From Coriolopsis trogii (Eukaryota; Basidiomycota; Agaricomycetes; Polyporales; Polyporaceae): a DNA stretch of 64,000 nt. Position 1 is the first letter of the stretch. Each line of letters opens with the position of its first letter. A model generated the notes under the pieces. That model did not search any database. It was not told where the DNA came from and saw only the letters and a list, made by a program, of their open reading frames with translations. The DNA is taken from contig JAHYIO010000042.1 of the NCBI GenBank assembly GCA_020543525.1, positions 62,001 to 126,000 on the forward strand, given 5' to 3'. This document shows, one piece after another, positions 1-64,000 of this stretch. The translations under genes and the position numbers were made by a program.

Positions 1-670
1 TTTATCCGTCTTGCGAGCCGCATCCTAGTATCGACTCGAAGTGAACCTACGAATGTTCAACCCCAAGTTTGCTACTCACCAGGTACCTGCCCACTACCCT
101 TGCAACATTCCTAGCCAATATTCTGCCATCCACCGGTTCGCGTTTGCCTACGTCCCGGAGGCATCTGATTTGTGCGCCGAATTCAGTAGCGCAACCCTTC
201 ACCTGAAGTGAACGACTGTGAGCAAACCGGTCTCTGCACATCATCAGTCGCCTTGCATACACTCACTTTCACTCGAATATGTAGCTTGGAAGCGACATCG
301 CTGGGCAGCGGAGCCGGCTCCTTCGCTCCCAAGAAGGTGTCGCATTGTTCGCCCACAGCATTTTGGAGCGCGACGGGGACCCTGTTGCTGTAGCAGAACT
401 TGATGACAGTCTGCTTATCCAACGGCAGTGAGGGTGCATTGTCGTAGTTGATCACATCAAGATCCCTCTATTCTTCGGTGAGTACTCGAATTCGACACCG
501 AAACCCAAAGTAATCGGCTGACTGACCATGATGCCGAGGTGAAGGCTCGATGGTTCGGGGGGTGGGAAGACTGTGGGGTATGGCTCGCCAAATTCCTCGA
601 GCCATGTTGCGGCAACCAGCTTGGGGTGTCCGTCAACATTATCTTGGCTTCCATCGTGTGGCATCGACAT
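1..670 (-). CDS. Unrecognised protein gene, 3' part cut by window edge
   Basis: Three or four minus-strand exons join cleanly. The likely start is the ATG at 670, beginning MSMPHDGSQDN. Exon 1 ends at about 527 before GTCAGT. The next exon (about 473 to 273, beginning RDLDVINYDN) follows an AG acceptor in phase 0. A third exon (about 208 to 80, VKGCATEFGAQIRCL) starts after GTGAGT..CTTCAG. A final donor GTGAGT near 80 and an acceptor near 25 lead into codons that run off the left edge. The visible protein is about 150 residues, with no signal peptide or membrane segment. The stretch KREPVDGRILARNVARVVGRYL-like near the end resembles a basic motif seen in uncharacterised mushroom proteins, from memory only. 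I do not recognise a function. The clean joining of four in-frame pieces is the main evidence that it is real. Confidence 0.5.
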
Positions 671-2793
671 CTCGAGTGCTGTCTACAGAGTCAACGTTTC
701 GGCTGGCGATCATAAGGGTTCTAGGAACTCACAACAAACAAGTTTATGTCTGTGAACGATTGGGACAAGGGGTCGGGGTTCTGAACAGTAAAGAGCTCGA
801 GGAGAATCACACAGGTGAGGTTGTTGACTGTGTAGCGAATGCGCGAGCACAGAACTTATGTACGACCTAGCATTGGATATCCAGCACAAACTCGGTCACG
901 CAAGGGATCAATGTCAAGATCATGGATAGGCAACCTCAACTGAAAAAGACAGGCCACACAGTATGCATACCCAGGAGACCCGGATCGCCGCCTCATGCAA
1001 GCGGATTCAGATCAGTTTTCTTTACACCCAGTAGATATTCAGCGCGTGCATGTGGGCATTTAGCTAACGGTTATCCATATCCAGGTTGCTCCGGATATAT
1101 CGATAGAGCTACACACGCCCAGGCATTCCTCACTACTTGACTAGGTTGCTCTTTCAAGCGGCCGCTCGTCTCCGACAGTGATTTGTGTTCTGTAAAACTT
1201 CTAGACAAACGCAACCGACGCGCTTGCTTGCTATCTGGTACGTCTTAGACTCTCAGACTCTCCGCCAAGTTATCTATGCGACGTTCCCAACAGCTTCACG
1301 TTCGCTCTTGGTACCTCACTGCGGACGGATGTGAGATGGATGGGTAGCCTGGTGGGCTCAGCGCTCCGTCAGGTTAGTTGCGTCGTCGATAAGTTCTTCA
1401 GCCCGTCGCTACCCGTTGACTGTCATCAGTGCGTCACTACCGCGAACCCCCGATACACTGCCAGATCATATTGAACTCAGGCTAGCGAATCGGATCAGGT
1501 GGTATTTCAGTTCACCGTCACTGACAGCTGCTTTACAGCGGAAATCTGGCACCTCGATTGCAGCTGGACGTCTGGATGACTATCAGGTGGTAATCATAGG
1601 TGTCTCCTGGATATTGGATATTGGAGTTCACCTAACAACTTTAGAGACACAGAAACGTCCGCAGGTCCCAGAAACTTGACTCTCACAGGATACTCAGGCT
1701 ATGCCCATGATCAGTGTTAGTAGCTCGGACAGCTGCTTCGGAATTGAACGACTATCGGCGCGGAAATTGCACGCGTTGTTTATCGTCGATGAATATACAT
1801 TTGATACCTTCGGGTAGCCAGATATTCATGTATTCCGGGACCGAGCCCGACAGGACACAGCAGCTACTTACACGAAGACGCGCTCATACAAAACAGGAGC
1901 ATAAGCGTGTCCCTGCAGAAGTTGGACTACTCTTACCCGAGACGGTGCGGGTATGGATTCACTGCGAATTTAGGGGCGCATGTGAAGAATCCATACAGTG
2001 GCCGACAATCTTCCCGACACCTGCTAACAGCGCGCAATCGAGGGTGGACTCAGGATATCACTGCAGCTGGCGTACATTCCACATCTGAGCACAGGACTTC
2101 ATCGGATACAATCATAGACACGATTCCGGATATTCATCCCGGAAGCCTCGCAACCAATGGGCATAGGTGTCAACAAATGAGTACTATCGCGAATTAGGGG
2201 ATGTACCCCATGACTCTGAGTACCGCATAGTGTGTCGCAAGACACACTATCGCCATCATAGGCCCGAGAGTATGCTCGCCCTATAGTCTCTTCTCAAAAT
2301 TCTGCTTTTGTGCGCAGCTTGTTGCTGTCGTTGACAGTTCTCGATGCTCTGGCACTCGTAGTGCTCCGGTATACTGCGCAAGACGAATGAGTCGAACCCC
2401 TCCGCTAGCCGAGGTGAGGATTCGGAGCCAGGATAAAATATCATTTATGCCAGCAGATCAGTGATCAGTAGCTGCCACGACAGTCTCGTAAAGTTGTGGT
2501 CACCTACCCAGATCCACGACGCTCCAGCTAAAAGATTACGAACGGAGTTTGCATGCGACGTGGTTAGTCGGTCTCCTAGGATGGCGTCTAGACCTGTTCC
2601 TGAGCCTAAGCCACTTGGACCCGCAAACCTCGGTCGAACTTACAGGTAAACGTGCATTGCAACAAGCATATCATGAGCGGTGTGAAACATATGCGTGACT
2701 TACAAGTTGACTGACGGTGGTTCGAGGAGAGGTGATGCGGCATTGATGGTGACGCTTGACGGTGCATAAGTGATAGTTTAGGGCCAGTTAGAG
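671..2793. other. About 2.1 kb without a supported gene
   Basis: Both strands hold only short, mutually unrelated reading frames (the longest about 120 codons, at 1714-2088 plus), without conserved motifs or convincing splice joins. It may be the long 5' flank of the partial gene on the left, or decayed sequence. Nothing here could be assigned. Confidence 0.5.
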
Positions 2794-2801
2794 ACAAATT
2801 A

Positions 2802-3176
2802 CTAGTCTCGTGACCAGACGTTCGGAGCTCGAAATCTCGGACGAATCCGTGCTCCTGAACTACCCCGACTGGCAGACCCAAGACGCTCGCGGAAGGCTCG
2901 GGTTTGCTGCAAGTGGATAGGGGGCACTCGCCGGGCACCCTCCTCAATGTCCACTGGGTCCCAGTCAGAAATGTCGGACAAGCGGTCACTCTCGTAGCCT
3001 GTATCTGATGCACTGGGATCGTATTCTTCGTCGTCATCGAAGCCGTCATCGAAGAGAGAGCCCCAGCCCGTGTGTAGGTCGTCCGGGGCAGGGTCGACAG
3101 CCTGAGAAGCGTCCATAGGCGCGAGAGAAGGAGGTCGGGGAGGTCGGAGATCAAGCCGGAATGTCACTCGTGTCAC
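2802..3176 (-). CDS. Acidic open reading frame inside the transposon
   Basis: A 124-codon frame starts MTRVTFRLDLRPPRP and fills most of the element. The middle (about residues 43-76) is rich in Asp, Glu and Ser (DDDEEYDPSASD). The end is encoded by the terminal inverted repeat itself (NVWSRD). The stop codon TAG is made from the first two bases of the element plus the last base of the target duplication, so the stop depends on the insertion site. No transposase motif (DDE, zinc finger) is visible. It could be a remnant of a longer transposon protein or a chance frame. Confidence 0.25.
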   Translation of the reverse strand: MTRVTFRLDLRPPRPPSLAPMDASQAVDPAPDDLHTGWGSLFDDGFDDDEEYDPSASDTGYESDRLSDISDWDPVDIEEGARRVPPIHLQQTRAFRERLGSASRGSSGARIRPRFRAPNVWSRD

Positions 3177-3290
3177 TCAGTGGTCACCATGGGGGGAGTC
3201 ACGGGGGTAAAGCCACCAGACGTTCAGGAGCTCGGATTCGCCCGGTTTTTCGAATCCGATTGAAGCTCCGAACGTCTGGTCACGAGACTA
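2803..3290. mobile_element. Non-autonomous DNA transposon with 27-bp terminal inverted repeats and 9-bp target duplication
   Basis: The first 27 bases (2803-2829, starting TAGTCTCGTGAC) are the exact reverse complement of the last 27 (3264-3290). The element is flanked on both sides by the same nonamer ACAAATTAC (2794-2802 and 3291-3299), a textbook target-site duplication. Inside each terminus is an imperfect palindrome. At the right end, 3216-3240 pairs with 3251-3279 around the loop 3241-3250. At the left, GTTCGGAGC pairs with GCTCCTGAAC. There is no transposase; the only long frame is a 124-residue acidic one on the minus strand. A 9-bp duplication fits Mutator-like elements best, with hAT and KDZ (usually 8 bp) as alternatives; superfamily is inference. 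It sits about 270 bp upstream of the lectin start codon. Confidence 0.85.
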
Positions 3291-3562
3291 ACAAATTACT
3301 TATATAGTGTGGTTACTCGAGGTTTATTGAAGTGATGAGCCGGGACCTCGGACACCGCTGACGGGCTGTACTCAGTAACTGACCCTTGCCAGCTCGTCCT
3401 ATACTGAGACCGTCACTGACCTACACCCTCTTCCCTCTCGCCTTGTCGCGCGTGCTTTCGTCTGTATTTCTAACTTAAGTATTGCTCAGCTCCGCTTCGC
3501 TCCTTCTTGCTCAGAGGGTACCCTCCGGATTGAAGACACCTGTACGCCGCCCAGTACACACC

Positions 3563-5518
3563 ATGCTCCTACAAGGCATCCTCTACTGCTTGACTCTCCT
3601 TCCCCTGGGCATTCTGGCTGCGCTGGATGACAAGTCAAAGCTGATGAACAGGACGATAGACAGGGTGAGTCATTGTCTGCAGAGTCAGGGCTCGGGAGGT
3701 TGTCGGGACTACGCATGGACGAGACGTTACGGCTGGGATGGGAACTTGGGATGGGGAAGGCTTCATGTTGCTCATGGCTTGGCCCAGGGAGGTCTACACT
3801 GCTGGGATCTTGAAGGTGAAAACTGCGGGGATACACAAGGACATCTATGGGCACACAGTTGGCCATCCCCGAGTGTCACTTCCCATGGCCCTCATTGTCG
3901 TGTAATGGCCTAACAGCAGCAATTCGGCGCGCAATGTTTTCTCCTTGCGCATCGACAGCACCTCTGTGCTTGTGTAGCCGTCATGAACTTCGTACTTACC
4001 AATCACGCAGACCGTATCCCTCCGCACACACTCAATATACCCTCCCTACATTGATCAAGACCTGCAAAACCGGTAAGTATCCACCTCGTATGTCCTCACG
4101 AGTCGACTGTTGACAGTTTGGTAGCTGGTGGGACTTTGGCGGTGATGCCTACGTAGTATGTCTCCAATACCCCATGCCCTCGTATGGCCTATTTTCTGAT
4201 TTATTATCCCCAGAACACCAACAAACACGTTCGCCTCACGCGTGCAAGGCCGTCACAAATGGTAGCTTGTCCGTTGTTGGCTTTCAGTCCATGCCTCTGA
4301 CGCGACCGACACAGGGCTGGCTCTGGTCGCGGGTACCACTGACCGCCTCAAATTTCGTGCTAGAGGTCGAGTTCAAGGTTCGCATGACACGTCTTGAGTG
4401 TCCTGAAATGGTGCTCATTGCATATGCTAGATCTCTGGAGACAACAACCACCTTTATGGAGATGGCCTCGCAATATGGCTTGCGAAGAAGCGTGCAGAAC
4501 CGGGTCCGGTATTTGGCAGCGTTGGTGGGTCCGGGACCATCAGTCATAGCTTTACAGCCCTGCTCACATGGAACGCCGCATAGACAAATTCGAAGGTCTT
4601 GGTGTATTTCTCGATACGTTCGTCTGCTCCCTATTCTACATGCGCCTGCAGTGCGCTGACTTAAGGAGGCACATAGGTACGCGAACACAAGACATCCGTA
4701 CTCATTCCCTCGGGTCACGGCAACGGTCGGCGACGGTGAGACGCCTTATGACTTGGACAATGACGGCGAGAAGAATAGCATTGGTGCTTGCTCTGTACGT
4801 TGCTCTCGCCATTGCGCGCAGTCATCAACAAGATTTGACGACCCCCATCCTACACTATAGGCCAACTACCGCCGGACGAACGTGGCGACCAAAATCAAGA
4901 TCACGTACTTGCGCGAACAGTATTTGAACGTCAAGTTGCAGTACAAGGCCTGTAAGTCCCACCATCCTCCCGTCGCATGTCGCTACACCGTGCTTACGAA
5001 TACGCCCTCTGCGTCTGTGCGATCGTCCTCGACATCGTCGTGCAGGGGACGAATGGACCGAATGCTTCACCGTCAAGGGTGTCACCCTCCCCCTCGCGCC
5101 CTACGTCGGTTTCTCCGCCCTCACCGGCGACGTATCCGATAACCACGAGTGCGTCTCATCTCTCATGTCTGCCGCCATCGTGTCCCCCCTGCTATCGCTC
5201 ACCCATATTTCCCTCGCTCTCCTCTACAGCATCATCTCCGTCACCACCTATTCCGCCATCCTCTCCAGCCCTGACCAACAGCGAGATAAGCTCACCGGTT
5301 CCAAGAAGGGCGCCGTCGCTGCCGTCGTCTCGTCTTCCTGGGGCTCCGGCTTCGTCAAGCTCCTGCTCTTCGTCGGCGTCGTCGTCGGTGCGCTCTACGG
5401 CTACAGGACGTACACGCTCAGGCAGGCACGTGGCGGCTTAGGAGGCACTGGGTTCGGCTCGGTGGGCAGGAGCATGCAGGGCTTCGGGGGTGGTTTGTAT
5501 GATAGCAAACGTTTCTAG
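3563..5518 (+). CDS. L-type (legume-like) lectin cargo receptor, VIP36/Emp47-like
   Basis: A type I membrane protein of the early secretory pathway; family members bind high-mannose glycoproteins and cycle between ER and Golgi. The ATG at 3563 opens a hydrophobic signal peptide (MLLQGILYCLTLLPLGILA). About nine exons follow. Recognisable pieces in order are RTHSIYPPYIDQDLQNR, WWDFGGDAY, NTNKHVRLTRARPSQM, GWLWSRVPLTASNF, HLYGDGLAIWLAKKRAEPG, GLGVFLDT, DGETPYDLDNDGEKN, RRTNVATKIKITYLREQYL, DEWTECFTVKGV, and ISVTTYSAIL. The Asp-containing HLYGDGLAIW block and the VGFSALTGDVSD block are hallmarks of the lectin fold. A transmembrane helix (VKLLLFVGVVVGALYGY) lies near the C-terminus, followed by a short tail ending YDSKRF. 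No frame break is needed. The promoter contains a transposon. Confidence 0.88.
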
Positions 5519-5591
5519 ATAGTATTCGCGTTGCTACTATGTGCGGGTCCGGCAAGACTTGAATACATACGAGAGTTGAAACAGAGCCGTC

Positions 5592-5596
5592 AAAAA
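5592..5596 (-). terminator. RNA polymerase III T-run terminator of tRNA-Ala
   Basis: Five A on the plus strand (TTTTT in the tRNA sense) begin about 6 nt past the tRNA 3' end, the usual pol III stop signal. Confidence 0.6.
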
Positions 5597-5601
5597 TAAC
5601 A

Positions 5602-5673
5602 TGGACATTCAGGGGATTGAACCCTGGACCTCACGCATGCGAAGCGTGCGCGCTACCACTGTGCCAAATGCCC
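5602..5673 (-). tRNA. tRNA-Ala (anticodon CGC)
   Basis: The minus strand folds as a 72-nt cloverleaf including the discriminator A. The acceptor stem is GGGCATT/AATGTCC with one G-U pair. The D arm is GCAC-AGTGGTA-GCGC. The anticodon stem CACGC/GCGTG is perfect, around the loop TTCGCAT, so the anticodon is CGC, reading the alanine codon GCG. The T stem is CAGGG/CCCTG with loop TTCAATC. The internal B box GGTTCAATCCC is at 5613-5623. No intron. One A-C mismatch in the D stem is the only imperfection. Confidence 0.9.
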
Positions 5674-5993
5674 CTTTTATCTAACTGTTATCAAGAGCAC
5701 AGATGAGTCCTCGGATGGTATCCAACAGTGAGGAAAGCGGAGATACATTGTACAATAGCATGCGGTTCACAATTTGAGAAGTGCATAGATGGCAAACACG
5801 AAGTTAAAGACTATGAAGGGTGTGAACGGCAGCAGAGGTGATCGCAGACTTCTACCACCACATTCACAAAAGAGGTAGGTAGAGAGCCGCCGTCGCATTT
5901 CTGAGATAGAGGATCGTGTTTTATGAAACCTTTTGGGAAGGTCGTTTGACTCCTTGCCTGCGAAGATCATCCAGCCATTGATCAGTTGCATGC

Positions 5994-6943
5994 TCAGATT
6001 CCGGAGGGGAGTGGATCCACTCGTAGCATGAGCTCACCGTGGTTCTGATGGTCGTATTGTTCAGAGTTAGCAGAGGATGAGTCTCCATCACGGCCGTAGA
6101 CACCCTCAAGGGCCAAAGCTTCTGCGCGTGCTCGCGTTGCCTCGTACCGTTCATAATTGGCCTCCACTCCGCCGGTCCGCTCCACATACCGGTTGAAGAT
6201 GCTGCGTAGGACAAAAAAGTAAACATATCCAAGGGTGACCGAGGAGAAGCGGACACTTGCGCCTGAAGAGCATCGCGCTCTTTGAAGAGATCATCAGGAT
6301 CCGGAATGGTGGCGTCTGTGAGGTGCGTTGCCAAGTCCAACCACAAGTCGACGACGGGCAATAGAGTAGGTGGCTCGAGCGGTGTGTCGGGACGCTCAGC
6401 TTTGACTCCTTCGTGAGCGGGATCATCCACCTGCTGTTTACCTGGGCGTATGTTAGCCTCTTGGCTACGATGATCTTACAGGTGTCTTACCACGCAGTGA
6501 CTCCTCCCACTGCTGTTCTGCACGCTCGAAATCGGCACTGAAAGCCCGCCGCACGTATGCATGAGACTCATCGGTGAGTCCCAGGGCAATACTGTGATCA
6601 AAACCATCGGATCTTGATTTCACGTAGACGTCAATCTCGTAGCGATACCACTGATAGCAATTCGCGAAAGGAAACACGACATTTGTTCGAATGGGAGCGC
6701 GTCCGCTTGGGTGGTTTGTGTTGGGGAAAATGGGTAAACACATCTCTTGAGTGAGGTGTTGTTTCGAGTCTTCTCGCCTCAATGTAGTAGCAATAGGATG
6801 TACTGTATAGCCGTAAAATGGTGATTGCGGCATCGGTAATTCTAAAGGCTGCGTGACTAATACGTTCAGACCACATTCTCACTTGAAGACATGAAACGCA
6901 ATAGGCCTACCCAGTCCAGTTGAACGAGGTACTTCTTCGGCAT
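5994..6943 (-). CDS. Unrecognised soluble protein
   Basis: The last exon reads in frame from IFNRYVERTGGVEANYERYE to the stop at 5994 (ending RVDPLPSGI). The preceding exon includes VDLWLDLATHLTDA and DPDDLFKERDALQAQ, with a GTGTCC..TACGCAG intron between. A further intron (GTAAGACACC..CGCCCAG, 6431-6480) separates this from an upstream exon containing WYRYEIDVYVKSRSDGFDHS and FERAEQQWEESLRG. The likely start is the ATG at 6943 (MPKKYLVQLDW), followed by a GTAGGC intron; how it joins the next exon near 6830 is unclear. The C-terminal half is charged and probably helical. I know no family for it and see no signal peptide or membrane segment. Confidence 0.55.
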
Positions 6944-7838
6944 GATTTGCAAAGCGTCCAGCTCAGCCATGACTATTGCGTCATCAAATTGTTCCAGGAT
7001 CAATCTGGATCACGGCGTGATAGCCTGGTTGGGGCGCAATGAGCTTGGCGGACAAATTCCTGTCATTGGGGGAGCTGTTCTCTTCTGCGGTCTGCATATC
7101 GCTCGAGACTTCCATCCACTAGTTGTTGCAAGTGATGGGATGCGCAAGAGGTTCGGCGCTAGACAGGCGTTTTGACAGAGTCAACAATGCCACTGCCAGT
7201 TGATGCCAGCAATGCAAGTTGCATGACGTCGCATTGCCGCTTCGCGCATCCCGAGCGCCTGATACCTAGCTCATTCGTACGACATTCATGTTGTTCGCCG
7301 TTCGTCCTCAAAACATGTCGTGCAGTGTGCTGCAATGTGGCAGGTAAGACATCTGAGTATCTGCTTATAGTCCCACAGAGATGTATGGTCAGCAACCTTC
7401 ACGTCTGCTCCTGCGACCACCTCCATGGCATTCTGAGCAACTTCGCAGGTGACGGCCAGACAATATTCTGCCAACGATTGATTTCCCCGATCGCACCCAT
7501 CTCCTAGGATAAGGCGCCGACGTCGAGGTTAAACAGCGGAGAAATGCGACGCTCGCATTGCGGTACCGGGGATGCTACGAAGGAGCGCGACAGTTAGACA
7601 CTATCAGCAAAGTATGGAATTTATCCAAGCCACCATCGCGCTAAATATTCGAACAGGCAAGGTATTGCTAATCGTATGAGGTCCACACTGATCGGGTGGT
7701 CGCCTAGGGCATTCACCCCATCAGGAGCCAACTCGACGCGAACATACCAAAGGTTGGTTCGCTCATCCATGGTCATATCATGTCGATAGAGGATAAGACG
7801 TGGTGTTCACAGCGGACTGTGTATCCCACGGCGTAGGC

Positions 7839-9959
7839 TCAGGCTTCTGCTACAGGAGGAATGACTTGAGGCATACTCTGGTTGTATGCATACTTTGGAG
7901 GACTCACCCGCAACGTCTCTTGAGATGGCCCAGCGCTCGAGCCATTCGTGCGTGCCTTCGGCACACGTGGGAGTTCAAGTGATACTGCAAGTCCTCCGGA
8001 CCTGTCTGCAGTCCGCTTGAGGGTCTGTCTCGTATTCAGCCTGTGGAGACGCTGATGAGTAGTGTTTGCGCGCTTATGATGCAGAAAGGCGCGCACACAG
8101 CTAGTACCGAGTTTGTGTACACTGGTGAACCAAGTCGTGAGCTTGCAATACTACAAATCGAGGAGAAGATAGCCTGACATCGTATTGCCACTATTTCAAT
8201 GGCAATCCAGATCATGGTATCGGGTCGCACGAGAGCCTGTCAAGACTTCAGAACATTGTAGGCAAAGAGCTACGAGAGCACCCACAAAAATGAGAGCCAT
8301 TGCGTTCACAATGCTTGCGATGAGTCTTCAGCCAACTGGAAGGACAATCGCACAATGTATGGCTTACCCAGTAAGCAATCCTACAGCTCTTCATCAGCAA
8401 CAATTCCTCCCATAATGTCAACGCTGACTAACCGGTATTGATCGTGTATAGGATCAGTGTGTTGAGCAACGCGTTCGTCCTGGTCGCCGATGAGGACGTG
8501 AGTAAGACGGCAATGTAAGTAGTCTATGCGGAACATACTGCTTGATCCCCGTGCGGCTGTGCCGCAGGGTAACAATGAGCACGCTACACGTGAGCAAGTC
8601 GGAGGCGATTGCTGTTCCGCACGCAGCCGAGTCGATCCACTGAGTAACGCCGCAATCGTTGCGCCGTATGGTCAGTCGCTGAGACAGTGAGACAGTCATT
8701 GTAACTTACATAGAAGTGCTGGTATTGCAGGAATGAATTGAACTTGAACCTGTCAAGAAAGTCAGTATGTCGATGCATTCTCGGGGCTAATGACAACTGA
8801 CGCAACGGCTGTCCCAGCTACATCTTGAAATCAGTGACATCTCAAGGTGGTAGATTGCAAGAGAATTCACCGATGGCGAAACCTAGATGGAGAATTCTCT
8901 ATGATCAATATGGCAGCATGGTGGTGAACGCTGCATGAACGCACCAAAGGTCACAAACGTCAACAGCATCTACGAAGCGACTGAGTAGAGCTGAGTTGTG
9001 ATCAGCCATCGCACAGCTCACCGAGACAGCCACGAGCAAACGGTAGCCTTTGCTTACTGCAGAGCTGGAGCTTCAGAACATCCCTTCACCATTACTAGAC
9101 AACGGTGAGAGCTCACTGATGTAGACTCGTCGAGCGAAAAAGCTGCAAAGCTATCAGCAGCGCACATTCGCGACACAATGCCTCGGACTTACGATTGACA
9201 AACCAAGACCGCAGCGCCCTGACCAGACAGGGCCGTCAGCACTATATACGGTGCTGCGAGTACACTCTACGCACCGCGAGGAGCGGTTGTATCTGGGGCG
9301 GGCGACATTAGTACACAATGCTATGACGGAGCAATTTAGGCGCACTGACCGAGATCGACCTGCGAGATGAATCAGTTATGGGAGCTGCGAGAAAACAAGA
9401 CCGCCACGAACCAGACTCCGTTGAAAAGGGCAGCAGGCCTCAGGTAGTTCGTTACAAGATATGTGTAGCTGCGAGTCGCATATCAGAGATCGCTCTTTCG
9501 CCATCGAGAAGCATCCTACCACGCGTGCATGCACGCAACGCTGTGGATCGTGTCGATTGCCCTGGTCAGAGGGGGCCATCATAAGCTGGAGAAGATGCGG
9601 CCTATGTCGATAGAAGGCTCACAACGCAGAGAAAACCTGGGATGAGGTATACGGTCTTCAATTACATGGACTATGCGGTGTAGTATGTACCAGGGTTACT
9701 CACGAAGTACTTGTTGACGAGTTTGTCGTCGCCGTAAGTACGCATATACCGCCACACCTGATGTACGAGCACCCCATACGAGCTACAAGGACGAATAAGA
9801 GCCGCATCAACGTCGCAAGGAGATACTGAGTACTCACATGAGTCCAACAAAACTGCCGATCAAGAGTACTCCATAAGTCTCATCCAGCGTCGGGAGTCCT
9901 GGCAGAAGTGCCAAGGGGCTGACCTCGCGCTTGAGGTGGGGGTTGGAAAGAGAGACCAT
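7839..9959 (-). CDS. DUF6534-family multipass membrane protein (copy 1)
   Basis: Start ATG at 9959 gives MVSLSNPHLKREVSPLALLP, then DETYGVLLIGSFVGLM, an intron, and SYGVLVHQVWRYMRTYGDD, the usual opening of this family. Later exons include VTNYLRPAALFNGVW, FFARRVYI, FKFNSFLQYQHFY, ACGTAIASDLLTCSV, RHSRTGIKQ, NALLNTLILYTINTGLLTG, IVNAMALIFVGALVAL and RPDTMIWIAIEIVAIR. The C-terminal tail starts LNTRQTLKRTADR and ends at 7839 (IPPVAEA). The order matches the seven-helix DUF6534 layout (short N-terminus, YTINTG..LTS helix, LNTR tail). Function of the family is unknown. About ten short introns; two or three exon joins in 8800-9300 are uncertain. A paralogue lies at 28992. Confidence 0.7.
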
Positions 9960-11130
9960 GGCGGGCTGTGGGACGTCGGTTCGAGTCGAAAGCCTTATAT
10001 CTCCCTACTCCCATGCTTGCGTCGAAGCGGCTTGACAAGGAAGGACATCACAGTTGCCATCGAGAGAGTCGATGTGCTTCGGAGCAAGAACCGGCTGGAC
10101 GTCCAGCAGGCTTTCAATGGGAAACTGATGCTCACACGTATGTTGTCCGAGCACGTCAACGATCTCCGCCGCTGATAGTCTTAGGACGTGGGTGTGGAAG
10201 CCGGAATCACTAGCCATCATCCGTTGATAGCTGTGTTCGAGGCACATGCGTTCATTACTCCCGTCAAGAAGGCGTAGGCGAATCGCATTCTCATCTGGAA
10301 GCCTAGGTCTTCTGTGATAGACTACGTGTGAGGCCACGCTTACGATGTGTGCATGGGGTGTCCAAATATCCCGTGCATAATGGATCTATATGGCACCCAA
10401 TGAGGTGTGTTGGTGGACTCGGGGAGACGGATGCACGGAATACACGTACGGCATCCTTGGATGGTCCTGACAGTGGGAACCTCCCTCCGCGAACACGGGA
10501 CCACCGAAGGTGGTTTATAGTTCAATTTAACCTCGGCCTTCAAGGCCGCAAGATCCAGACAGGGGGAGACCGTCCTCACCGCCGACTGATTACACCTCCC
10601 GAAAGCCCATCCAACAGCATCTGCCACATTGCTCGGAGCCCATCTCATGGGGTCTGTCTTCGGGAACCGCATAGAGACAGCCAGACGAGTGAAAGCGTGA
10701 TCGCCCATGCCCAAGGCAAGGAGCGTCCCGACGTAGCTGTCATAATGCGGTATCTGGCACAATGCATGGTGGACTCTTGTACTTGGAGTGTGCACGCGCT
10801 TACTGTTCCCAATGTGAATTGCATGCGACGTAGCCGGCATCGGCACCTGGAATCAGAGAGCAGCCTAGCTGGAGTGTAAGGTAAAGTCAACGAGGAGACC
10901 GTACTGACAGATAAGCACGTACATACGCACCCTGCTAATAGCACTTAAGGTCGTTCGTAGAGCGTCGAAGATGACTCCAACATTGAGCTGATGTGGAGCA
11001 TACACTCAACAACAAGCACAAAATGGTCAGATCCAAATGAAACGTTCATGTATAGTGCGTATAGAATATTTAGCCAATCCGAAGTACAACTCACGAACAC
11101 CCCAGCTGCTGTGATATGTGGACCGCATGT
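9960..11130. other. Region without an assignable gene
   Basis: Minus-strand frames of 168 (10340-10846) and 110 (10005-10337) codons exist but show no family motif, hydrophobic pattern or clear splice pairing. The 168-codon frame contains GMGDHAFTRLAVSMRFPKTD, which looks protein-like but is unknown to me. It could be an unknown gene between the DUF6534 gene and clathrin light chain, or decayed coding sequence. Confidence 0.35.
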
Positions 11131-12108
11131 TCAGTATCCAGCTGCACCAGGAGCGGCGTCTCCCTCGCGTTTCAGGCGGAGCAACACCTCCTTGAAGCGG
11201 GTGAGGTCGGTGGAACCAGGGCCAGCACGAGCAATGGTCTTGCTCTGCGAGTTCTGGAGTTCAATGATATCACAGATCCGCTGCCACGTCGTGCCCTGAG
11301 AGAGCGATGCAGACAAGTCAGCGAGGAATTCCTCCTCGTGCTCCCTGTATGCGCGCAGTCATCGTGCAGACGTGAGCGACTGAAGTATGGCGACGGATGA
11401 CATGACGCACTTGTTTTCCCGGATGTTCCGCTCCTTCTTGGCAGCATACTCCTCGTAGAACTGGTCAATGGCGCGCTCGGCCTTGCCAATGGTTTCTTGC
11501 CGCTTGGCCCTTGAGGCCTCATCGCGAGCCTTGATCTCCTCGGCTTGCTTCTCCCGCCATGCCCTGTACACCACATGTCAGCTAGGAGTGGAGTGCCAAT
11601 GGTGAAGGACCGCACTTAATGACCTCAGGCTCGTCCTCCTCCAATGCATGGTTCAGTATAGGCGTCGAGGAGTACGCGGGCTGCGGCGCAAATGTGGGGG
11701 TTTGACCGAAGAGGGGCTGCTGCCTTGGGGGCGAGACTGCTTGCTGCACAGCGCATGAACCTCTGCAGTGTACACGAGTGCAGGACCACGTACCTGAGGG
11801 ACCTCGATGTCCGGGAACTCGCTTTCGAACTTCTCGATTTCATCGTCGCCGGTGACCTTCACCGCCGCCGTCCTGGACGCGGGAGGGCTACTGAAGTCAT
11901 CAAAGGAAAAGCTGCCCGACGCGCTGAGCGGGGGCGCGACGGGCGGCGGAACGGAGATGTCGCCAGAGCCGTCTAATGAGATTTCGGGGAATGCAGAGGC
12001 TGCAGCGTCGAAGTCAATGTCGCCGCCAGCGGTGGCATAGGTGCCACCAGTCGGGGTGCCAAAATCTTCGCCCAGGACCTCGCTCTCGCGCTGCAGGAAG
12101 TCGCTCAT
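11131..12108 (-). CDS. Clathrin light chain
   Basis: Binds the clathrin heavy chain hub and regulates coat assembly at the plasma membrane and trans-Golgi. Start at 12108 (MSDFLQRESEVLGEDFG). The N-terminal half is low-complexity and acidic, with SGSFSFDDFSSPP and DDEIEKFESEFPDIEVPQ (the conserved ExFESEFP-type segment). Exon 2 carries PTFAPQPAYSSTPILNHALEEDEPEVIK. Exon 3 is the basic, helical heavy-chain-binding part (AWREKQAEEIKARDEASR, KAERAIDQFYEEYAAKKERN). The last exon has TTWQRICDIIELQNSQSKT and DLTRFKEVLLRLKREGDAAP, the conserved end of fungal light chains. Four exons join without frame breaks. Length about 240 residues is normal for fungi. Confidence 0.9.
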
Positions 12109-12665
12109 GGCTGTCGGTGGGGTCGTCGTCGTCGTCGCAGCTGGCGTTGGCGATGCGCGCTCCGCAGGCTAATGGCGGACAAACACATGTAAACAACGCG
12201 CTATACACTGAGCGCCGAGAGCGCGTCCTCAGGCCTCAGTCTTCGCCGTCGTCGCATCCGGTGTACTCGAACTTGTCGTCATCTTGCTACATATGCTTCG
12301 AATACTAGCGACGCCCTGGGTCTCGAACATGCCTTCTGACCTTGCGTGTTGTCTGCCGTCTAGGCCAAGAGTGCTTAGATCAGGTACGAGTATCGCTTTC
12401 ACCTCGACTCGAGGCTGCGGCCATGCGCATAGTCAGCTCTTACCTGCGTTTTTGCTATCATTCTGTTGGACAACGCATGCCAGGACACGTATTATGAAAG
12501 CTTTAGGCGTCTTCGATATGGAGGGCGCGACAAGCGTCGACTAAGGGAGTTATTGTATGTCTGCTATTGTTCTCCGCCTCGCGCTTTGCGAGACCCGCCC
12601 CGACATAAAGCCCTCAAAGAGTATACCCAACCTCTGCTCTTTCTCTTTGCACCCTCACGACCATC

Positions 12666-14385
12666 ATGAACTACCCTCCTACTGACTCACGATATGACTG
12701 GGATCGTCATCCACAGCGGCACCCTCCTCCTTCCATCACTGTTCCTCCCGGCTACTCGGCTTCAGACTACACCCTCCAGCAAGGCAGGAACTCTCACTCC
12801 GATTGCACATACTCTATCACTCTCAAGTCGCCTACGAGGGACGTTGAGCTTGGAAAGCAGCAATTCGACTCACCAACACCACCCATCACTCGTCGTTTCA
12901 CCCACCGTATCACTCAGACGTGGAACACTCTCAGGATGTATCCGACGGGACGCAAATCGGGTCTCATACCCATGCAGGAGCCGCCTCTCAACAAGCTCCC
13001 GCCGCTCCGCCCGTGTTGTGAGCACTGTGAGGCTAGGAACGATCGGCGTAGACGACGGATGGTCCTCTTCGTCGCCCTGGTCATCTTCCTCCTCTTCTTG
13101 TTTGGGAACATCATCTTCCTGAACGTTCGGATTGTACGCCTCTCATCCCAAGCCACGTCAGTCCTGCCTCCTGCCACAAGCACTGCACCGACTAACATGT
13201 CGAGCTTGCTCTCCACGGACGCTCAGCAGTGTCTCTCCCAGTACACTCTGAACGCCCCATCCGACCCTCAGTCGTATCCTTGTTCGACCTGCCTCTCCGT
13301 ACTACAGGGTGTTCCTTCAAGTTTCAAGGAAAACGACCCTAAGGATGGCGAGCAGGTGCAGAATGCGATACAATTCTGTGGTCTCAGGAGCGTGTTCGAG
13401 AGCGCCGGGAGCGCCGGACAACTGGCGTTGTCCCATAGCGGATGGGCTCAGGACGTCCGATTCTGCGCATGGCAAGGGGTGCGGTGTGATGGATTTGGTC
13501 GCGTATCGTCAATGTGCGTCATCGGACTGCTTTCTTCCATCTTCAAGTATACTCATTCCTCGCAGACAACTATCGTTTCCCGCCGTACCGGCCAAGATAC
13601 CTGACGAGTTGACTGCCCTGACTGGTTTGACCAGCCTTCAAGTTATTGGCGACACCAATGTGCCAGGTGAGTGTAGTGTCTATGCACTGGGCTGTCTCCC
13701 ATTCTCATTCATTTACAGCGGGCGATCTTCCTGCGGACTTGAAGTCGCTGAGCGCACTAACAACGCTTCATCTCGAGGCAACAGCCGTCAACTCGATACC
13801 ATCAACGACGTTGAATGCGCTGGGCAACCTTACCACTCTTACGCTGGTGAAGAACAACAAGATGACAAGTGATATGACTCCTGGGCTCTCTTCGTTGGCA
13901 TTGCGGAATCTGTGAGTGATCGTCTGTTACCTCGCCCACAAACCCCATCTGAGCTGTCCACAGTGTGATCAACGGCCAGACTCTCACCACCAACCCGGTA
14001 TCGGCCCTCCTCTCAGGTCCTGCAGCTCGCTCACTCCAAACCCTGTACGTGTCTCATCCTCGCGACCAATAGTGCACATCGCTGACCTTCCGCCTCCAGT
14101 GACCTCTCGTCGACCTCCCTGTCCGGCAACCTTCCCTCTGATCTCTCCGGCTTCTCCTCGCTGGTCGAGCTTCACCTCGACAACAACTCGCTTACGAGCC
14201 CGCTCCCCGCCCAATTTCCGGCATCGCTCCAATCGCTCACGCTCACAAACAACCCGCAGCTGGAAGGCCAGATAGCGTCCGGAACCTCTTTCTGTGCTCT
14301 CCCGGCGTCGCAGCTACAGACGTGCGACGCGCGCGGGACCGGGCTGAGCGTCCTTGGGGACTGCGGCGTGTGCCAGTTCGTATGA
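12666..14385 (+). CDS. Leucine-rich-repeat protein with a single internal membrane anchor
   Basis: The ATG at 12666 starts a long proline/serine-rich N-terminal region (about 130 residues) ending in Cys-rich CCEHCEARNDRRRRR. A strong transmembrane helix follows (MVLFVALVIFLLFLFGNIIF, about residues 137-156). The basic stretch in front predicts a type II topology with the repeats outside. The outer part has a Cys-containing cap (CSTCLSVLQGVP, CAWQGVRCDGFGRV), as in plant-type LRR N-caps. Leucine-rich repeats are then spread over short exons: LTGLTSLQVI, LKSLSALTTLHLEAT, LGNLTTLTLVKNN, FSSLVELHLDNNSL, SLQSLTLTNNPQLEG. It ends with CALPASQLQTCDARG and CGVCQFV. Role unknown; extracellular recognition or adhesion is an inference from domain type. 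Confidence 0.75.
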
Positions 14386-15212
14386 AGGCTGATGCTGGTT
14401 CCGTCAGTCTATCAACCACCGGTGCCTTCGGTGCTTTCGTTTCTCTCTGGCTTTCTGTGCGCTATCATACGTTATGCTTCTCGTCTTCCGCGCCCCTAGC
14501 GGGTGGAAGGTAATCTCGGACTCTCGGACGCTCTCGATGGGCGGCACGTTAGATTAGATAGTTTACCACGAACCTTTGCATGCTTCACGACTGTGACGAA
14601 CCCCTCGTTTGTATTGTTATCCGCGATGTGTAGCATTCCGCGACTCCTCTCGTTTACTAGGTAGTACGTTCGCTGTCTCTGCCAAATCATTATGTAGCAT
14701 ACGGACTCGTTTATGGGTGCATACCATACTCTGAAAATGTCCGTTCGTAGGATGTCGAAGAAGATGCTTGCAGGATGCCGGACCACGGTGGTCCGAGGTC
14801 CTTGCTTGTGATTATGACGACGAACGAACATGATGTCGCTCCGCCCTATAATAGTGTACGTCTGAAGCCTCTGTCGCCAGTGAGTGCGAAGGCAGGACGT
14901 CCGCCTCACGGGTGGCTACAAGAACATATGTAATGGAGGCGATCCTCGTCAACACGTTGTGAGGTCGGCACAAGGGAACCTGATCCTGATCATCGCGCCA
15001 GGTAGGCCCGCCAGAACGGGCGCATAAGAGCCGGTTTCGTCCGTGTAGCAGTGACGGCGCAAAGTCGTGAACCACCAGGCCTCCAGGTCCAAGCGGATGG
15101 ATCAGGTCAGGCGGGGAGTATGGCTTTGCCACCCTACTCCGGGTCTGTCGGCGTATTTCCGACGACCACGGTGCCGCGAGCGTCGAAGCATCGAAGGCAG
15201 GGATAGAGGACA
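14386..15212. other. Convergent intergenic region, no gene seen
   Basis: Lies between the ends of two genes that point toward each other. The longest minus frame (14496-14909) shows no family features. Probably 3' UTRs and spacer. Confidence 0.45.
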
Positions 15213-16714
15213 CTACTTCGTTGCATGCCCATGCCCAACCGAGCCCTCCTCAGCGTCGCCGTCGGCAGAGTGCCTGGAGATGTCCAGCGAGATCGTCTGC
15301 AGCGGGACCGCCGCTCGCCCTCGCCCTCTCCCGCCAACGCCGATGGTGGAGCTCGAGATCGAGTCGCGGTCGTGCTCGTGCTCGTGCGGTGGCCCGGCGG
15401 TCGAGACAGGCATCGCCCAGCGGATCGTTGCGGTGCCCGGGCGCGAGTCCTGGTCCCAGCCGAGCCCGACGCGGACGTTGATGAGCATGAAGGTGATGCC
15501 GGTCACGACGGGGCCGCAGCCGGAGCCTATGGTCTCCAGTGGGGATTTGGCGAGGTACCAGGCGAGGTAGATCGCAACCCAGGCGCTGCGAGGGCGCGTC
15601 AGGTGAGCGCTGACGGAGCGATGAGCGAGGGAGGAGGAGAGGGTGCGTACGTGTATAGTCCGGCGCTCTCGATGAAGATGGCCAGCCCTTCCTGTGCGGC
15701 AAATGATGCGGGTCAGCAGTCGGTACTGATCCAAGGATGAAGAGACTCACGAGTAGATTGCGGCCTCTCTTCAGTACTCCTGTGCTTCTCAGCAGACGGT
15801 TCGACTTCCAGATGCGACACGCGATTGCTACTAATGAATGACAGGGTAAGTTATGGTCAGCGAGTCGTGAAATGCTGCGTACCAGTCCCATATACATTTG
15901 TGCTGTACATCCGTCAGTAAAGGTCTTCTGATAGCCCATAAGCACTTACCAGAACGTCGCGAGGCAGTTCGCAACGATCCACCGTTCGAGCTCGGTAGCA
16001 AACACGCTCGTACTCGAGTGCGAGACAGCAAATTGACGGATCATCCCGCTCGCTGTCACTTGATAACCTGATGTGAGATACTATGAGCATCGCAGACAGT
16101 GGGGCACTCTCACCGACGAGCACTCCAGTGCAGAGCAGTGGAAACAGAACGATGCCCAGCTTGCGTCCCCAAACTAGCCACACGCGGTAAGTCTAGCCAA
16201 TCACGCAAGTAAGCAAGAAGCGAGCGAGGAATCAATCAGCATATGATCGTTCAGCTTACAATGATCATGTCACCCCAGAGCATCGCCAGAGTCAGCAGAA
16301 CGACCCGCGCGACCTGGGTGTCCTCGTGCAAGTCGGTGAGGAAGGCAGCTGTCGCAGACGTGCTCTCGTCGTGCTTCGTGACGGCAACAACCAGGCGGCG
16401 TGCGGAAACGATGAAATGCTGCGATGTCTATGAGCTTCATGGTCGAACAACAGGGGAAAAGCACGCGCGCTCACAGCCGTCACTGTGAGCATGAGCAAGA
16501 GGTTTGCCAGGAGGAGCGGGGAGTTACGCGACTTCCAGAGAGTGAGGAGCCATCTCTGCAGCGACCTGTCGCTAGTCTCCGACGCGACGCCCAGCGCGAT
16601 GCGTCGGCGCTGTACAAGGAGTACCAACGAGGCCAGTGACACGACCACGAATACACCGAACAGTGTGAACTCGAGGAAGCCGGATACGAGGTTGGCTGTG
16701 ACGACGCTGATCAT
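15213..16714 (-). CDS. Uncharacterised multipass membrane protein, copy A
   Basis: Start at 16714 (MISVVTANLVSGFLEFTLFG), followed by hydrophobic segments GVFVVVSLASLVLLVQRR and NSPLLLANLLLMLTVTA. The next exons read VVAVTKH, AAFLTDLHEDTQVARVVL, LTLAMLWGDMIIV, and VWLVWGRKLGIVLFPLLCTG. Then come RIWKSNRLLRSTGVLKRGRN and a final exon with YLAWYLAKSPLETIGSGCG, GITFMLINVRVGLGWDQD and a cytoplasmic tail PLQTISLDISRHSADG..GHATK. This adds up to about seven helices. The pattern matches a common but unnamed Polyporales membrane protein family (recalled, not searched). Copy B at 40672 shares the same exon blocks and tail. Seven-helix proteins of this kind are sometimes called receptor-like, but nothing here proves it. 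Confidence 0.72.
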
Positions 16715-17668
16715 GAGAGGAGCTGCATGGAAGAGTGGAAGAGTCGCGAGCGCGACGGACGGGGAGGTACTTAAGCTCAGAGCGCAGATGCGGCCAGGGT
16801 CAGCTTCAAATGCATCAAGCCGCAAGCGAGGACCTCGTGGGGACTAAGTATTTAGCTGGCAGATCGACGCCAATCCTCGTGCAGCTTCTATCACTGGCGT
16901 CGAAGATCAATGATTATGATATGACGCAGTATAAGCTAAACACTCGAGACTCTGGATGTAAGTACATAGCAACAACGATGGTGCGGGGCCGCCGGCATGT
17001 GGAGAAGATCGTTGTATCCAGTCCAGCCGAAGAGCGTACCAGGGTGGTACTTACCCAGCAACAGCGCTACATGGCGTGTATATCCTCTGGGCAAGTAAGT
17101 GGATTCACTCACAAGCTGTAGGTATCCGACGTTTACACGGAAAAAGCAGGGAATTGAGCAGCAACATGTCAGATGTGCTGATCAGAACGTGGGTCGGCCT
17201 TCGTCAGAGTAGTCAAAGACAAGGAGACCATACCTAATTGGGAAAATCCCGATCGCCTCTGGGCGCCAAGTGTGCGGCGGCCAGTGGCCACGACGACGGC
17301 GCTCACACCACGCTAAGCATCGCACGCATGACGATTTGAAAACTGGTCAATGTAAGTCGCTGAGTATTCCAGAATCCACCACCCTCAACCGATAGCGCTT
17401 TTCTATCGAAACGGATCATAAACTCCCTGCCATCATCGCATTCTCATCGAAGTCGTTCCAACTGCGCACTTTCTACCAAGTCAAACCTTCAAATTGCTTG
17501 CGTTCTTGAGATCCGAACGTCTTGCAAGATAGTCATGCCTATGTAACATTTCCGTCACTACTCGAGGTCAGTGAGGAAAGAATAGGCGGTAATACATTGA
17601 AGTCACGACAGTTTATTAACTTCGAATGTTGCAGGGCTCGGAATATTGGCAGTTTGCTCCAACCTCAG
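16715..17668. other. Intergenic region, no gene seen
   Basis: Upstream side of copy A and downstream side of the reductase gene. Only short frames without motifs. Confidence 0.4.
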
Positions 17669-19322
17669 CTATTGGCAATTCCCAGCCATCGCCTGAACGC
17701 TCTTGAACGTGTCGACCGCGCACTCTCCCAAGTTTCTGAACTCCTTCAGCTTCAGAACACACTTAGCCTTGGAGGAGTCGCAAAATGGGCCCGGAAACGC
17801 GAACGGCGGCGCGCTCGGGTTCCCTCGGACAACACCTTCCAGGTCGGGAGCCGTCGCGTACACAGCATCGTCTGTGCCCACATATCAGTCCGTGTAGCAC
17901 ACAAGAAATGCGAGCTACGGATGAACGCACAAAGGTTCTGGTACGTGTATGCGCCTGAAAACTAGTCGTCAAGTACGAATTTCGCAGACACATGAGGTAT
18001 GGGCATACCTGCGTCGAGGATGAACCGCTCGTCTCCTGCGGCTTCGATCTGAAGCGCGGCGACGAATGCGTCCGCAACGTCGCGGACGTCTATATACTCC
18101 GATGCGTAGTCGTTCACCTTGTCGTCGTCTCGCGGCGTTGTGAGCTGTCGATACATGATCTTGGAAGAGAGATTGAGATCGTCTATAGTCTTCCACTGTG
18201 GGGTGCATGGTGAGTACTCATCATATACATTGCTCAGCGCCACGATGAAGTCACATACGCTGTGGATAGCAGGCTGAGGATCGAAGAACGAGACCATGAG
18301 TTGATGCTGCAACTACAGAAAACCTCGGAGCATACGCCAAATATCTGCGGGGGGAGATCAGCGTGGCCCTACAGGATTCATGACCCATCGTACCCATGCT
18401 GGAAGAATCCGTGTGGCGTCCCATCCAATCTCACTCTTATGCTCCTCGACAAAGTCGACAACCGCGCGTTCGGCCAACACTTTGCTAGCGCGGTACAGGG
18501 CCTGACCTCCCGCCCCACTACCCTTCTCATTGACCAGTGCTAGATCCTTGTTGGCCCAGTCGTCCTATTGCCATGGTCTCATGAGGTCAGTTTCTCATTC
18601 CATCGGAAGTTTGGCATCGCGGACCTCAATGTACACGTGGAAGATATCCTCGTGGCCAAGCATCGCCTGTGCAGACGACATATAGATGAAGCGCTTCACA
18701 TTCTTCCTGTGGCGGCGCGCCGAACGGTGTCAGCAGTCCTGACGCGAACATGAGCAAGGTGAGTACTGACCCATGCCGGCGCATGCTTTCAAGAAGGTTG
18801 ACTACGCTGTCTGTGTTAGGCCCCAAGATCGCTATAGGCGTCGAGAGTGAGGTAAGCTGACATCTCCGAAACTATGATGTATTTGCACTTACCACCAGGA
18901 TCAGGATTGTCAGACAGCTCTGCGACACCAGCCTGTGACCGAGCCATAGGAGGCGTGGACGTGAGTATGCCCGATGGAAGAATGAGAACTGATGAACGAC
19001 ACGCACAACATGCACCACAGCACTGATTGAGTCGTCAAGGATGCCATCGAATGCATCCGGCTGCGCGAGAGCAACGGGCGTAAGCAACGAATGCACGCGG
19101 ACTGCCGGAGATACCCACTCTGGCTATATCGGGTACAACCACGGTCGTGAAGCGATCACCGTGAGCTTTGAAGAGAGCAGCGACGTGCGCGGCCTTCTGC
19201 TCAGAACGGACGGTACCGCGTACGGCATATCCATTCTCGAGAAGGGCTCGCGCTATCCAGACACCACTGAAACCGGTAACACCAGTTACGAGAACTGTGG
19301 CGGGAGGCTGCACCGCGGGCAT
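17669..19322 (-). CDS. NAD(P)-dependent epimerase/dihydroflavonol-reductase-like protein
   Basis: An extended short-chain dehydrogenase of the DFR/ketoreductase type, expected to reduce a carbonyl substrate with NADPH. Start at 19322 (MPAVQPPATVLVTGVTGFSG): the Rossmann glycine motif VTGVTGFSGVWIARALL is at residues 11-27. Later blocks are EQKAAHVAALFKAHGDRF, DAFDGILDDSISAVVHV, LGPNTDSVVNLLESMRRHG, NVKRFIYMSSAQAML, and the catalytic YRASK (YxxxK) in GGQALYRASKVLAERAVVD. Then GWDATRILPAW and the C-terminal DYASEYIDVRDVADAFVAAL and ERFILDAG; the end is at 17669 (QAMAGNCQ). About eight exons. The join between the first exon (ending near VVVPDIARVG) and the DAFDG exon does not resolve into one phase with a standard donor. 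Either an atypical splice site or a small lesion is present. Confidence 0.78.
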
Positions 19323-20319
19323 GATTTTGCTGCAGCGAGAGCGATTGAGGACGTGGAGGACCGCTGGCAAGATGCTCGTATTTATATGGCTCAACGCTCG
19401 CGCTCAGAATCACTGCTGATATCATCGCCCGCCCGGCATGGCGCGGATATATGTGGTTGGAGGCAGCACCCAATTGCGCCCACAGAATGTGCCCGCGCTG
19501 ACCAAGGATAGATTTGTTTCAAGACCGCCCGCTGGAGCCCGTAGCCTTTGCACGAACTGGAAATAACAGTAGGGGTATTCGCATTTGTCGTTGCAGACTG
19601 ACAACCTAAACTCTGTAGGAGCTTGGTCAAGTACTCTCTCAATGCGTGCGTTCGACAGACTCTCCGCAGAATGGGCGGCTCGCATCGTAGACTGCTTGCC
19701 CTTCTGGCGTGAAAATACTACATCGCTACTGCGATAAGCTAACCATGTCAGTCCTCCCCGCCCGTGTCTCAACAAGGGTCAGACTCCGTAATTGCTCCGT
19801 AAGGTCTGGTCTGTCTGCCAGTGGGTCAGGATATCGTGTCTGTGAAATATTGATGAAGGCTCTCTTCACGAAAGCCACACACCGGTTACACGCTGGCATG
19901 GGGCTCATGTGTGGTAGAGTTGTCTGTACCCATCCAGCGTATGAATGCCTTGACATAGTAGATGATAGATGAATTGACCCGCAGAGAGACAGTTTGTATT
20001 GCTGCGGTAGCCCGGTGAGCGGCACAATCGATACTTCGCATCTCTCTGAGTCTATTCGACCCAATGGCTCCAGTTCTGTCTTCTCTGAGTCAAATGGGTC
20101 GTGAAATTAACGAGTTTAGACTCTGTATGCACGCGCGGAAGGCCGGGGCGGGATCTTTCCCAATATGGAGTTACGGATCGGGACGCGGCGGGCTTGGCGA
20201 AAAAGCGCGGTCATCCAACATGGTCATCCGCATGATGGCTGCCTCACAGTGGATCGCTACAATACTTCTTGTCAAGACGCGTCTTGGGCCCCTCATTGCC
20301 CTCGCGACACCTGTCCAGC
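19323..20319. other. Divergent intergenic region, no gene seen
   Basis: About 1 kb between two outward-pointing genes, presumably holding both promoters. Frames on both strands are short and unconvincing. Confidence 0.4.
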
Positions 20320-22124
20320 ATGGCTCGTGTATCTCTTCGCCAGGGAGCCCGCCTCAGGCAGCGCACGCCGCGTGACGCGTTCCCCTCTCCGTTCGCCTTC
20401 AACAAGCACGAGCCGATCGCTCTCGTCCAACTCCGCATGCATTGGTTTTCGGGCAAGATTCGTTCAAAGCCGAACTGGTGGGAGAAGGTCAACGATCCCG
20501 ACATCGTCGCCAAGTGGCGTCAGGAAATAGTCGAGCAGGATAGCACATTCGTAGACCAATTCTGGGGAGGAGAGAAGCGCGTAGAGGAGCCTGACGAAGA
20601 CCACCCCAAGCCATGGCCCCGCGACCCCATCACCAGCGCCCAGCTCGAGTATATCTTTGAAGAACTTCAGTACGTCGCCTCGCAGCGCGACCCCGTTAGT
20701 GGGATATTTGTGAGCATCTAGGAGAGTGACTCCACTTTACCATCTGACCCATGAGTGCACAGGCGACTGCCGTTCACGGAGTATACGAGTCGCGATCGCT
20801 CATCGCTGCTGAGGCCAAGGACGAGCTTGTCCGAGGCGTGTCACTTCTTGAATCCGTGCCAGAAATCGAGAAGGATTGGCACCCAGGGTCGAATCAACAA
20901 GTGCTTGACCTGGTTCACCCATCGCTGTACTGCTTGCGCATCGGCAAGTCCTACGTCCGCAAGAAAGATCCGATCGACGGTATATCCGTCGAGATCCTCA
21001 CGGGCGAGGCTTACGCTGCTCTTCGGGAGGATCTCCAGGAGCGCTCGAGTCGGGAACCTCCTCGCTGGGCTGTCTCCGAGACATATCAATGGCTCCCGAC
21101 GGACTTCGAGGTATCCGCGACGGGGGAAGTTAAAGCTCTGGGATACATCAACAACTTGCATCCGACGCAACATGGCGCATTGTATCCTCCCATCACGTCG
21201 ATCCTCACTCGATTCATTCCCCTCTTCGAGCGCGTGCTCTCGGACTCGCTGTCTGCTGACCCCGCGCTCGCCGTTCAGCCTGATCCTCGGACATGGTACG
21301 ACGCGGTCGAAGAGCCCGAATTCGATGACGAGCACTACGACGAGCTTTATGAAGAATGGTGGGGGAAAGCTCGATGGCCGGAAGTACCGGAATGCATGGC
21401 CTTTGCGCCGCAACCTCCTGAAGAGCGTGTGGAGTATGCGCTCAAGGGACGGAAGTTGCAGGTGATCGTGAAGCTGGCGAACATCGTTCTCACTCCTGAA
21501 CGTCCCGAGTATCCCGGTGGATCATGGCATGTCGAAGGTATGGCGAACGAGCGCATCGTCGCCACCGGGCTGTATTACTACGCCTGCGAGAACATCACTG
21601 AGTCACGGCTTGACTTCCGCATGACGGTTGGGACCGAGGGCGGCTATGACATGCCGTACGAGCAGAGCGACTATCGCGGCTACCGCACCGTATACGGGTT
21701 CGCCGGCGAGGATTCGCTCAACCAACCGCTGGGACATATTGTCGCCGAGGAAGACAAGTGCGTCGCATTCCCGAACGTCTACCAGCACCATGTGGATGCC
21801 TTCAAACTCGCGGACCGGTCAAAACCTGGGTTCAGGAAGATCTTGTGCTTTTTCCTTGTCGATCCGGAGACGGAGATCTTGTCGACGACGGACGTTCCGC
21901 CCCAGCAGGCGGACTGGCCATTGGTCGAGATGGACGAAGTCCTAGCGCTGGAGAAGCTCCCGCAGGAGCTGTTCGATATGGTCGTGAACCATGTCAAAGA
22001 GGGGACGATAACGCGCAAGGAAGCGGAGGAGGACCGTGCGTTGTTGATGCAGGAGCGGTCGCAGTTTGTGAAGGAACATAACGAGTTTGTGTATGAGGTT
22101 GAGTTCAACATGTGTGAGCACTAA
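20320..22124 (+). CDS. DUF4246 family protein
   Basis: Two exons: 20320-20694 and 20763-22124, with a GTTAGT..CACAG intron of 68 nt joining VASQRDP to ATAVHGVYESR in phase 0. The product is 578 residues. Family landmarks are an N-terminal PSPFAFNKHEPIALVQLRMH, then ELQYVASQRDP, WHPGSNQQVLDLVHPSLYCL, ETYQWLPTDFEVS, YINNLHPTQHG, and the C-terminal core. That core has YPGGSWHVEGMANERIVATG and FPNVYQHHVDAF. The H-x-E in WHVEG and the distal His in the QHHVDAF block look like the metal triad of a 2-oxoglutarate/Fe(II) oxygenase fold; this is inference, since DUF4246 has no proven activity that I know of. The acidic loop (EEPEFDDEHYDELYEEWW) is typical. Complete and unbroken. Confidence 0.88.
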
Positions 22125-22376
22125 ATAGGAATAGGTATGGGCCACGAGACGAGATCTTCTTCTATATATTGTGTATTTGCACTTTCGGTCCCGAAGGTCA
22201 CCTTGCATGTCGAGAACTATTGGCGTTGAGTAGAGTAAGCCTGATGAGGCAATTCCCGACGCGCAGTCTGAACATGTGATTCACCCGCGTTGAATATGTC
22301 AGACACTGCCTTGCGACCCATTCCCCAGACTTCCCCACATCCAACCCCAGTATCGACCAACAGAACTCGTTACTTC

Positions 22377-24431
22377 ATGTCGGACGCGACTACGAATACG
22401 ACAGCTTCCTCGACGACCGCATATAGCGAGGCCTGGCTACCTGGGTACGATGGCACTCAGTTCTACACCCGGACCTACCCCGCAGCATCCCCGCGCGCTG
22501 TGCTGCTCTTCGTCCACGGCTTCGTGGAACATGTAGCGCGGTACGAGTGGGCGCATGGTGTGTACGCGTCCAGGGGCATCACCGTCTTCACGTACGACCA
22601 GCGCGGTTTCGGGCGCACGGCCCTCGACAAGGACCACAAGAGCAAGCACAGCTCGTACGGAAAGACGAGCTGGCATGAGCAGCTGAGCGACATCGAGTGG
22701 TGGCTCAAGCATTTGAACAAGGAGTACGCGGGGGTGCCGTTGTTCCTTATGGGTCACTCCATGGTACGTATTGCTTGCTTGCGCCGAGCCTCCCACATGT
22801 CTAGTCTCATGCGCATATATGCATACCCTCACAGGGCGGAGGACTGGTCCTCGCGTTTGGGACGCGCACATCACCTCCACCGTCGAAGGAAACGTTGTCT
22901 CTGCTATCGGGAGTGCTCGCGTCGAGCCCGCTCGTGCTCCAGACGTTCCCCGCGAACAAGCTCGCGAGATTCGTCGGAGGCAAAGCGAGCGGGCTTGTCC
23001 CAGGGGTGCTCATTGACGCACCCATCCCTGTAGAGGTGAGTAAATACACTCGGAGTGCCACATTTGTGCAGCTGAGCCTGAGTGCGGAACTATAGCACCT
23101 CTCGCATGACCCCGTAGCCAACGCTGCGAACGCGAACGACCCGTGGATCATCCAGAAAGGGTCCTTGAAGGGTCTTCATGATATGCTTAGTGGGGTACGT
23201 CTCTCTTGTCTCTCTCACCATGATGCGCGCGAATGCTGTGATGTGCGAGCTGCTCAGCTGCTTACTCGTGGAAATGCCCTGGAGTGACGGCTAGTCCAGC
23301 TGAGGTACCCTGTCGCTTGCACCTTCCCTGTGTGGTCGGTCTACCATCATAATATGCTGCCAAGATCTCGACGAGACTTGCTTCTGATCGTCCCAGGCTT
23401 GACTGCACGCGCGCACGTAGACAATGCTTGCTCATTGATGGTCCCGCGCCAGGGCGAACAACTACTGTGGAACGACTACAAGCACTGGCCTCGTCAGCTT
23501 CCTGTAAGCTTTCGTCTCCTTACCCTGGTGAGGACTAGTATTAACGAGACCCATAGATCTTCATCGTCCACGGTGATGCAGATAAGGTGAGTATTAATCG
23601 AGTATGATGTCTTGCTTCGACGTTTGTGGCTTTCGCTCGATTCGTAGCCATCTGGCTTCGATGATCAGACATTTAGCTGAACGGCCTGTGGAAATGGTAC
23701 AGGCGTTCGCGCATGCATGGACTGGCGAAACGCAGGCTCCTCAGTGTCCGGCGGGGCGGCGACGATGTACAACGGCAACCTGAGCGGGAACAAGAGGTGT
23801 GTGCGGCGCCCGTGCCCCGTCGCCGCACACCCCTCCAGGCTCCCGCTCCCCTGAACTGGATCGACTACATTGTGGTGTCGCGGGATCTGGGACGCGTTTG
23901 AGCCCGCGAGTTGACTGTCATCTCCGCTCCTGTGAGAGTACAAGACTGGTTCGTGGTGAATGGATCGAACAGGCCCTATGGGGCTGTCTCATTATGCCTT
24001 TCTATCTGACCATTAAACGTACCATTTGTCTCAGCATGGCGCGGTAGTTTACGAGGATATAGCTCATACTTCGCGGAGCCTGACGACGGACCTATCAATG
24101 AACCGACTTCTGCGTTTCTAAATGGATGTTGATGTTCTGCCGACGTTATTTGGCCCTTATCTTGGCACGGTCGCTAACGTGGCAACGCCCAGGTTACCTC
24201 GTTTAAGGCGTCGCGAGAGCTATTTGATAAGCTTGACGCGACGGATAAGGAGTTCAAGCCAATCGAGGTGGGTCTTTGTGCATGTCTTGGGGACACTGCG
24301 CTGATGTTACGCGACGACAGGGAGGATTCCACGAGCTGGTGCACGAGCCGGACGGGGTGAAGGAGGCGTTTGTGGACGGGTGTATTTCATGGATGCTGAG
24401 ACACGTCGAGGGTGTTGGGTCGAAGCTCTGA
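22377..24431 (+). CDS. Alpha/beta hydrolase, monoacylglycerol-lipase type, copy 1
   Basis: Serine hydrolase of the S33/MGL family. It is expected to cleave monoacylglycerols or similar esters. Seven exons of the same plan as the three other copies. Landmarks are SEAWLPGYDGTQFYTRTY, the oxyanion HGF in LLFVHGFVEHVARYEWAHG, DQRGFGRTAL, and the nucleophile elbow GHSM|GGG split by intron 1. Exons 3 to 6 have the invariant lengths 33, 17, 10 and 25 codons. The catalytic Asp lies in IFIVHGDADK and the His in GGFHELVHEPDG. Start 22377 is chosen by homology; an in-frame ATG at 22296 would add 27 residues. Intron 5 (23587-24192) is 606 nt, against 52-57 nt in the sister genes, so something has been inserted. 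No frame break. Confidence 0.85.
23794..23835. repeat. Strong hairpin in the enlarged intron of hydrolase copy 1
   Basis: GAGGTGTGTGCGGCG (23794-23808) pairs with CGCCGCACACCCCTC (23821-23835), 14 of 15 positions, around a 12-nt loop. It lies inside the roughly 550-nt extra intron sequence. Confidence 0.7.
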
Positions 24432-24858
24432 GTTGAATGGTATTTCCGGGGAGTCTGAGTCCGTCGTCGAGAGCTATACCGTTGTCGGCAAGTGGTCCGT
24501 GCGGTCGCGTGGGATGGGTGATCGCCAATAGGGTCCATCAGGAGGCGAGCGGCAGCGCTGGGCGGATGGGTCCTGGACTGTCTTCGACTGCTCTTCTCCG
24601 TTTCCTCTCGCCGTTTGCTCGTTCTGCAAACCCATTTCGCTGTCTCTTCCTTCTTTGCGCGGGGTGGGCAGCTCAGTTCCGTTCGCAAGAGCTTTTTAAA
24701 TAATCCTCTACCACCACCCATCCGCACTCGCTCCCTTTTTGTGCGTGTCTTTTTCTGCCCACACTCGTTTGCCAGTCGACGCCGCACCCCGTCCCCCCAC
24801 CCGCTCTCTGACCTCCTCTCCTTTCTCGTACCGTACAAAACCCACCCTGGCTCTCGCG

Positions 24859-27391
24859 ATGGACGATTCCCAGGCTGCGTTCGCGTCCCAGTACCAACCC
24901 TACTCCGGTTTCGAGATCGATATGATGAAGGTCAGTTCCCCCTCTCGCCCCATCCCCTACTCCCAAGTTCACGAGCCACCGCCGCCAGCAGAGGTCCATG
25001 GAAACCATCGGCGGTCCCGACGCGAAAAAGGCCCGCTGGTCTCCCACGTCTTTTGGCCCTAACAACGGCGCGAACGGCCTCGCCGCGAGTGCCAGCGCAT
25101 CGAACAACCGCGACGCGTTCGCCAACTACGGCTACGGCCCCCAGGCTGCCATCTCCCAGAACGGCTTCAACGGTGGTTCTCCTAACGGGGGCTTCAACGG
25201 CAATGCCCTTTACTCGACGCCGCAGCTCACCGTGAACACTGCGGTCACGTCCAACGGTATGCCCTCCCAGATGAGCCCAAACACTGCCGGCCCCTACACT
25301 CCCCAGAACCAGCAGCCTCCCTCCGCGAACCCCAACTCTGCGAACCCCTACAACTTCAACGGCTACAACATGTTGGGCATGGGTCTCTCCCCCATGGGCG
25401 TCTTGGGCGGTTTCCCGTACAACGGGCAGATGGCGGCGAACTTCACTCAGGTGAGTTGCTGTTCTGGTGTTTTGCTGGGCTCCTTCTGCCATACGCACCA
25501 CGCGGCTTGCGCTCCCCTCCATCTCCCTCTTGCCGCCATTATTGATTGGGGATGCCGCGAATATGACTCCATCCGTTGCATCTCTCAGATAGCATATGAG
25601 GGGACGTGGATTCGAGGGGAGCGAACTCCCTTCGTGAGTGGATACCAGTTACGTAAATCGTTCTGGAACGTCAAGAGACCGACGCTAGGGAGGTCTTTGG
25701 TGATCTATGTTTCCTTGGGGGCATTTGTCGTTTGATTGACGACGCCTCATGACTGCTGCGTTCGGCATGAATACGTGGGCCCTGTATGCTAACGAATTGA
25801 CAGCAACAGCTCAACCAGCAGCGTCTCCCCTCGCTTACCATTCCGGGTCCCGCTACCTCGCCATACTCGCCAGCTGCTATTACCGCTGCACTCTCGGCGC
25901 AGAACAACAACACTGCGCGTACCGTGTACGTTGGCAACCTCCCAGCGACTGCGTCAGTAGATGAGCTCCTCAACCTCGTCCACTTCGGTCCTCTCGAGTC
26001 TATCCGCGTCCTCCCCGAGAAGTCATGCGTGTTCCTGTCTTTCCTTGATGGCTCAACTGCGGCGGCCTTCCATGCCGATGCTCTGATCAAGAAGCTTTCG
26101 CTCCATGGACAGGAGCTCAAGATTGGTTGGGGCAAGCCTTCCCCGGTTCCCAGCCAAGTCGCGCTTGCCATTCAGCAGAGTAACGCGAGCCGCAATGTGT
26201 ATCTTGGAGGACTGGACGAGAACATGACGGAGGAGCAGCTCAGGGACGATCTGAGCCGCTTCGGTCTCATTGACCAGGTCAAGATAGTGCGGGACAAGAA
26301 CATCGGGTTCGTGCACTTCCTCAGCATCTCGACTGCGACGAAAGTCGTCAACACGCTGCCTACGGAGCCCGCTTGGGCGGGTAAGCGCGTTAACTACGGC
26401 AAGGACCGCTGCGCATACATCCCCAAGTCGCAGCAGGCTGCTGCTCAGGCTGCACAAGCCGCCGCAGCTCAGTCCCTCGTGGCGCAATCGGCCGCGCTCT
26501 CACCGATCACGGGCAACAATCCCTTCGCCTCGCCCTTGACGCCATACATGCCGTTCTCGCCTGACGCGCTGACGAGCCTCGCGGGCGGCCAGGGTCTCAA
26601 CAGGACTGTGTACCTCGGCAACATCCACCCGGAGACGACGACGGAGGATCTCTGCAACGCCATTCGTGGTGGTGTCCTCCAGAGTCTGCGCTACATGCAG
26701 GACAAGCACATTGCTGTATGTGACATTGTGTGTCCACCGTCAATCACCGCTTACTTACCTTTAATAGTTCGTAACGTTCGTCGATCCTGCTGCGGCGCTC
26801 ACGTTCTTCCAAGTGGCTTCCTACCAGGGCCTGACGCTCAACAACCGCCGCCTGAAAATCGGTTGGGGCAAGAACTCGGGCCCGCTGCCGCCTGCGCTTG
26901 CACTTGCTGTCCATTCGGGTGCTACGCGTAACGTCTACGTCGGCAACATCGAGGATTTCGACACGTTTACCGACGAGAAGCTCAAACGGGACTTTGGCGA
27001 GTACGGCGAAATCGAGCTGGTGAACTTCTTGAAGGAGAAGTGAGTGCTTCGGTCGTTGATGATGCGCGACGTGCGATTGACGTTGCTGTGAAGGAACTGC
27101 GCGTTTGTGAACTTTACGAATATCGCGAATGCGATTAAGGCGATCGACGGCGTCAAGAACAAGCCCGATTACGCGAACCTGCGTATTGCGCACGGAAAGG
27201 ACCGTTGCGCCAACCCGCCGCGCTCGGGTCCGCAGGGCGGGTCCGGTAAGAGGTCCGGCGGCGGTGTGTCGCAGCCGCCCAGCGCAATCGAGCCTCCTGA
27301 GGGCGAGAACCCGCTGAAGGGCGACATCAAGGAGGAGGTGATCAGCGAGATGAACGACATCCCCTCGGGCGAAGTCGAGGCGTCTGCATGA
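24859..27391 (+). CDS. Four-RRM RNA-binding protein, Nrd1/Mrn1-like
   Basis: Cytoplasmic RNA-binding protein; the yeast relatives Nrd1 (fission yeast) and Mrn1 bind mRNAs that control differentiation, cell wall and stress. Start at 24859 ([20 protein letters not shown]). A long Asn/Pro/Gly-rich unstructured N-terminus is followed by four RRMs with clear RNP2/RNP1 pairs: [43 protein letters not shown] and [14 protein letters not shown]. The motifs [30 protein letters not shown] and [10 protein letters not shown] follow them. This order is diagnostic for the family. An Ala/Gln stretch ([12 protein letters not shown]) sits between RRM2 and RRM3. Intron 2 is about 350 nt; the others are short. 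The protein is complete and ends at 27391. The promoter and 5' leader are pyrimidine-rich. Confidence 0.92.
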
Positions 27392-28991
27392 AGAGGAAGG
27401 GGTCACGCATATGACATACGACACATCACACACCATACCCAACGCACATTGTATCATCCGGTGACTGCTTGGATACCCTTCCCCTCGTCTGTATATCGTG
27501 CTCTCGCCTCGCGCCTCCTTCCCTACGACGCCCTTACAATGCTCTGCGACTGTACTACCTCCGTCTCGATGTCTTCCCCATGCCACCAGCAAAACGCTCC
27601 TCTCCCCGTTGGCAACTTCAATCACGCTCTTTCCCTCCCCCGTCCGTGCTCGTTGGCGTACGGGTGAGTGTCGCGTGCGGTGGCGCAAGGGCACTCCCGC
27701 TGCGCCCGCGCGCGCTGACCTTGGGCTATTGGTTGCTCGCTCTTTATCAACTTGGCTTTCGTCCTGTGCGCCGCGTTCTTCCTCCTCACTTTCTCTGCGT
27801 AATAAACTGTCACTACCCCACCCCCGCCCCCCAAACCCCTTTCGTTTTCGTTCCATCTTTCTGTTCTCTTTCTTCCGTTTCTTCCATGTCCTGACTTAGT
27901 GTGTGTGTAAGCACGGCGCGCACGGGTGCTCGCACCCGCCGCGCCCGCGCGCCGCTCTTTGTTCCGGCCTCGGTCTTGCCGTACCCTATATGCACGCCTC
28001 CCGTCTCCACTGTTCTCCCCTACCTGTCTGACTGCACCTCTTCTGATGTTCTCGCCTCGTCCTCCTCCCTCTCTGATACCGGTACCATACTTGCCTTGGT
28101 CGTAGTGCAAATCCGATGCGGGTGCTATAGTGATGCAATAATCTTGCGTGTATCTCACACATAGTCTCTAGGTCGAAAGTAGCAATGGAGTTTCCTTTCC
28201 TCTCTCTTGCCTTTTTTTCGGTCGGTATATTCTCGTTCGGCGCTGTGGTTGCTTGCGCCAGTCTTGCTGCTATTGTTGATATATTGCTTCGACTTGTGGT
28301 GAGCTTTCGATGCCTTGCGCGCGCTGGTTCCCCTGCAATGACGGTCGGTAGCATCGTCAATCGGTGAGTGCAAGACTTGATCACGGGCCGGCGCGAGGTG
28401 CTCATGCATAGACTGCTCACTACCAGTCCCCCATATCAGGATGTCGCACCAGGCTTCTCTCCGTCTCAGGTAGATCCGCACGCTTTACATGATCGATCAT
28501 CGCAACAACGCCTCTCATCCAGCCTGCCACGAGGATTCCATTCGCCTCGTCGTCTGAAGGTGACCAACTGACCTCAAGCAAGTCTCGGAGGAGAATGTTC
28601 CGGACGCGCCCAGCGGTTGTGGTCCGCCGATGTCTGCGACGGCGTCGCAACAGCCAACGTGGCGGCGTTGCACGCTCCTAAAGAAGCCAACAGCACAGTA
28701 ACTTGGATCATCTTCCGGCGGTGATACAGCAGGCGTTCATCATGTGGTCCCGCGGCTCAAGGCAAGGATGTTGTTGGGGCATTGGGACGCCTTCCATTAC
28801 GTCTCTTGGCTCAGGCGAGAAGTCTGTGGCGGTTCAGGGCTCAAGATGACGGCGCTGTTGGGGCAGCAGGACAGCTGCTCGTACGTCTCTTGGCTCAGTC
28901 GAGAAGTCGGCAGTGACGCCTGTCGCCTCTTTATCACTCGGGCCAAAGTTCGCGCAGAGGGGCCCTCGTACTCACTGCGACTGTATCGAAC
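27392..28991. other. 1.6 kb intergenic region, pyrimidine-rich then GC-rich, no gene seen
   Basis: The first part (27450-27900) is a C/T-rich tract on the plus strand, probably 3' UTR of the RNA-binding protein. Around 27900-27960 is a GC-rich patch (GTGTGTGTAAG followed by GCGCGC repeats). Frames seen are by-products of skewed composition. Confidence 0.45.
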
Positions 28992-30961
28992 ATGGCCGGC
29001 TTCGACGTCAATGACACCCTCGGTGTAGTCTTCCTCGCTGTTTCGGTATCTTCTATGTGCGTGTGCCAAGCTCACGTCGACTGCATTTGTTGACATGTTC
29101 ACAGGATATATGGCATAACGTGCCTTCAGACATTTAACTATTATCTGTCCTCAAGAGCAAAGATAGACGGGACGTGGATGCATATCTTGGTACGCAGCCT
29201 AAGACTCACGCCGGCTATCTCGCTGAAGGCTTACATCGTCCGATGGGTACAGGTCGCAACTTTACTGTAAGACCTCAGTGTATGCTAACCATGCTTTACT
29301 GAGACAGTCTCGACTGCGGCAGTATTCTTGACAGTTTTCATCAATTCCTTGTTATTCATGCAACCTACCGATATTTGATTTTGGATTTCGCAAATCCCCT
29401 CGCTCTGATCACAGACACCGTATGGTGAGGAACGCTTCCTTGGCACGTGGAGTAACCTCTAACATGCGTACGCAGGAGTGTACCGGTATGTCCTCTTAGC
29501 CGGGCTAATCATTAGATCATGGTGATGACTACAGACTTGCCTGCTTTGTCCGGAGTAGACCGAGATCCTATTAAATGTACGTCGTTCCTTTAGGGCTAAT
29601 GTGTTCCCCATCTGACGATTGTTATTCCAGGGTGTCCTGGCTTTCATCCTGAATAGGTAGATCATAATTCTACGAGTGATGTTGCAACTGATAACCGGAT
29701 TCAGCTTCTTGACCGTCCGACTTTGGCGAGGTGGGTGACTTTAGCTTGACAACTCGAGCAGCGACTGACAGAATGTATCGTACAGTATGCGGAAGGGTAT
29801 CACTCACAGTGCTTGCGGTACGCTTATGAATATCGACGGAAGGCCGCTGTTGACGTCCATACAGACATTCCTGACTTTGGCCAACATTGGTACGCTTTCT
29901 CTGTCGCTTGGCCACCCTTTGCTGATGCGTTCCGGCGGCACCTTTGTAGTGGTCAATATTGGTGAGTCGTTCGTGATACTCTACCACCTCACCAACACTC
30001 GATTTATCCCTCATCAGCGTACGGGATACGGAGGTATGTGCTTGAACGTGACAGTCATCGGTATACGTGCACTGACACTTTATATACAAGTTTTGAACAC
30101 CAGCAGATATACCTCGCAGCGCTCCATACTCTACGAGTACGTACTGAAGAGTTCGTGATTGAACAGACCTCTGATCGGCAATGTAGTTGCATGGGATAGC
30201 AGGACTCGCCATCGGCGTCTCGACAGACTTCTACCTCGCAGGAACCCTATGCTTCTACTTGTATCGCAGCCGCACTGGATTCAGCAGGTACGCAATGCGT
30301 GACTCTACGTGATACCTTGACCTATGTTACTTCCAGATCGGACGGCATCATCACCAGGCTCATCGCGCTCACCATTACAACGGGATTGCTCACGTCGTTA
30401 GTCGTGCCCTCCTCGCTTCAGTCGACTGGGACGTACTGATACACCCCCGCTGATAGGCTTTGCAACCTTGCTGACCTCATAGCTGTAGGTCGGAGTCCAG
30501 TCTCACGACACGCACCAACTTATGGCTATTCTCGAACCAGTACGTCTTTGCAAACAACAACCTATACGTCCTTTTCTTCAACTTCATGCTTTCGAAACGT
30601 CAGTGCTTTCGCCTTGTTGCCCGCAACGGATGACGACGTTGACGCCGCTTCGCTTCCAGTTTACGCAAATGCCTTGTTGACATCGTGCGTGGTGCCGGCA
30701 GTTGCGCGTTAAAGTATTACTGACAACACCGGCTTCAGCCTCAACACGCGCTCTTACATACAGGGCCTGGTGCAGAATCATAGCCTTGCGAGTTCGGCAA
30801 CAAGTGGGGCCGTCGTGGAAGCAACCTGCCATGACTCGAGCGACGTTCACTATCTCACAACACGGCCAGGAGAACCCGTCAGCCTCATTCATATCACTGG
30901 AGAGAAGCAGAACGCGGGAGACGTACGTCACAACGTGCCTGTATTGACGATAGATATCTGA
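28992..30961 (+). CDS. DUF6534-family multipass membrane protein (copy 2)
   Basis: Start ATG at 28992 gives MAGFDVNDTLGVVFLAVSVS, the usual N-terminus, then IYGITCLQTFNYYLSSRAKI after the first intron. Following blocks are LDCGSILDSFHQFLVIHATY, FANPLALITDTVW, GVLAFILN|SFLTVRLWR, LAIGVSTDFYLAGTLCFYLY, SDGIITRLIALTITTGLLTS and YVFANNNLYVLFFNFMLSK. The tail begins LYANALLTSLNTRSYIQGLV and ends at 30961 (VPVLTIDI). All seven expected helices can be traced. There are more than ten introns of about 40-60 nt; several micro-exons between 29470 and 29900 are uncertain, and that stretch could hide a lesion. Function unknown. Paralogue of the gene at 7839. Confidence 0.72.
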
Positions 30962-31733
30962 TCAAGATCATACCAGGCATCGCAAGCGTTGGGGGAAGTG
31001 TAGCAGGAGCACCTTTTCTGAACTCATGTTCGCGTGAGGAGCCACGCCCCTGTACGTATCGTGATGTTGATACCGAAATCAGGTTCTTGTGGTTCCCTGG
31101 CGCCGTTTGTGGTCGATGAAGTGGTACGCCCTGCGTGAATGAGCATATTGCCGATCACCGTCCGCTTTCGCGATGGAGAAGTGCGCGCTCGCTTCCGCTC
31201 ATTATGTGGCGTAGTTGGTGGCAAGCACAACCTCAATCTGTTCTCTGAACCCACATTTCACACGAATGGAGCTACCGTGCATCAGCGTCAGAACATGCTG
31301 AAGACACATTACCGAGGTACGTGTTGAACCCGCCGGGCGCATCCGCTGACAGATCGTCCCAACATTTCTCATGTGCGGGAGATAGTAGGGCAGCGATCCC
31401 ACGACCTAGACCACTACTTGCACGCCCATCGCTTCCCGAAGGAGTCAGGGCAACAGCTGTGCTGTACTGTCAAATGTTGTGCCAATCAGGTTGAAGACTT
31501 TTACCTGCCCACCTCAACTCCCGCCCACAAAATATAGGAACAATTGGGTATGTGGCAGCGGGTGCCTGAAGCACAGCTATAGTGAGTCCCAGGCGCAGTT
31601 CGCCACAAAGCCTGGTAAGGTCTCTTACTAGTACTTCTCAAGTGCTTCTCGTCCCACGCGCCTCACGTTCTCTCCATTGCGCAGTGCACACCCACACCAC
31701 AACGTCCTACCACTCTACTTCGACTGCACAACT
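30962..31733. other. Intergenic region, no gene seen
   Basis: Spacer of about 770 bp between DUF6534 copy 2 and hydrolase copy 2; short frames only. Confidence 0.4.
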
Positions 31734-33082
31734 ATGTCGCCTCCCGCCACAGAGGACTGCTCCGCTCTAACGACTCATGACGGTCAGGAGTCGGTCGCTC
31801 AATCTCCACCCGCGTACACCGAAGCGTGGCTTTCCGGCCCGGACGGTTTGAACTTCTACACGCGTACGTACAGCGCGCCAGACACACCTCGCGCAGTCGT
31901 CCTCTTCGTACACGGATTTGCCGAGTACATTGCACTGCACGAGTGGGCCCACGCTCAATATGCCGCGCGGGGGATTACGCTCTTCGCGTACGACCAGCGC
32001 GGGTTCGGCTGGACGGCGCTCGACTCGGGGCTGCAAGCGCACAAGGGGAAGAGGAGCGACGGGAGCAAGTACTGCAAGACTACACGGAGAGAACAACTTC
32101 AGGATATGGCGTGGTGGCTGGAACATGTGCGGAAGATGTGCCCGGGGTTGCCGGTGTTCTTGGTAGGACCTTCGATGGTTAGCAAGTCTCGGCGGGTCCT
32201 CGGTGGGTATTTACGCTAACGGCAACTGGTAGGGAGGTGCGCTTGCCCTGGAGTATGTTACGCGAACTTCGGACCCAGGACTGGCTGTGGCGGGAGTCAT
32301 TGCGTCCAGTCCGTTTCTTCTGCAAACAGAACCTGCTCCCTGGATAGCGCGGATTGCTGTGCGAATGATGAGCGTCTTGCTGCCCTTCGTGCTGTTTTCT
32401 CTTCCTGCGGACCAGAAGGTACGTACTGTGTTGAATGACATGTATGCGCTCTTGACCTTGAACGCGCGCTCCTCCGTCTCCGTGTTGCCCTTTTCCAGGC
32501 CATGACTCACGATGATGCTGTGAACAAAGCATTATCTCGGGACCCATTCTGCCCAAAGCGAGGATCGTTCAAGGCCATCCAAGACATGCTGAGCGGGGTG
32601 CGTAGCTATCCTTCCGCCTCGGACGGGTTGCACATACCGACTTTTGAAAAGGGCGAGAACCTAATGCGACGTGGGCATCAAGCATGGCCTCGTGATATGC
32701 CCGTATGCTGCTTTTCGGGCTGATCGTTTCCTACGTGAAGCTCACAATTTGGCGACAGTTGTTGATAGTGCACGGTACTGCCGATAAGGTGCCATAATTG
32801 TGGTTCATACCCTATGTCTGGTCGCTGATTGCGATGATAGGTTGCTTCGTGTAAGGCTGCGCGACAGTTCTTCGACAACATTGAAGGCCAAGACAAGACG
32901 TTCATACCCATCGAGGTCAATCCTACTCCGAGATACACCCGTGTGCGATACGGCTCACTCTGACTTCCTTGATGCAGGGGGCGTTCCATGAGTTAGAACA
33001 CGAGTCAGATGGCGTGAAAGAGAAGCTTGTAGAGGACTGTATCGCATGGATTCTGAGGCGTAGTACATTCAAGGTTTCGTAA
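31734..33082 (+). CDS. Alpha/beta hydrolase, monoacylglycerol-lipase type, copy 2
   Basis: Seven exons: 31734-32177, 32233-32418, 32499-32597, 32652-32702, 32759-32788, 32841-32915 and 32978-33082, giving 329 residues. The N-terminus (MSPPATEDCSALTTHDGQES) is about 20 residues longer than in copy 4. The core has YTEAWLSGPDGLNFYTRTYS, VLFVHGFAEYIALHEWAHA, FAYDQRGFGWTAL, and the elbow G-P-S-M|G-G. The position before the nucleophile Ser is Pro here, whereas the other three copies have the usual His. The catalytic Asp is in LLIVHGTADK and His in GAFHELEHESDG, so the triad is intact. Exon 2 is five codons shorter than in the sister genes and the second half is the most diverged, suggesting a changed acyl-binding lid. 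No frame break. Confidence 0.85.
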
Positions 33083-34158
33083 CCATTGTCTGATGATCCC
33101 TAGGGCCTCCGCTGATGCATGATATCGCTTAGCAGTAGGTTCTATATATCTACTTCACACACACTCCTCCGACGTGCTCAAGGGTAAGTGATAATCAACC
33201 TCACCTATCCCTTACCTTGTACTTACTTCGAACTCCTAAGCATCTTCAAGTTGACTGTCTTCAACCAATCCATATCAGATTTTGGAACGCTCCGTTACTG
33301 TCGCCGTGTCACTGCGCTCACCCTTTTAGTGAGCTGATCCATATATTAAGCTAAGTTCAATGTCGGTGTTCGGTTTGCACGCTCCTCTCTGTACGTATAT
33401 CGACCACCTTCCAACTTGGAGGCCCTTTGACACTGCGGACGAGACGCACCCGCTGCGTACCAGCCGTCGATCTCCCGATGAGGAATAAATGACGCAACAT
33501 ATCTGCAGACGTAGTGTTGCAGCACGGAACATGCTTTATTCTTGGAAACATGAGTGCTCTTCCACGCACTTGTTACTCATCCTTTGAGGCCGCTTTTCCG
33601 GCAGGCTCAGCAGCGGTAATATCATTCGGTTCCTTCGATAGAGCAGTACGCTACTAAGTGCACTCTCATTGACAGACATTTCCGCCGATCTCTCTCATTT
33701 CGTTGAGTTCTGGGGCTCCACACTGGTCCACCATCCAACGTGAAGCCGCATGTGTACTGGTATGTTTTCATGATTTGGGATGTAGACGTCACCTTATCAT
33801 GTTCTGAGTGAAGAGCGTGTTGACTTTGGCGACAGGAGGAGCAAACGCTTATTTGGCCACCAGCAAGCCATGCTGAGCACCATCACTATCCATACTCTGA
33901 CTACGCACAAAAGTCATATATAAGGGAGAAATGGAGGGCATCCCAGCTCATCAACCCGTCAGGCGTTAGTGCGCCACACCCAGCCTGCCGCCAGGTTGGC
34001 ACGATTTCAATTTGTAAGTAGTCTACTTCACAGTAACCTTCGGTGCAGTGCCTTGGGCGTCATGGTTTCAGTCTCAAAACTGACTGATGTGCGTTCACAG
34101 GTCTCGATATACTCGCAGAACATTTCCCTGACCCACCATCATTCGACCATCCTGCCTC
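33083..34158. other. Promoter side of HET-1, no gene seen
   Basis: About 1.1 kb without a supported frame. It contains a TATA box listed separately and probably a 5' leader intron (GTAAGTAG..ACAG pattern near 34015-34045). Confidence 0.4.
33917..33924 (+). promoter_or_regulatory. Candidate TATA box of HET-1
   Basis: TATATAAG about 235 bp upstream of the start codon at 34159, in otherwise mixed-composition DNA. The distance allows for a leader intron. Confidence 0.4.
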
Positions 34159-36064
34159 ATGTGGCTCCTCAGTACCAGACGCGCCGAACTTGAGTACTTC
34201 ACGTCTCCTGAGGCCGTCGAGGGTGGATACGCCATACTCTCACATGTATGGGAAAAGGAAGGCGAGCAGACGTTCCAAGACCTCCAGCGAGTTCGCGAGC
34301 AGTGCAAAGGATCCAACAAGAACCCACGCGATTCTGTCGGCGACAAAATCAGACGGTGCTGCGAGCTAGCAGAGCGCTACGGGTTCAAGTGGGTCTGGAT
34401 CGACACCTGCTGCATCGACAAATCGAGCAGTGCTGCACTCTCCGAAGCGATCAATTCCATGTTCCGCTACTACTCTCGCTCCCAGGTATGCTTCGCATAC
34501 CTGCGCGATGTCAACGACATCGATTCCGGGGCCACTCGCGTCGTCAAGAGCAAGTGGTTCTATCGCGGATGGACTCTACAAGAGCTCATCGGCCCCCTGC
34601 ACGTCCTATTCCTCTCCTCGTCGTGGACGATTCTCGGCTTCAAGGCGGACTATGCCTCCGCAATTGAGACTGAGCACGGCATCCCGGCTGCCGTGCTCCA
34701 AATGCAAGCCCACCCTTCGCAATACAGCATCGCCCAACGTATGTCGTGGGCGGCACGTCGGGAGACGACTCGGGTAGAAGACAAGGCGTACTCCCTCCTG
34801 GGTCTCTTTGACATGAATATGCCGACGCTTTATGGGGAAGGGGAGAAGGCCTTCCGGAGGCTTCAGGAGGAGATCATGCGACAGTGCTCCGATACGACAC
34901 TATTCGCGTGGGGACATTGGTGTCCCTCGGACAGGGAAACCCTTTCCAGTCTAGACTCGGACGAGGGAAACCCCACCAAGTCAGGGCTCTTCGCTAGATC
35001 TCCCCGCAACTTCGAGACGAGCGGGAGTATCAGTAGTGATACAATTTCGTTCCAGCCTACGACAGATGTGGTAAGCATTGTTTCATACAACCTCGCTAGA
35101 AAGTCTGAGAATGCTGAAACTTATCCCTATCCTTGATTTCTTCCTACTGAAGGTCCGATTCAAAGCGCCCAGCTCGGCGAGCTTTACCCTTACCCCTCAC
35201 GGCGTCCTCGCAACGCATCTACCTGTCGTCACTGTCTACTCGTCGCAGGGCAAACTCCTAACTTTTGGCGACTTCTCCTGGACCGGACAGGCAGTGGAAG
35301 GGCATCCCGGTTATCGGATCCCCATCTGGTTGATTCTCACCGAAACACAACCCGTGAACTCGACGCGAACATTCCGTGTTGGCTCACTGAGGGCAGGTGA
35401 CCTTCGTGTGCGTCTCCTGTCCACGCAACAGTTGAACCCTGCATACCTCACCTGGTGGAATGCTGCGCGGAGCTATCATTTGCAGGAGGTGTACCTGACG
35501 TCACAACCTCCCAGTAACGACGTGGGCACCCTCGTTCCCATACCTTTACCTCCCCCCTCCTGTGGATTATCTCCCCGTTTTCGCTTCTACGAGGCCACCC
35601 TGAGGAAGCTCCACAACCCCATTCTGGAATGGCAACTCGACAAGTCGGCCACCCGAACCAAAAACACCACGCAACAGTCGTCCCGCGACGACTCACCTAT
35701 CATCTTCCTCTATCGGCATCGCAGCGACCTCACGCATCAGATTGCCGAAGATGCTCATGCATTCATCGCGTTCGGCATCTGTACCACATCGGGAAGCCGC
35801 TCATCCTTCGCCAACGTCGACAACACAGGCATCCGCGGGCCGACGCGCAGAGGGATGGCTCACCACTGGGCCATAGTACGATGGAATCTCATGCCGGATC
35901 ACCTTCCAGTTGTCCATGACTGCCGTACGGACCACATCGAGCGGTGGCCTGTTCCGAAGACTCTCGCACTCGACAAATGGAACTATCTGAGATTCACGCA
36001 ATGTCCTATTAACCCTACAACGACTGTGATTGTAGACATCGAGGAGAAGCGATTACGCACTTGA
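34159..36064 (+). CDS. HET-domain protein HET-1
   Basis: HET (heterokaryon incompatibility, PF06985) proteins trigger growth arrest or cell death in fungal non-self recognition. Exon 1 (34159-35070, 304 codons) is the HET module. Its three family motifs are GGYAILSHVW, WVWIDTCCIDKSSSAALSEAINSM and RGWTLQELIGPLHVL, followed by RMSWAARRETTRVEDKAYSL and the TLYGEGEKAFRRLQEEI tail. The intron (GTAAGC..TGAAG, 82 nt) is phase 0. Exon 2 (35153-36064) is a 303-residue C-terminal region beginning VRFKAPSSASFTLTPHGVLA, with WWNAARSYHLQEVYL and THQIAEDAHAFIAFG. I do not recognise this second domain; it resembles that of HET-4. Total 607 residues, complete. No NACHT, WD or ankyrin repeats are attached, so it is a stand-alone HET protein. 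Confidence 0.88.
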
Positions 36065-36853
36065 ACATAGGACCCCCCGTTGTCGTCTCATGAGGGCTGC
36101 TTTGCTTCCGAGCACTAGATAGTGCCGCGTGAACGAGCGAAGCCGATGACACATTTGGATGTGAAGACCTCACGCGCCCATTTGGATTTCCTACGTGGTC
36201 CGCGGATCCATAGATGAGACGGATGGCAAGGGCGCTCGTGTGTACAACTTGATGCCGTCGCGATTGGGAAGCCATACCCTGAAATTTGCAAATTTGCTAC
36301 CGCCACGCTATCAGCTTGCTCAGGCCCTTGTAGTATCATGACATGTATCCTTGTCCAATCTTGCACGATGTGTGCCAGTATTAACCGTCCGTCTGAGTCG
36401 TCGCCTGCCACAAGCCTCCAGTGCGCGTGATCGAACACCCGATGAGTCGTATTCGGCATGTTCAACCAAGCATGTCGTTCCAGGGACCAGTACGTTTCGT
36501 TCGCGAAAGCAGAAGACTAATCGGGGCATTCGTACAATCCGAAACCTGAGAGGCTCTGGCAGATGTCGACTCGGATAACGCGGAGGAGCGAGGTCATGTG
36601 GCTGTGTCGTCGGGACTCGGGAATACCACGTCAGCATCTTTGCGCCCGACCACCACTTGCCAACCACCGTCTTCCGCACCTCTCCCCATGGCAAGTAATC
36701 AGGCATAACTGCGCAGACTGCGCCGTGCTATTATTTGTAGACACAATTCGCACGTCACAATATTCTAGTATCTATGATGGCCAGTGATCCATTCGCGCAA
36801 CTTGACATCAACTCCGAAGGTCCGCAGACGAGCTCGTCTCCGCAATCTCTGGC
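36065..36853. other. Intergenic region, no gene seen
   Basis: Spacer between HET-1 and hydrolase copy 3. Minus frames (36115-36465, 36320-36706) lack recognisable features. Confidence 0.4.
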
Positions 36854-38147
36854 ATGGCAAGCATTTCGGACTTTGTACCTCCTGTACAGACATATGCGGA
36901 AGCGTGGCTTCTCGGTCACGATGGAATTAAGTTCTACACGCGGACTTACGCAGCGTCCTCACCACAGGCGGTCGTCATCTTTGTCCACGGATTCGGGGAC
37001 CACGTAGGACGCTACGAGTGGGTCCATGCTGTCTATGCCTCCAAGGGAATCACCGCCTTTGCATTTGGCCAGCGCGGCTTTGGCCTCACAGCGCTTGACA
37101 CCAGCGGACAGAGGAGTCAGGAAAGTCAGCACGGGCAGACCAGCTGGTCGGAGCAGTTCGCGGACATGGAGTGGTGGCTCAAGTTTGTGGTCGATCAGTA
37201 CCCGGGGCTCCCGGTGTACCTGATGGGTCACTCTATGGTGCGTTATAATTTGTACTCTCTGGACGCTGGCTAAATGGGTGTTACAGGGCGGTGGCCTCGT
37301 CCTTGGTTTTGCTACGCGTTCATCCGCCCCGCCCGCAGAAGAGAGCAGGGGGAGAGTCGACGAGTAGGACGAGAGGCGCCGATGCGATGACTCCAGCCAA
37401 AAGCCTTACGCTCTCTTTGGGTTCCTTCTTAATGTCGCAAGCAAAATGTTTCCGAACCTCCTTCACGCTGCCCCGGCTGATCGTAGTGCAAGTGCATTGT
37501 GCCGGGTGCGCATATATGGTGTCTGACGGTTCGACTTGTCATATTAGGCTTTCTCGCGCGATCCGATACTCAACGCATCAAACGACATGGATCCCCTTTG
37601 TGAGCGAAAAGGAACCCTGAGATGCTTCAACGACATGATCAGCGGTGTACGCACTATCCATTTCTATGGTCCTCGCCGCACGTATTCCGGCGCTGATGCC
37701 ATCCTTTGTCAGGGAAGGCTGCTACTGCAGAATGACTACAAGAATTGGCCTGCTGATCTTCCAGTTCGTTTATCAGTCGCTCGTCCGGGGTCCCGCTCTT
37801 TGCTGACTTCTTGATTTGCACGCAGATACTCATTGCCCATGGTACAGCAGACAAGGTTAGTCTTGCTTCGGTTCGGTGAGTTCGTTCTAAGCGTTATCTG
37901 ATTCCCTTGTAGGCCACATCGCACAAAGCATCTCAGGAATTCTATGAGAAATTGGACGCGCACGAGAAGGAGCTCATGTTGGTGAAGGTGCTTCTCCTTT
38001 TTATATTTTTGTGACCTCGCTTGAGCATTTACGCAAGCATCGCAGGATGCGTACCACGACCTGACTGAAGAGCCTGACGGCGTGAAGGAGAAGTTCGTCG
38101 ACGATTGCGTCGGTTGGATTTTGAGGCATGTAGCAAGTTGCGAGTGA
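36854..38147 (+). pseudogene. Alpha/beta hydrolase copy 3, broken by a 75-bp inversion in exon 2
   Basis: Same seven-exon plan as the sister genes. Exon 1 (36854-37237) runs from MASISDFVPPVQTYAEAWLL to the elbow GHSM. Exon 2 (37287-37487, 67 codons as in copies 1 and 4) reads GGGLVLGFATRSSAPPAEES, then goes into AGGGGGAGAG..GAGTAG, a stop. The segment 37341-37415 is inverted; on the other strand it gives ESVRLLAGVIASAPLVLL and continues in frame into ALFGFLLNVASKMFPNLL. Exons 3-7 keep the lengths 33, 17, 10 and 25 codons plus the end, with ILIAHGTADK (Asp) and DAYHDLTEEPDG (His). Other oddities are GQRGFG in place of DQRGFG, and a GC donor (GCAAGT) after exon 2. No other disabling change is present, so the break looks young, or the inversion exists in only some alleles. 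Confidence 0.82.
37341..37415. other. Micro-inversion bounded by GAGAGC/GCTCTC
   Basis: The block is exactly 75 bp (25 codons) and begins and ends with a 6-bp inverted repeat, GAGAGC at 37341-37346 and GCTCTC at 37410-37415. Its reverse complement encodes the conserved segment matching ESVSLVAGVVATSPLVLL of hydrolase copy 4. Reading frame is kept on both flanks. Confidence 0.88.
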
Positions 38148-38723
38148 AAGGGATACTATCCGTGTAGTTGATACAAACATTTGCGAGCTTTTCCAATCAC
38201 CGTTGTGTATTTACCGAGCCAACCATTTGGAAAAGTGAGAACGGATGAGTCTTTTATGCAATGTTTGTTTGGTGCCACTCTACTTCCGCACAGCCATCCT
38301 CGTGATTTGCTACTTACTGAACGACTGTCAGAGAGGATTCGCCCAATTACGCCTGTCGGACTCCGCGTTTGACACAATTTGAATCGGACCTCACATCGCT
38401 AGGAGAGGGAGTGGCTGTGCTGTTCTGAGCCCTGACCCACCCACCACCATCATCTCATCCTGCGGCTGCTCTCTTCGCACATATATTCAGACAGTTCACC
38501 TCATGCTGCTGTGGAATAGACTTGAACTCACGGGTACCTCCTCTGCGATGTCTGACACACTCTCCAAGACCGCGCAGCATCCAGCCTCGGCCACGCCGCC
38601 CGGCAAGGCATCAGAGAAGCATACGTTGCTGATCGTAGCCAATTATACGTGCACTCATTGAACTGCAACCACCACGACCTCAGGACCCTGCCCACTGCTC
38701 TCTGCACGATAAGCACTTTAATT
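38148..38723. other. Intergenic region between hydrolase copies 3 and 4
   Basis: About 575 bp, no gene. A TATA-like CATATATTC lies near 38478, about 240 bp before the copy 4 start codon. Confidence 0.4.
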
Positions 38724-40021
38724 ATGTCGTCCACAAGTCCTCCGCGGGCATACACTGAAGCGTGGCTACCCGGACGCGATGGCCTCAATTTCTACACCCG
38801 TACGTACGCCGCACCTACCCCTCAGGCTGCCATAGTCTTTGTACACGGCTTCGCGGAGTACGTGGGACGCTACGAGTGGGCGCACGGAGTGTACGCGTCC
38901 AAGGGCATTACCGTGTTCGCTTTCGATCAGCGCGGATTCGGCCTCACAGCGCTCGACACCACGGGGAAGAAGAGCAAGGAGAGCAAGTACGGGAAGACGA
39001 GCTGGGCGGACCAGTTCGCGGACATTGAGTGGTGGCTGAAGTACGTCGCAGACCAGTACCCGCGGCTACCCGTCTACTTGATGGGACACTCCATGGTGCG
39101 TCTTGTCCATATCCCTTAATTCTCCCGCCGTTCAAGATGCATGCCAGGGCGGCGCTCTATCCCTCGGCTTCGTCACTCGACCGTCTCCTCCCCCTACGAA
39201 AGAAAGCGTATCACTTGTAGCGGGTGTTGTCGCTACAAGCCCTCTTGTATTGCTCTCCAACCCTCCCTTGGCCGTTGTGCGATTCGTGGGCGAGCTAGTC
39301 AGCAAGGTGCTCCCAGCTTTTGTCGTCTCTGCGCCTGTCGATCCCAATGTATGTAGCGTGTCGATTTGGTATGCATATGTGCTGTCTAATGTCTCTTGGC
39401 TGTGATTCTAGGCTCTCTCGCACGACCCGGTCCTCAACGCGGCGAATGCCAGAGATCAACTCTGTCCGCAGAAAGGCTCGCTGAAAGGCATCAGCGACAT
39501 GATTGGCGGGGTGCGTCCATCGTACAGGGCAGAGTGCCGCTTTGTTGACATTGCGTGTGAGACAGGGCGAGCAACTGCTCCAGAATGACTACAAGAACTG
39601 GCCAGCGGACCTTCCCGTACGTCGTCCAAGACACTATCCATCGTTTCCGCTGATTGATCCATTTCTGTAGGTACTGATCGCCCACGGCACCGAAGACAGG
39701 GTGAGAGAGTCTCAATGCAGGTCGCACGCGGGTGGAACTGATAGACATCCCACAAGGTCACGTCGTACAAGGCATCTAAGCAGTTCTTCGACAAAGTATG
39801 GGCGCACGACAAGGAACTTATGTCTATCGAGGTATGCTTCTACCGCTCTGGCCAGATCGAGGTCCTCACATGCGTGTGTTCAGGACGGATTCCACGAGCT
39901 CGTCAACGAGCCGAATGGCGTTAAAGAGAGTTTCGTTGACGGCTGCATTTCCTGGATTCTCAAGCATGCCTCAACTCGTGATGAGAGCGCTCTCACGAGG
40001 ATGTCCGGACCCGCATCATGA
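38724..40021 (+). CDS. Alpha/beta hydrolase, monoacylglycerol-lipase type, copy 4
   Basis: The best reference copy of the group. Exons: 38724-39095, 39148-39348, 39412-39510, 39566-39616, 39671-39700, 39757-39831 and 39884-40021, giving 321 residues. Features are YTEAWLPGRDGLNFYTRTYA, IVFVHGFAEYVGRYEWAHG, FAFDQRGFGLTAL, nucleophile in MGHSM|GGAL (Ser at about residue 123), VLIAHGTEDR with the catalytic Asp, and DGFHELVNEPNG with the His. No signal peptide or membrane helix, so probably cytosolic or lipid-droplet associated as in yeast Yju3 (inference). It is closest to copy 3, next door; the two share QNDYKNWPADLP. Intact. Confidence 0.88.
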
Positions 40022-40671
40022 ACTATATATTAACCTGTACGCCGCGTTTCTCCTGTACGTTGAATGCACATCACTTTTGTAGCCCTCGGAAATATAGCCA
40101 TTCTGATGTACTTTAGTAGTCGCTGATATATGGCTGCGCATCCTACACCTCATCAGCACGCCCAACGGCAGACGGCCGTTTTCGGGATTCCTAATCAGGA
40201 ATCGTCAGTGTCCTCAAGGCCCAGGGAGCTGTCGCTTGATGTCGGATGAGGCGCTGACATGTGGGCTCCGTCGAAGAGTTAACGTCACTGGAAACACCTG
40301 CGGTATCGTCAGGCTATGGACTAAAACGAGACACATTCTGAGGCACGTAGCGTCATCCCGCACAGTTCGACGTGCATGACAGGAATGCCGGCGGCCAGGA
40401 AGCGACTGTGGATTCTGTGGCCATGCAGCCGGTCACACACGGCGCTCTTTCTGCCACTCTATACAACTATGAGGCAGGCTCCAGATCGGAAATCCTGCTT
40501 GTACCGAACATACAAGCTCGCTCCAGAATGTCGGTAATCACACCGATTTCGATGATATCCTAAATGATACGAGAACAAAATGTCATACAGAACCCTCGTG
40601 AGCCCCACAACTGCTTCTACAATGCTTCTCCTTGTGAGCTGACCAGGTACTTTCGCAGGTTGCACAAAAGA
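40022..40671. other. Convergent intergenic region, no gene seen
   Basis: Between two converging genes. Contains a short inverted repeat-like TTCGGGATTCCTAATCAGGAATCGTC near 40182; nothing else noted. Confidence 0.35.
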
Positions 40672-42172
40672 TCACTTCGCGACAACGTCACGGACCGACG
40701 CCTCTTCGATGTCTCGCTCGACAGTTCGTGTGATATGCAGCGATATCGTCTGCAGAGGATGCGCTCGGCCAAGATGTCCGACCGCGGACTCCTCCTGTCG
40801 CACAGAAGCGGGCGTCACCCAACGGATGGTTTCTGTACCGGGTGCAGATTCCTGAGCGTACCCAAGGCCGACACGGACTGTGATGAGCATGAACGTGATC
40901 CCGCTCACGACGGGCGCACAACCGGAGCCTATCGTTTCGAGCGGCGAACCTGCGAGGTACCAAATGAGGTAGAGGAACACCCACGACCTATCCGAGAATA
41001 CGTGAGCGACAACAGCCTGGGTGCTCGCTGGTGATGGAGGAAGTCCACGCACGTCCATAGGGCGGCGCTCTCGACAAATATGGCCAATCCTTCCTGTACC
41101 TCGTGGTGAGCATACAGTACGAGTCCTCGTCACCAGTGAGCCGATGACTCACGAGTAGACTTCTTCCACCCTGTCCCATTCCTGTTCCCCTCAGCAGCCG
41201 ATTCGTCTTCCAAATTCGCCAGGAGATGGCAGCTAGCGTATCGCAGAAATATGGTCGGTACGCTTACGGCTGAGCGAAAGCATCCATGCGCACCTGTTCC
41301 ATACACATTTGTGCTTTAATGCCTTCAGTGATTATCCCTCCGCACGTACCGGCGGGACACTCACCAAACAGTCATCACACAAGCAGCAGTGATCCAGCGT
41401 GCGACCGAGGCTGTGAATACCCCCGTATCGGATTGCGACACGCTGAATTGGCGTATACCCCCGCATGCGGACGCTATAGGTCATTCGAAGTAAGCTGCGT
41501 CGCCTCGTCTACCGTCTCTCGAGCGATCGCCTACCGACGAGTCCCATATCGGTGAACATGGGTAGGACGGCAACCTGCCATGTCCGTCCAAATACCAGCC
41601 ATACTCGGTACGTCTAAATGCAATTTAAACGTGAGCGGTACATCATAGCAAGTAGGCTATAGATGGAAGCGCATACTGACTATGATCAAGTCAGCTAGGA
41701 CGGCGGTGAGGCCCAGCAGCACTAGTCTTGCGACCTGGATCCGTTCGCGCAGGTCTGTCAGAAATTCGACTCCGGAAGGCCCCGTTCCGTGCTTGACGAA
41801 CACGACGACGAGGCGCTGCGCCGAAAACACAAGGTGCTAGAATGAGCACAGTGCCCGACAACAAGTCAGCACTACCTCTCACCGTCACGACACTATTGCG
41901 AACTGTCGTGCACTCACCACGGTGATCGTCAACATGAGCAGCATGTTTGCCAGCACGAGCGGCGAGTTGCGCACCCTCCATATGGACAGGATCCATTTCG
42001 ACACCGAGCTCTCGCTGGTCTGGGAAGCCACGCCGCGCTTCAGGCGATGGCGCTGCACGAGAAGGACGAGCGAGGCCGAGGAAAGGAGGATGAATATGCC
42101 GTAGAGCATGAACTCGATGTATACGCCAACAATGTTGGCTGTGAAGAGGCTGCCATCTGAGGGATGCGACAT
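40672..42172 (-). CDS. Uncharacterised multipass membrane protein, copy B
   Basis: Paralogue of copy A (15213-16714). Exon 1 starts at 42172: MSHPSDGSLFTANIVGVYIE, then FMLYGIFILLSSASLVLLVQ and NSPLVLANMLLMLTITV. The second exon reads FSAQRLVVVFVKHGTGPSG, VEFLTDLRERIQVARLVLLG and LTAVLADLIIV. The third has VWLVFGRTWQVAVLPMF. Later exons give RIWKTNRLLRGTG and the last exon YLIWYLAGSPLETIGSGCAP, GITFMLITVRVGLGYAQE and the tail PLQTISLHITRTVERDIEE..DVVAK. Roughly seven helices. Middle exons around 41300-41560 are harder to place than in copy A. The conserved tail PLQTISL suggests a shared cytoplasmic function. Unknown role. Confidence 0.7.
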
Positions 42173-42536
42173 GAGCGAAGGGTGCGGGGGTAAATGCGGG
42201 GGGACCGACTACTCCAGACGCGTACAAGTATCGCATCGGGAGAAGCTCTGTCAGGAAGCTTGGGAAGTTGAACATACCATTGTACTCATTACTTGTTTCC
42301 CTGGCCTCACCAAAATATCGCTGCGAAAACCGCGGCCGAGATCGCACCAAAGGGTATGCAGATTGAGCGCCACTTGCATAGAGTTTCGAAGGATGCGCTC
42401 GAGAGAACAGGCTGAGCGCATCAGGTTCCCTGTTCTATCGGAGGCCCACGATGGCATGATGTGAGAGTTTCATGAGCAGAGCATTGTAGTGGGAAAACGA
42501 GTGTCAAGCCTTGGGCTTGGAGCATGAAGCGGTTGC

Positions 42537-44952
42537 TCAGATGTCAAATACCGAACCTAGCGAACAACAACACCTTGAGAAGAGCCTAAGCAAATACGAT
42601 TGTAACGGGGTTCCAGAGAAGTCAACCCAAGGTCCACTCGTGAACAATGGCAGGATCTGGAGAACATAAGTGAGAATCACACTACCAACAGTCAGAATGC
42701 CATCATCAGAACTGAATCGGAAAAATACAAGAGTAGTCACCGCCAACACTGTGTATGAAAGAAGGGAACAGACACGTGGCCAGCGGTCACTCATTCGTCG
42801 CGCTTGCTCTCTCCCAACCTGATAGAGACGGTTCTGTACACATATCAGCACGAATTCTGAGAAATCACCACGAAGGATCCACTCACACTTTGACCCCGTC
42901 CCCTGCAGTCTCGAGCTCCACCCACTCGTATCCACTCGGGACATTCTGCGCCAGCCAGATCAGCGCCATAAATATTGCCTTCCGAGGGAGACCGTTGTGC
43001 TGCTGAAGACGAGGACCCTTCTGAGAGCCGGAAGGAGCCTCGCGACGTGATGGCCACCTCCGGTCAAGTACAGCTTCCTTCTCATCCAGCACCTCCCGAG
43101 TCGGTATGCGGACGCCAACCTCCTGCAACAATCTCCTGTACACAGTGCCTTCCAACTCGAGGTGGGCGAGTAGCTTATCCGAGCGCGCAAGCACGTCCCT
43201 GCGGAACGAGAACCGGACCGTCCGTTCCGCGTCGCCGAACCGCTTCTCAGTCGACAGTGGCCACGCAGAGACGTGGTCGACCGCACAGCTATGTCCAATC
43301 TCCGGGATGCGCGTCTGGTTCCGATGGCAGATAGTCACCCTGGCCCACGCTGCAGGTCCCTCGGGTGAGGGATTCTTCACACATCTGCCGACGTCCAGGT
43401 GGATGTGCTCGCCGTGGGATGGGTTGCTGAGGTGGATGCGAAAGTCTGCGGTATCTTCATACTGACGATGACCGACGGTGAAGAGGGACGTGAGCTGTGT
43501 GATGAGCCAATGTGGGAAACGGAACGCCATTTTCCTGTGGTTGAGCTGAAGTCGGAAAAAAGGGGTATCTGGCGAGTCCTCGAAGTCGGGGCTGACGGTG
43601 ATGTAGATGGTGCGCCAGACAGCCTCCACGGGCTTGCCCCATAGTTGCAGATCGTAGAGGTTTTTCCCCAGGGAGATCGTGCGTCCCTGACCCACGACGC
43701 CGTCCGGATGCAGGAATGATGCGCTCGTGTGGTACAGAGGTCGCTTAGGGTCCAAAGACCTCACCGAGCGATGCAGGAGTAGACCAAGGTGTTCCTTGAA
43801 CCTCTCGCACAGCAACACGGCAACGGTCAAGCCGTCTGACTCAATTATGGGGAACCTGCACTTCATGCCGTAGTTCGTCAACTGAAACCTCGGAATCTCC
43901 CCATTATCAAAGGGGCTGACGGGGTGGATCTTGTTGACCTGCTGCGGAGTCGATCAGCACCAGCATGCAGTAATCCGGCACAAATCACTCACATTTGGAT
44001 GCAGTGCCTTCTGCATCTCTGTATATGGCTCGAGGGGTCTTGCCACCATCGGCATGTAGAATGTCGAGCCGAGGTCAAAATCAGCAGGCGAACGGGCTAG
44101 GAGATACTGGATTCCCGTCAGGGGAGAGACCGAGTGGTCTCCATCGTACATGAGAAGATCATTGTGAGCTCTCAACGGCAGATACGAGCCCCACGTGAAA
44201 AGGCTGGTGTCGATGGCGTTCTTGATGATCTCCAGCTGGAGACGGTGGAATGCGTGACGCCCTTCGCCATAGATGATAGGCATGTTAACGCCAAAGAGGC
44301 CCATGAGGCAGTACGCCTCGTCCTCGACGCGCGTCGTGCGGCGCTTCGAGGCCCAGTGCATGCGAACAGCAATTCCAACAGCCCAAAGCGTTGTCTTCTG
44401 CTCGAGAATTTCCGACCATACCCCGGTGATGTCTTGTAGGAGGTCACATAGCTCCGACTTCGTTCCCAGCAGCTCCCAGTCCTTGGAATAGAAGATGACC
44501 GTCGCTGGCGCAATGAGTTCTTGCAGGGTCCATCCACGTGTATGCCATTGGCTCCGTCGAAACTCAGAGTTTTCTTCGTCCAAGATACAGTCGCTTGAGA
44601 CGTCCTCGAGATATGCGTAGCAGACCTCCGCTTGTGAATACCAGAGGAACATGGAGTTGATGGCCTCGGAGAGCTCGGAGCTGCTCGTCTTGTCGATGCA
44701 GCAGGAGTCAATCCACAGCCACTCGTGACCATCTTTTGCGGCAAGCCTGCAACACTCTTGAATCTTGTGCGAAACTTCGCCAATAGGGGTAGTCCCGGAT
44801 ACTCTGCACCTCTCCGTGATGTGCTTGATGTCATGAAAGGTCTGCTCGTCCTGGCTCCATCGATGAGAGAGGATGGCATAGCCGCTACCGACCGCATACG
44901 CGCTTGAGAAGAAGTGGAGCTCCGCAGAAGAGGTATTGAGCAACCACATCAC
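42537..44952 (-). CDS. HET-domain protein HET-2, possibly with a membrane tail
   Basis: Exon 1 (44952-43993, 320 codons, or from the second Met) is the HET module: GSGYAILSHRW, WLWIDSCCIDKTSSSELSEA, RGWTLQELIAPATVI, RMHWASKRRTTRVEDEAYCL, IIYGEGRHAFHRLQLEI. A phase-0 intron (GTGAGT..CAGCAG) leads to exon 2 (43938 downward), beginning VNKIHPVSPFDNGEIPRFQL. It contains FKEHLGLLLHRSV, AVWRTIYITVSPD and HGEHIHLDVGRC, the HET-3-type C-terminal region. Read through, exon 2 stops at 42883 (671 residues). If a GTGTGA donor after 42889 is used instead, a third in-frame exon (42833-42537) adds 98 residues with two hydrophobic helices (VCSLLSYTVLAVTTLVFF and ILTVGSVILTYVLQILPLF). Which end is used is unknown. 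TATA-like CTATATAG lies upstream. Confidence 0.83.
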
Positions 44953-46140
44953 GGGATGTGCTGCAATCGGGTCAGATCAGGAGGCATATGCGAATGGGTG
45001 AACGCAGAGGCCAGTACTCACAAGGAGGGAGGGATCGAGAAAGCGAGGCAAGCGTAGTTAGCGTAGACTCTGCGAGATGAGATATGAACAACTATCCGCC
45101 TCCGTCTATATAGCAAAAGCCTCATGGGGAACAGTACCCGATGACTGGTGCTCAGCCACCGCAGCCCGACCACGAACGAAGAGTCAGTGCGGCGGCAGCG
45201 TACACAAACCTACGCTGGGAAGGTTCTTATCCCACGAGTATTACCTCCAACGTTAACCTTGACGACAGGACTTTGTGACACCGCCATGCCTTTCCCGGAA
45301 CCCTATCAGAACTTTGGGAGATTAGGGAGTCTAGCTCATGAATAGAATGGGCCAATGCGATTTAGCTGTTGCAGAACCGTAGAACCACTGCGCGGGCACA
45401 ACCCGCATAGGCATACAAGCACAGGTCTTAAGGACAAAGCCCGAGCCTCCAGAGGTTTCTCGAGGAGGCAGGGACCAGGTCATACCACGACAAGTGATCG
45501 CGACGCTCGTATAGAACCACTGCCGGTGGGGCACGAGGTAAGGAATAGCATGAGCGACTGAGTTGGATAAGCAGAATCACCCACCGAATCGAAATGTCCA
45601 CCACCGTGACTTCGCTACAGCGGAATCAGCACCGCTCTCATACCGTCATGGCACCAATGTCATTATCCTTATATTCACGCGCAGAGAGGGCATGTGAGGC
45701 CTCCGCAACCTGTGCCAAGAAGAGGATCGGTGAAAGGGCCGTGTCATACGACGAGACCTGTGTATGTGCTAGTACATCGATTCAAGGGCGGCCACGAGGT
45801 CAGAGGCATCGGTGGAGGATGTCTTTCCCGAGCGGCGAGCGAAATGAGGGTCTTTCGATGGAAAGCCAGGTGGCCACACCGCCTGCTGTCGTCCACATGC
45901 AAGGCGATGTGTCGACCTGCGAGATCGGGGACACGGAAGCAGCATGTCAATGTGGACCAGCCGAGGAATGGAAGTTGGGAACACGCCTGCGGAAAACACT
46001 AGATGTTGGGTACAGGGTAAGCGAGAACTTTCTTTCCTGAGGCACCGGACTGCGGGACAGAAACAATGGACCATATGCTCTCCGAGCGAAGACGAGGTTG
46101 CATAGGTGTAGGAGGAGGGATGGGAGGAAGACGCCGCGGG
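44953..46140. other. Intergenic region between HET-2 and HET-3
   Basis: About 1.2 kb. Plus-strand frames at 45594-46040 and 45694-46002 overlap each other and show no family features. Presumed to hold the HET-2 promoter and the HET-3 3' UTR. Confidence 0.4.
45106..45113 (-). promoter_or_regulatory. Candidate TATA box of HET-2
   Basis: CTATATAG about 154 bp upstream of the HET-2 start codon. Confidence 0.35.
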
Positions 46141-48110
46141 CTACTCCGATGGTGTGGCGGTGATGAGCCTCATGTTGCACAGGCGCGATGCGACTGCGGC
46201 TGCGGAGGAGCCTGTCCGGGCGATGTCCAGCTGTTCCAGCGATGGGATTGTAACCTTCGCCTGCTCGAGCAAGCGTTCGTAGACGATGCCTTTCAGCTCC
46301 ATGTGCACGATGAGGGTCGTCTCAGGGCTCAGCCTGCAGGGTGTGAACGAGAGCTTCACTGCCCTATCGGCGTCTCCAAACGTCTTCTCGCGCGAGGGCC
46401 ACGAGGCGATGTTGTGTTTCGCGCAATCGTGTCCACCCGAGTCTCCCGCAAAGCCTTCTCTGTGGCGGATGCGCACGTTCGCCCAGGGAGACCCAGGACT
46501 ATTCGCGCCTTGTGAACAAAGGCCCAAGTCAAGATGGATGAACTCTTTTTTGGACCAGTGGACAAACTGAATGTGTTTCGAGCGCCCCGTGTGTTCGCAG
46601 GATGACGGCAGAGCTTGAAATCCGGTCGTCGTCAGCCTCGCGAGGAGCCAGTGAGGCAGACGGAACGCAACATCGACCGGGGAGTTGTGCGTGAGGTGAG
46701 CGAACGGGGCAGCGGGAGATGTCCAGACCTCGGGACGATAAATCAGGTAGATCGTGCGCCACTCCGCCTTGACGGCCTCCCCTCTGATGCGTAAATTATG
46801 TAGGTCCGTACCGAGGGAGATCATGCGAAAACGTTGGGATCTCTGACAGTGTCCCTCCCCTTGCTGGAATAACGCGCTGGTGTGGTATGAGGGACGAGTG
46901 GGGTCGTGATATGGGGAGGTACAACGGTTTAGGACAAGCCCTAGGTGTTCGCCGTGGCTTTCGCATAGGAGCACGGCGATTGTGTAACCCGCGGCATCGA
47001 TGACGGGCACCCGAAATTTGACACCATAGTTGCGGACAGCGAACCTTGGGAGCTCGACGCTACCAAATGGTCCCTCTGCTCGTCTGCGTTCATCTACCGC
47101 CTGAGATAACATGAGTCTCGAAGGATACATGGAGTAAGGGAATGACATACATGATGTATCACGTCCCATTGGTAAGGCAGGTATGGCTGCAGCGGATGTG
47201 ACAGTTTGGGACTATAGTGCGTCCCGTGCCCGAAAGGGGCAGGTGAATTAGCAAGGAGGTATTGCATCTCATCCAGAAACTCGTGTGTATCGTGTTCATG
47301 CCAAACGTGGAGAGTAACGTGGTTGAGGTGTCCTTGCGGGATCCATGGGCCCCAGGCAAAGAGACTAGTATCGGCGGTTTGCTTCATGATCTCCAGCTGC
47401 AGTCTGTGGAACGCCTGACGTCCCTCTCCATAGATGGTAGGCATATTCACGTTGAAAAGGCCCATGAGACAGTACGCCTCATCTTCAATCCGCGTAGTCT
47501 TGCGTTTCGACGCCCAGGACATGCGAACAGCGAGGCTCACCTGAAAGTACTGAGTTTCGCGGGTGAGGATGGCGGTGCTGATGTCCGTGATATTGGAGAG
47601 CAGCGGTGCCAGCTGGGCCTTCGTACCGAGCACCTTCCAATCCTTGGAAAGGAAGACGACAATGGCGGGGGCGATGAGCTCCTGCAGAGTCCAACCTCTC
47701 GTGTGCCACTTGCTGGTCCTGAACGCCGACCCCGGACTATCCAGTACACAGTCTCTCGATACGTCCGCAAGGAAGGCGTAGCAGATCTCAGCTTGGGAGT
47801 ACCAGGTGAACATGGAGTTGATTGCTTCCGATAGCTCCGTGCTGCTCGTCTTGTCGATGCAACAGGAATCCACCCAGCCCCACATGTAGCCATCCTTCTC
47901 CGCTAGGATGCAGAACTCACAAATCTTTGCCGATACCAGGTCGCGCGGATTTTGGCCCGTGCTGGCGCACTGTGTTCGGATGGCTTGAACCTCTTGGAAG
48001 GACTGTTCGTAGGTACCCCAGGTGTGCGACAATGCTACGTATCCTCCGTCGACGGCACCGGCATCCGGGAAAAAGTGCAGCTCGGCACGGCTCGTACTGA
48101 GCAGCCACAT
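46141..48110 (-). CDS. HET-domain protein HET-3
   Basis: Start at 48110 (MWLLSTSRAELHFFPDAGAV), the same opening as the other HET genes. Exon 1 (48110-47151, 320 codons) has GGYVALSHTW, WGWVDSCCIDKTSSTELSEA, RGWTLQELIAPAIVV, RMSWASKRKTTRIEDEAYCL and TIYGEGRQAFHRLQLEI. Phase-0 intron GTATGT..TCTCAG (50 nt). Exon 2 (47100-46141) begins AVDERRRAEGPFGSVELPRF. It then gives NYGVKFRVPVIDAAGYTIAV, GEHLGLVLNRC, AEWRTIYLIYRP, EFIHLDLGLC and FGDADRAVKLSFT, parallel to HET-2. Total 639 residues. HET-2 and HET-3 are neighbouring, same-strand paralogues, consistent with tandem duplication followed by strong divergence. Complete. Confidence 0.88.
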
Positions 48111-48741
48111 GGTCTGGGTCGCCTGCGAGACCCCATACGTCAATTTTACAACCTCGGAGGAGCGCATGCAACATTCTAAGTAATTCACCTCTGTGAACGT
48201 AGTAGGGGCAAACGTTCGGCGGGAGGTGGCAGAAGCAAAGGCGTAGTCGCCGAGAGGAATGCTGCCATGCTCCGATATAAGTATCGTCCACCTTCGCGAC
48301 GTCTTGACAGGAGCTATATGCGTCCTCACGATCCACCTCAGATTCCACGGCCAACGAATCTTGATTAGACGCGCCGAATTCACCAAATGTTGACCGACGT
48401 GAACATGCTCTCAGGGGCCATAGAGTCCTAGCATAAGGCGTGATGCCTTGAGGAGTGGAAGCACGAAGAGGAGAGAGGAGGAGAACAGCATGTGGCAGTC
48501 GACGTTGAACGTTGGAGGTGTGTTCAGTGTTCACGTTCTCAAAGCGCCAGCGTCAAGCAACTCACGCTTAGCGCCCGAATCATCAACTACTGGATGAGCC
48601 TCCACGCCCATAATAACATTGTCATGCCAGCTTCCTATCAGCTTACCCCAAAGAAAGAACATCAGCTTCAGAATCAGACGAGCAGTGTTCGAGCAAATCT
48701 TGGCGACTGTTTCTGTACAGATGAACAATACTAAGGCCACC
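48111..48741. other. Spacer between HET-3 and the nucleotidase-like gene
   Basis: 630 bp forming the HET-3 promoter side. The open frame continuing upstream of the HET-3 Met to 48386 lacks an ATG at its far end and is not needed. Confidence 0.4.
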
Positions 48742-51556
48742 TCAATTCCAGAACTTCTCCGCGTAAATACCCAGCACGGCGTTCGCGAGCACGTCCGTGT
48801 ACTGCAGCACGTCCGCTTTCGTGTACGTCTTATCGGTCTGCACGCCGTTGAGGATCTCGAGCAGCTGCGACTGGATGAAATCGACGAAGACGAGGTCGAC
48901 AGGCGCGTCGTCCGCAAGACCCTCGGGCGCGCTCGAGCCAATGAAGTCCGGGCTGGAGAAGAACGGCTGCGTGGGGAGTGTTAGCGTCTTCTTCCCACCA
49001 GATACGTGTACATACGCACCAGAGGAGCGTGAAGTACATCGTCGCCGACACCAGGGCAAGACTACAAAGCAGTTCTGTCAGTTACCAACAACACAGGGCA
49101 GGACAGGTGACACCCACATCATGCGTGACGTATCCGAGAGTGGCGTTCTGTGCCGCGCGACGCTCAGGACCATTGCTCCTGCGATCCATTTCCTCGAGCC
49201 ATGCCTTGTAGCGCATATCGACGTCACCGCGGGCATATCGCTCAGCTTCGTACTCCTCGATGAGCTCGCGACGCTCGTTCGCACCCGCGTTGTTGAGCGC
49301 CGGAAGAACTTGGCTCGCGACCGACAGAGGCACGTTGGGGATGTAGAGGAACGCGTCCGCGAAGGGCGACGACGTCAACTGGTCGTTCTTGGTGAACGGA
49401 CCGGCGTAAACGTCAAACCGCTGCGAGCCCGAATTCGTGATCATGATGTTGGGGATGGCGGCGCGCGAATTGTTCACGGTGAGAGCGAAGGTCATAGCCT
49501 CAGCGAACAGCGACAGGAGCGAGTTGTTTGCGGTGGCCGGAACCCTAAATGTAACGTCAAAATGGCACGCGATAACAGCATGACACGATGGCACGAACTG
49601 GCTCAAAGTAAAATCCTGGGGAGCCGTGCCAAAGAGCTGGTTGAGGTCGAATTTTTCTGCAAGCTGATTCAAGCCATGGGTGATATACCGCCCTTTCAGA
49701 GTGTCGAACGTGAAGTTCCCGCGGCCGGTGTGATACTGGTAACACCAGTCAGCTACGGGCACGCACAAACAACCGATGCGCTTACCTCATACGTGACGCG
49801 GTTGGGATCAAGGTATCGACGGGAGAAAGCGATGTCCTTCTTGGATCCGCGACGGTCAAGCTTCGCGCCTAAATACTGGTCAGTCTAACGTTGGTAGGTT
49901 TGTGCAACAATCACTGACTCATCCAGCCTGGCAATAGCTATCAGTCTGACGGATTCGCACGGAAGCATGGTGCGCACGTACCAACAGTCTCCATGTAGCG
50001 GCCACTCTCGAGTGACATGGAGCGTCCGTCGTATTGCACTAGGGAAATGTCAATACTAGTATATATGCGGCAATAGTCAACCTACCGCAATCACGGATGT
50101 GCGTGTGTCCTACGTATGCCGAGCGTTAGATCATGCTCGAGCTGCATCAGACACCTGCCATACCTCCGAGAATGAGAATCGGCGTGGTAGGGTGGACCGC
50201 CCGGATTGCATTGAACACCGTAGGCCCTGCGGGGCATTAGATGTAGCATATACGCCACCGCCCGGGAGACTTACAGTTATCAGTCTTCGCAACGGGCATA
50301 TGGCTGACGGAATAATGCTCAGATCGACGTGATAGACCACTCAGAACTCAACATACCCCGCAAGCAGGAAGAAGTCAGGCTCATCCTTGATTGCCTCAGC
50401 AAACTGTCGACGTCAATGTGATCAGTACTGCCATGCTGTATACTGTCCGACTCTACGCACCCAATGCTCCTTGACCATGTCCTCCACCTTCTGCACAGTG
50501 GTGTTGACATCATTACCAGTAAAGTCGAAGAGAACACCAAGGGAGGTGACATGACGGCCCCTTGATTCTAATTGTCAGTAATCAGGCGGCAATGTACACT
50601 GCATCGGCGCGTACTTGCGAGTCTTGAACTTTACGTAGCGCTCTGGATTCGAACATGAGTGTCAGGGGCACCCGGACAGAAGGCATGACTTACCCCCAAC
50701 TGGTACGCTGACCGGCTTGCCATGTTTGTCGAAGACGGTGATGTTCACGTTGGAAGATAGGTAGCGGCCGTTGAGCTTCGGCGCGAATGTCTTGTACATA
50801 TCAAGGGTGTTCGCATAGATGTACAACTCATGGCTGGCGGAGAAAGTGAGCATGTAGGCGAACATATACCGCCATGCTTATACTCACTTGCCAATAGCCA
50901 TGATATCGTATGGCAAATCGAACAAGAATTTGTTCGACTGGAGGGGTTGTTGGTGTTGTAGGACGTTCCACGAAAAACGGTCTGCTCACCTCGTGCCCAT
51001 CCACACCGCCGGCAGGGAAGCCGTCAGAGAGACCGGTACCTGGGGCAAAAGTAAGCCCATGAGATCTCCAGCTTGTTTTCTTGAAGTGATACTCACCATC
51101 GTGCAGGTCTCCAGAATCGACCAACAGAAGGTCAACGTCTTTTTCCTACCATGCGGTTTAATGCATCGAGTCAAGACACCAATAACGAGCACTCTCACAA
51201 TCGCAAGCTGTTTCATATGCGTCACGAAGGACGCAAAGTCTCCGAGATCACCACTATGCACCGCGCGTTCCATCCCGTCACCGCTCCATCCCTCCCATCA
51301 ACGTAGAGACTCACCTGTAGTTGGGCTCTGGGAACGAGCTCTTCTGGTGTCCGAGCAGCCAACCATGGCTGTCGGTCGTGTGGATGATATTTACATCTCC
51401 CCAGACCAGCGGGCGGCTTGGCGGTGTGAGGTGTGTCTGAGGAAATGCGCGACGCGCATGTTGGTGCGCGTCATGCGCGTGATCGTGTTCTTCCTCAGGG
51501 CAGGCGCCGGCCGACACGGCAGCGAGGGCAAGCGCGAGCAGCGAGGTCAACTGCAT
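48742..51556 (-). CDS. Secreted metallophosphoesterase / 5'-nucleotidase-like protein, copy 1
   Basis: Calcineurin-like two-metal phosphoesterase expected to hydrolyse nucleotides or phosphoesters outside the cell or in the vacuole. Start at 51556: signal peptide [20 protein letters not shown], then a His-rich stretch. Metal motifs in order are [12 protein letters not shown] (DxH), VDSGDLHDG (GDxxDG), MAIGNHELYIY (GNHE) and GHTHIRDC (GHTH). The gene is cut into about 12 exons; the [49 protein letters not shown] and [20 protein letters not shown] blocks are all legible. The C-terminus ends [15 protein letters not shown] at 48742. Copy 2 (56827) matches block for block in the opposite orientation. 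No broken exon was found, though small exons between 49800 and 50600 were only partly placed. Confidence 0.83.
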
Positions 51557-52592
51557 CTTCGCGAGGAAGTCGACCCGGTTGCGGGGAGGAGCGGGGGAGA
51601 AGACGGGGATGATGCAGGTGCTGGACTGTTTATGTATTCGCGCTGGACCGCTGAGATCGCCAGCTCCCGCGTCAGCGTCAGGGACGAGGTCCACGAGAAA
51701 GTAACGTTAGTGGCGTTGGCGTTGTCGGATTGATGAACTGCAGAGGGAGGCGGGTGATGCGGGCGACGTATCTACATATATCAGCCGTTGCGGTCTTGAT
51801 CTACTGGCCCCACATGGCTTCTCCCACTTATCTATCGTAAGACCGCACTCCGCTATCGCGCTGCTTGGTGCGGGCCAAAGTTAGATGGGGATCCCCTGCA
51901 TGCCATTCAGGCGGAAGAAGCAGCGGAGTTGTCAAGAAGTGCCAGTGTGTGTTCGAAGAACCGTCCACGGGACACTGGGCGCATACTTCATACTTCAAAG
52001 CCAACGTCCCACCACAATGGCGCTACGAAAATGCAACGAATGGTTGGGCGCCGCGCGAGCAGTCGACATACGCACGTTGGTGGTGGAAGGTGAGAGTCAC
52101 AATCAAGCGTCGACATTGACATATGGTATTGACAGCCGGAGCAGAACGTGCGTGCGCAAGGAGGCAAGAGGTATACTGGTCCCTGAGCCAGGAGGCACTG
52201 CTTCCGACCATGTTGTTGTAAGCGCACGACGATCAAGATGCGGGACGTGTTGCTTCGCACTCAAACGCGCGAATTGTGATGGGGAGACGTGCGCACCATG
52301 ACCAACGACCCAAGGTCACGATGAAGCTCAGATCCGATCCTACAACAAGTCGCCGACTGCGATATCATACAATAGAAGTTCGCTCGGCCCAAACATCGTG
52401 GGGGCGAGCTGATCCCTTCTCATGTGCCAGATCTCGGTGTCCGCGGTGGACGGCATACCGATATCGTTTGCTGCATCGGAATTAGGACACGAGGGTCATG
52501 GAGGCCAATACGTCTATCCAACCGGTGGTTAGATCAGGTCAGCCACAAACTACGATAGTGAAAGCGCAGACTCACACAAACGAGTAGACATC
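51557..52592. other. Intergenic region, no gene seen
   Basis: About 1 kb upstream of the nucleotidase-like gene and downstream of coatomer zeta. Plus frames at 51885-52301 have no recognisable content. Confidence 0.4.
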
Positions 52593-53302
52593 CTATAGCT
52601 GTCCAATCCGCTGTTGCATCTTCTCCTTCACCGTCTGGTAGGCGCTCATGATGGTCTGTTCGTTGATCACAATTTCTGTGGTGTCGGCCCTTGGTCGACT
52701 GACACGCGACGCGATCGTCATGGAGTCCGTCTCTACAATGATTCTGTGCAGCGAGAATATGCGCCAGTCAGCACACAGACTGGAGGCGCATGGACAATAC
52801 ACGAACCCGTCGTCGATCGTTTCGTCTAAACAAAGGAGGACGAGATCCAAGTTCTCAAGCACTCCTCGCTTTTCTACCTGATTGCGGAGGAGCAGATGCA
52901 CGGCGTCAGAGAAAGCAACAAGCGCAGCGTGCAGCATGAGCTCGTTTTCTGAGGGGTCGCCGATGATGTAGAAGATGAGGTCCAGGGAGTGCTTGTATAC
53001 AGCCAGGTGGGAGTCATAGAGAATGATGTCGCCTACGTTGCGGTTGCGCAAACACACCGAGTGCATGGACGTTAATACAAGGTGGGGCAGATGAATGCAT
53101 ACAGACCAGTTGCAGACGCACCTCCCGCCTTCTTCGTCTTTTGGAACAGCCCCTTCTCAAACGCTCTCTGTTCCTTCAGCGTCGTCAACTTCTTCGAGTC
53201 TCCATTTGGGTGACCTTTGGGGTGGTAGTACTTGGCAAGGACGCGATGGCCATCGGTGTCAATAATGAGGAACGCAGAGACTGTGTAGAGGGACAAGTTC
53301 AT
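52593..53302 (-). CDS. Coatomer subunit zeta
   Basis: Small adaptin-like subunit of the COPI coat that forms vesicles for Golgi-to-ER transport. Start at 53302 (MNLSLYTVSAFLIIDTDGHR). Three exons. The first ends QRAFEKGLFQKTKKAG. The second starts GDIILYDSHLAVYKHSLDLI and has FYIIGDPSENELMLHAALVA, DAVHLLLRNQVEKRGVLEN and DLVLLCLDETIDDG. The third is IIVETDSMTIASRVSRPRAD, ending KEKMQQRIGQL. Introns are GTGCGT..CGTAG and GTTCGT..GCACAG. About 190 residues, normal length. The longin-type fold and the DExxDxG block near the end identify the family with confidence. Housekeeping gene; its divergent neighbour starts 300 bp away. Confidence 0.93.
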
Positions 53303-53605
53303 GATGCAAAGGGGTCTTCAGTCAAACCGCAGTCCTTCGAGACAGATAGCAAGTGGGTGAAACAGCGCGTGGAGGTGAGGACTGTGGTGGTCTTGAGACT
53401 TCTTGTGGTCCACGCCCGGTACGTGTCAGTAAGCGCCGTCGCCCTTGACGCCGACTGCCATCTGTCGCGCGACGATGGGCGGAGAACACATATATGTATT
53501 CGTCCTCTGTCTTAGTGCACAACCTCATCCTCCTCTCGATCTCACGGATAAAGCACAGGGTTCTCTTGCTACTCTCTTGAGCTGCGTGAGTCTGCGTGTC
53601 ATGAC
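53303..53605. promoter_or_regulatory. Bidirectional promoter between coatomer zeta and the methyltransferase
   Basis: Only 303 bp separate the two divergent start codons, so the promoters must share this stretch. A TATA-like ACATATATG is near 53490, closer to the methyltransferase. Confidence 0.5.
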
Positions 53606-54864
53606 ATGCTGTCTGTACGCGACGTCCTCGGGTCAGACTACCTCCTTGCGGCACTTATCCCTCTCGTGCTCTTCGTGCTCAGTCTACAAGTCCTAGGCAG
53701 CCCAAAGGATGTCCTCTATATCATTTTTGGTAGTCACAGGACGCAGACGACCCCGGGCCATTTCTCAGTCCAGCGCGCTGCGGCCTCCTACGCGCAGTAC
53801 GCTCGTCTAGCTCTGAGCGAGCTTGCGACGATGCGCAAGTCGTACGAGCGCATGAAGTGGTCGCACAGGCGGATCGGATACGACCTCGGGTACACCATGA
53901 AGCTCGCCCGTTTGGAGGAGTCGATCGGGACCAACGCTGTCGTCGCAGATGCTATCGCGCGGCTCGCGGAGGACGTGTTTCCAGAGGAGTTCGCAGAACA
54001 GGAATCGAGTGCGCTCCGGCCTGCAATCACGGGAGACCTGGGCAGGGTACGGGAGTCGATGAAGCACTTTGTACGTGACTGGAGCGAGGAAGGCCGTGTT
54101 GAGCGCGGTAAGATCTTTGGGCCTATCCTTGAGGTACTGAAGACTGCCGAACCTCGCGAACGCGAGCACATGAAGGTCCTCGTTCCTGGATCTGGACTGG
54201 GGCGGCTTTCTTGGGAAATCTCTCAGCTTGGTGAGTACCATGTTACAATAGAGCGTTACCCTCGTCGTGATTATCAATGGAAGGATTCCACACGACTGCA
54301 AACGAACTCTCGTACTTCATGAACTTGGCGCTCAGGTTCCTCCTCTCCCCAAAGTGGACCTCGCGCCCAAACGAACACACACTTCAGCCATACGCGAGCT
54401 GGTTCTCTCATCAGCGCACGACGGACGCGCTCTTCCGCTCCGTGCCCTTCCCCGATACCGTGCCGCGGCTCAAAGAGGGCTTTTTGCTCGCTGAACAGGA
54501 CTTCCTCTCCATTCGCCCACCAGACGGAACCAAAGGCTACGACTTCGTCGTGACACTGTTCTTCATCGACACCTCGCTCAACGCCATTGAGACGCTCGAG
54601 CACATCCACTCATTGCTTCGCCCAGGCGGTCGCTGGGTGAACCTCGGACCTCTCCTGTGGACAAGCGGTGGACAAGCGGCAGTAGAGCTGAGCCTCGATG
54701 AAGTGCTCGCTCTCGCGCGAATGATTGGTTTCGACATCGCTGAAGACTGCGCATCACCGATCACGGCGCGACGGACTGTCGAATGCGAGTACACGGCGGA
54801 CAAAACGGCGATGATGAGGTGGTTGTATCAGGCGGAGTTCTGGGTAGCGACGAAGAAGTGCTAA
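53606..54864 (+). CDS. N2227-type methyltransferase (carnosine N-methyltransferase-like)
   Basis: S-adenosylmethionine-dependent methyltransferase of the N2227 family, whose animal and yeast members methylate carnosine-like dipeptides. Two exons, 53606-54230 and 54284-54864 (GTGAGT..GGAAG, 53-nt intron), join QLG to FHTTANELSYFM in phase 1 and give 401 residues. An N-terminal hydrophobic segment (LLAALIPLVLFVLSLQVL) could anchor it in a membrane, which is less usual for the family. The SAM site is HMKVLVPGSGLGRLSWEIS, followed by ANELSYFMNLALRFLL. Further landmarks are FVVTLFFIDTSLNAIETLEH, LLRPGGRWVNLGPLLW and the C-terminal ADKTAMMRWLYQAEFWVATK. Complete; no oddities beyond the anchor. Confidence 0.87.
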
Positions 54865-56826
54865 GTCCTAGGCTGCTCCTAGTGCGGTCAATTGCGTTAT
54901 GCCTATGCAATTCCTGCGGGACTTTGATGGTTTCATACTGCCTACGCGCTGCGATAGGATGACAGCAGCTGTCCATTCCGCTTGGAATTGATGCTCCCTC
55001 ATGCCGTTCTCAATGTCAGGTGTGTGGTGCAGCCTCAAGCTCCCGGCCAGCAGGGCTTACTTCGTCGATTGGGTCCGTCGACTTCTGTTAGGCATCTGTA
55101 TGTGCTCACATTCTGCCGCATGGTCAAACAGTGCGAACTTGTCTAATTCAGTGACTGGAGTGCTTCTACGTCTTACAAATTCCCGTAGCCCTCGGTCGAA
55201 GCCGTATCTTTGCCTGCGCGAGGCGCCTCCTGCTGTCAACGAGCTCTAGGTGCCGGAACGAGCATGGCGGCTCGCTGACAGGCGTGTGGACGCCATGGCT
55301 GCTACACCGGGGCAGTGTCTTCCCCAAGAAGTGAGTACGTTCCTACACTTTTCTGAAATTACTTGCGCTCAGAGTTTCAAAGGGCGTGCGTGGCCTTGCA
55401 AGGCGACTGCTATATCTGACAGAGCTATTGCCTACTCTGGAATGTGAATGCTCTGTGGAGATCATCATTGGTATTGGTCTGCACTATATAGCCACCGCGC
55501 TTGCATGCAAGCAAGAGTAGCCGTTGCAGGGTCGACTCGTGAACAGGCTCCGTGAATGGCCGCCTTTTGCTCTCTTCACGCATGGCAGCGAGGTATTGTC
55601 TGTATGGCCTGTTGCCTCTTCCAGAGTTCCTAGAGCAGTCTCGACCGTCATTTGAGTTGTCCAATGCACCGAGAGGCGCTATGGTGGGCGGACCTGGGAT
55701 GAATGCGCGACAGTTGCGCACCAATGCGAGGGATGCCTAGGATTTGCGCTTAGTACTGGAGCGTTAGAACTTGTTTCAGGTTGTTGGCCTCTTCCATACA
55801 ATCGTGCTCTTGCGTTGCTTCACCTGCTATCTCCGCACTCAACGATATCATATTCATCACCTGCTTGGTGACTCGGCTCTGCACTGCGCTGTTGGCGGCG
55901 CAGCGTCTCACGTCACTGTATGGCGAATAAAAGCTGGACGTTACAGCTTTCACGGCAGTAGGTGTGTAATTCTTGAATACGCGAAGAAAAAAACATGGGC
56001 AGAGTACCGCGTAGAGGTAGTGGGACTTTGTGAAGATCCGCATCTGCGATGATGTGCGCGAACAGGCGCGGACCGTGCAATATCTCGGGTCAAAAGTATT
56101 TTTCATGAGTCGAATCGCCACGCGCGTGGCCGGCTGTGTGAACGGAGAGCGTGCGCGCCCCCGCGCGACAGCGCGGCGTGCCCTTTCGCCTGTTCCAGAG
56201 CGACTCCTGTCGACTCTGCCGTCGGCGATGTAGCTGCCCATGCTGAGGACCCTCACCTAGCGGCGGGAGCAAAGAACAGGGGCTCGCCCTCTTGCTCACT
56301 CCCACAACATCGCCCGCTAGGTGAGCGTTCTTGTGTGCCTCGCATGGCTTGCCCTCTTGCTCACTCACACAACATCGCCCGCTAGCCGCGTGCGCTCTGC
56401 GTTTTTAGCTACCCACCTTCCCTTCCCTATCGCTGTTCTGATGTAACAAACTACTTCTTCTACATGTACTTGTATTCTACCATCTTGTACTCCCGCCGAA
56501 TAAAATCCGCGTGGACGCTCCCTCGGCCCAAAGGCTGGAGCGTCCGAGTTTCGCCAAAACCCCCTCCTCTCGGGTGACACGAGACGCGCCCCAGAGAGCG
56601 CGAGGAGATTTGAACCCTGCAGGCAGTGCTGATAGGCACCTCAACTTTATCCTCATCCATCACCTTCGCGATCCAAATTCTGATACAATGCCGCCCCGAC
56701 GCCAGCCCGAACCTCCTGGGCGTCCTGTCTGAAGGGCTGCTCATAAAGTCTGGTCATTCAAGGCGCACCTGCTCCAATTCTCCAAATCCCCCCTCCGAGT
56801 CGGACAGGGCGTGACATCGAGTCAGC
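54865..56826. other. 2 kb intergenic region with short repeats, no gene seen
   Basis: Frames on both strands (for example 55750-56256 minus, 168 codons) lack family features. The stretch 56240-56400 carries repeats listed separately. It is the flank of nucleotidase-like copy 2. Confidence 0.4.
56281..56385 (+). repeat. Pair of 40-bp direct repeats, 65-bp period
   Basis: Units at 56281-56320 and 56346-56385 match at 38 of 40 positions (GGCTYGCCCTCTTGCTCACT, then CMCACAACATCGCCCGCTAG). The 25 bp between them differ. An inverted copy of the end (CTCACCTAGCGG at 56252-56263) precedes the first unit, so the arrangement can also form a hairpin with GCTAGGTGAG at 56316-56325. Confidence 0.8.
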
Positions 56827-59800
56827 ATGCAACTCACGTCGCTACTCCCCCTCGTCGTGACTGCCCTGTCGGTCGGTGCATGTCCCGGCGACGAGCACGG
56901 TCATTCGCAAGGGCACCAGCATACGCGTCGTGCCTTCCCTCAGACGCAGCTGACTCCTCCCAGTCGACCACTGGTTTGGGGTGACGTGAATGTCATTCAC
57001 ACCACCGACAGCCATGGCTGGCTCCTTGGACACCAACACAGCTCGTTCCCGGAGCCCAACTACAGGTGCGTCGCATCTTTGAAGTTACCTGGGATGGGGG
57101 CGGTGATGCGGGGGAATGTCGCGCGCTCTCTAGTGGTGATCTGGGTGACTTTGCGTCATTTGTCGCCCACATGAAGCAGCTTGCCATCGTGAGTGTTGGT
57201 CGAAGCATAGTCTGCAGCATCTTTGCTGAAGCCATGGCAGGAAAAGGATGTCGACCTTCTCCTTGTTGACTCCGGGGACTTGCATGATGGTGAGTTCCTG
57301 AACTAAACGTTGAATGCACGAACAAGCTATTCAAAGTCAATATATGGGACAGGTACTGGACTTTCAGATGGCTTCCCACCGGGTGGTGTCGATGGCCACG
57401 AGGTAAGCCGTCCGTCCTAGCATACTCCACATATCCCCTTGCGTTCTCCGCGGCGGACTCAACGGCCATATGCCATGGATCGGAAGGCCTCATCAGGGCA
57501 CAGTGAGACGGGCCTGTGAGCAGTACGCATTGTCCCTTAAACCGGGATGATAGGCCTTTCCGTGCAGCCGAGTACCGTACGCAGAATACAGTAGTTCTCG
57601 TGTATATGCCAGTCATCTGCGAGATTGTGAGAAGGCTTACTGTACCCTTAGACGAACAAGCTGCTGTTCGATCTGCCGTACGATATTATGGCTATTGGCA
57701 AGTGAGCGTTCTTCACCTTACCTCTCCGCGAACCGCATCCTCACAAACATTGCCAGTCATGAGCTGTACATCTATGATATCACCCTCGATATGCACAAGA
57801 GTTTCGCGCCCAAGCTCAAGGGCCGATACCTGTCGTCCAATGCCAACCTCACCGTAGAAGACAAGCATGGTAAGGCGGTCAGCGTGCCCGTAGGAGGTGA
57901 GCATTATTCTTCTCCGGAGTGATAATATCTCACAGCTTCCGTCCCATAGAACGTTACGCGAAGTTCAAGACTCGCAAGTATGTCTCAGCCTCCTTCCTAC
58001 TGTCTGTGTACTAACGACAACCAATCGACATGAAGGGGTCGCAGTGTGACCTCGCTGGGTGTTCTCTTCGACTTCACGGGGAACGATGCGAACACCACTG
58101 TGCAGAAGGTGGAGGACATGGTCAAGGAGACTTGGGTAGGCCAGACTTTGAATGAAAGAGAGACCGACGCTGATTTTTTTCACTGTCAGTTTGCGGAGGC
58201 TATCAAGGACGAGCCGGACTTCTTCCTCCTTGTAGGGTAAGTTCACATCGAGGTCCGAACCTTTGCTGCAACGTGCTGATGACTGTGTGAACAGCCACAT
58301 GCCTGTCAAGAAGACTGATAAATGTGAGCTAGAGTCGGCGCACAGATTGCATGTCTTAGCTCACAACTTCCAGGGCCGGTCGTCTTCGACGCCATCCGTG
58401 CTATCCATCCGACTACGCCTATCCTCATTTTCGGAGGTAGGTTTGCTCAACAGTACAAAACGTTTGGTGTCTGAATCCACTTCTTGCATAGGCCATACAC
58501 ATATCCGGGACTGCGGTAAGGTTGCCCTATTCATCTTTGTAAAGTACTCATGCTCTCTGCAGTGCAGTACGATGGACGCTCAATGGGCCTGGAGAGCGGA
58601 CGCTACATGGAGACTATCGGTATGCATGCATCAGGAATGTAACTGAATGCGAAAGGCCTGACATTGTCATATAGGGTGGATGAGTAAGTGAGTCGTTGGG
58701 AACTGCTAAACTGTGGTCTTGACCTCCTGTAAGGCGCGAACCTCGACAAACGTGGCTCTACTGGAAACCTCACCTTTTCCCGTCGATACCTGGACCAGAA
58801 TCGCGTGACTTACGAGGTATGTACGATCTACTCTGTGCATCATCCGAGAGCTCAGCTATTTCGTCAGTACCACTCCCGACGAAAGAACCTAACGTTCGAT
58901 ACCATTCACGGCCGGGAGATCACTCATAGTCTGTACAAGATAGTCAATGACTTCAATCTGGACCAATTCTTCGGCACCGCACCCCAGGATTACACGCTCA
59001 CCCAGTGAGTGTTGCATCCTTACCCTGTGTCCAGTCCTCGCGCCTCATTGGTTCCGCCTAGGGTTCCATATCCGTCAAATTCGTCCCTCCTGTCACTCTT
59101 CGCAGAGGCCCTGACCTATTCGCTCACCGTGAACAACTCGCGCGCGGACATTCCGCACCGCATGATCACCAACACGGGCTCGCAGCGCTTCGACGTCTAC
59201 TCTGGCTCGTTCACGAAGAACGACCAGCTGACGTCTTCGCCCTTCACGAACGGCTTCGTCTACATTCCGGACATCCCGCTCTCACTCACCAGCGAGATCA
59301 TCGCCGCGCTCGACGAGGCGGGAGAGCTGCGCCGTCGCGAGATCGTGGAGGAGTCTGAGCGGTACGCGCGCGGGGAGATCGACATGGTCTACATGGCTTG
59401 GCTCGAGGAGATGGACCGCCTGAGCAACGGCCCCGAGCGTCGCGCAGCGGACAACGCCACCCTCGGCTACGTCACGCACGACGTGAGTGTCCCTATTTTC
59501 TTCCCCCTTCCCGTGCGGTCTCTCATACCTTCGCCCTTGTAGTCGTGCCCTGGCGTCGGTGACGATGTGGTCCACACGCCATTGGTACGTCCATCGTCAA
59601 CGACCTGGGTCGCCCAGTTATGACTCGCTGATGTCGCCCCCGTTTGTCCATTCAGGCCCACTTCTCCGTCCCTGACTTCATCGCCTCGGACCCACCTGAG
59701 GGTCTGGCGGATGACGCGCCCGTCGACCTCGTCTTCTCCGACTTCATCCAGGATCAGATGCTCGACACCATCAATGCACTCCAGAAGGACAAGACGTACA

Positions 59801-59880
59801 CGGCTGCGGACGTGAAGCGGTACACGGATATTCTGGCGAACGGTGTCCTCGGCATCTATGCCCAAAAGTACTGGAACTGA
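56827..59880 (+). CDS. Secreted metallophosphoesterase / 5'-nucleotidase-like protein, copy 2
   Basis: Opposite-strand paralogue of copy 1. Start at 56827 with signal peptide MQLTSLLPLVVTALSVGACP and a His-rich stretch. Metal-binding motifs are [39 protein letters not shown] (split by an intron) and GHTHIRDC. Other blocks are [84 protein letters not shown] and [19 protein letters not shown]. The end is LANGVLGIYAQKYWN at 59880. About 13 exons. The intron after GGVDGHE is about 250 nt, against about 60 in copy 1. The same intron positions in both genes show duplication after intron gain. Intact as far as can be read. Confidence 0.83.
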
Positions 59881-60062
59881 GACTGGCCGGTAGATATAAA
59901 CCGTGCTCTGACAGACACCAGAGCAGAGGGAAGATTCATGCTATACAAGGGGACATGGTCCGAGACGGTGACAACGAGGAGGATTGGGTATAAATCGTAG
60001 AGAATATCGATGTGAAGTTTGTGACATGATAGGAGGATGTTACAGGACTCGTCTATTCAGTG

Positions 60063-62248
60063 TTATATAGCCATCAGAAGACACTGTACGAACATCAGTT
60101 TGGACGCTACGCGCTGAGTTAGAGTCACATACCTACTGGGAACTTTCATCCTCGCTAAGGTGCCCACTGGGTGCTCCAAGCGACTCCCCATGATACTTGT
60201 CATCAGAGGGGATAGATCGATATTGAGCGTGTCGTGGACGTCATAAAGTAGTACCGGTGAGGTCGGGTTTGGGTCATGTTGACGAGTGATTGCAAAGTGC
60301 GGGATGAGTGTCGAGGCTGGGCTAATTGGACATATGCTGAACCACAACTTGATGGATAGCCCCAAATAAGACTGCGCCACTTCATAGTCAATTGTGGCAG
60401 GGGGAGACAAGTCCAGGACCGAATCGTCTGATATGTTCGGAATTGGGTCGGACGGGTTTACACTGGTAGGTGGTGGGTGCCATGGGAGTGGGCGTATTAT
60501 GGCCGGTGCATCCTTCGATCCCAGACCATTGGTCAGGTGATCTTCAGGACACTGGTGACCACCATGTGACCCAAGGATGCTTATCAAGTGCTCCCTGGAC
60601 TCGAGGGGGTGGAGAATGTGTCTGCTGTCCCGAAGTATGACCACTCTTGCCCAATGCGACCTATGGAACACGAGGCTGCCACTTGCCAATGTCGAGCATT
60701 TCCCGAGGATCAATATGATCATGTCGTCCCGATGTTTTCCTAAACGTGAGAGCATTCGAACGCCGACCGCGACACCTCCGTTGGGCAATGGATGTGGCAC
60801 AAGCTCGTGAATGTGGTCTATCGAAATGTTCGAGGGGTATATGCGGTAGGCAGGATTAAGCCGATTGTTGACAGCCAAGAAGGATGCAAAAGAGTCGTCA
60901 GTCTCATGGGATTGAAGTGGGCCTTGATGATCTTGGAGATGCAACTCTGTCCACCTCCACGACAACTCTTCGACCTGCTCCACCCCAAGTAGGGTTGTCT
61001 CGACAACACCTGTGCTTCCACGAGCTCCTACCGAGAACAGGGTTCGAGTTTGGGTGAAGCCAGTAGTGACTTCATGCTTTGTGAGCAGCAGAAACGCAGG
61101 CTCAGGGTCGTCCGCCAAACTGGAGTCGCCGTCAGATGAAAGGTACCACGACATGTCGGCGATCCAAAGCCCGGAGTGAGGCATGGGAGCCAACGGGACC
61201 AGGGTGTAAACGCCGTACGGCACAAAGGTAAATGTTCCAGGAGTGCGCTTTGACTCTTCCGAGTCCAAACGCGGCACCTGCATCACTGTATCAGCATGCA
61301 TGAAACGTAGAGTGTATGATGCAACGCATAACGTACCCATGCTGGAGGCGGGGCCAGCAAATTCCTACATCGAAGCCTCGCACAGCACGGCGAGGAGAAC
61401 TTCGCTGGAGAGCTAGCGAACATGGGAGTTCCCATCGACCGTGTTTTGCCGAGCGGGGAACTCTGCTCCTCATACGTCCATGCAAAGAGGGTCGTATCAG
61501 AGGTGCGCTTCAAAATCTCCTCTTGCAAGCGTCTGAACGCTCTCCGTCCTTCTCCGTATATGGTCGGCATCATGATATCAAAGATACCGAGGAGAGAGTA
61601 CGCCTCATCCTCGAGTCGTGTGGTAGTCCGTCTGGCCGCCCACGACATCCGTTGACACACGCTGAACTCGCGAACGTCCCTCTCCAAGCGCAGTACAGCG
61701 GCAGGGACTCCGCATGCTTCTTCTGTGAGTTCGGCAAGATCAAACTTCGATCCTAGAATGTCCCAGCTCGATGAGATATAGAAGACAACGGGAGGAGCAA
61801 CGAGCTCCTGTAATGTCCAGCCCCTGCTGTACCATCGGCTTGCTGCGAAGGGGGACGTGTCCTTGGCCCCCAGGTCAAATGCGGCTTCCGTGGGTACGTC
61901 GGCCAGATAAGCGTAGCAGACGCGGGAAAGAGAGTAGTAGCGATACATTGAGTTGATAGCCTCCGATAGTTCGGCGCTGCTTGACTTGTCGATGCAGCAG
62001 GTGTCGATCCACACCCACTGGTAGCCCTGGCGCTCGGCGAGCTTGCAGCATTCTCGTATCTTCCGACATACAAACTTGCGTGGGTTTGCGCCAATCAGTT
62101 TACATCGCTTCCGCAACCTCTGAAGATCACGGAGCGACTGTTCACCGTTCGTATCCCAAACGTGCGAAAGGATGGCGTAGCCACCTTCCACAGCCTCCGG
62201 ATGGGTAAAGTAGTGCAGTTCCGCTCGGTCGGTGCTGAGGAGCCACAT
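60063..62248 (-). CDS. HET-domain protein HET-4
   Basis: Exon 1 (62248-61337, 304 codons, the same length as in HET-1) carries GGYAILSHVWDTNGEQSLRD, WVWIDTCCIDKSSSAELSEA, RGWTLQELVAPPVVF, RMSWAARRTTTRLEDEAYSL and TIYGEGRRAFRRLQEEI. A phase-0 intron (GTACGT..GATGCAG) leads to exon 2 (61277-60063, 405 codons with the stop). It begins VPRLDSEESKRTPGTFTFVP and contains GLWIADMSWYLSSDGD, SFASFLAVNNRLNPAYRIYP, HWARVVILRDSRH, and a Pro-rich linker (PLPWHPPPTSVNPSDP) not present in HET-1. Total 708 residues. With HET-1 it forms the second HET subclass here. Complete. Confidence 0.87.
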
Positions 62249-64000
62249 CGATGAGGAGGAGTAGATGCGACGGTGCGTGGGAGGGGTTCCGCTACGTGGA
62301 CCAGTGGCCTGGCGGTATCAAGTGCAGAGGGGTGGACGAGATAATAGTGTCACCAACAGCAGTTCTAGACTTATGAGTAGATGTAGGAGACGGCTGGCGT
62401 GTGGCCAAATCAGGTGAATGGAGAGTCGGAAAGCTCAGGGTCAAGTTGTGCGTATGGTGACTATTCGGATTGAGGGTGCAAGGGATTTGAGGACTAAAAT
62501 ACGAAAATAGATGTCGAGCATGGTTATTGAGCTGACAAAAATTAGAGGAAGGGTAAGAGTGCAAAACGAGACTCACTGAGTGGCCGCTCAGAGTCCCGCG
62601 GTGGGGCAGTTATAGACAAGAGTTGGGGCTTTTCAATGCTGTCGGATGGCTGTTCACGTCAAACGTCCAAAAGGGAAGAACCAAACCTTAGCGCGGGATC
62701 GGTATGAAGCTCCGGATGCTATTGAAGGCACTCCGAATCCCACCCCAGTCAGTCCAGAGTGATCAACTGTCGACTCAATGCGCTGCAACGCTGGCCGCAG
62801 TTGCTGGCGTGAGGCGAGGCGAGCGCAAGCTCCGTTGGCAGAGAGTCAGACTCGAATGACACACCTGGTCACTCTTCGATAGAAATGGCTAGTTCGCGAG
62901 CGGTGAGCACTGGCAGTTGAGTGTGTCCCGAAGTGCGCTGCGGGAGGCACGGCAGTCACGCTCGCGTCTCCCAAGATAACACTGCCGAATGATGAAAAGA
63001 AGCATCATTGACCTGTCTTGACATGAGGCGTAGATTGATGCATATACAGATACATAGCAGTCAGCTCTTCTGGATGAGCCTCAACAAAGTCAGGGTCAAT
63101 TGATACACAGGCCGGTGGGAACACGGAGGACGTACCGATACTCTCCTCAAACTTTGCTAGCCAGTATATGAGGCCCTATCCAAACGTACGAGCAGAGTCG
63201 TCGTGCCAAGTAGACTCCACCCAAACTTCAACGTGTATGTCTTGTCGTGCCAATCCCATCGGTTGTGCGCTCTAGGCCTGGTCGCCTACGTACTTTGCAA
63301 GTTATGTCGGAACTTACCGAAACGCATCCAGATGAATAAGACATCCAGATGGATATTTTTCGCATCTAAGTGCCCTTCTCAGGCTATCCGGATGGGACTT
63401 TTTGGCCTCTAACCTCCCTCCAAGGCCCATCCGGAGGGTTTTGAAAATGATTTCCATCGGTATGCCTCCGAATGGAATAAGGGAAGTTCCGACATAGGCC
63501 ATCCTGAGACTTGTCTGTGCTGTTCAGTGAAGCCACTATCCATGATATATGGAGACACCTGGAGGGCTCAAGCGCGAGACGTTCACCCTCCTAACTCGGC
63601 ATCATTACAGGATTCGTTGCAATATCGATATCGAGAGTCATTGCGGGGGGACCACGTTGGAATCAGTCCTGAATGTTTAGACGGTCAAAGGAGGAACTCA
63701 AGTGTTTCTCAGAGTAGTCACTCACCTCACTTGGCATGCGTAGATGCTAGCTCCAGCCAGCAAGGACAGCCCCTATCGCACATACAGACTCCGTCATTGA
63801 CCCAAATGGGCTCAACGCCATCGCTGAACCGGGTGATACATGAGCTTGACGCATCTTGAAGTTTGCACAAACAAACATACTGCAGACAGAGAGAAACTAT
63901 CGAGTTCTGGAGAAGTAGTTAGGACGAGGGAGTCAAGTCTCCTCGTTGAAGAATTTGAAGTTTGGCCACAATGGCCATGTCACGTGGTGTCAAGATGATA
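62249..64000. other. Right end of window, no gene seen
   Basis: Upstream flank of HET-4. Only short frames; the one at 63527-63859 plus shows no family features. It contains the 63305-63494 element. Confidence 0.45.
63305..63494. mobile_element. MITE-like element, 11-bp terminal inverted repeats, TA flanks
   Basis: The left end TGTCGGAACTT (63305-63315) is the exact reverse complement of the right end (63484-63494), and TA dinucleotides flank both sides (63303-63304 and 63495-63496), as in Tc1/mariner insertions. The inside is built from repeated CATCCAGATG/CATCCGGATG-like palindromic words at about 63326, 63342, 63384 and 63430. At 190 bp with no frame it fits a mariner-type MITE; only the ends support this. 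Confidence 0.7.

What the first reader, a model, noticed from the sequence alone, without database searches (positions are those of the whole stretch)
37341..37415. In-place 75-bp inversion that silences a hydrolase gene
Hydrolase copy 3 has a stop codon in exon 2. Reverse-complementing exactly the 75 bp between GAGAGC and GCTCTC restores 25 codons that match the sister genes (AGVIASAPLVLL against AGVVATSPLVLL in copy 4), and the frame continues on both sides. All other exons keep their lengths. A break this clean, between 6-bp inverted repeats and with no later damage, is rare. It may be a young mutation, a flip between alleles or nuclei, or an assembly error at a hairpin.
Basis: seen in the sequence. 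Interest (0 to 1): 0.82.

Follow-up and report, generated by a model that had tools for sequence, protein, structure and literature searches.

The report
Flipped 75-base stretch disables fungal hydrolase
In one of several neighbouring fungal lipase-like genes a short stretch of about 75 bases sits back to front between two tiny mirror-image repeats and introduces a stop signal; this is a clean, long example of a known kind of copying error, not a new kind of system.

Summary
Window 37341-37415 lies in exon 2 of a monoglyceride-lipase-like hydrolase gene (c3, 36854-38147). As it stands it gives an in-frame TAG (37365-37367). Read on the opposite strand, in register, it gives 25 codons that fit 68 aligned homologues (+33.6 bits, against -45.2 as it stands) and match sister gene c4 at 45 of 75 bases, against 26 of 75 forward. 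A scan of 18,525 intervals places the flip at the same spot. The inverted repeats are 8 bp, not 6, so any interval from 63 to 79 bp gives the same product. The three sisters tested lack the arms. No other stop or frameshift was found, so the flip is probably recent, but the gene is not pristine: D72G in a conserved motif, a GC splice donor, signs of faster protein evolution. Best explanation: an in-place microinversion by template switching (or microhomology-mediated break-induced replication) at short inverted repeats, turning a duplicate hydrolase into a pseudogene. Such events are published for apes and, at 2-5 bp, for yeast coding genes. Assembly error, or a flip in one nucleus only, cannot be excluded without reads.

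The parts
36854..38147 (+). Hydrolase copy 3 (c3): seven phase-0 exons 36854-37237, 37287-37487, 37548-37646, 37713-37763, 37826-37855, 37913-37987, 38046-38147; product truncated after 154 residues
   Evidence: Gene model made by hand against c4; Hydrolase_4 PF12146 in exon 1, part 36878-37237; c4 matches monoglyceride lipase 4zwn at 6e-20
37287..37487 (+). Exon 2 of c3, 201 bp as in c1, c4 and c5
37341..37415 (-). Inverted segment; minus strand encodes 25 family-like codons. Product-equivalent intervals run from 37347-37409 (63 bp) to 37339-37417 (79 bp)
   Evidence: Profile score +33.6 against -45.2 bits and scan of 18,525 intervals; 45/75 against 26/75 identity to c4
37339..37346 (+). Left arm of the perfect inverted repeat, AAGAGAGC
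   Evidence: arm match 8/8 in c3, 4/8 in c4, 2/8 in c1, 2/8 in c5
37410..37417 (+). Right arm, GCTCTCTT
37365..37367 (+). In-frame TAG stop created inside the inverted segment
37067..37069 (+). GGC (Gly72) where at least 95% of 68 homologues have Asp in the DQRGFG-type motif
37488..37493 (+). GC-type splice donor GCAAGT after exon 2; c1, c2, c4, c5 have GT here
38724..40021 (+). Sister copy 4 (c4), intact seven-exon model, segment in ancestral orientation (39202-39276)
22377..24431 (+). Sister copy 1 (c1), segment in ancestral orientation at 22889
31734..33082 (+). Sister copy 2 (c2), exon 2 of 62 codons, segment in ancestral orientation at 32272

Best explanation
A monoglyceride-lipase-like gene in a clustered family of a polypore-type fungus suffered a single in-place microinversion of 63-79 bp. 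The flip runs between two 8-bp inverted repeats that the three sister genes tested do not have. The likely route is a template switch: the nascent strand, having copied the first arm, pairs with the second arm on the opposite strand, copies the spacer backwards, reaches the first arm again and returns to the original template at the second arm. Microhomology-mediated break-induced replication would give the same product. The flip keeps length and frame but puts a TAG in codon 27 of exon 2. The product ends after 154 residues and lacks the later catalytic Asp and His stretches, so the copy is a recent pseudogene in the sequenced genome. Shown: the flip, its boundaries, the ancestral orientation, the arms, the stop. 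Inferred: that it is real in the living strain, the replication mechanism, and the loss of function.
For: Minus strand fits the family profile at +33.6 bits; plus strand -45.2; no shuffle reaches it. DNA identity to c4 45/75 reversed, 26/75 forward, like the flanks (31/54 and 35/72); by codon position 14, 21, 10 of 25, as in coding sequence. Nine product-equivalent intervals between the 8-bp arms score 84.2 bits against 5.4 as present; three slightly higher ones (81-85 bp, up to 86.8) share the centre and end within three bases of the arms. Arms of 8 or more at this radius: 2 of 63,880 window centres, of which this site by its geometry is one. Sisters c1, c4, c5 lack the arms (c2 not tested). 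No other stop or frameshift in 288 codons. Published microinversions have the same anatomy (PMC8755829; PMC8604942).
Against: No reads, strains, RNA or orthologue could be seen. The spacer (63) is longer than in the 59 human-chimpanzee cases (17-33 nt) and the yeast coding cases (2-5 bp); [quoted passage not shown] The hairpin is not unusually stable (z -1.0). Eight-bp inverted repeats are common here (14 with spacer 53-73 in the window), so the arms do not make a hot spot. No second case appeared in the 256 kb checked, but that scan was weak.
Confidence: 0.77

Rival explanations
1. Assembly or consensus error: the strain carries the ancestral orientation and the flip arose in silico or in library preparation.
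For: No reads available; the site is a potential hairpin; a product this clean is also what an artificial flip would look like.
Against: 39 contigs for 38.8 Mb suggests long reads (inferred), and a 79-bp feature is spanned by ordinary reads. An 8-bp repeat is too short to confuse usual assembly k-mers (general knowledge). The hairpin is ordinary. Signs of relaxed evolution in c3 would suit a dying copy.
Confidence: 0.1
2. Heterozygous or segregating flip: one nucleus or allele carries each orientation and the assembly shows one. This is compatible with the mechanism of the best explanation.
For: Arms are intact, so the flip is structurally reversible; a yeast spacer (SPO75) changed form more than once among strains (PMC8604942). 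Basidiomycete dikaryons carry two genomes (recalled).
Against: One copy of the locus found in the assembly; nothing in hand speaks for a second allele.
Confidence: 0.2
3. Old inactivation: c3 had long been a pseudogene and the inversion is one hit among many.
For: c3 branch omega 0.36 against 0.045 elsewhere (lnL gain 4.9), not distinguishable from 1. More unique residues than c4: 42 v 20, 40 v 18, 37 v 21 with three outgroups. D72G and a GC donor.
Against: No other stop or frameshift. Under neutrality 0.12 substitutions per site would leave no stop in 3.6% of simulations, and 0.03 would leave neither stop nor indel in 3.4% if indels run at 0.1 per substitution, which is assumed. If c4 also gets its own omega, c3 falls to 0.164 beside 0.099 for c4. 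Silent distances are saturated (dS about 1.9). A control pair (c1, c5) failed rate equality with one of two outgroups.
Confidence: 0.12
4. Functional recoding: alternative splicing removes the flipped part and the gene still makes a useful protein.
For: All exons are phase 0, so skipping exon 2 keeps frame; six in-frame GT-AG pairs with a donor inside exon 2 would bypass the stop.
Against: The six use only two donors, GTCCTT and GTCGAC, neither close to the usual fungal donor (recalled), and each loses the strand after the nucleophile motif that nearly all 68 homologues keep.
Confidence: 0.03

Closest known systems
[quoted passage not shown] abstract, passages and first part of the Discussion seen)
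   Same: Precise in-place reverse complement with inverted repeats at the edges (3-75 nt per flank there; 8 here).
   Different: 17-33 nt long there, 63-79 here; ape genomes there, an exon of a fungal gene with a stop created here.
IR spacer inversions in coding genes of Saccharomyces cerevisiae by template switching (Abraham and Hazkani-Covo 2021, PMC8604942; abstract and passages seen)
   Same: Fungal coding sequence; spacer between perfect inverted repeats flips; in nine of ten cases the arms were unchanged.
   Different: [quoted passage not shown] 63 bp, 8-bp arms, 25 codons and a stop here.
Short-range template switches in great apes (PMC7954356; passages seen)
   Same: Reverse-complement tract of local origin; the tract length here is inside the range given there (median 12, maximum 128).
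   Different: Only 5.5% of those gold-standard events leave the length unchanged, as this one does.
Small hairpin-associated inversions of chloroplast genomes (search listing only)
   Same: Short segment flips between inverted repeats (recalled).
   Different: Organelle DNA; none of those papers was opened.

Membership tests
Inverted-repeat-flanked microinversion | Segment is the reverse complement of the ancestral segment, in place, length unchanged | tested here: met
   Exon 2 is 201 bp in c1, c3, c4, c5; reversed identity 45/75 v 26/75; profile +33.6 v -45.2. Ancestral state comes from paralogues and homologues, not from an orthologue.
Inverted-repeat-flanked microinversion | Perfect or near-perfect inverted repeats at the edges | tested here: met
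   8-bp perfect arms at the edges; 2 of 63,880 centres have as much at this radius.
Inverted-repeat-flanked microinversion | Real in the organism's DNA | not testable with these tools
   No reads or second strain held.
Template-switch product | Arms act as microhomology for both switches; boundaries inside the arms | tested here: inconclusive
   Boundaries lie in or within three bases of the arms, but break repair at the same arms gives the same product.
Monoglyceride-lipase-like alpha/beta hydrolase (PF12146) | Family profile and GHSMGG nucleophile motif | tested here: met
   PF12146 1.1e-16 for part of exon 1 of c3; c4 against 4zwn 6e-20; c3 keeps GHSM-GGG. Enzyme activity not tested.
Processed or long-decayed pseudogene | Several disabling lesions or loss of introns | tested here: not met
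   Introns kept; one clear disabling lesion, the flip; effects of D72G and the GC donor are unknown.

The most novel reading that the evidence does not exclude
The flip is a segregating, reversible on/off state: since both 8-bp arms survive, nuclei or strains of the fungus could carry either orientation and switch the hydrolase back on by a second flip.
Probability: 0.05. Interest if true: 0.75.

Novelty: new member of a known kind. Interest (0 to 1): 0.4.

Why it matters
It is an unusually legible natural product of flipping between short inverted repeats: the ancestral orientation, both boundaries and the arms can all be read because the segment is protein-coding and its paralogues stand nearby. 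If real in the strain, it shows that the process can disable a fungal gene in one step at a length (63-79 bp) well above the yeast coding-sequence cases (2-5 bp). Annotation would probably take it for a diverged exon or a nonsense pseudogene and miss the cause.

Tried and rejected
Naming the organism: two protein searches gave polypore relatives (Fomes, Lentinus, Daedaleopsis, Trametes) at up to 55% for c3 over its full length and 66% for a neighbouring DUF4246 protein, among the 120 hits listed each time. No listed hit is near identity, so no orthologue of c3 could be compared.

Looking for more microinversions: self-comparison of 256 kb of contig C39 (134 HSPs, 39,616 aligned bp) gave no window at the 75% threshold; the best gap match was 72% over 18 bases. 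That threshold would not have caught c3 itself (60% reversed to c4), so this says little.

Hairpin as hot spot: not favoured; folding z -1.0, 33 of 200 shuffles as good. Recombinase sites: not searched for; thought unlikely with 8-bp arms. Splice rescue: six weak options.

Literature, open-access library only: searches (1 paper; 1; 2; 0) listed no paper titled on a fungal microinversion; one search listed 15 of 4,589. Only three papers were opened. No structure model was run.

Full report
What is there. The window is bases 62001-126000 of contig C39 (802 kb) of a 38.8-Mb genome in 39 contigs. Closest named proteins are from polypores: 55% to Fomes fomentarius for c3 and 66% to Lentinus tigrinus for a neighbouring protein. 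Gene c3 (36854-38147) has seven phase-0 exons in a hand-made model. Exons 2-6 equal those of c4 in length; exons 1 and 7 do not. The family is alpha/beta hydrolase PF12146, and the nearest solved structures to c4 by sequence are 4zwn and 4zxf, both named monoglyceride lipase (6e-20; yeast origin recalled). Substrate was not tested.

The flip. Exon 2 of c3 runs in frame to 37340, then reads ESRGRVDE and a TAG at 37365-37367. The minus strand of 37341-37415 reads ESVRLLAGVIASAPLVLLVDSPPAL without a stop, and the plus strand resumes family-like at 37416. I aligned c4 and c3, the segment masked with X, with the 68 top-ranked of 180 homologues; 120 were listed and ranks 69-120 were left out. Of the 68, 57 bear names of fungi and 11 come from unnamed sources. 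In that place the homologues typically read like ESVKLLSGVIASSPLLLQT-P; P0018 lacks most of the segment and several have shorter forms. Scored against this profile, which holds none of the window's genes, the minus reading gets +33.6 bits, c4 46.1 and the present plus reading -45.2. The other eight shifted readings tested score -42.8 to -65.6, and 0 of 20,000 residue-order shuffles reach the minus reading. Independently, at DNA level, the reversed segment matches c4, c1 and c5 at 45, 36 and 37 of 75 bases, and forward at 26, 24 and 22. None of 20,000 shuffles reaches the reversed value in any of the three comparisons.

Boundaries. Of 18,525 intervals in exon 2 scored as if reversed, the best share one centre: three of 81-85 bp (86.3-86.8 bits) and nine of 63-79 bp (84.2 each, identical products), against 5.4 as present. 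The nine lie within the perfect 8-bp inverted repeat AAGAGAGC / GCTCTCTT at 37339-37346 and 37410-37417, spacer 63. An arm of 8 or more at this radius occurs at 2 of 63,880 window centres, of which this site by its geometry is one, so the coincidence of arms and boundaries is unlikely to be chance. Such repeats are nonetheless common anywhere nearby: 122 with spacer 20-150 in the window against a mean of 96 (78-109) in ten block shuffles, and 14 with spacer 53-73. A second 8-bp pair even lies in the same 201 bases. At aligned places c4, c1 and c5 match in 4, 2 and 2 of 8 arm positions; c2, with its shorter exon, and the two copies on other contigs were not tested.

Age and state of the gene. 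No other stop or frameshift is present in 288 unmasked codons. Neutral simulation gives a 3.4% chance of neither stop nor indel at 0.03 substitutions per site, with an assumed 0.1 indels per substitution; without indels the 3.6% point is 0.12. The inactivation is therefore probably recent compared with the duplication. Against a pristine gene: c3 departs from the family at 13 of 91 columns conserved at 80% (c4 at 4; family median 6, though the five most divergent members depart at 16-37), at 5 of 50 at 90% (c4 2), and at 1 of 33 at 95%, D72G (c4 0). Its exon-2 donor is GCAAGT where c1, c2, c4 and c5 have GT; GC donors can work (recalled). Its branch has omega 0.36 against 0.045 (lnL -4613.36 v -4618.26), not separable from 1 (-4613.88). 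But if c4 also gets its own omega, c3 drops to 0.164 beside 0.099 for c4 and 0.017 elsewhere (-4611.67), so the excess special to c3 is uncertain. It has more unique residues than c4 with all three outgroups (p 0.005, 0.004, 0.036), while four-fold sites show no consistent excess. One of two control comparisons also gave p 0.0065. Silent sites are saturated. I read this, with caution, as some relaxation of constraint; its order relative to the flip is open.

Mechanism. Published microinversions are usually born precise and flanked by inverted repeats at their edges; template switching or microhomology-mediated break-induced replication is proposed (PMC8755829: abstract, passages and first part of the Discussion). 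In yeast coding genes ten spacer inversions of 2-5 bp were found, and one spacer (SPO75) changed form repeatedly (PMC8604942: abstract and passages). In great apes reverse tracts reach 128 nt and 5.5% of gold-standard events leave length unchanged (PMC7954356: passages). The present case has the same anatomy with a longer spacer and a disabling outcome. The hairpin is not specially stable, so I favour a rare replication error over a hot spot. The effect on the enzyme is inferred: 154 residues remain, with the nucleophile serine but without the later catalytic Asp and His stretches (roles recalled; positions by the c4 alignment to 4zwn).

What stays open. The one copy found in the assembly is in the present orientation. 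No reads, strains, RNA or orthologue could be examined, so assembly error (about 0.1) and a flip limited to one nucleus or to some strains (about 0.2) remain. It is a new, long and legible member of a known class.

Noticed in passing
window 31734-33082 (c2): Sister copy 2 reads GPSMGG instead of GHSMGG at the nucleophile motif and has an exon 2 shorter by five codons; it may be altered or inactive though its frame is open.
   Followed up: partly
window 22377-24431 (c1): Copy 1 has 606 bases between exons 5 and 6 and 258 between exons 3 and 4, longer than its other introns; possibly insertions.
   Followed up: no
window 34132-35133 (+) and 47097-48410 (-): Two open frames with a HET (heterokaryon incompatibility) domain stand on either side of the c3-c4 pair.
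   Followed up: no
G000:C39 190175-193973 and 227255-231064: Inverted pair of 3.8-kb copies at 85% identity, perhaps a mobile element; also a 569-bp direct pair at 99.8% (231233 and 237169).
   Followed up: no
window 37296-37303 and 37366-37373: A second perfect 8-bp inverted repeat (CTCGTCCT / AGGACGAG, spacer 62) has one arm inside the flipped segment; in the ancestral orientation the two would be direct repeats.
   Followed up: partly
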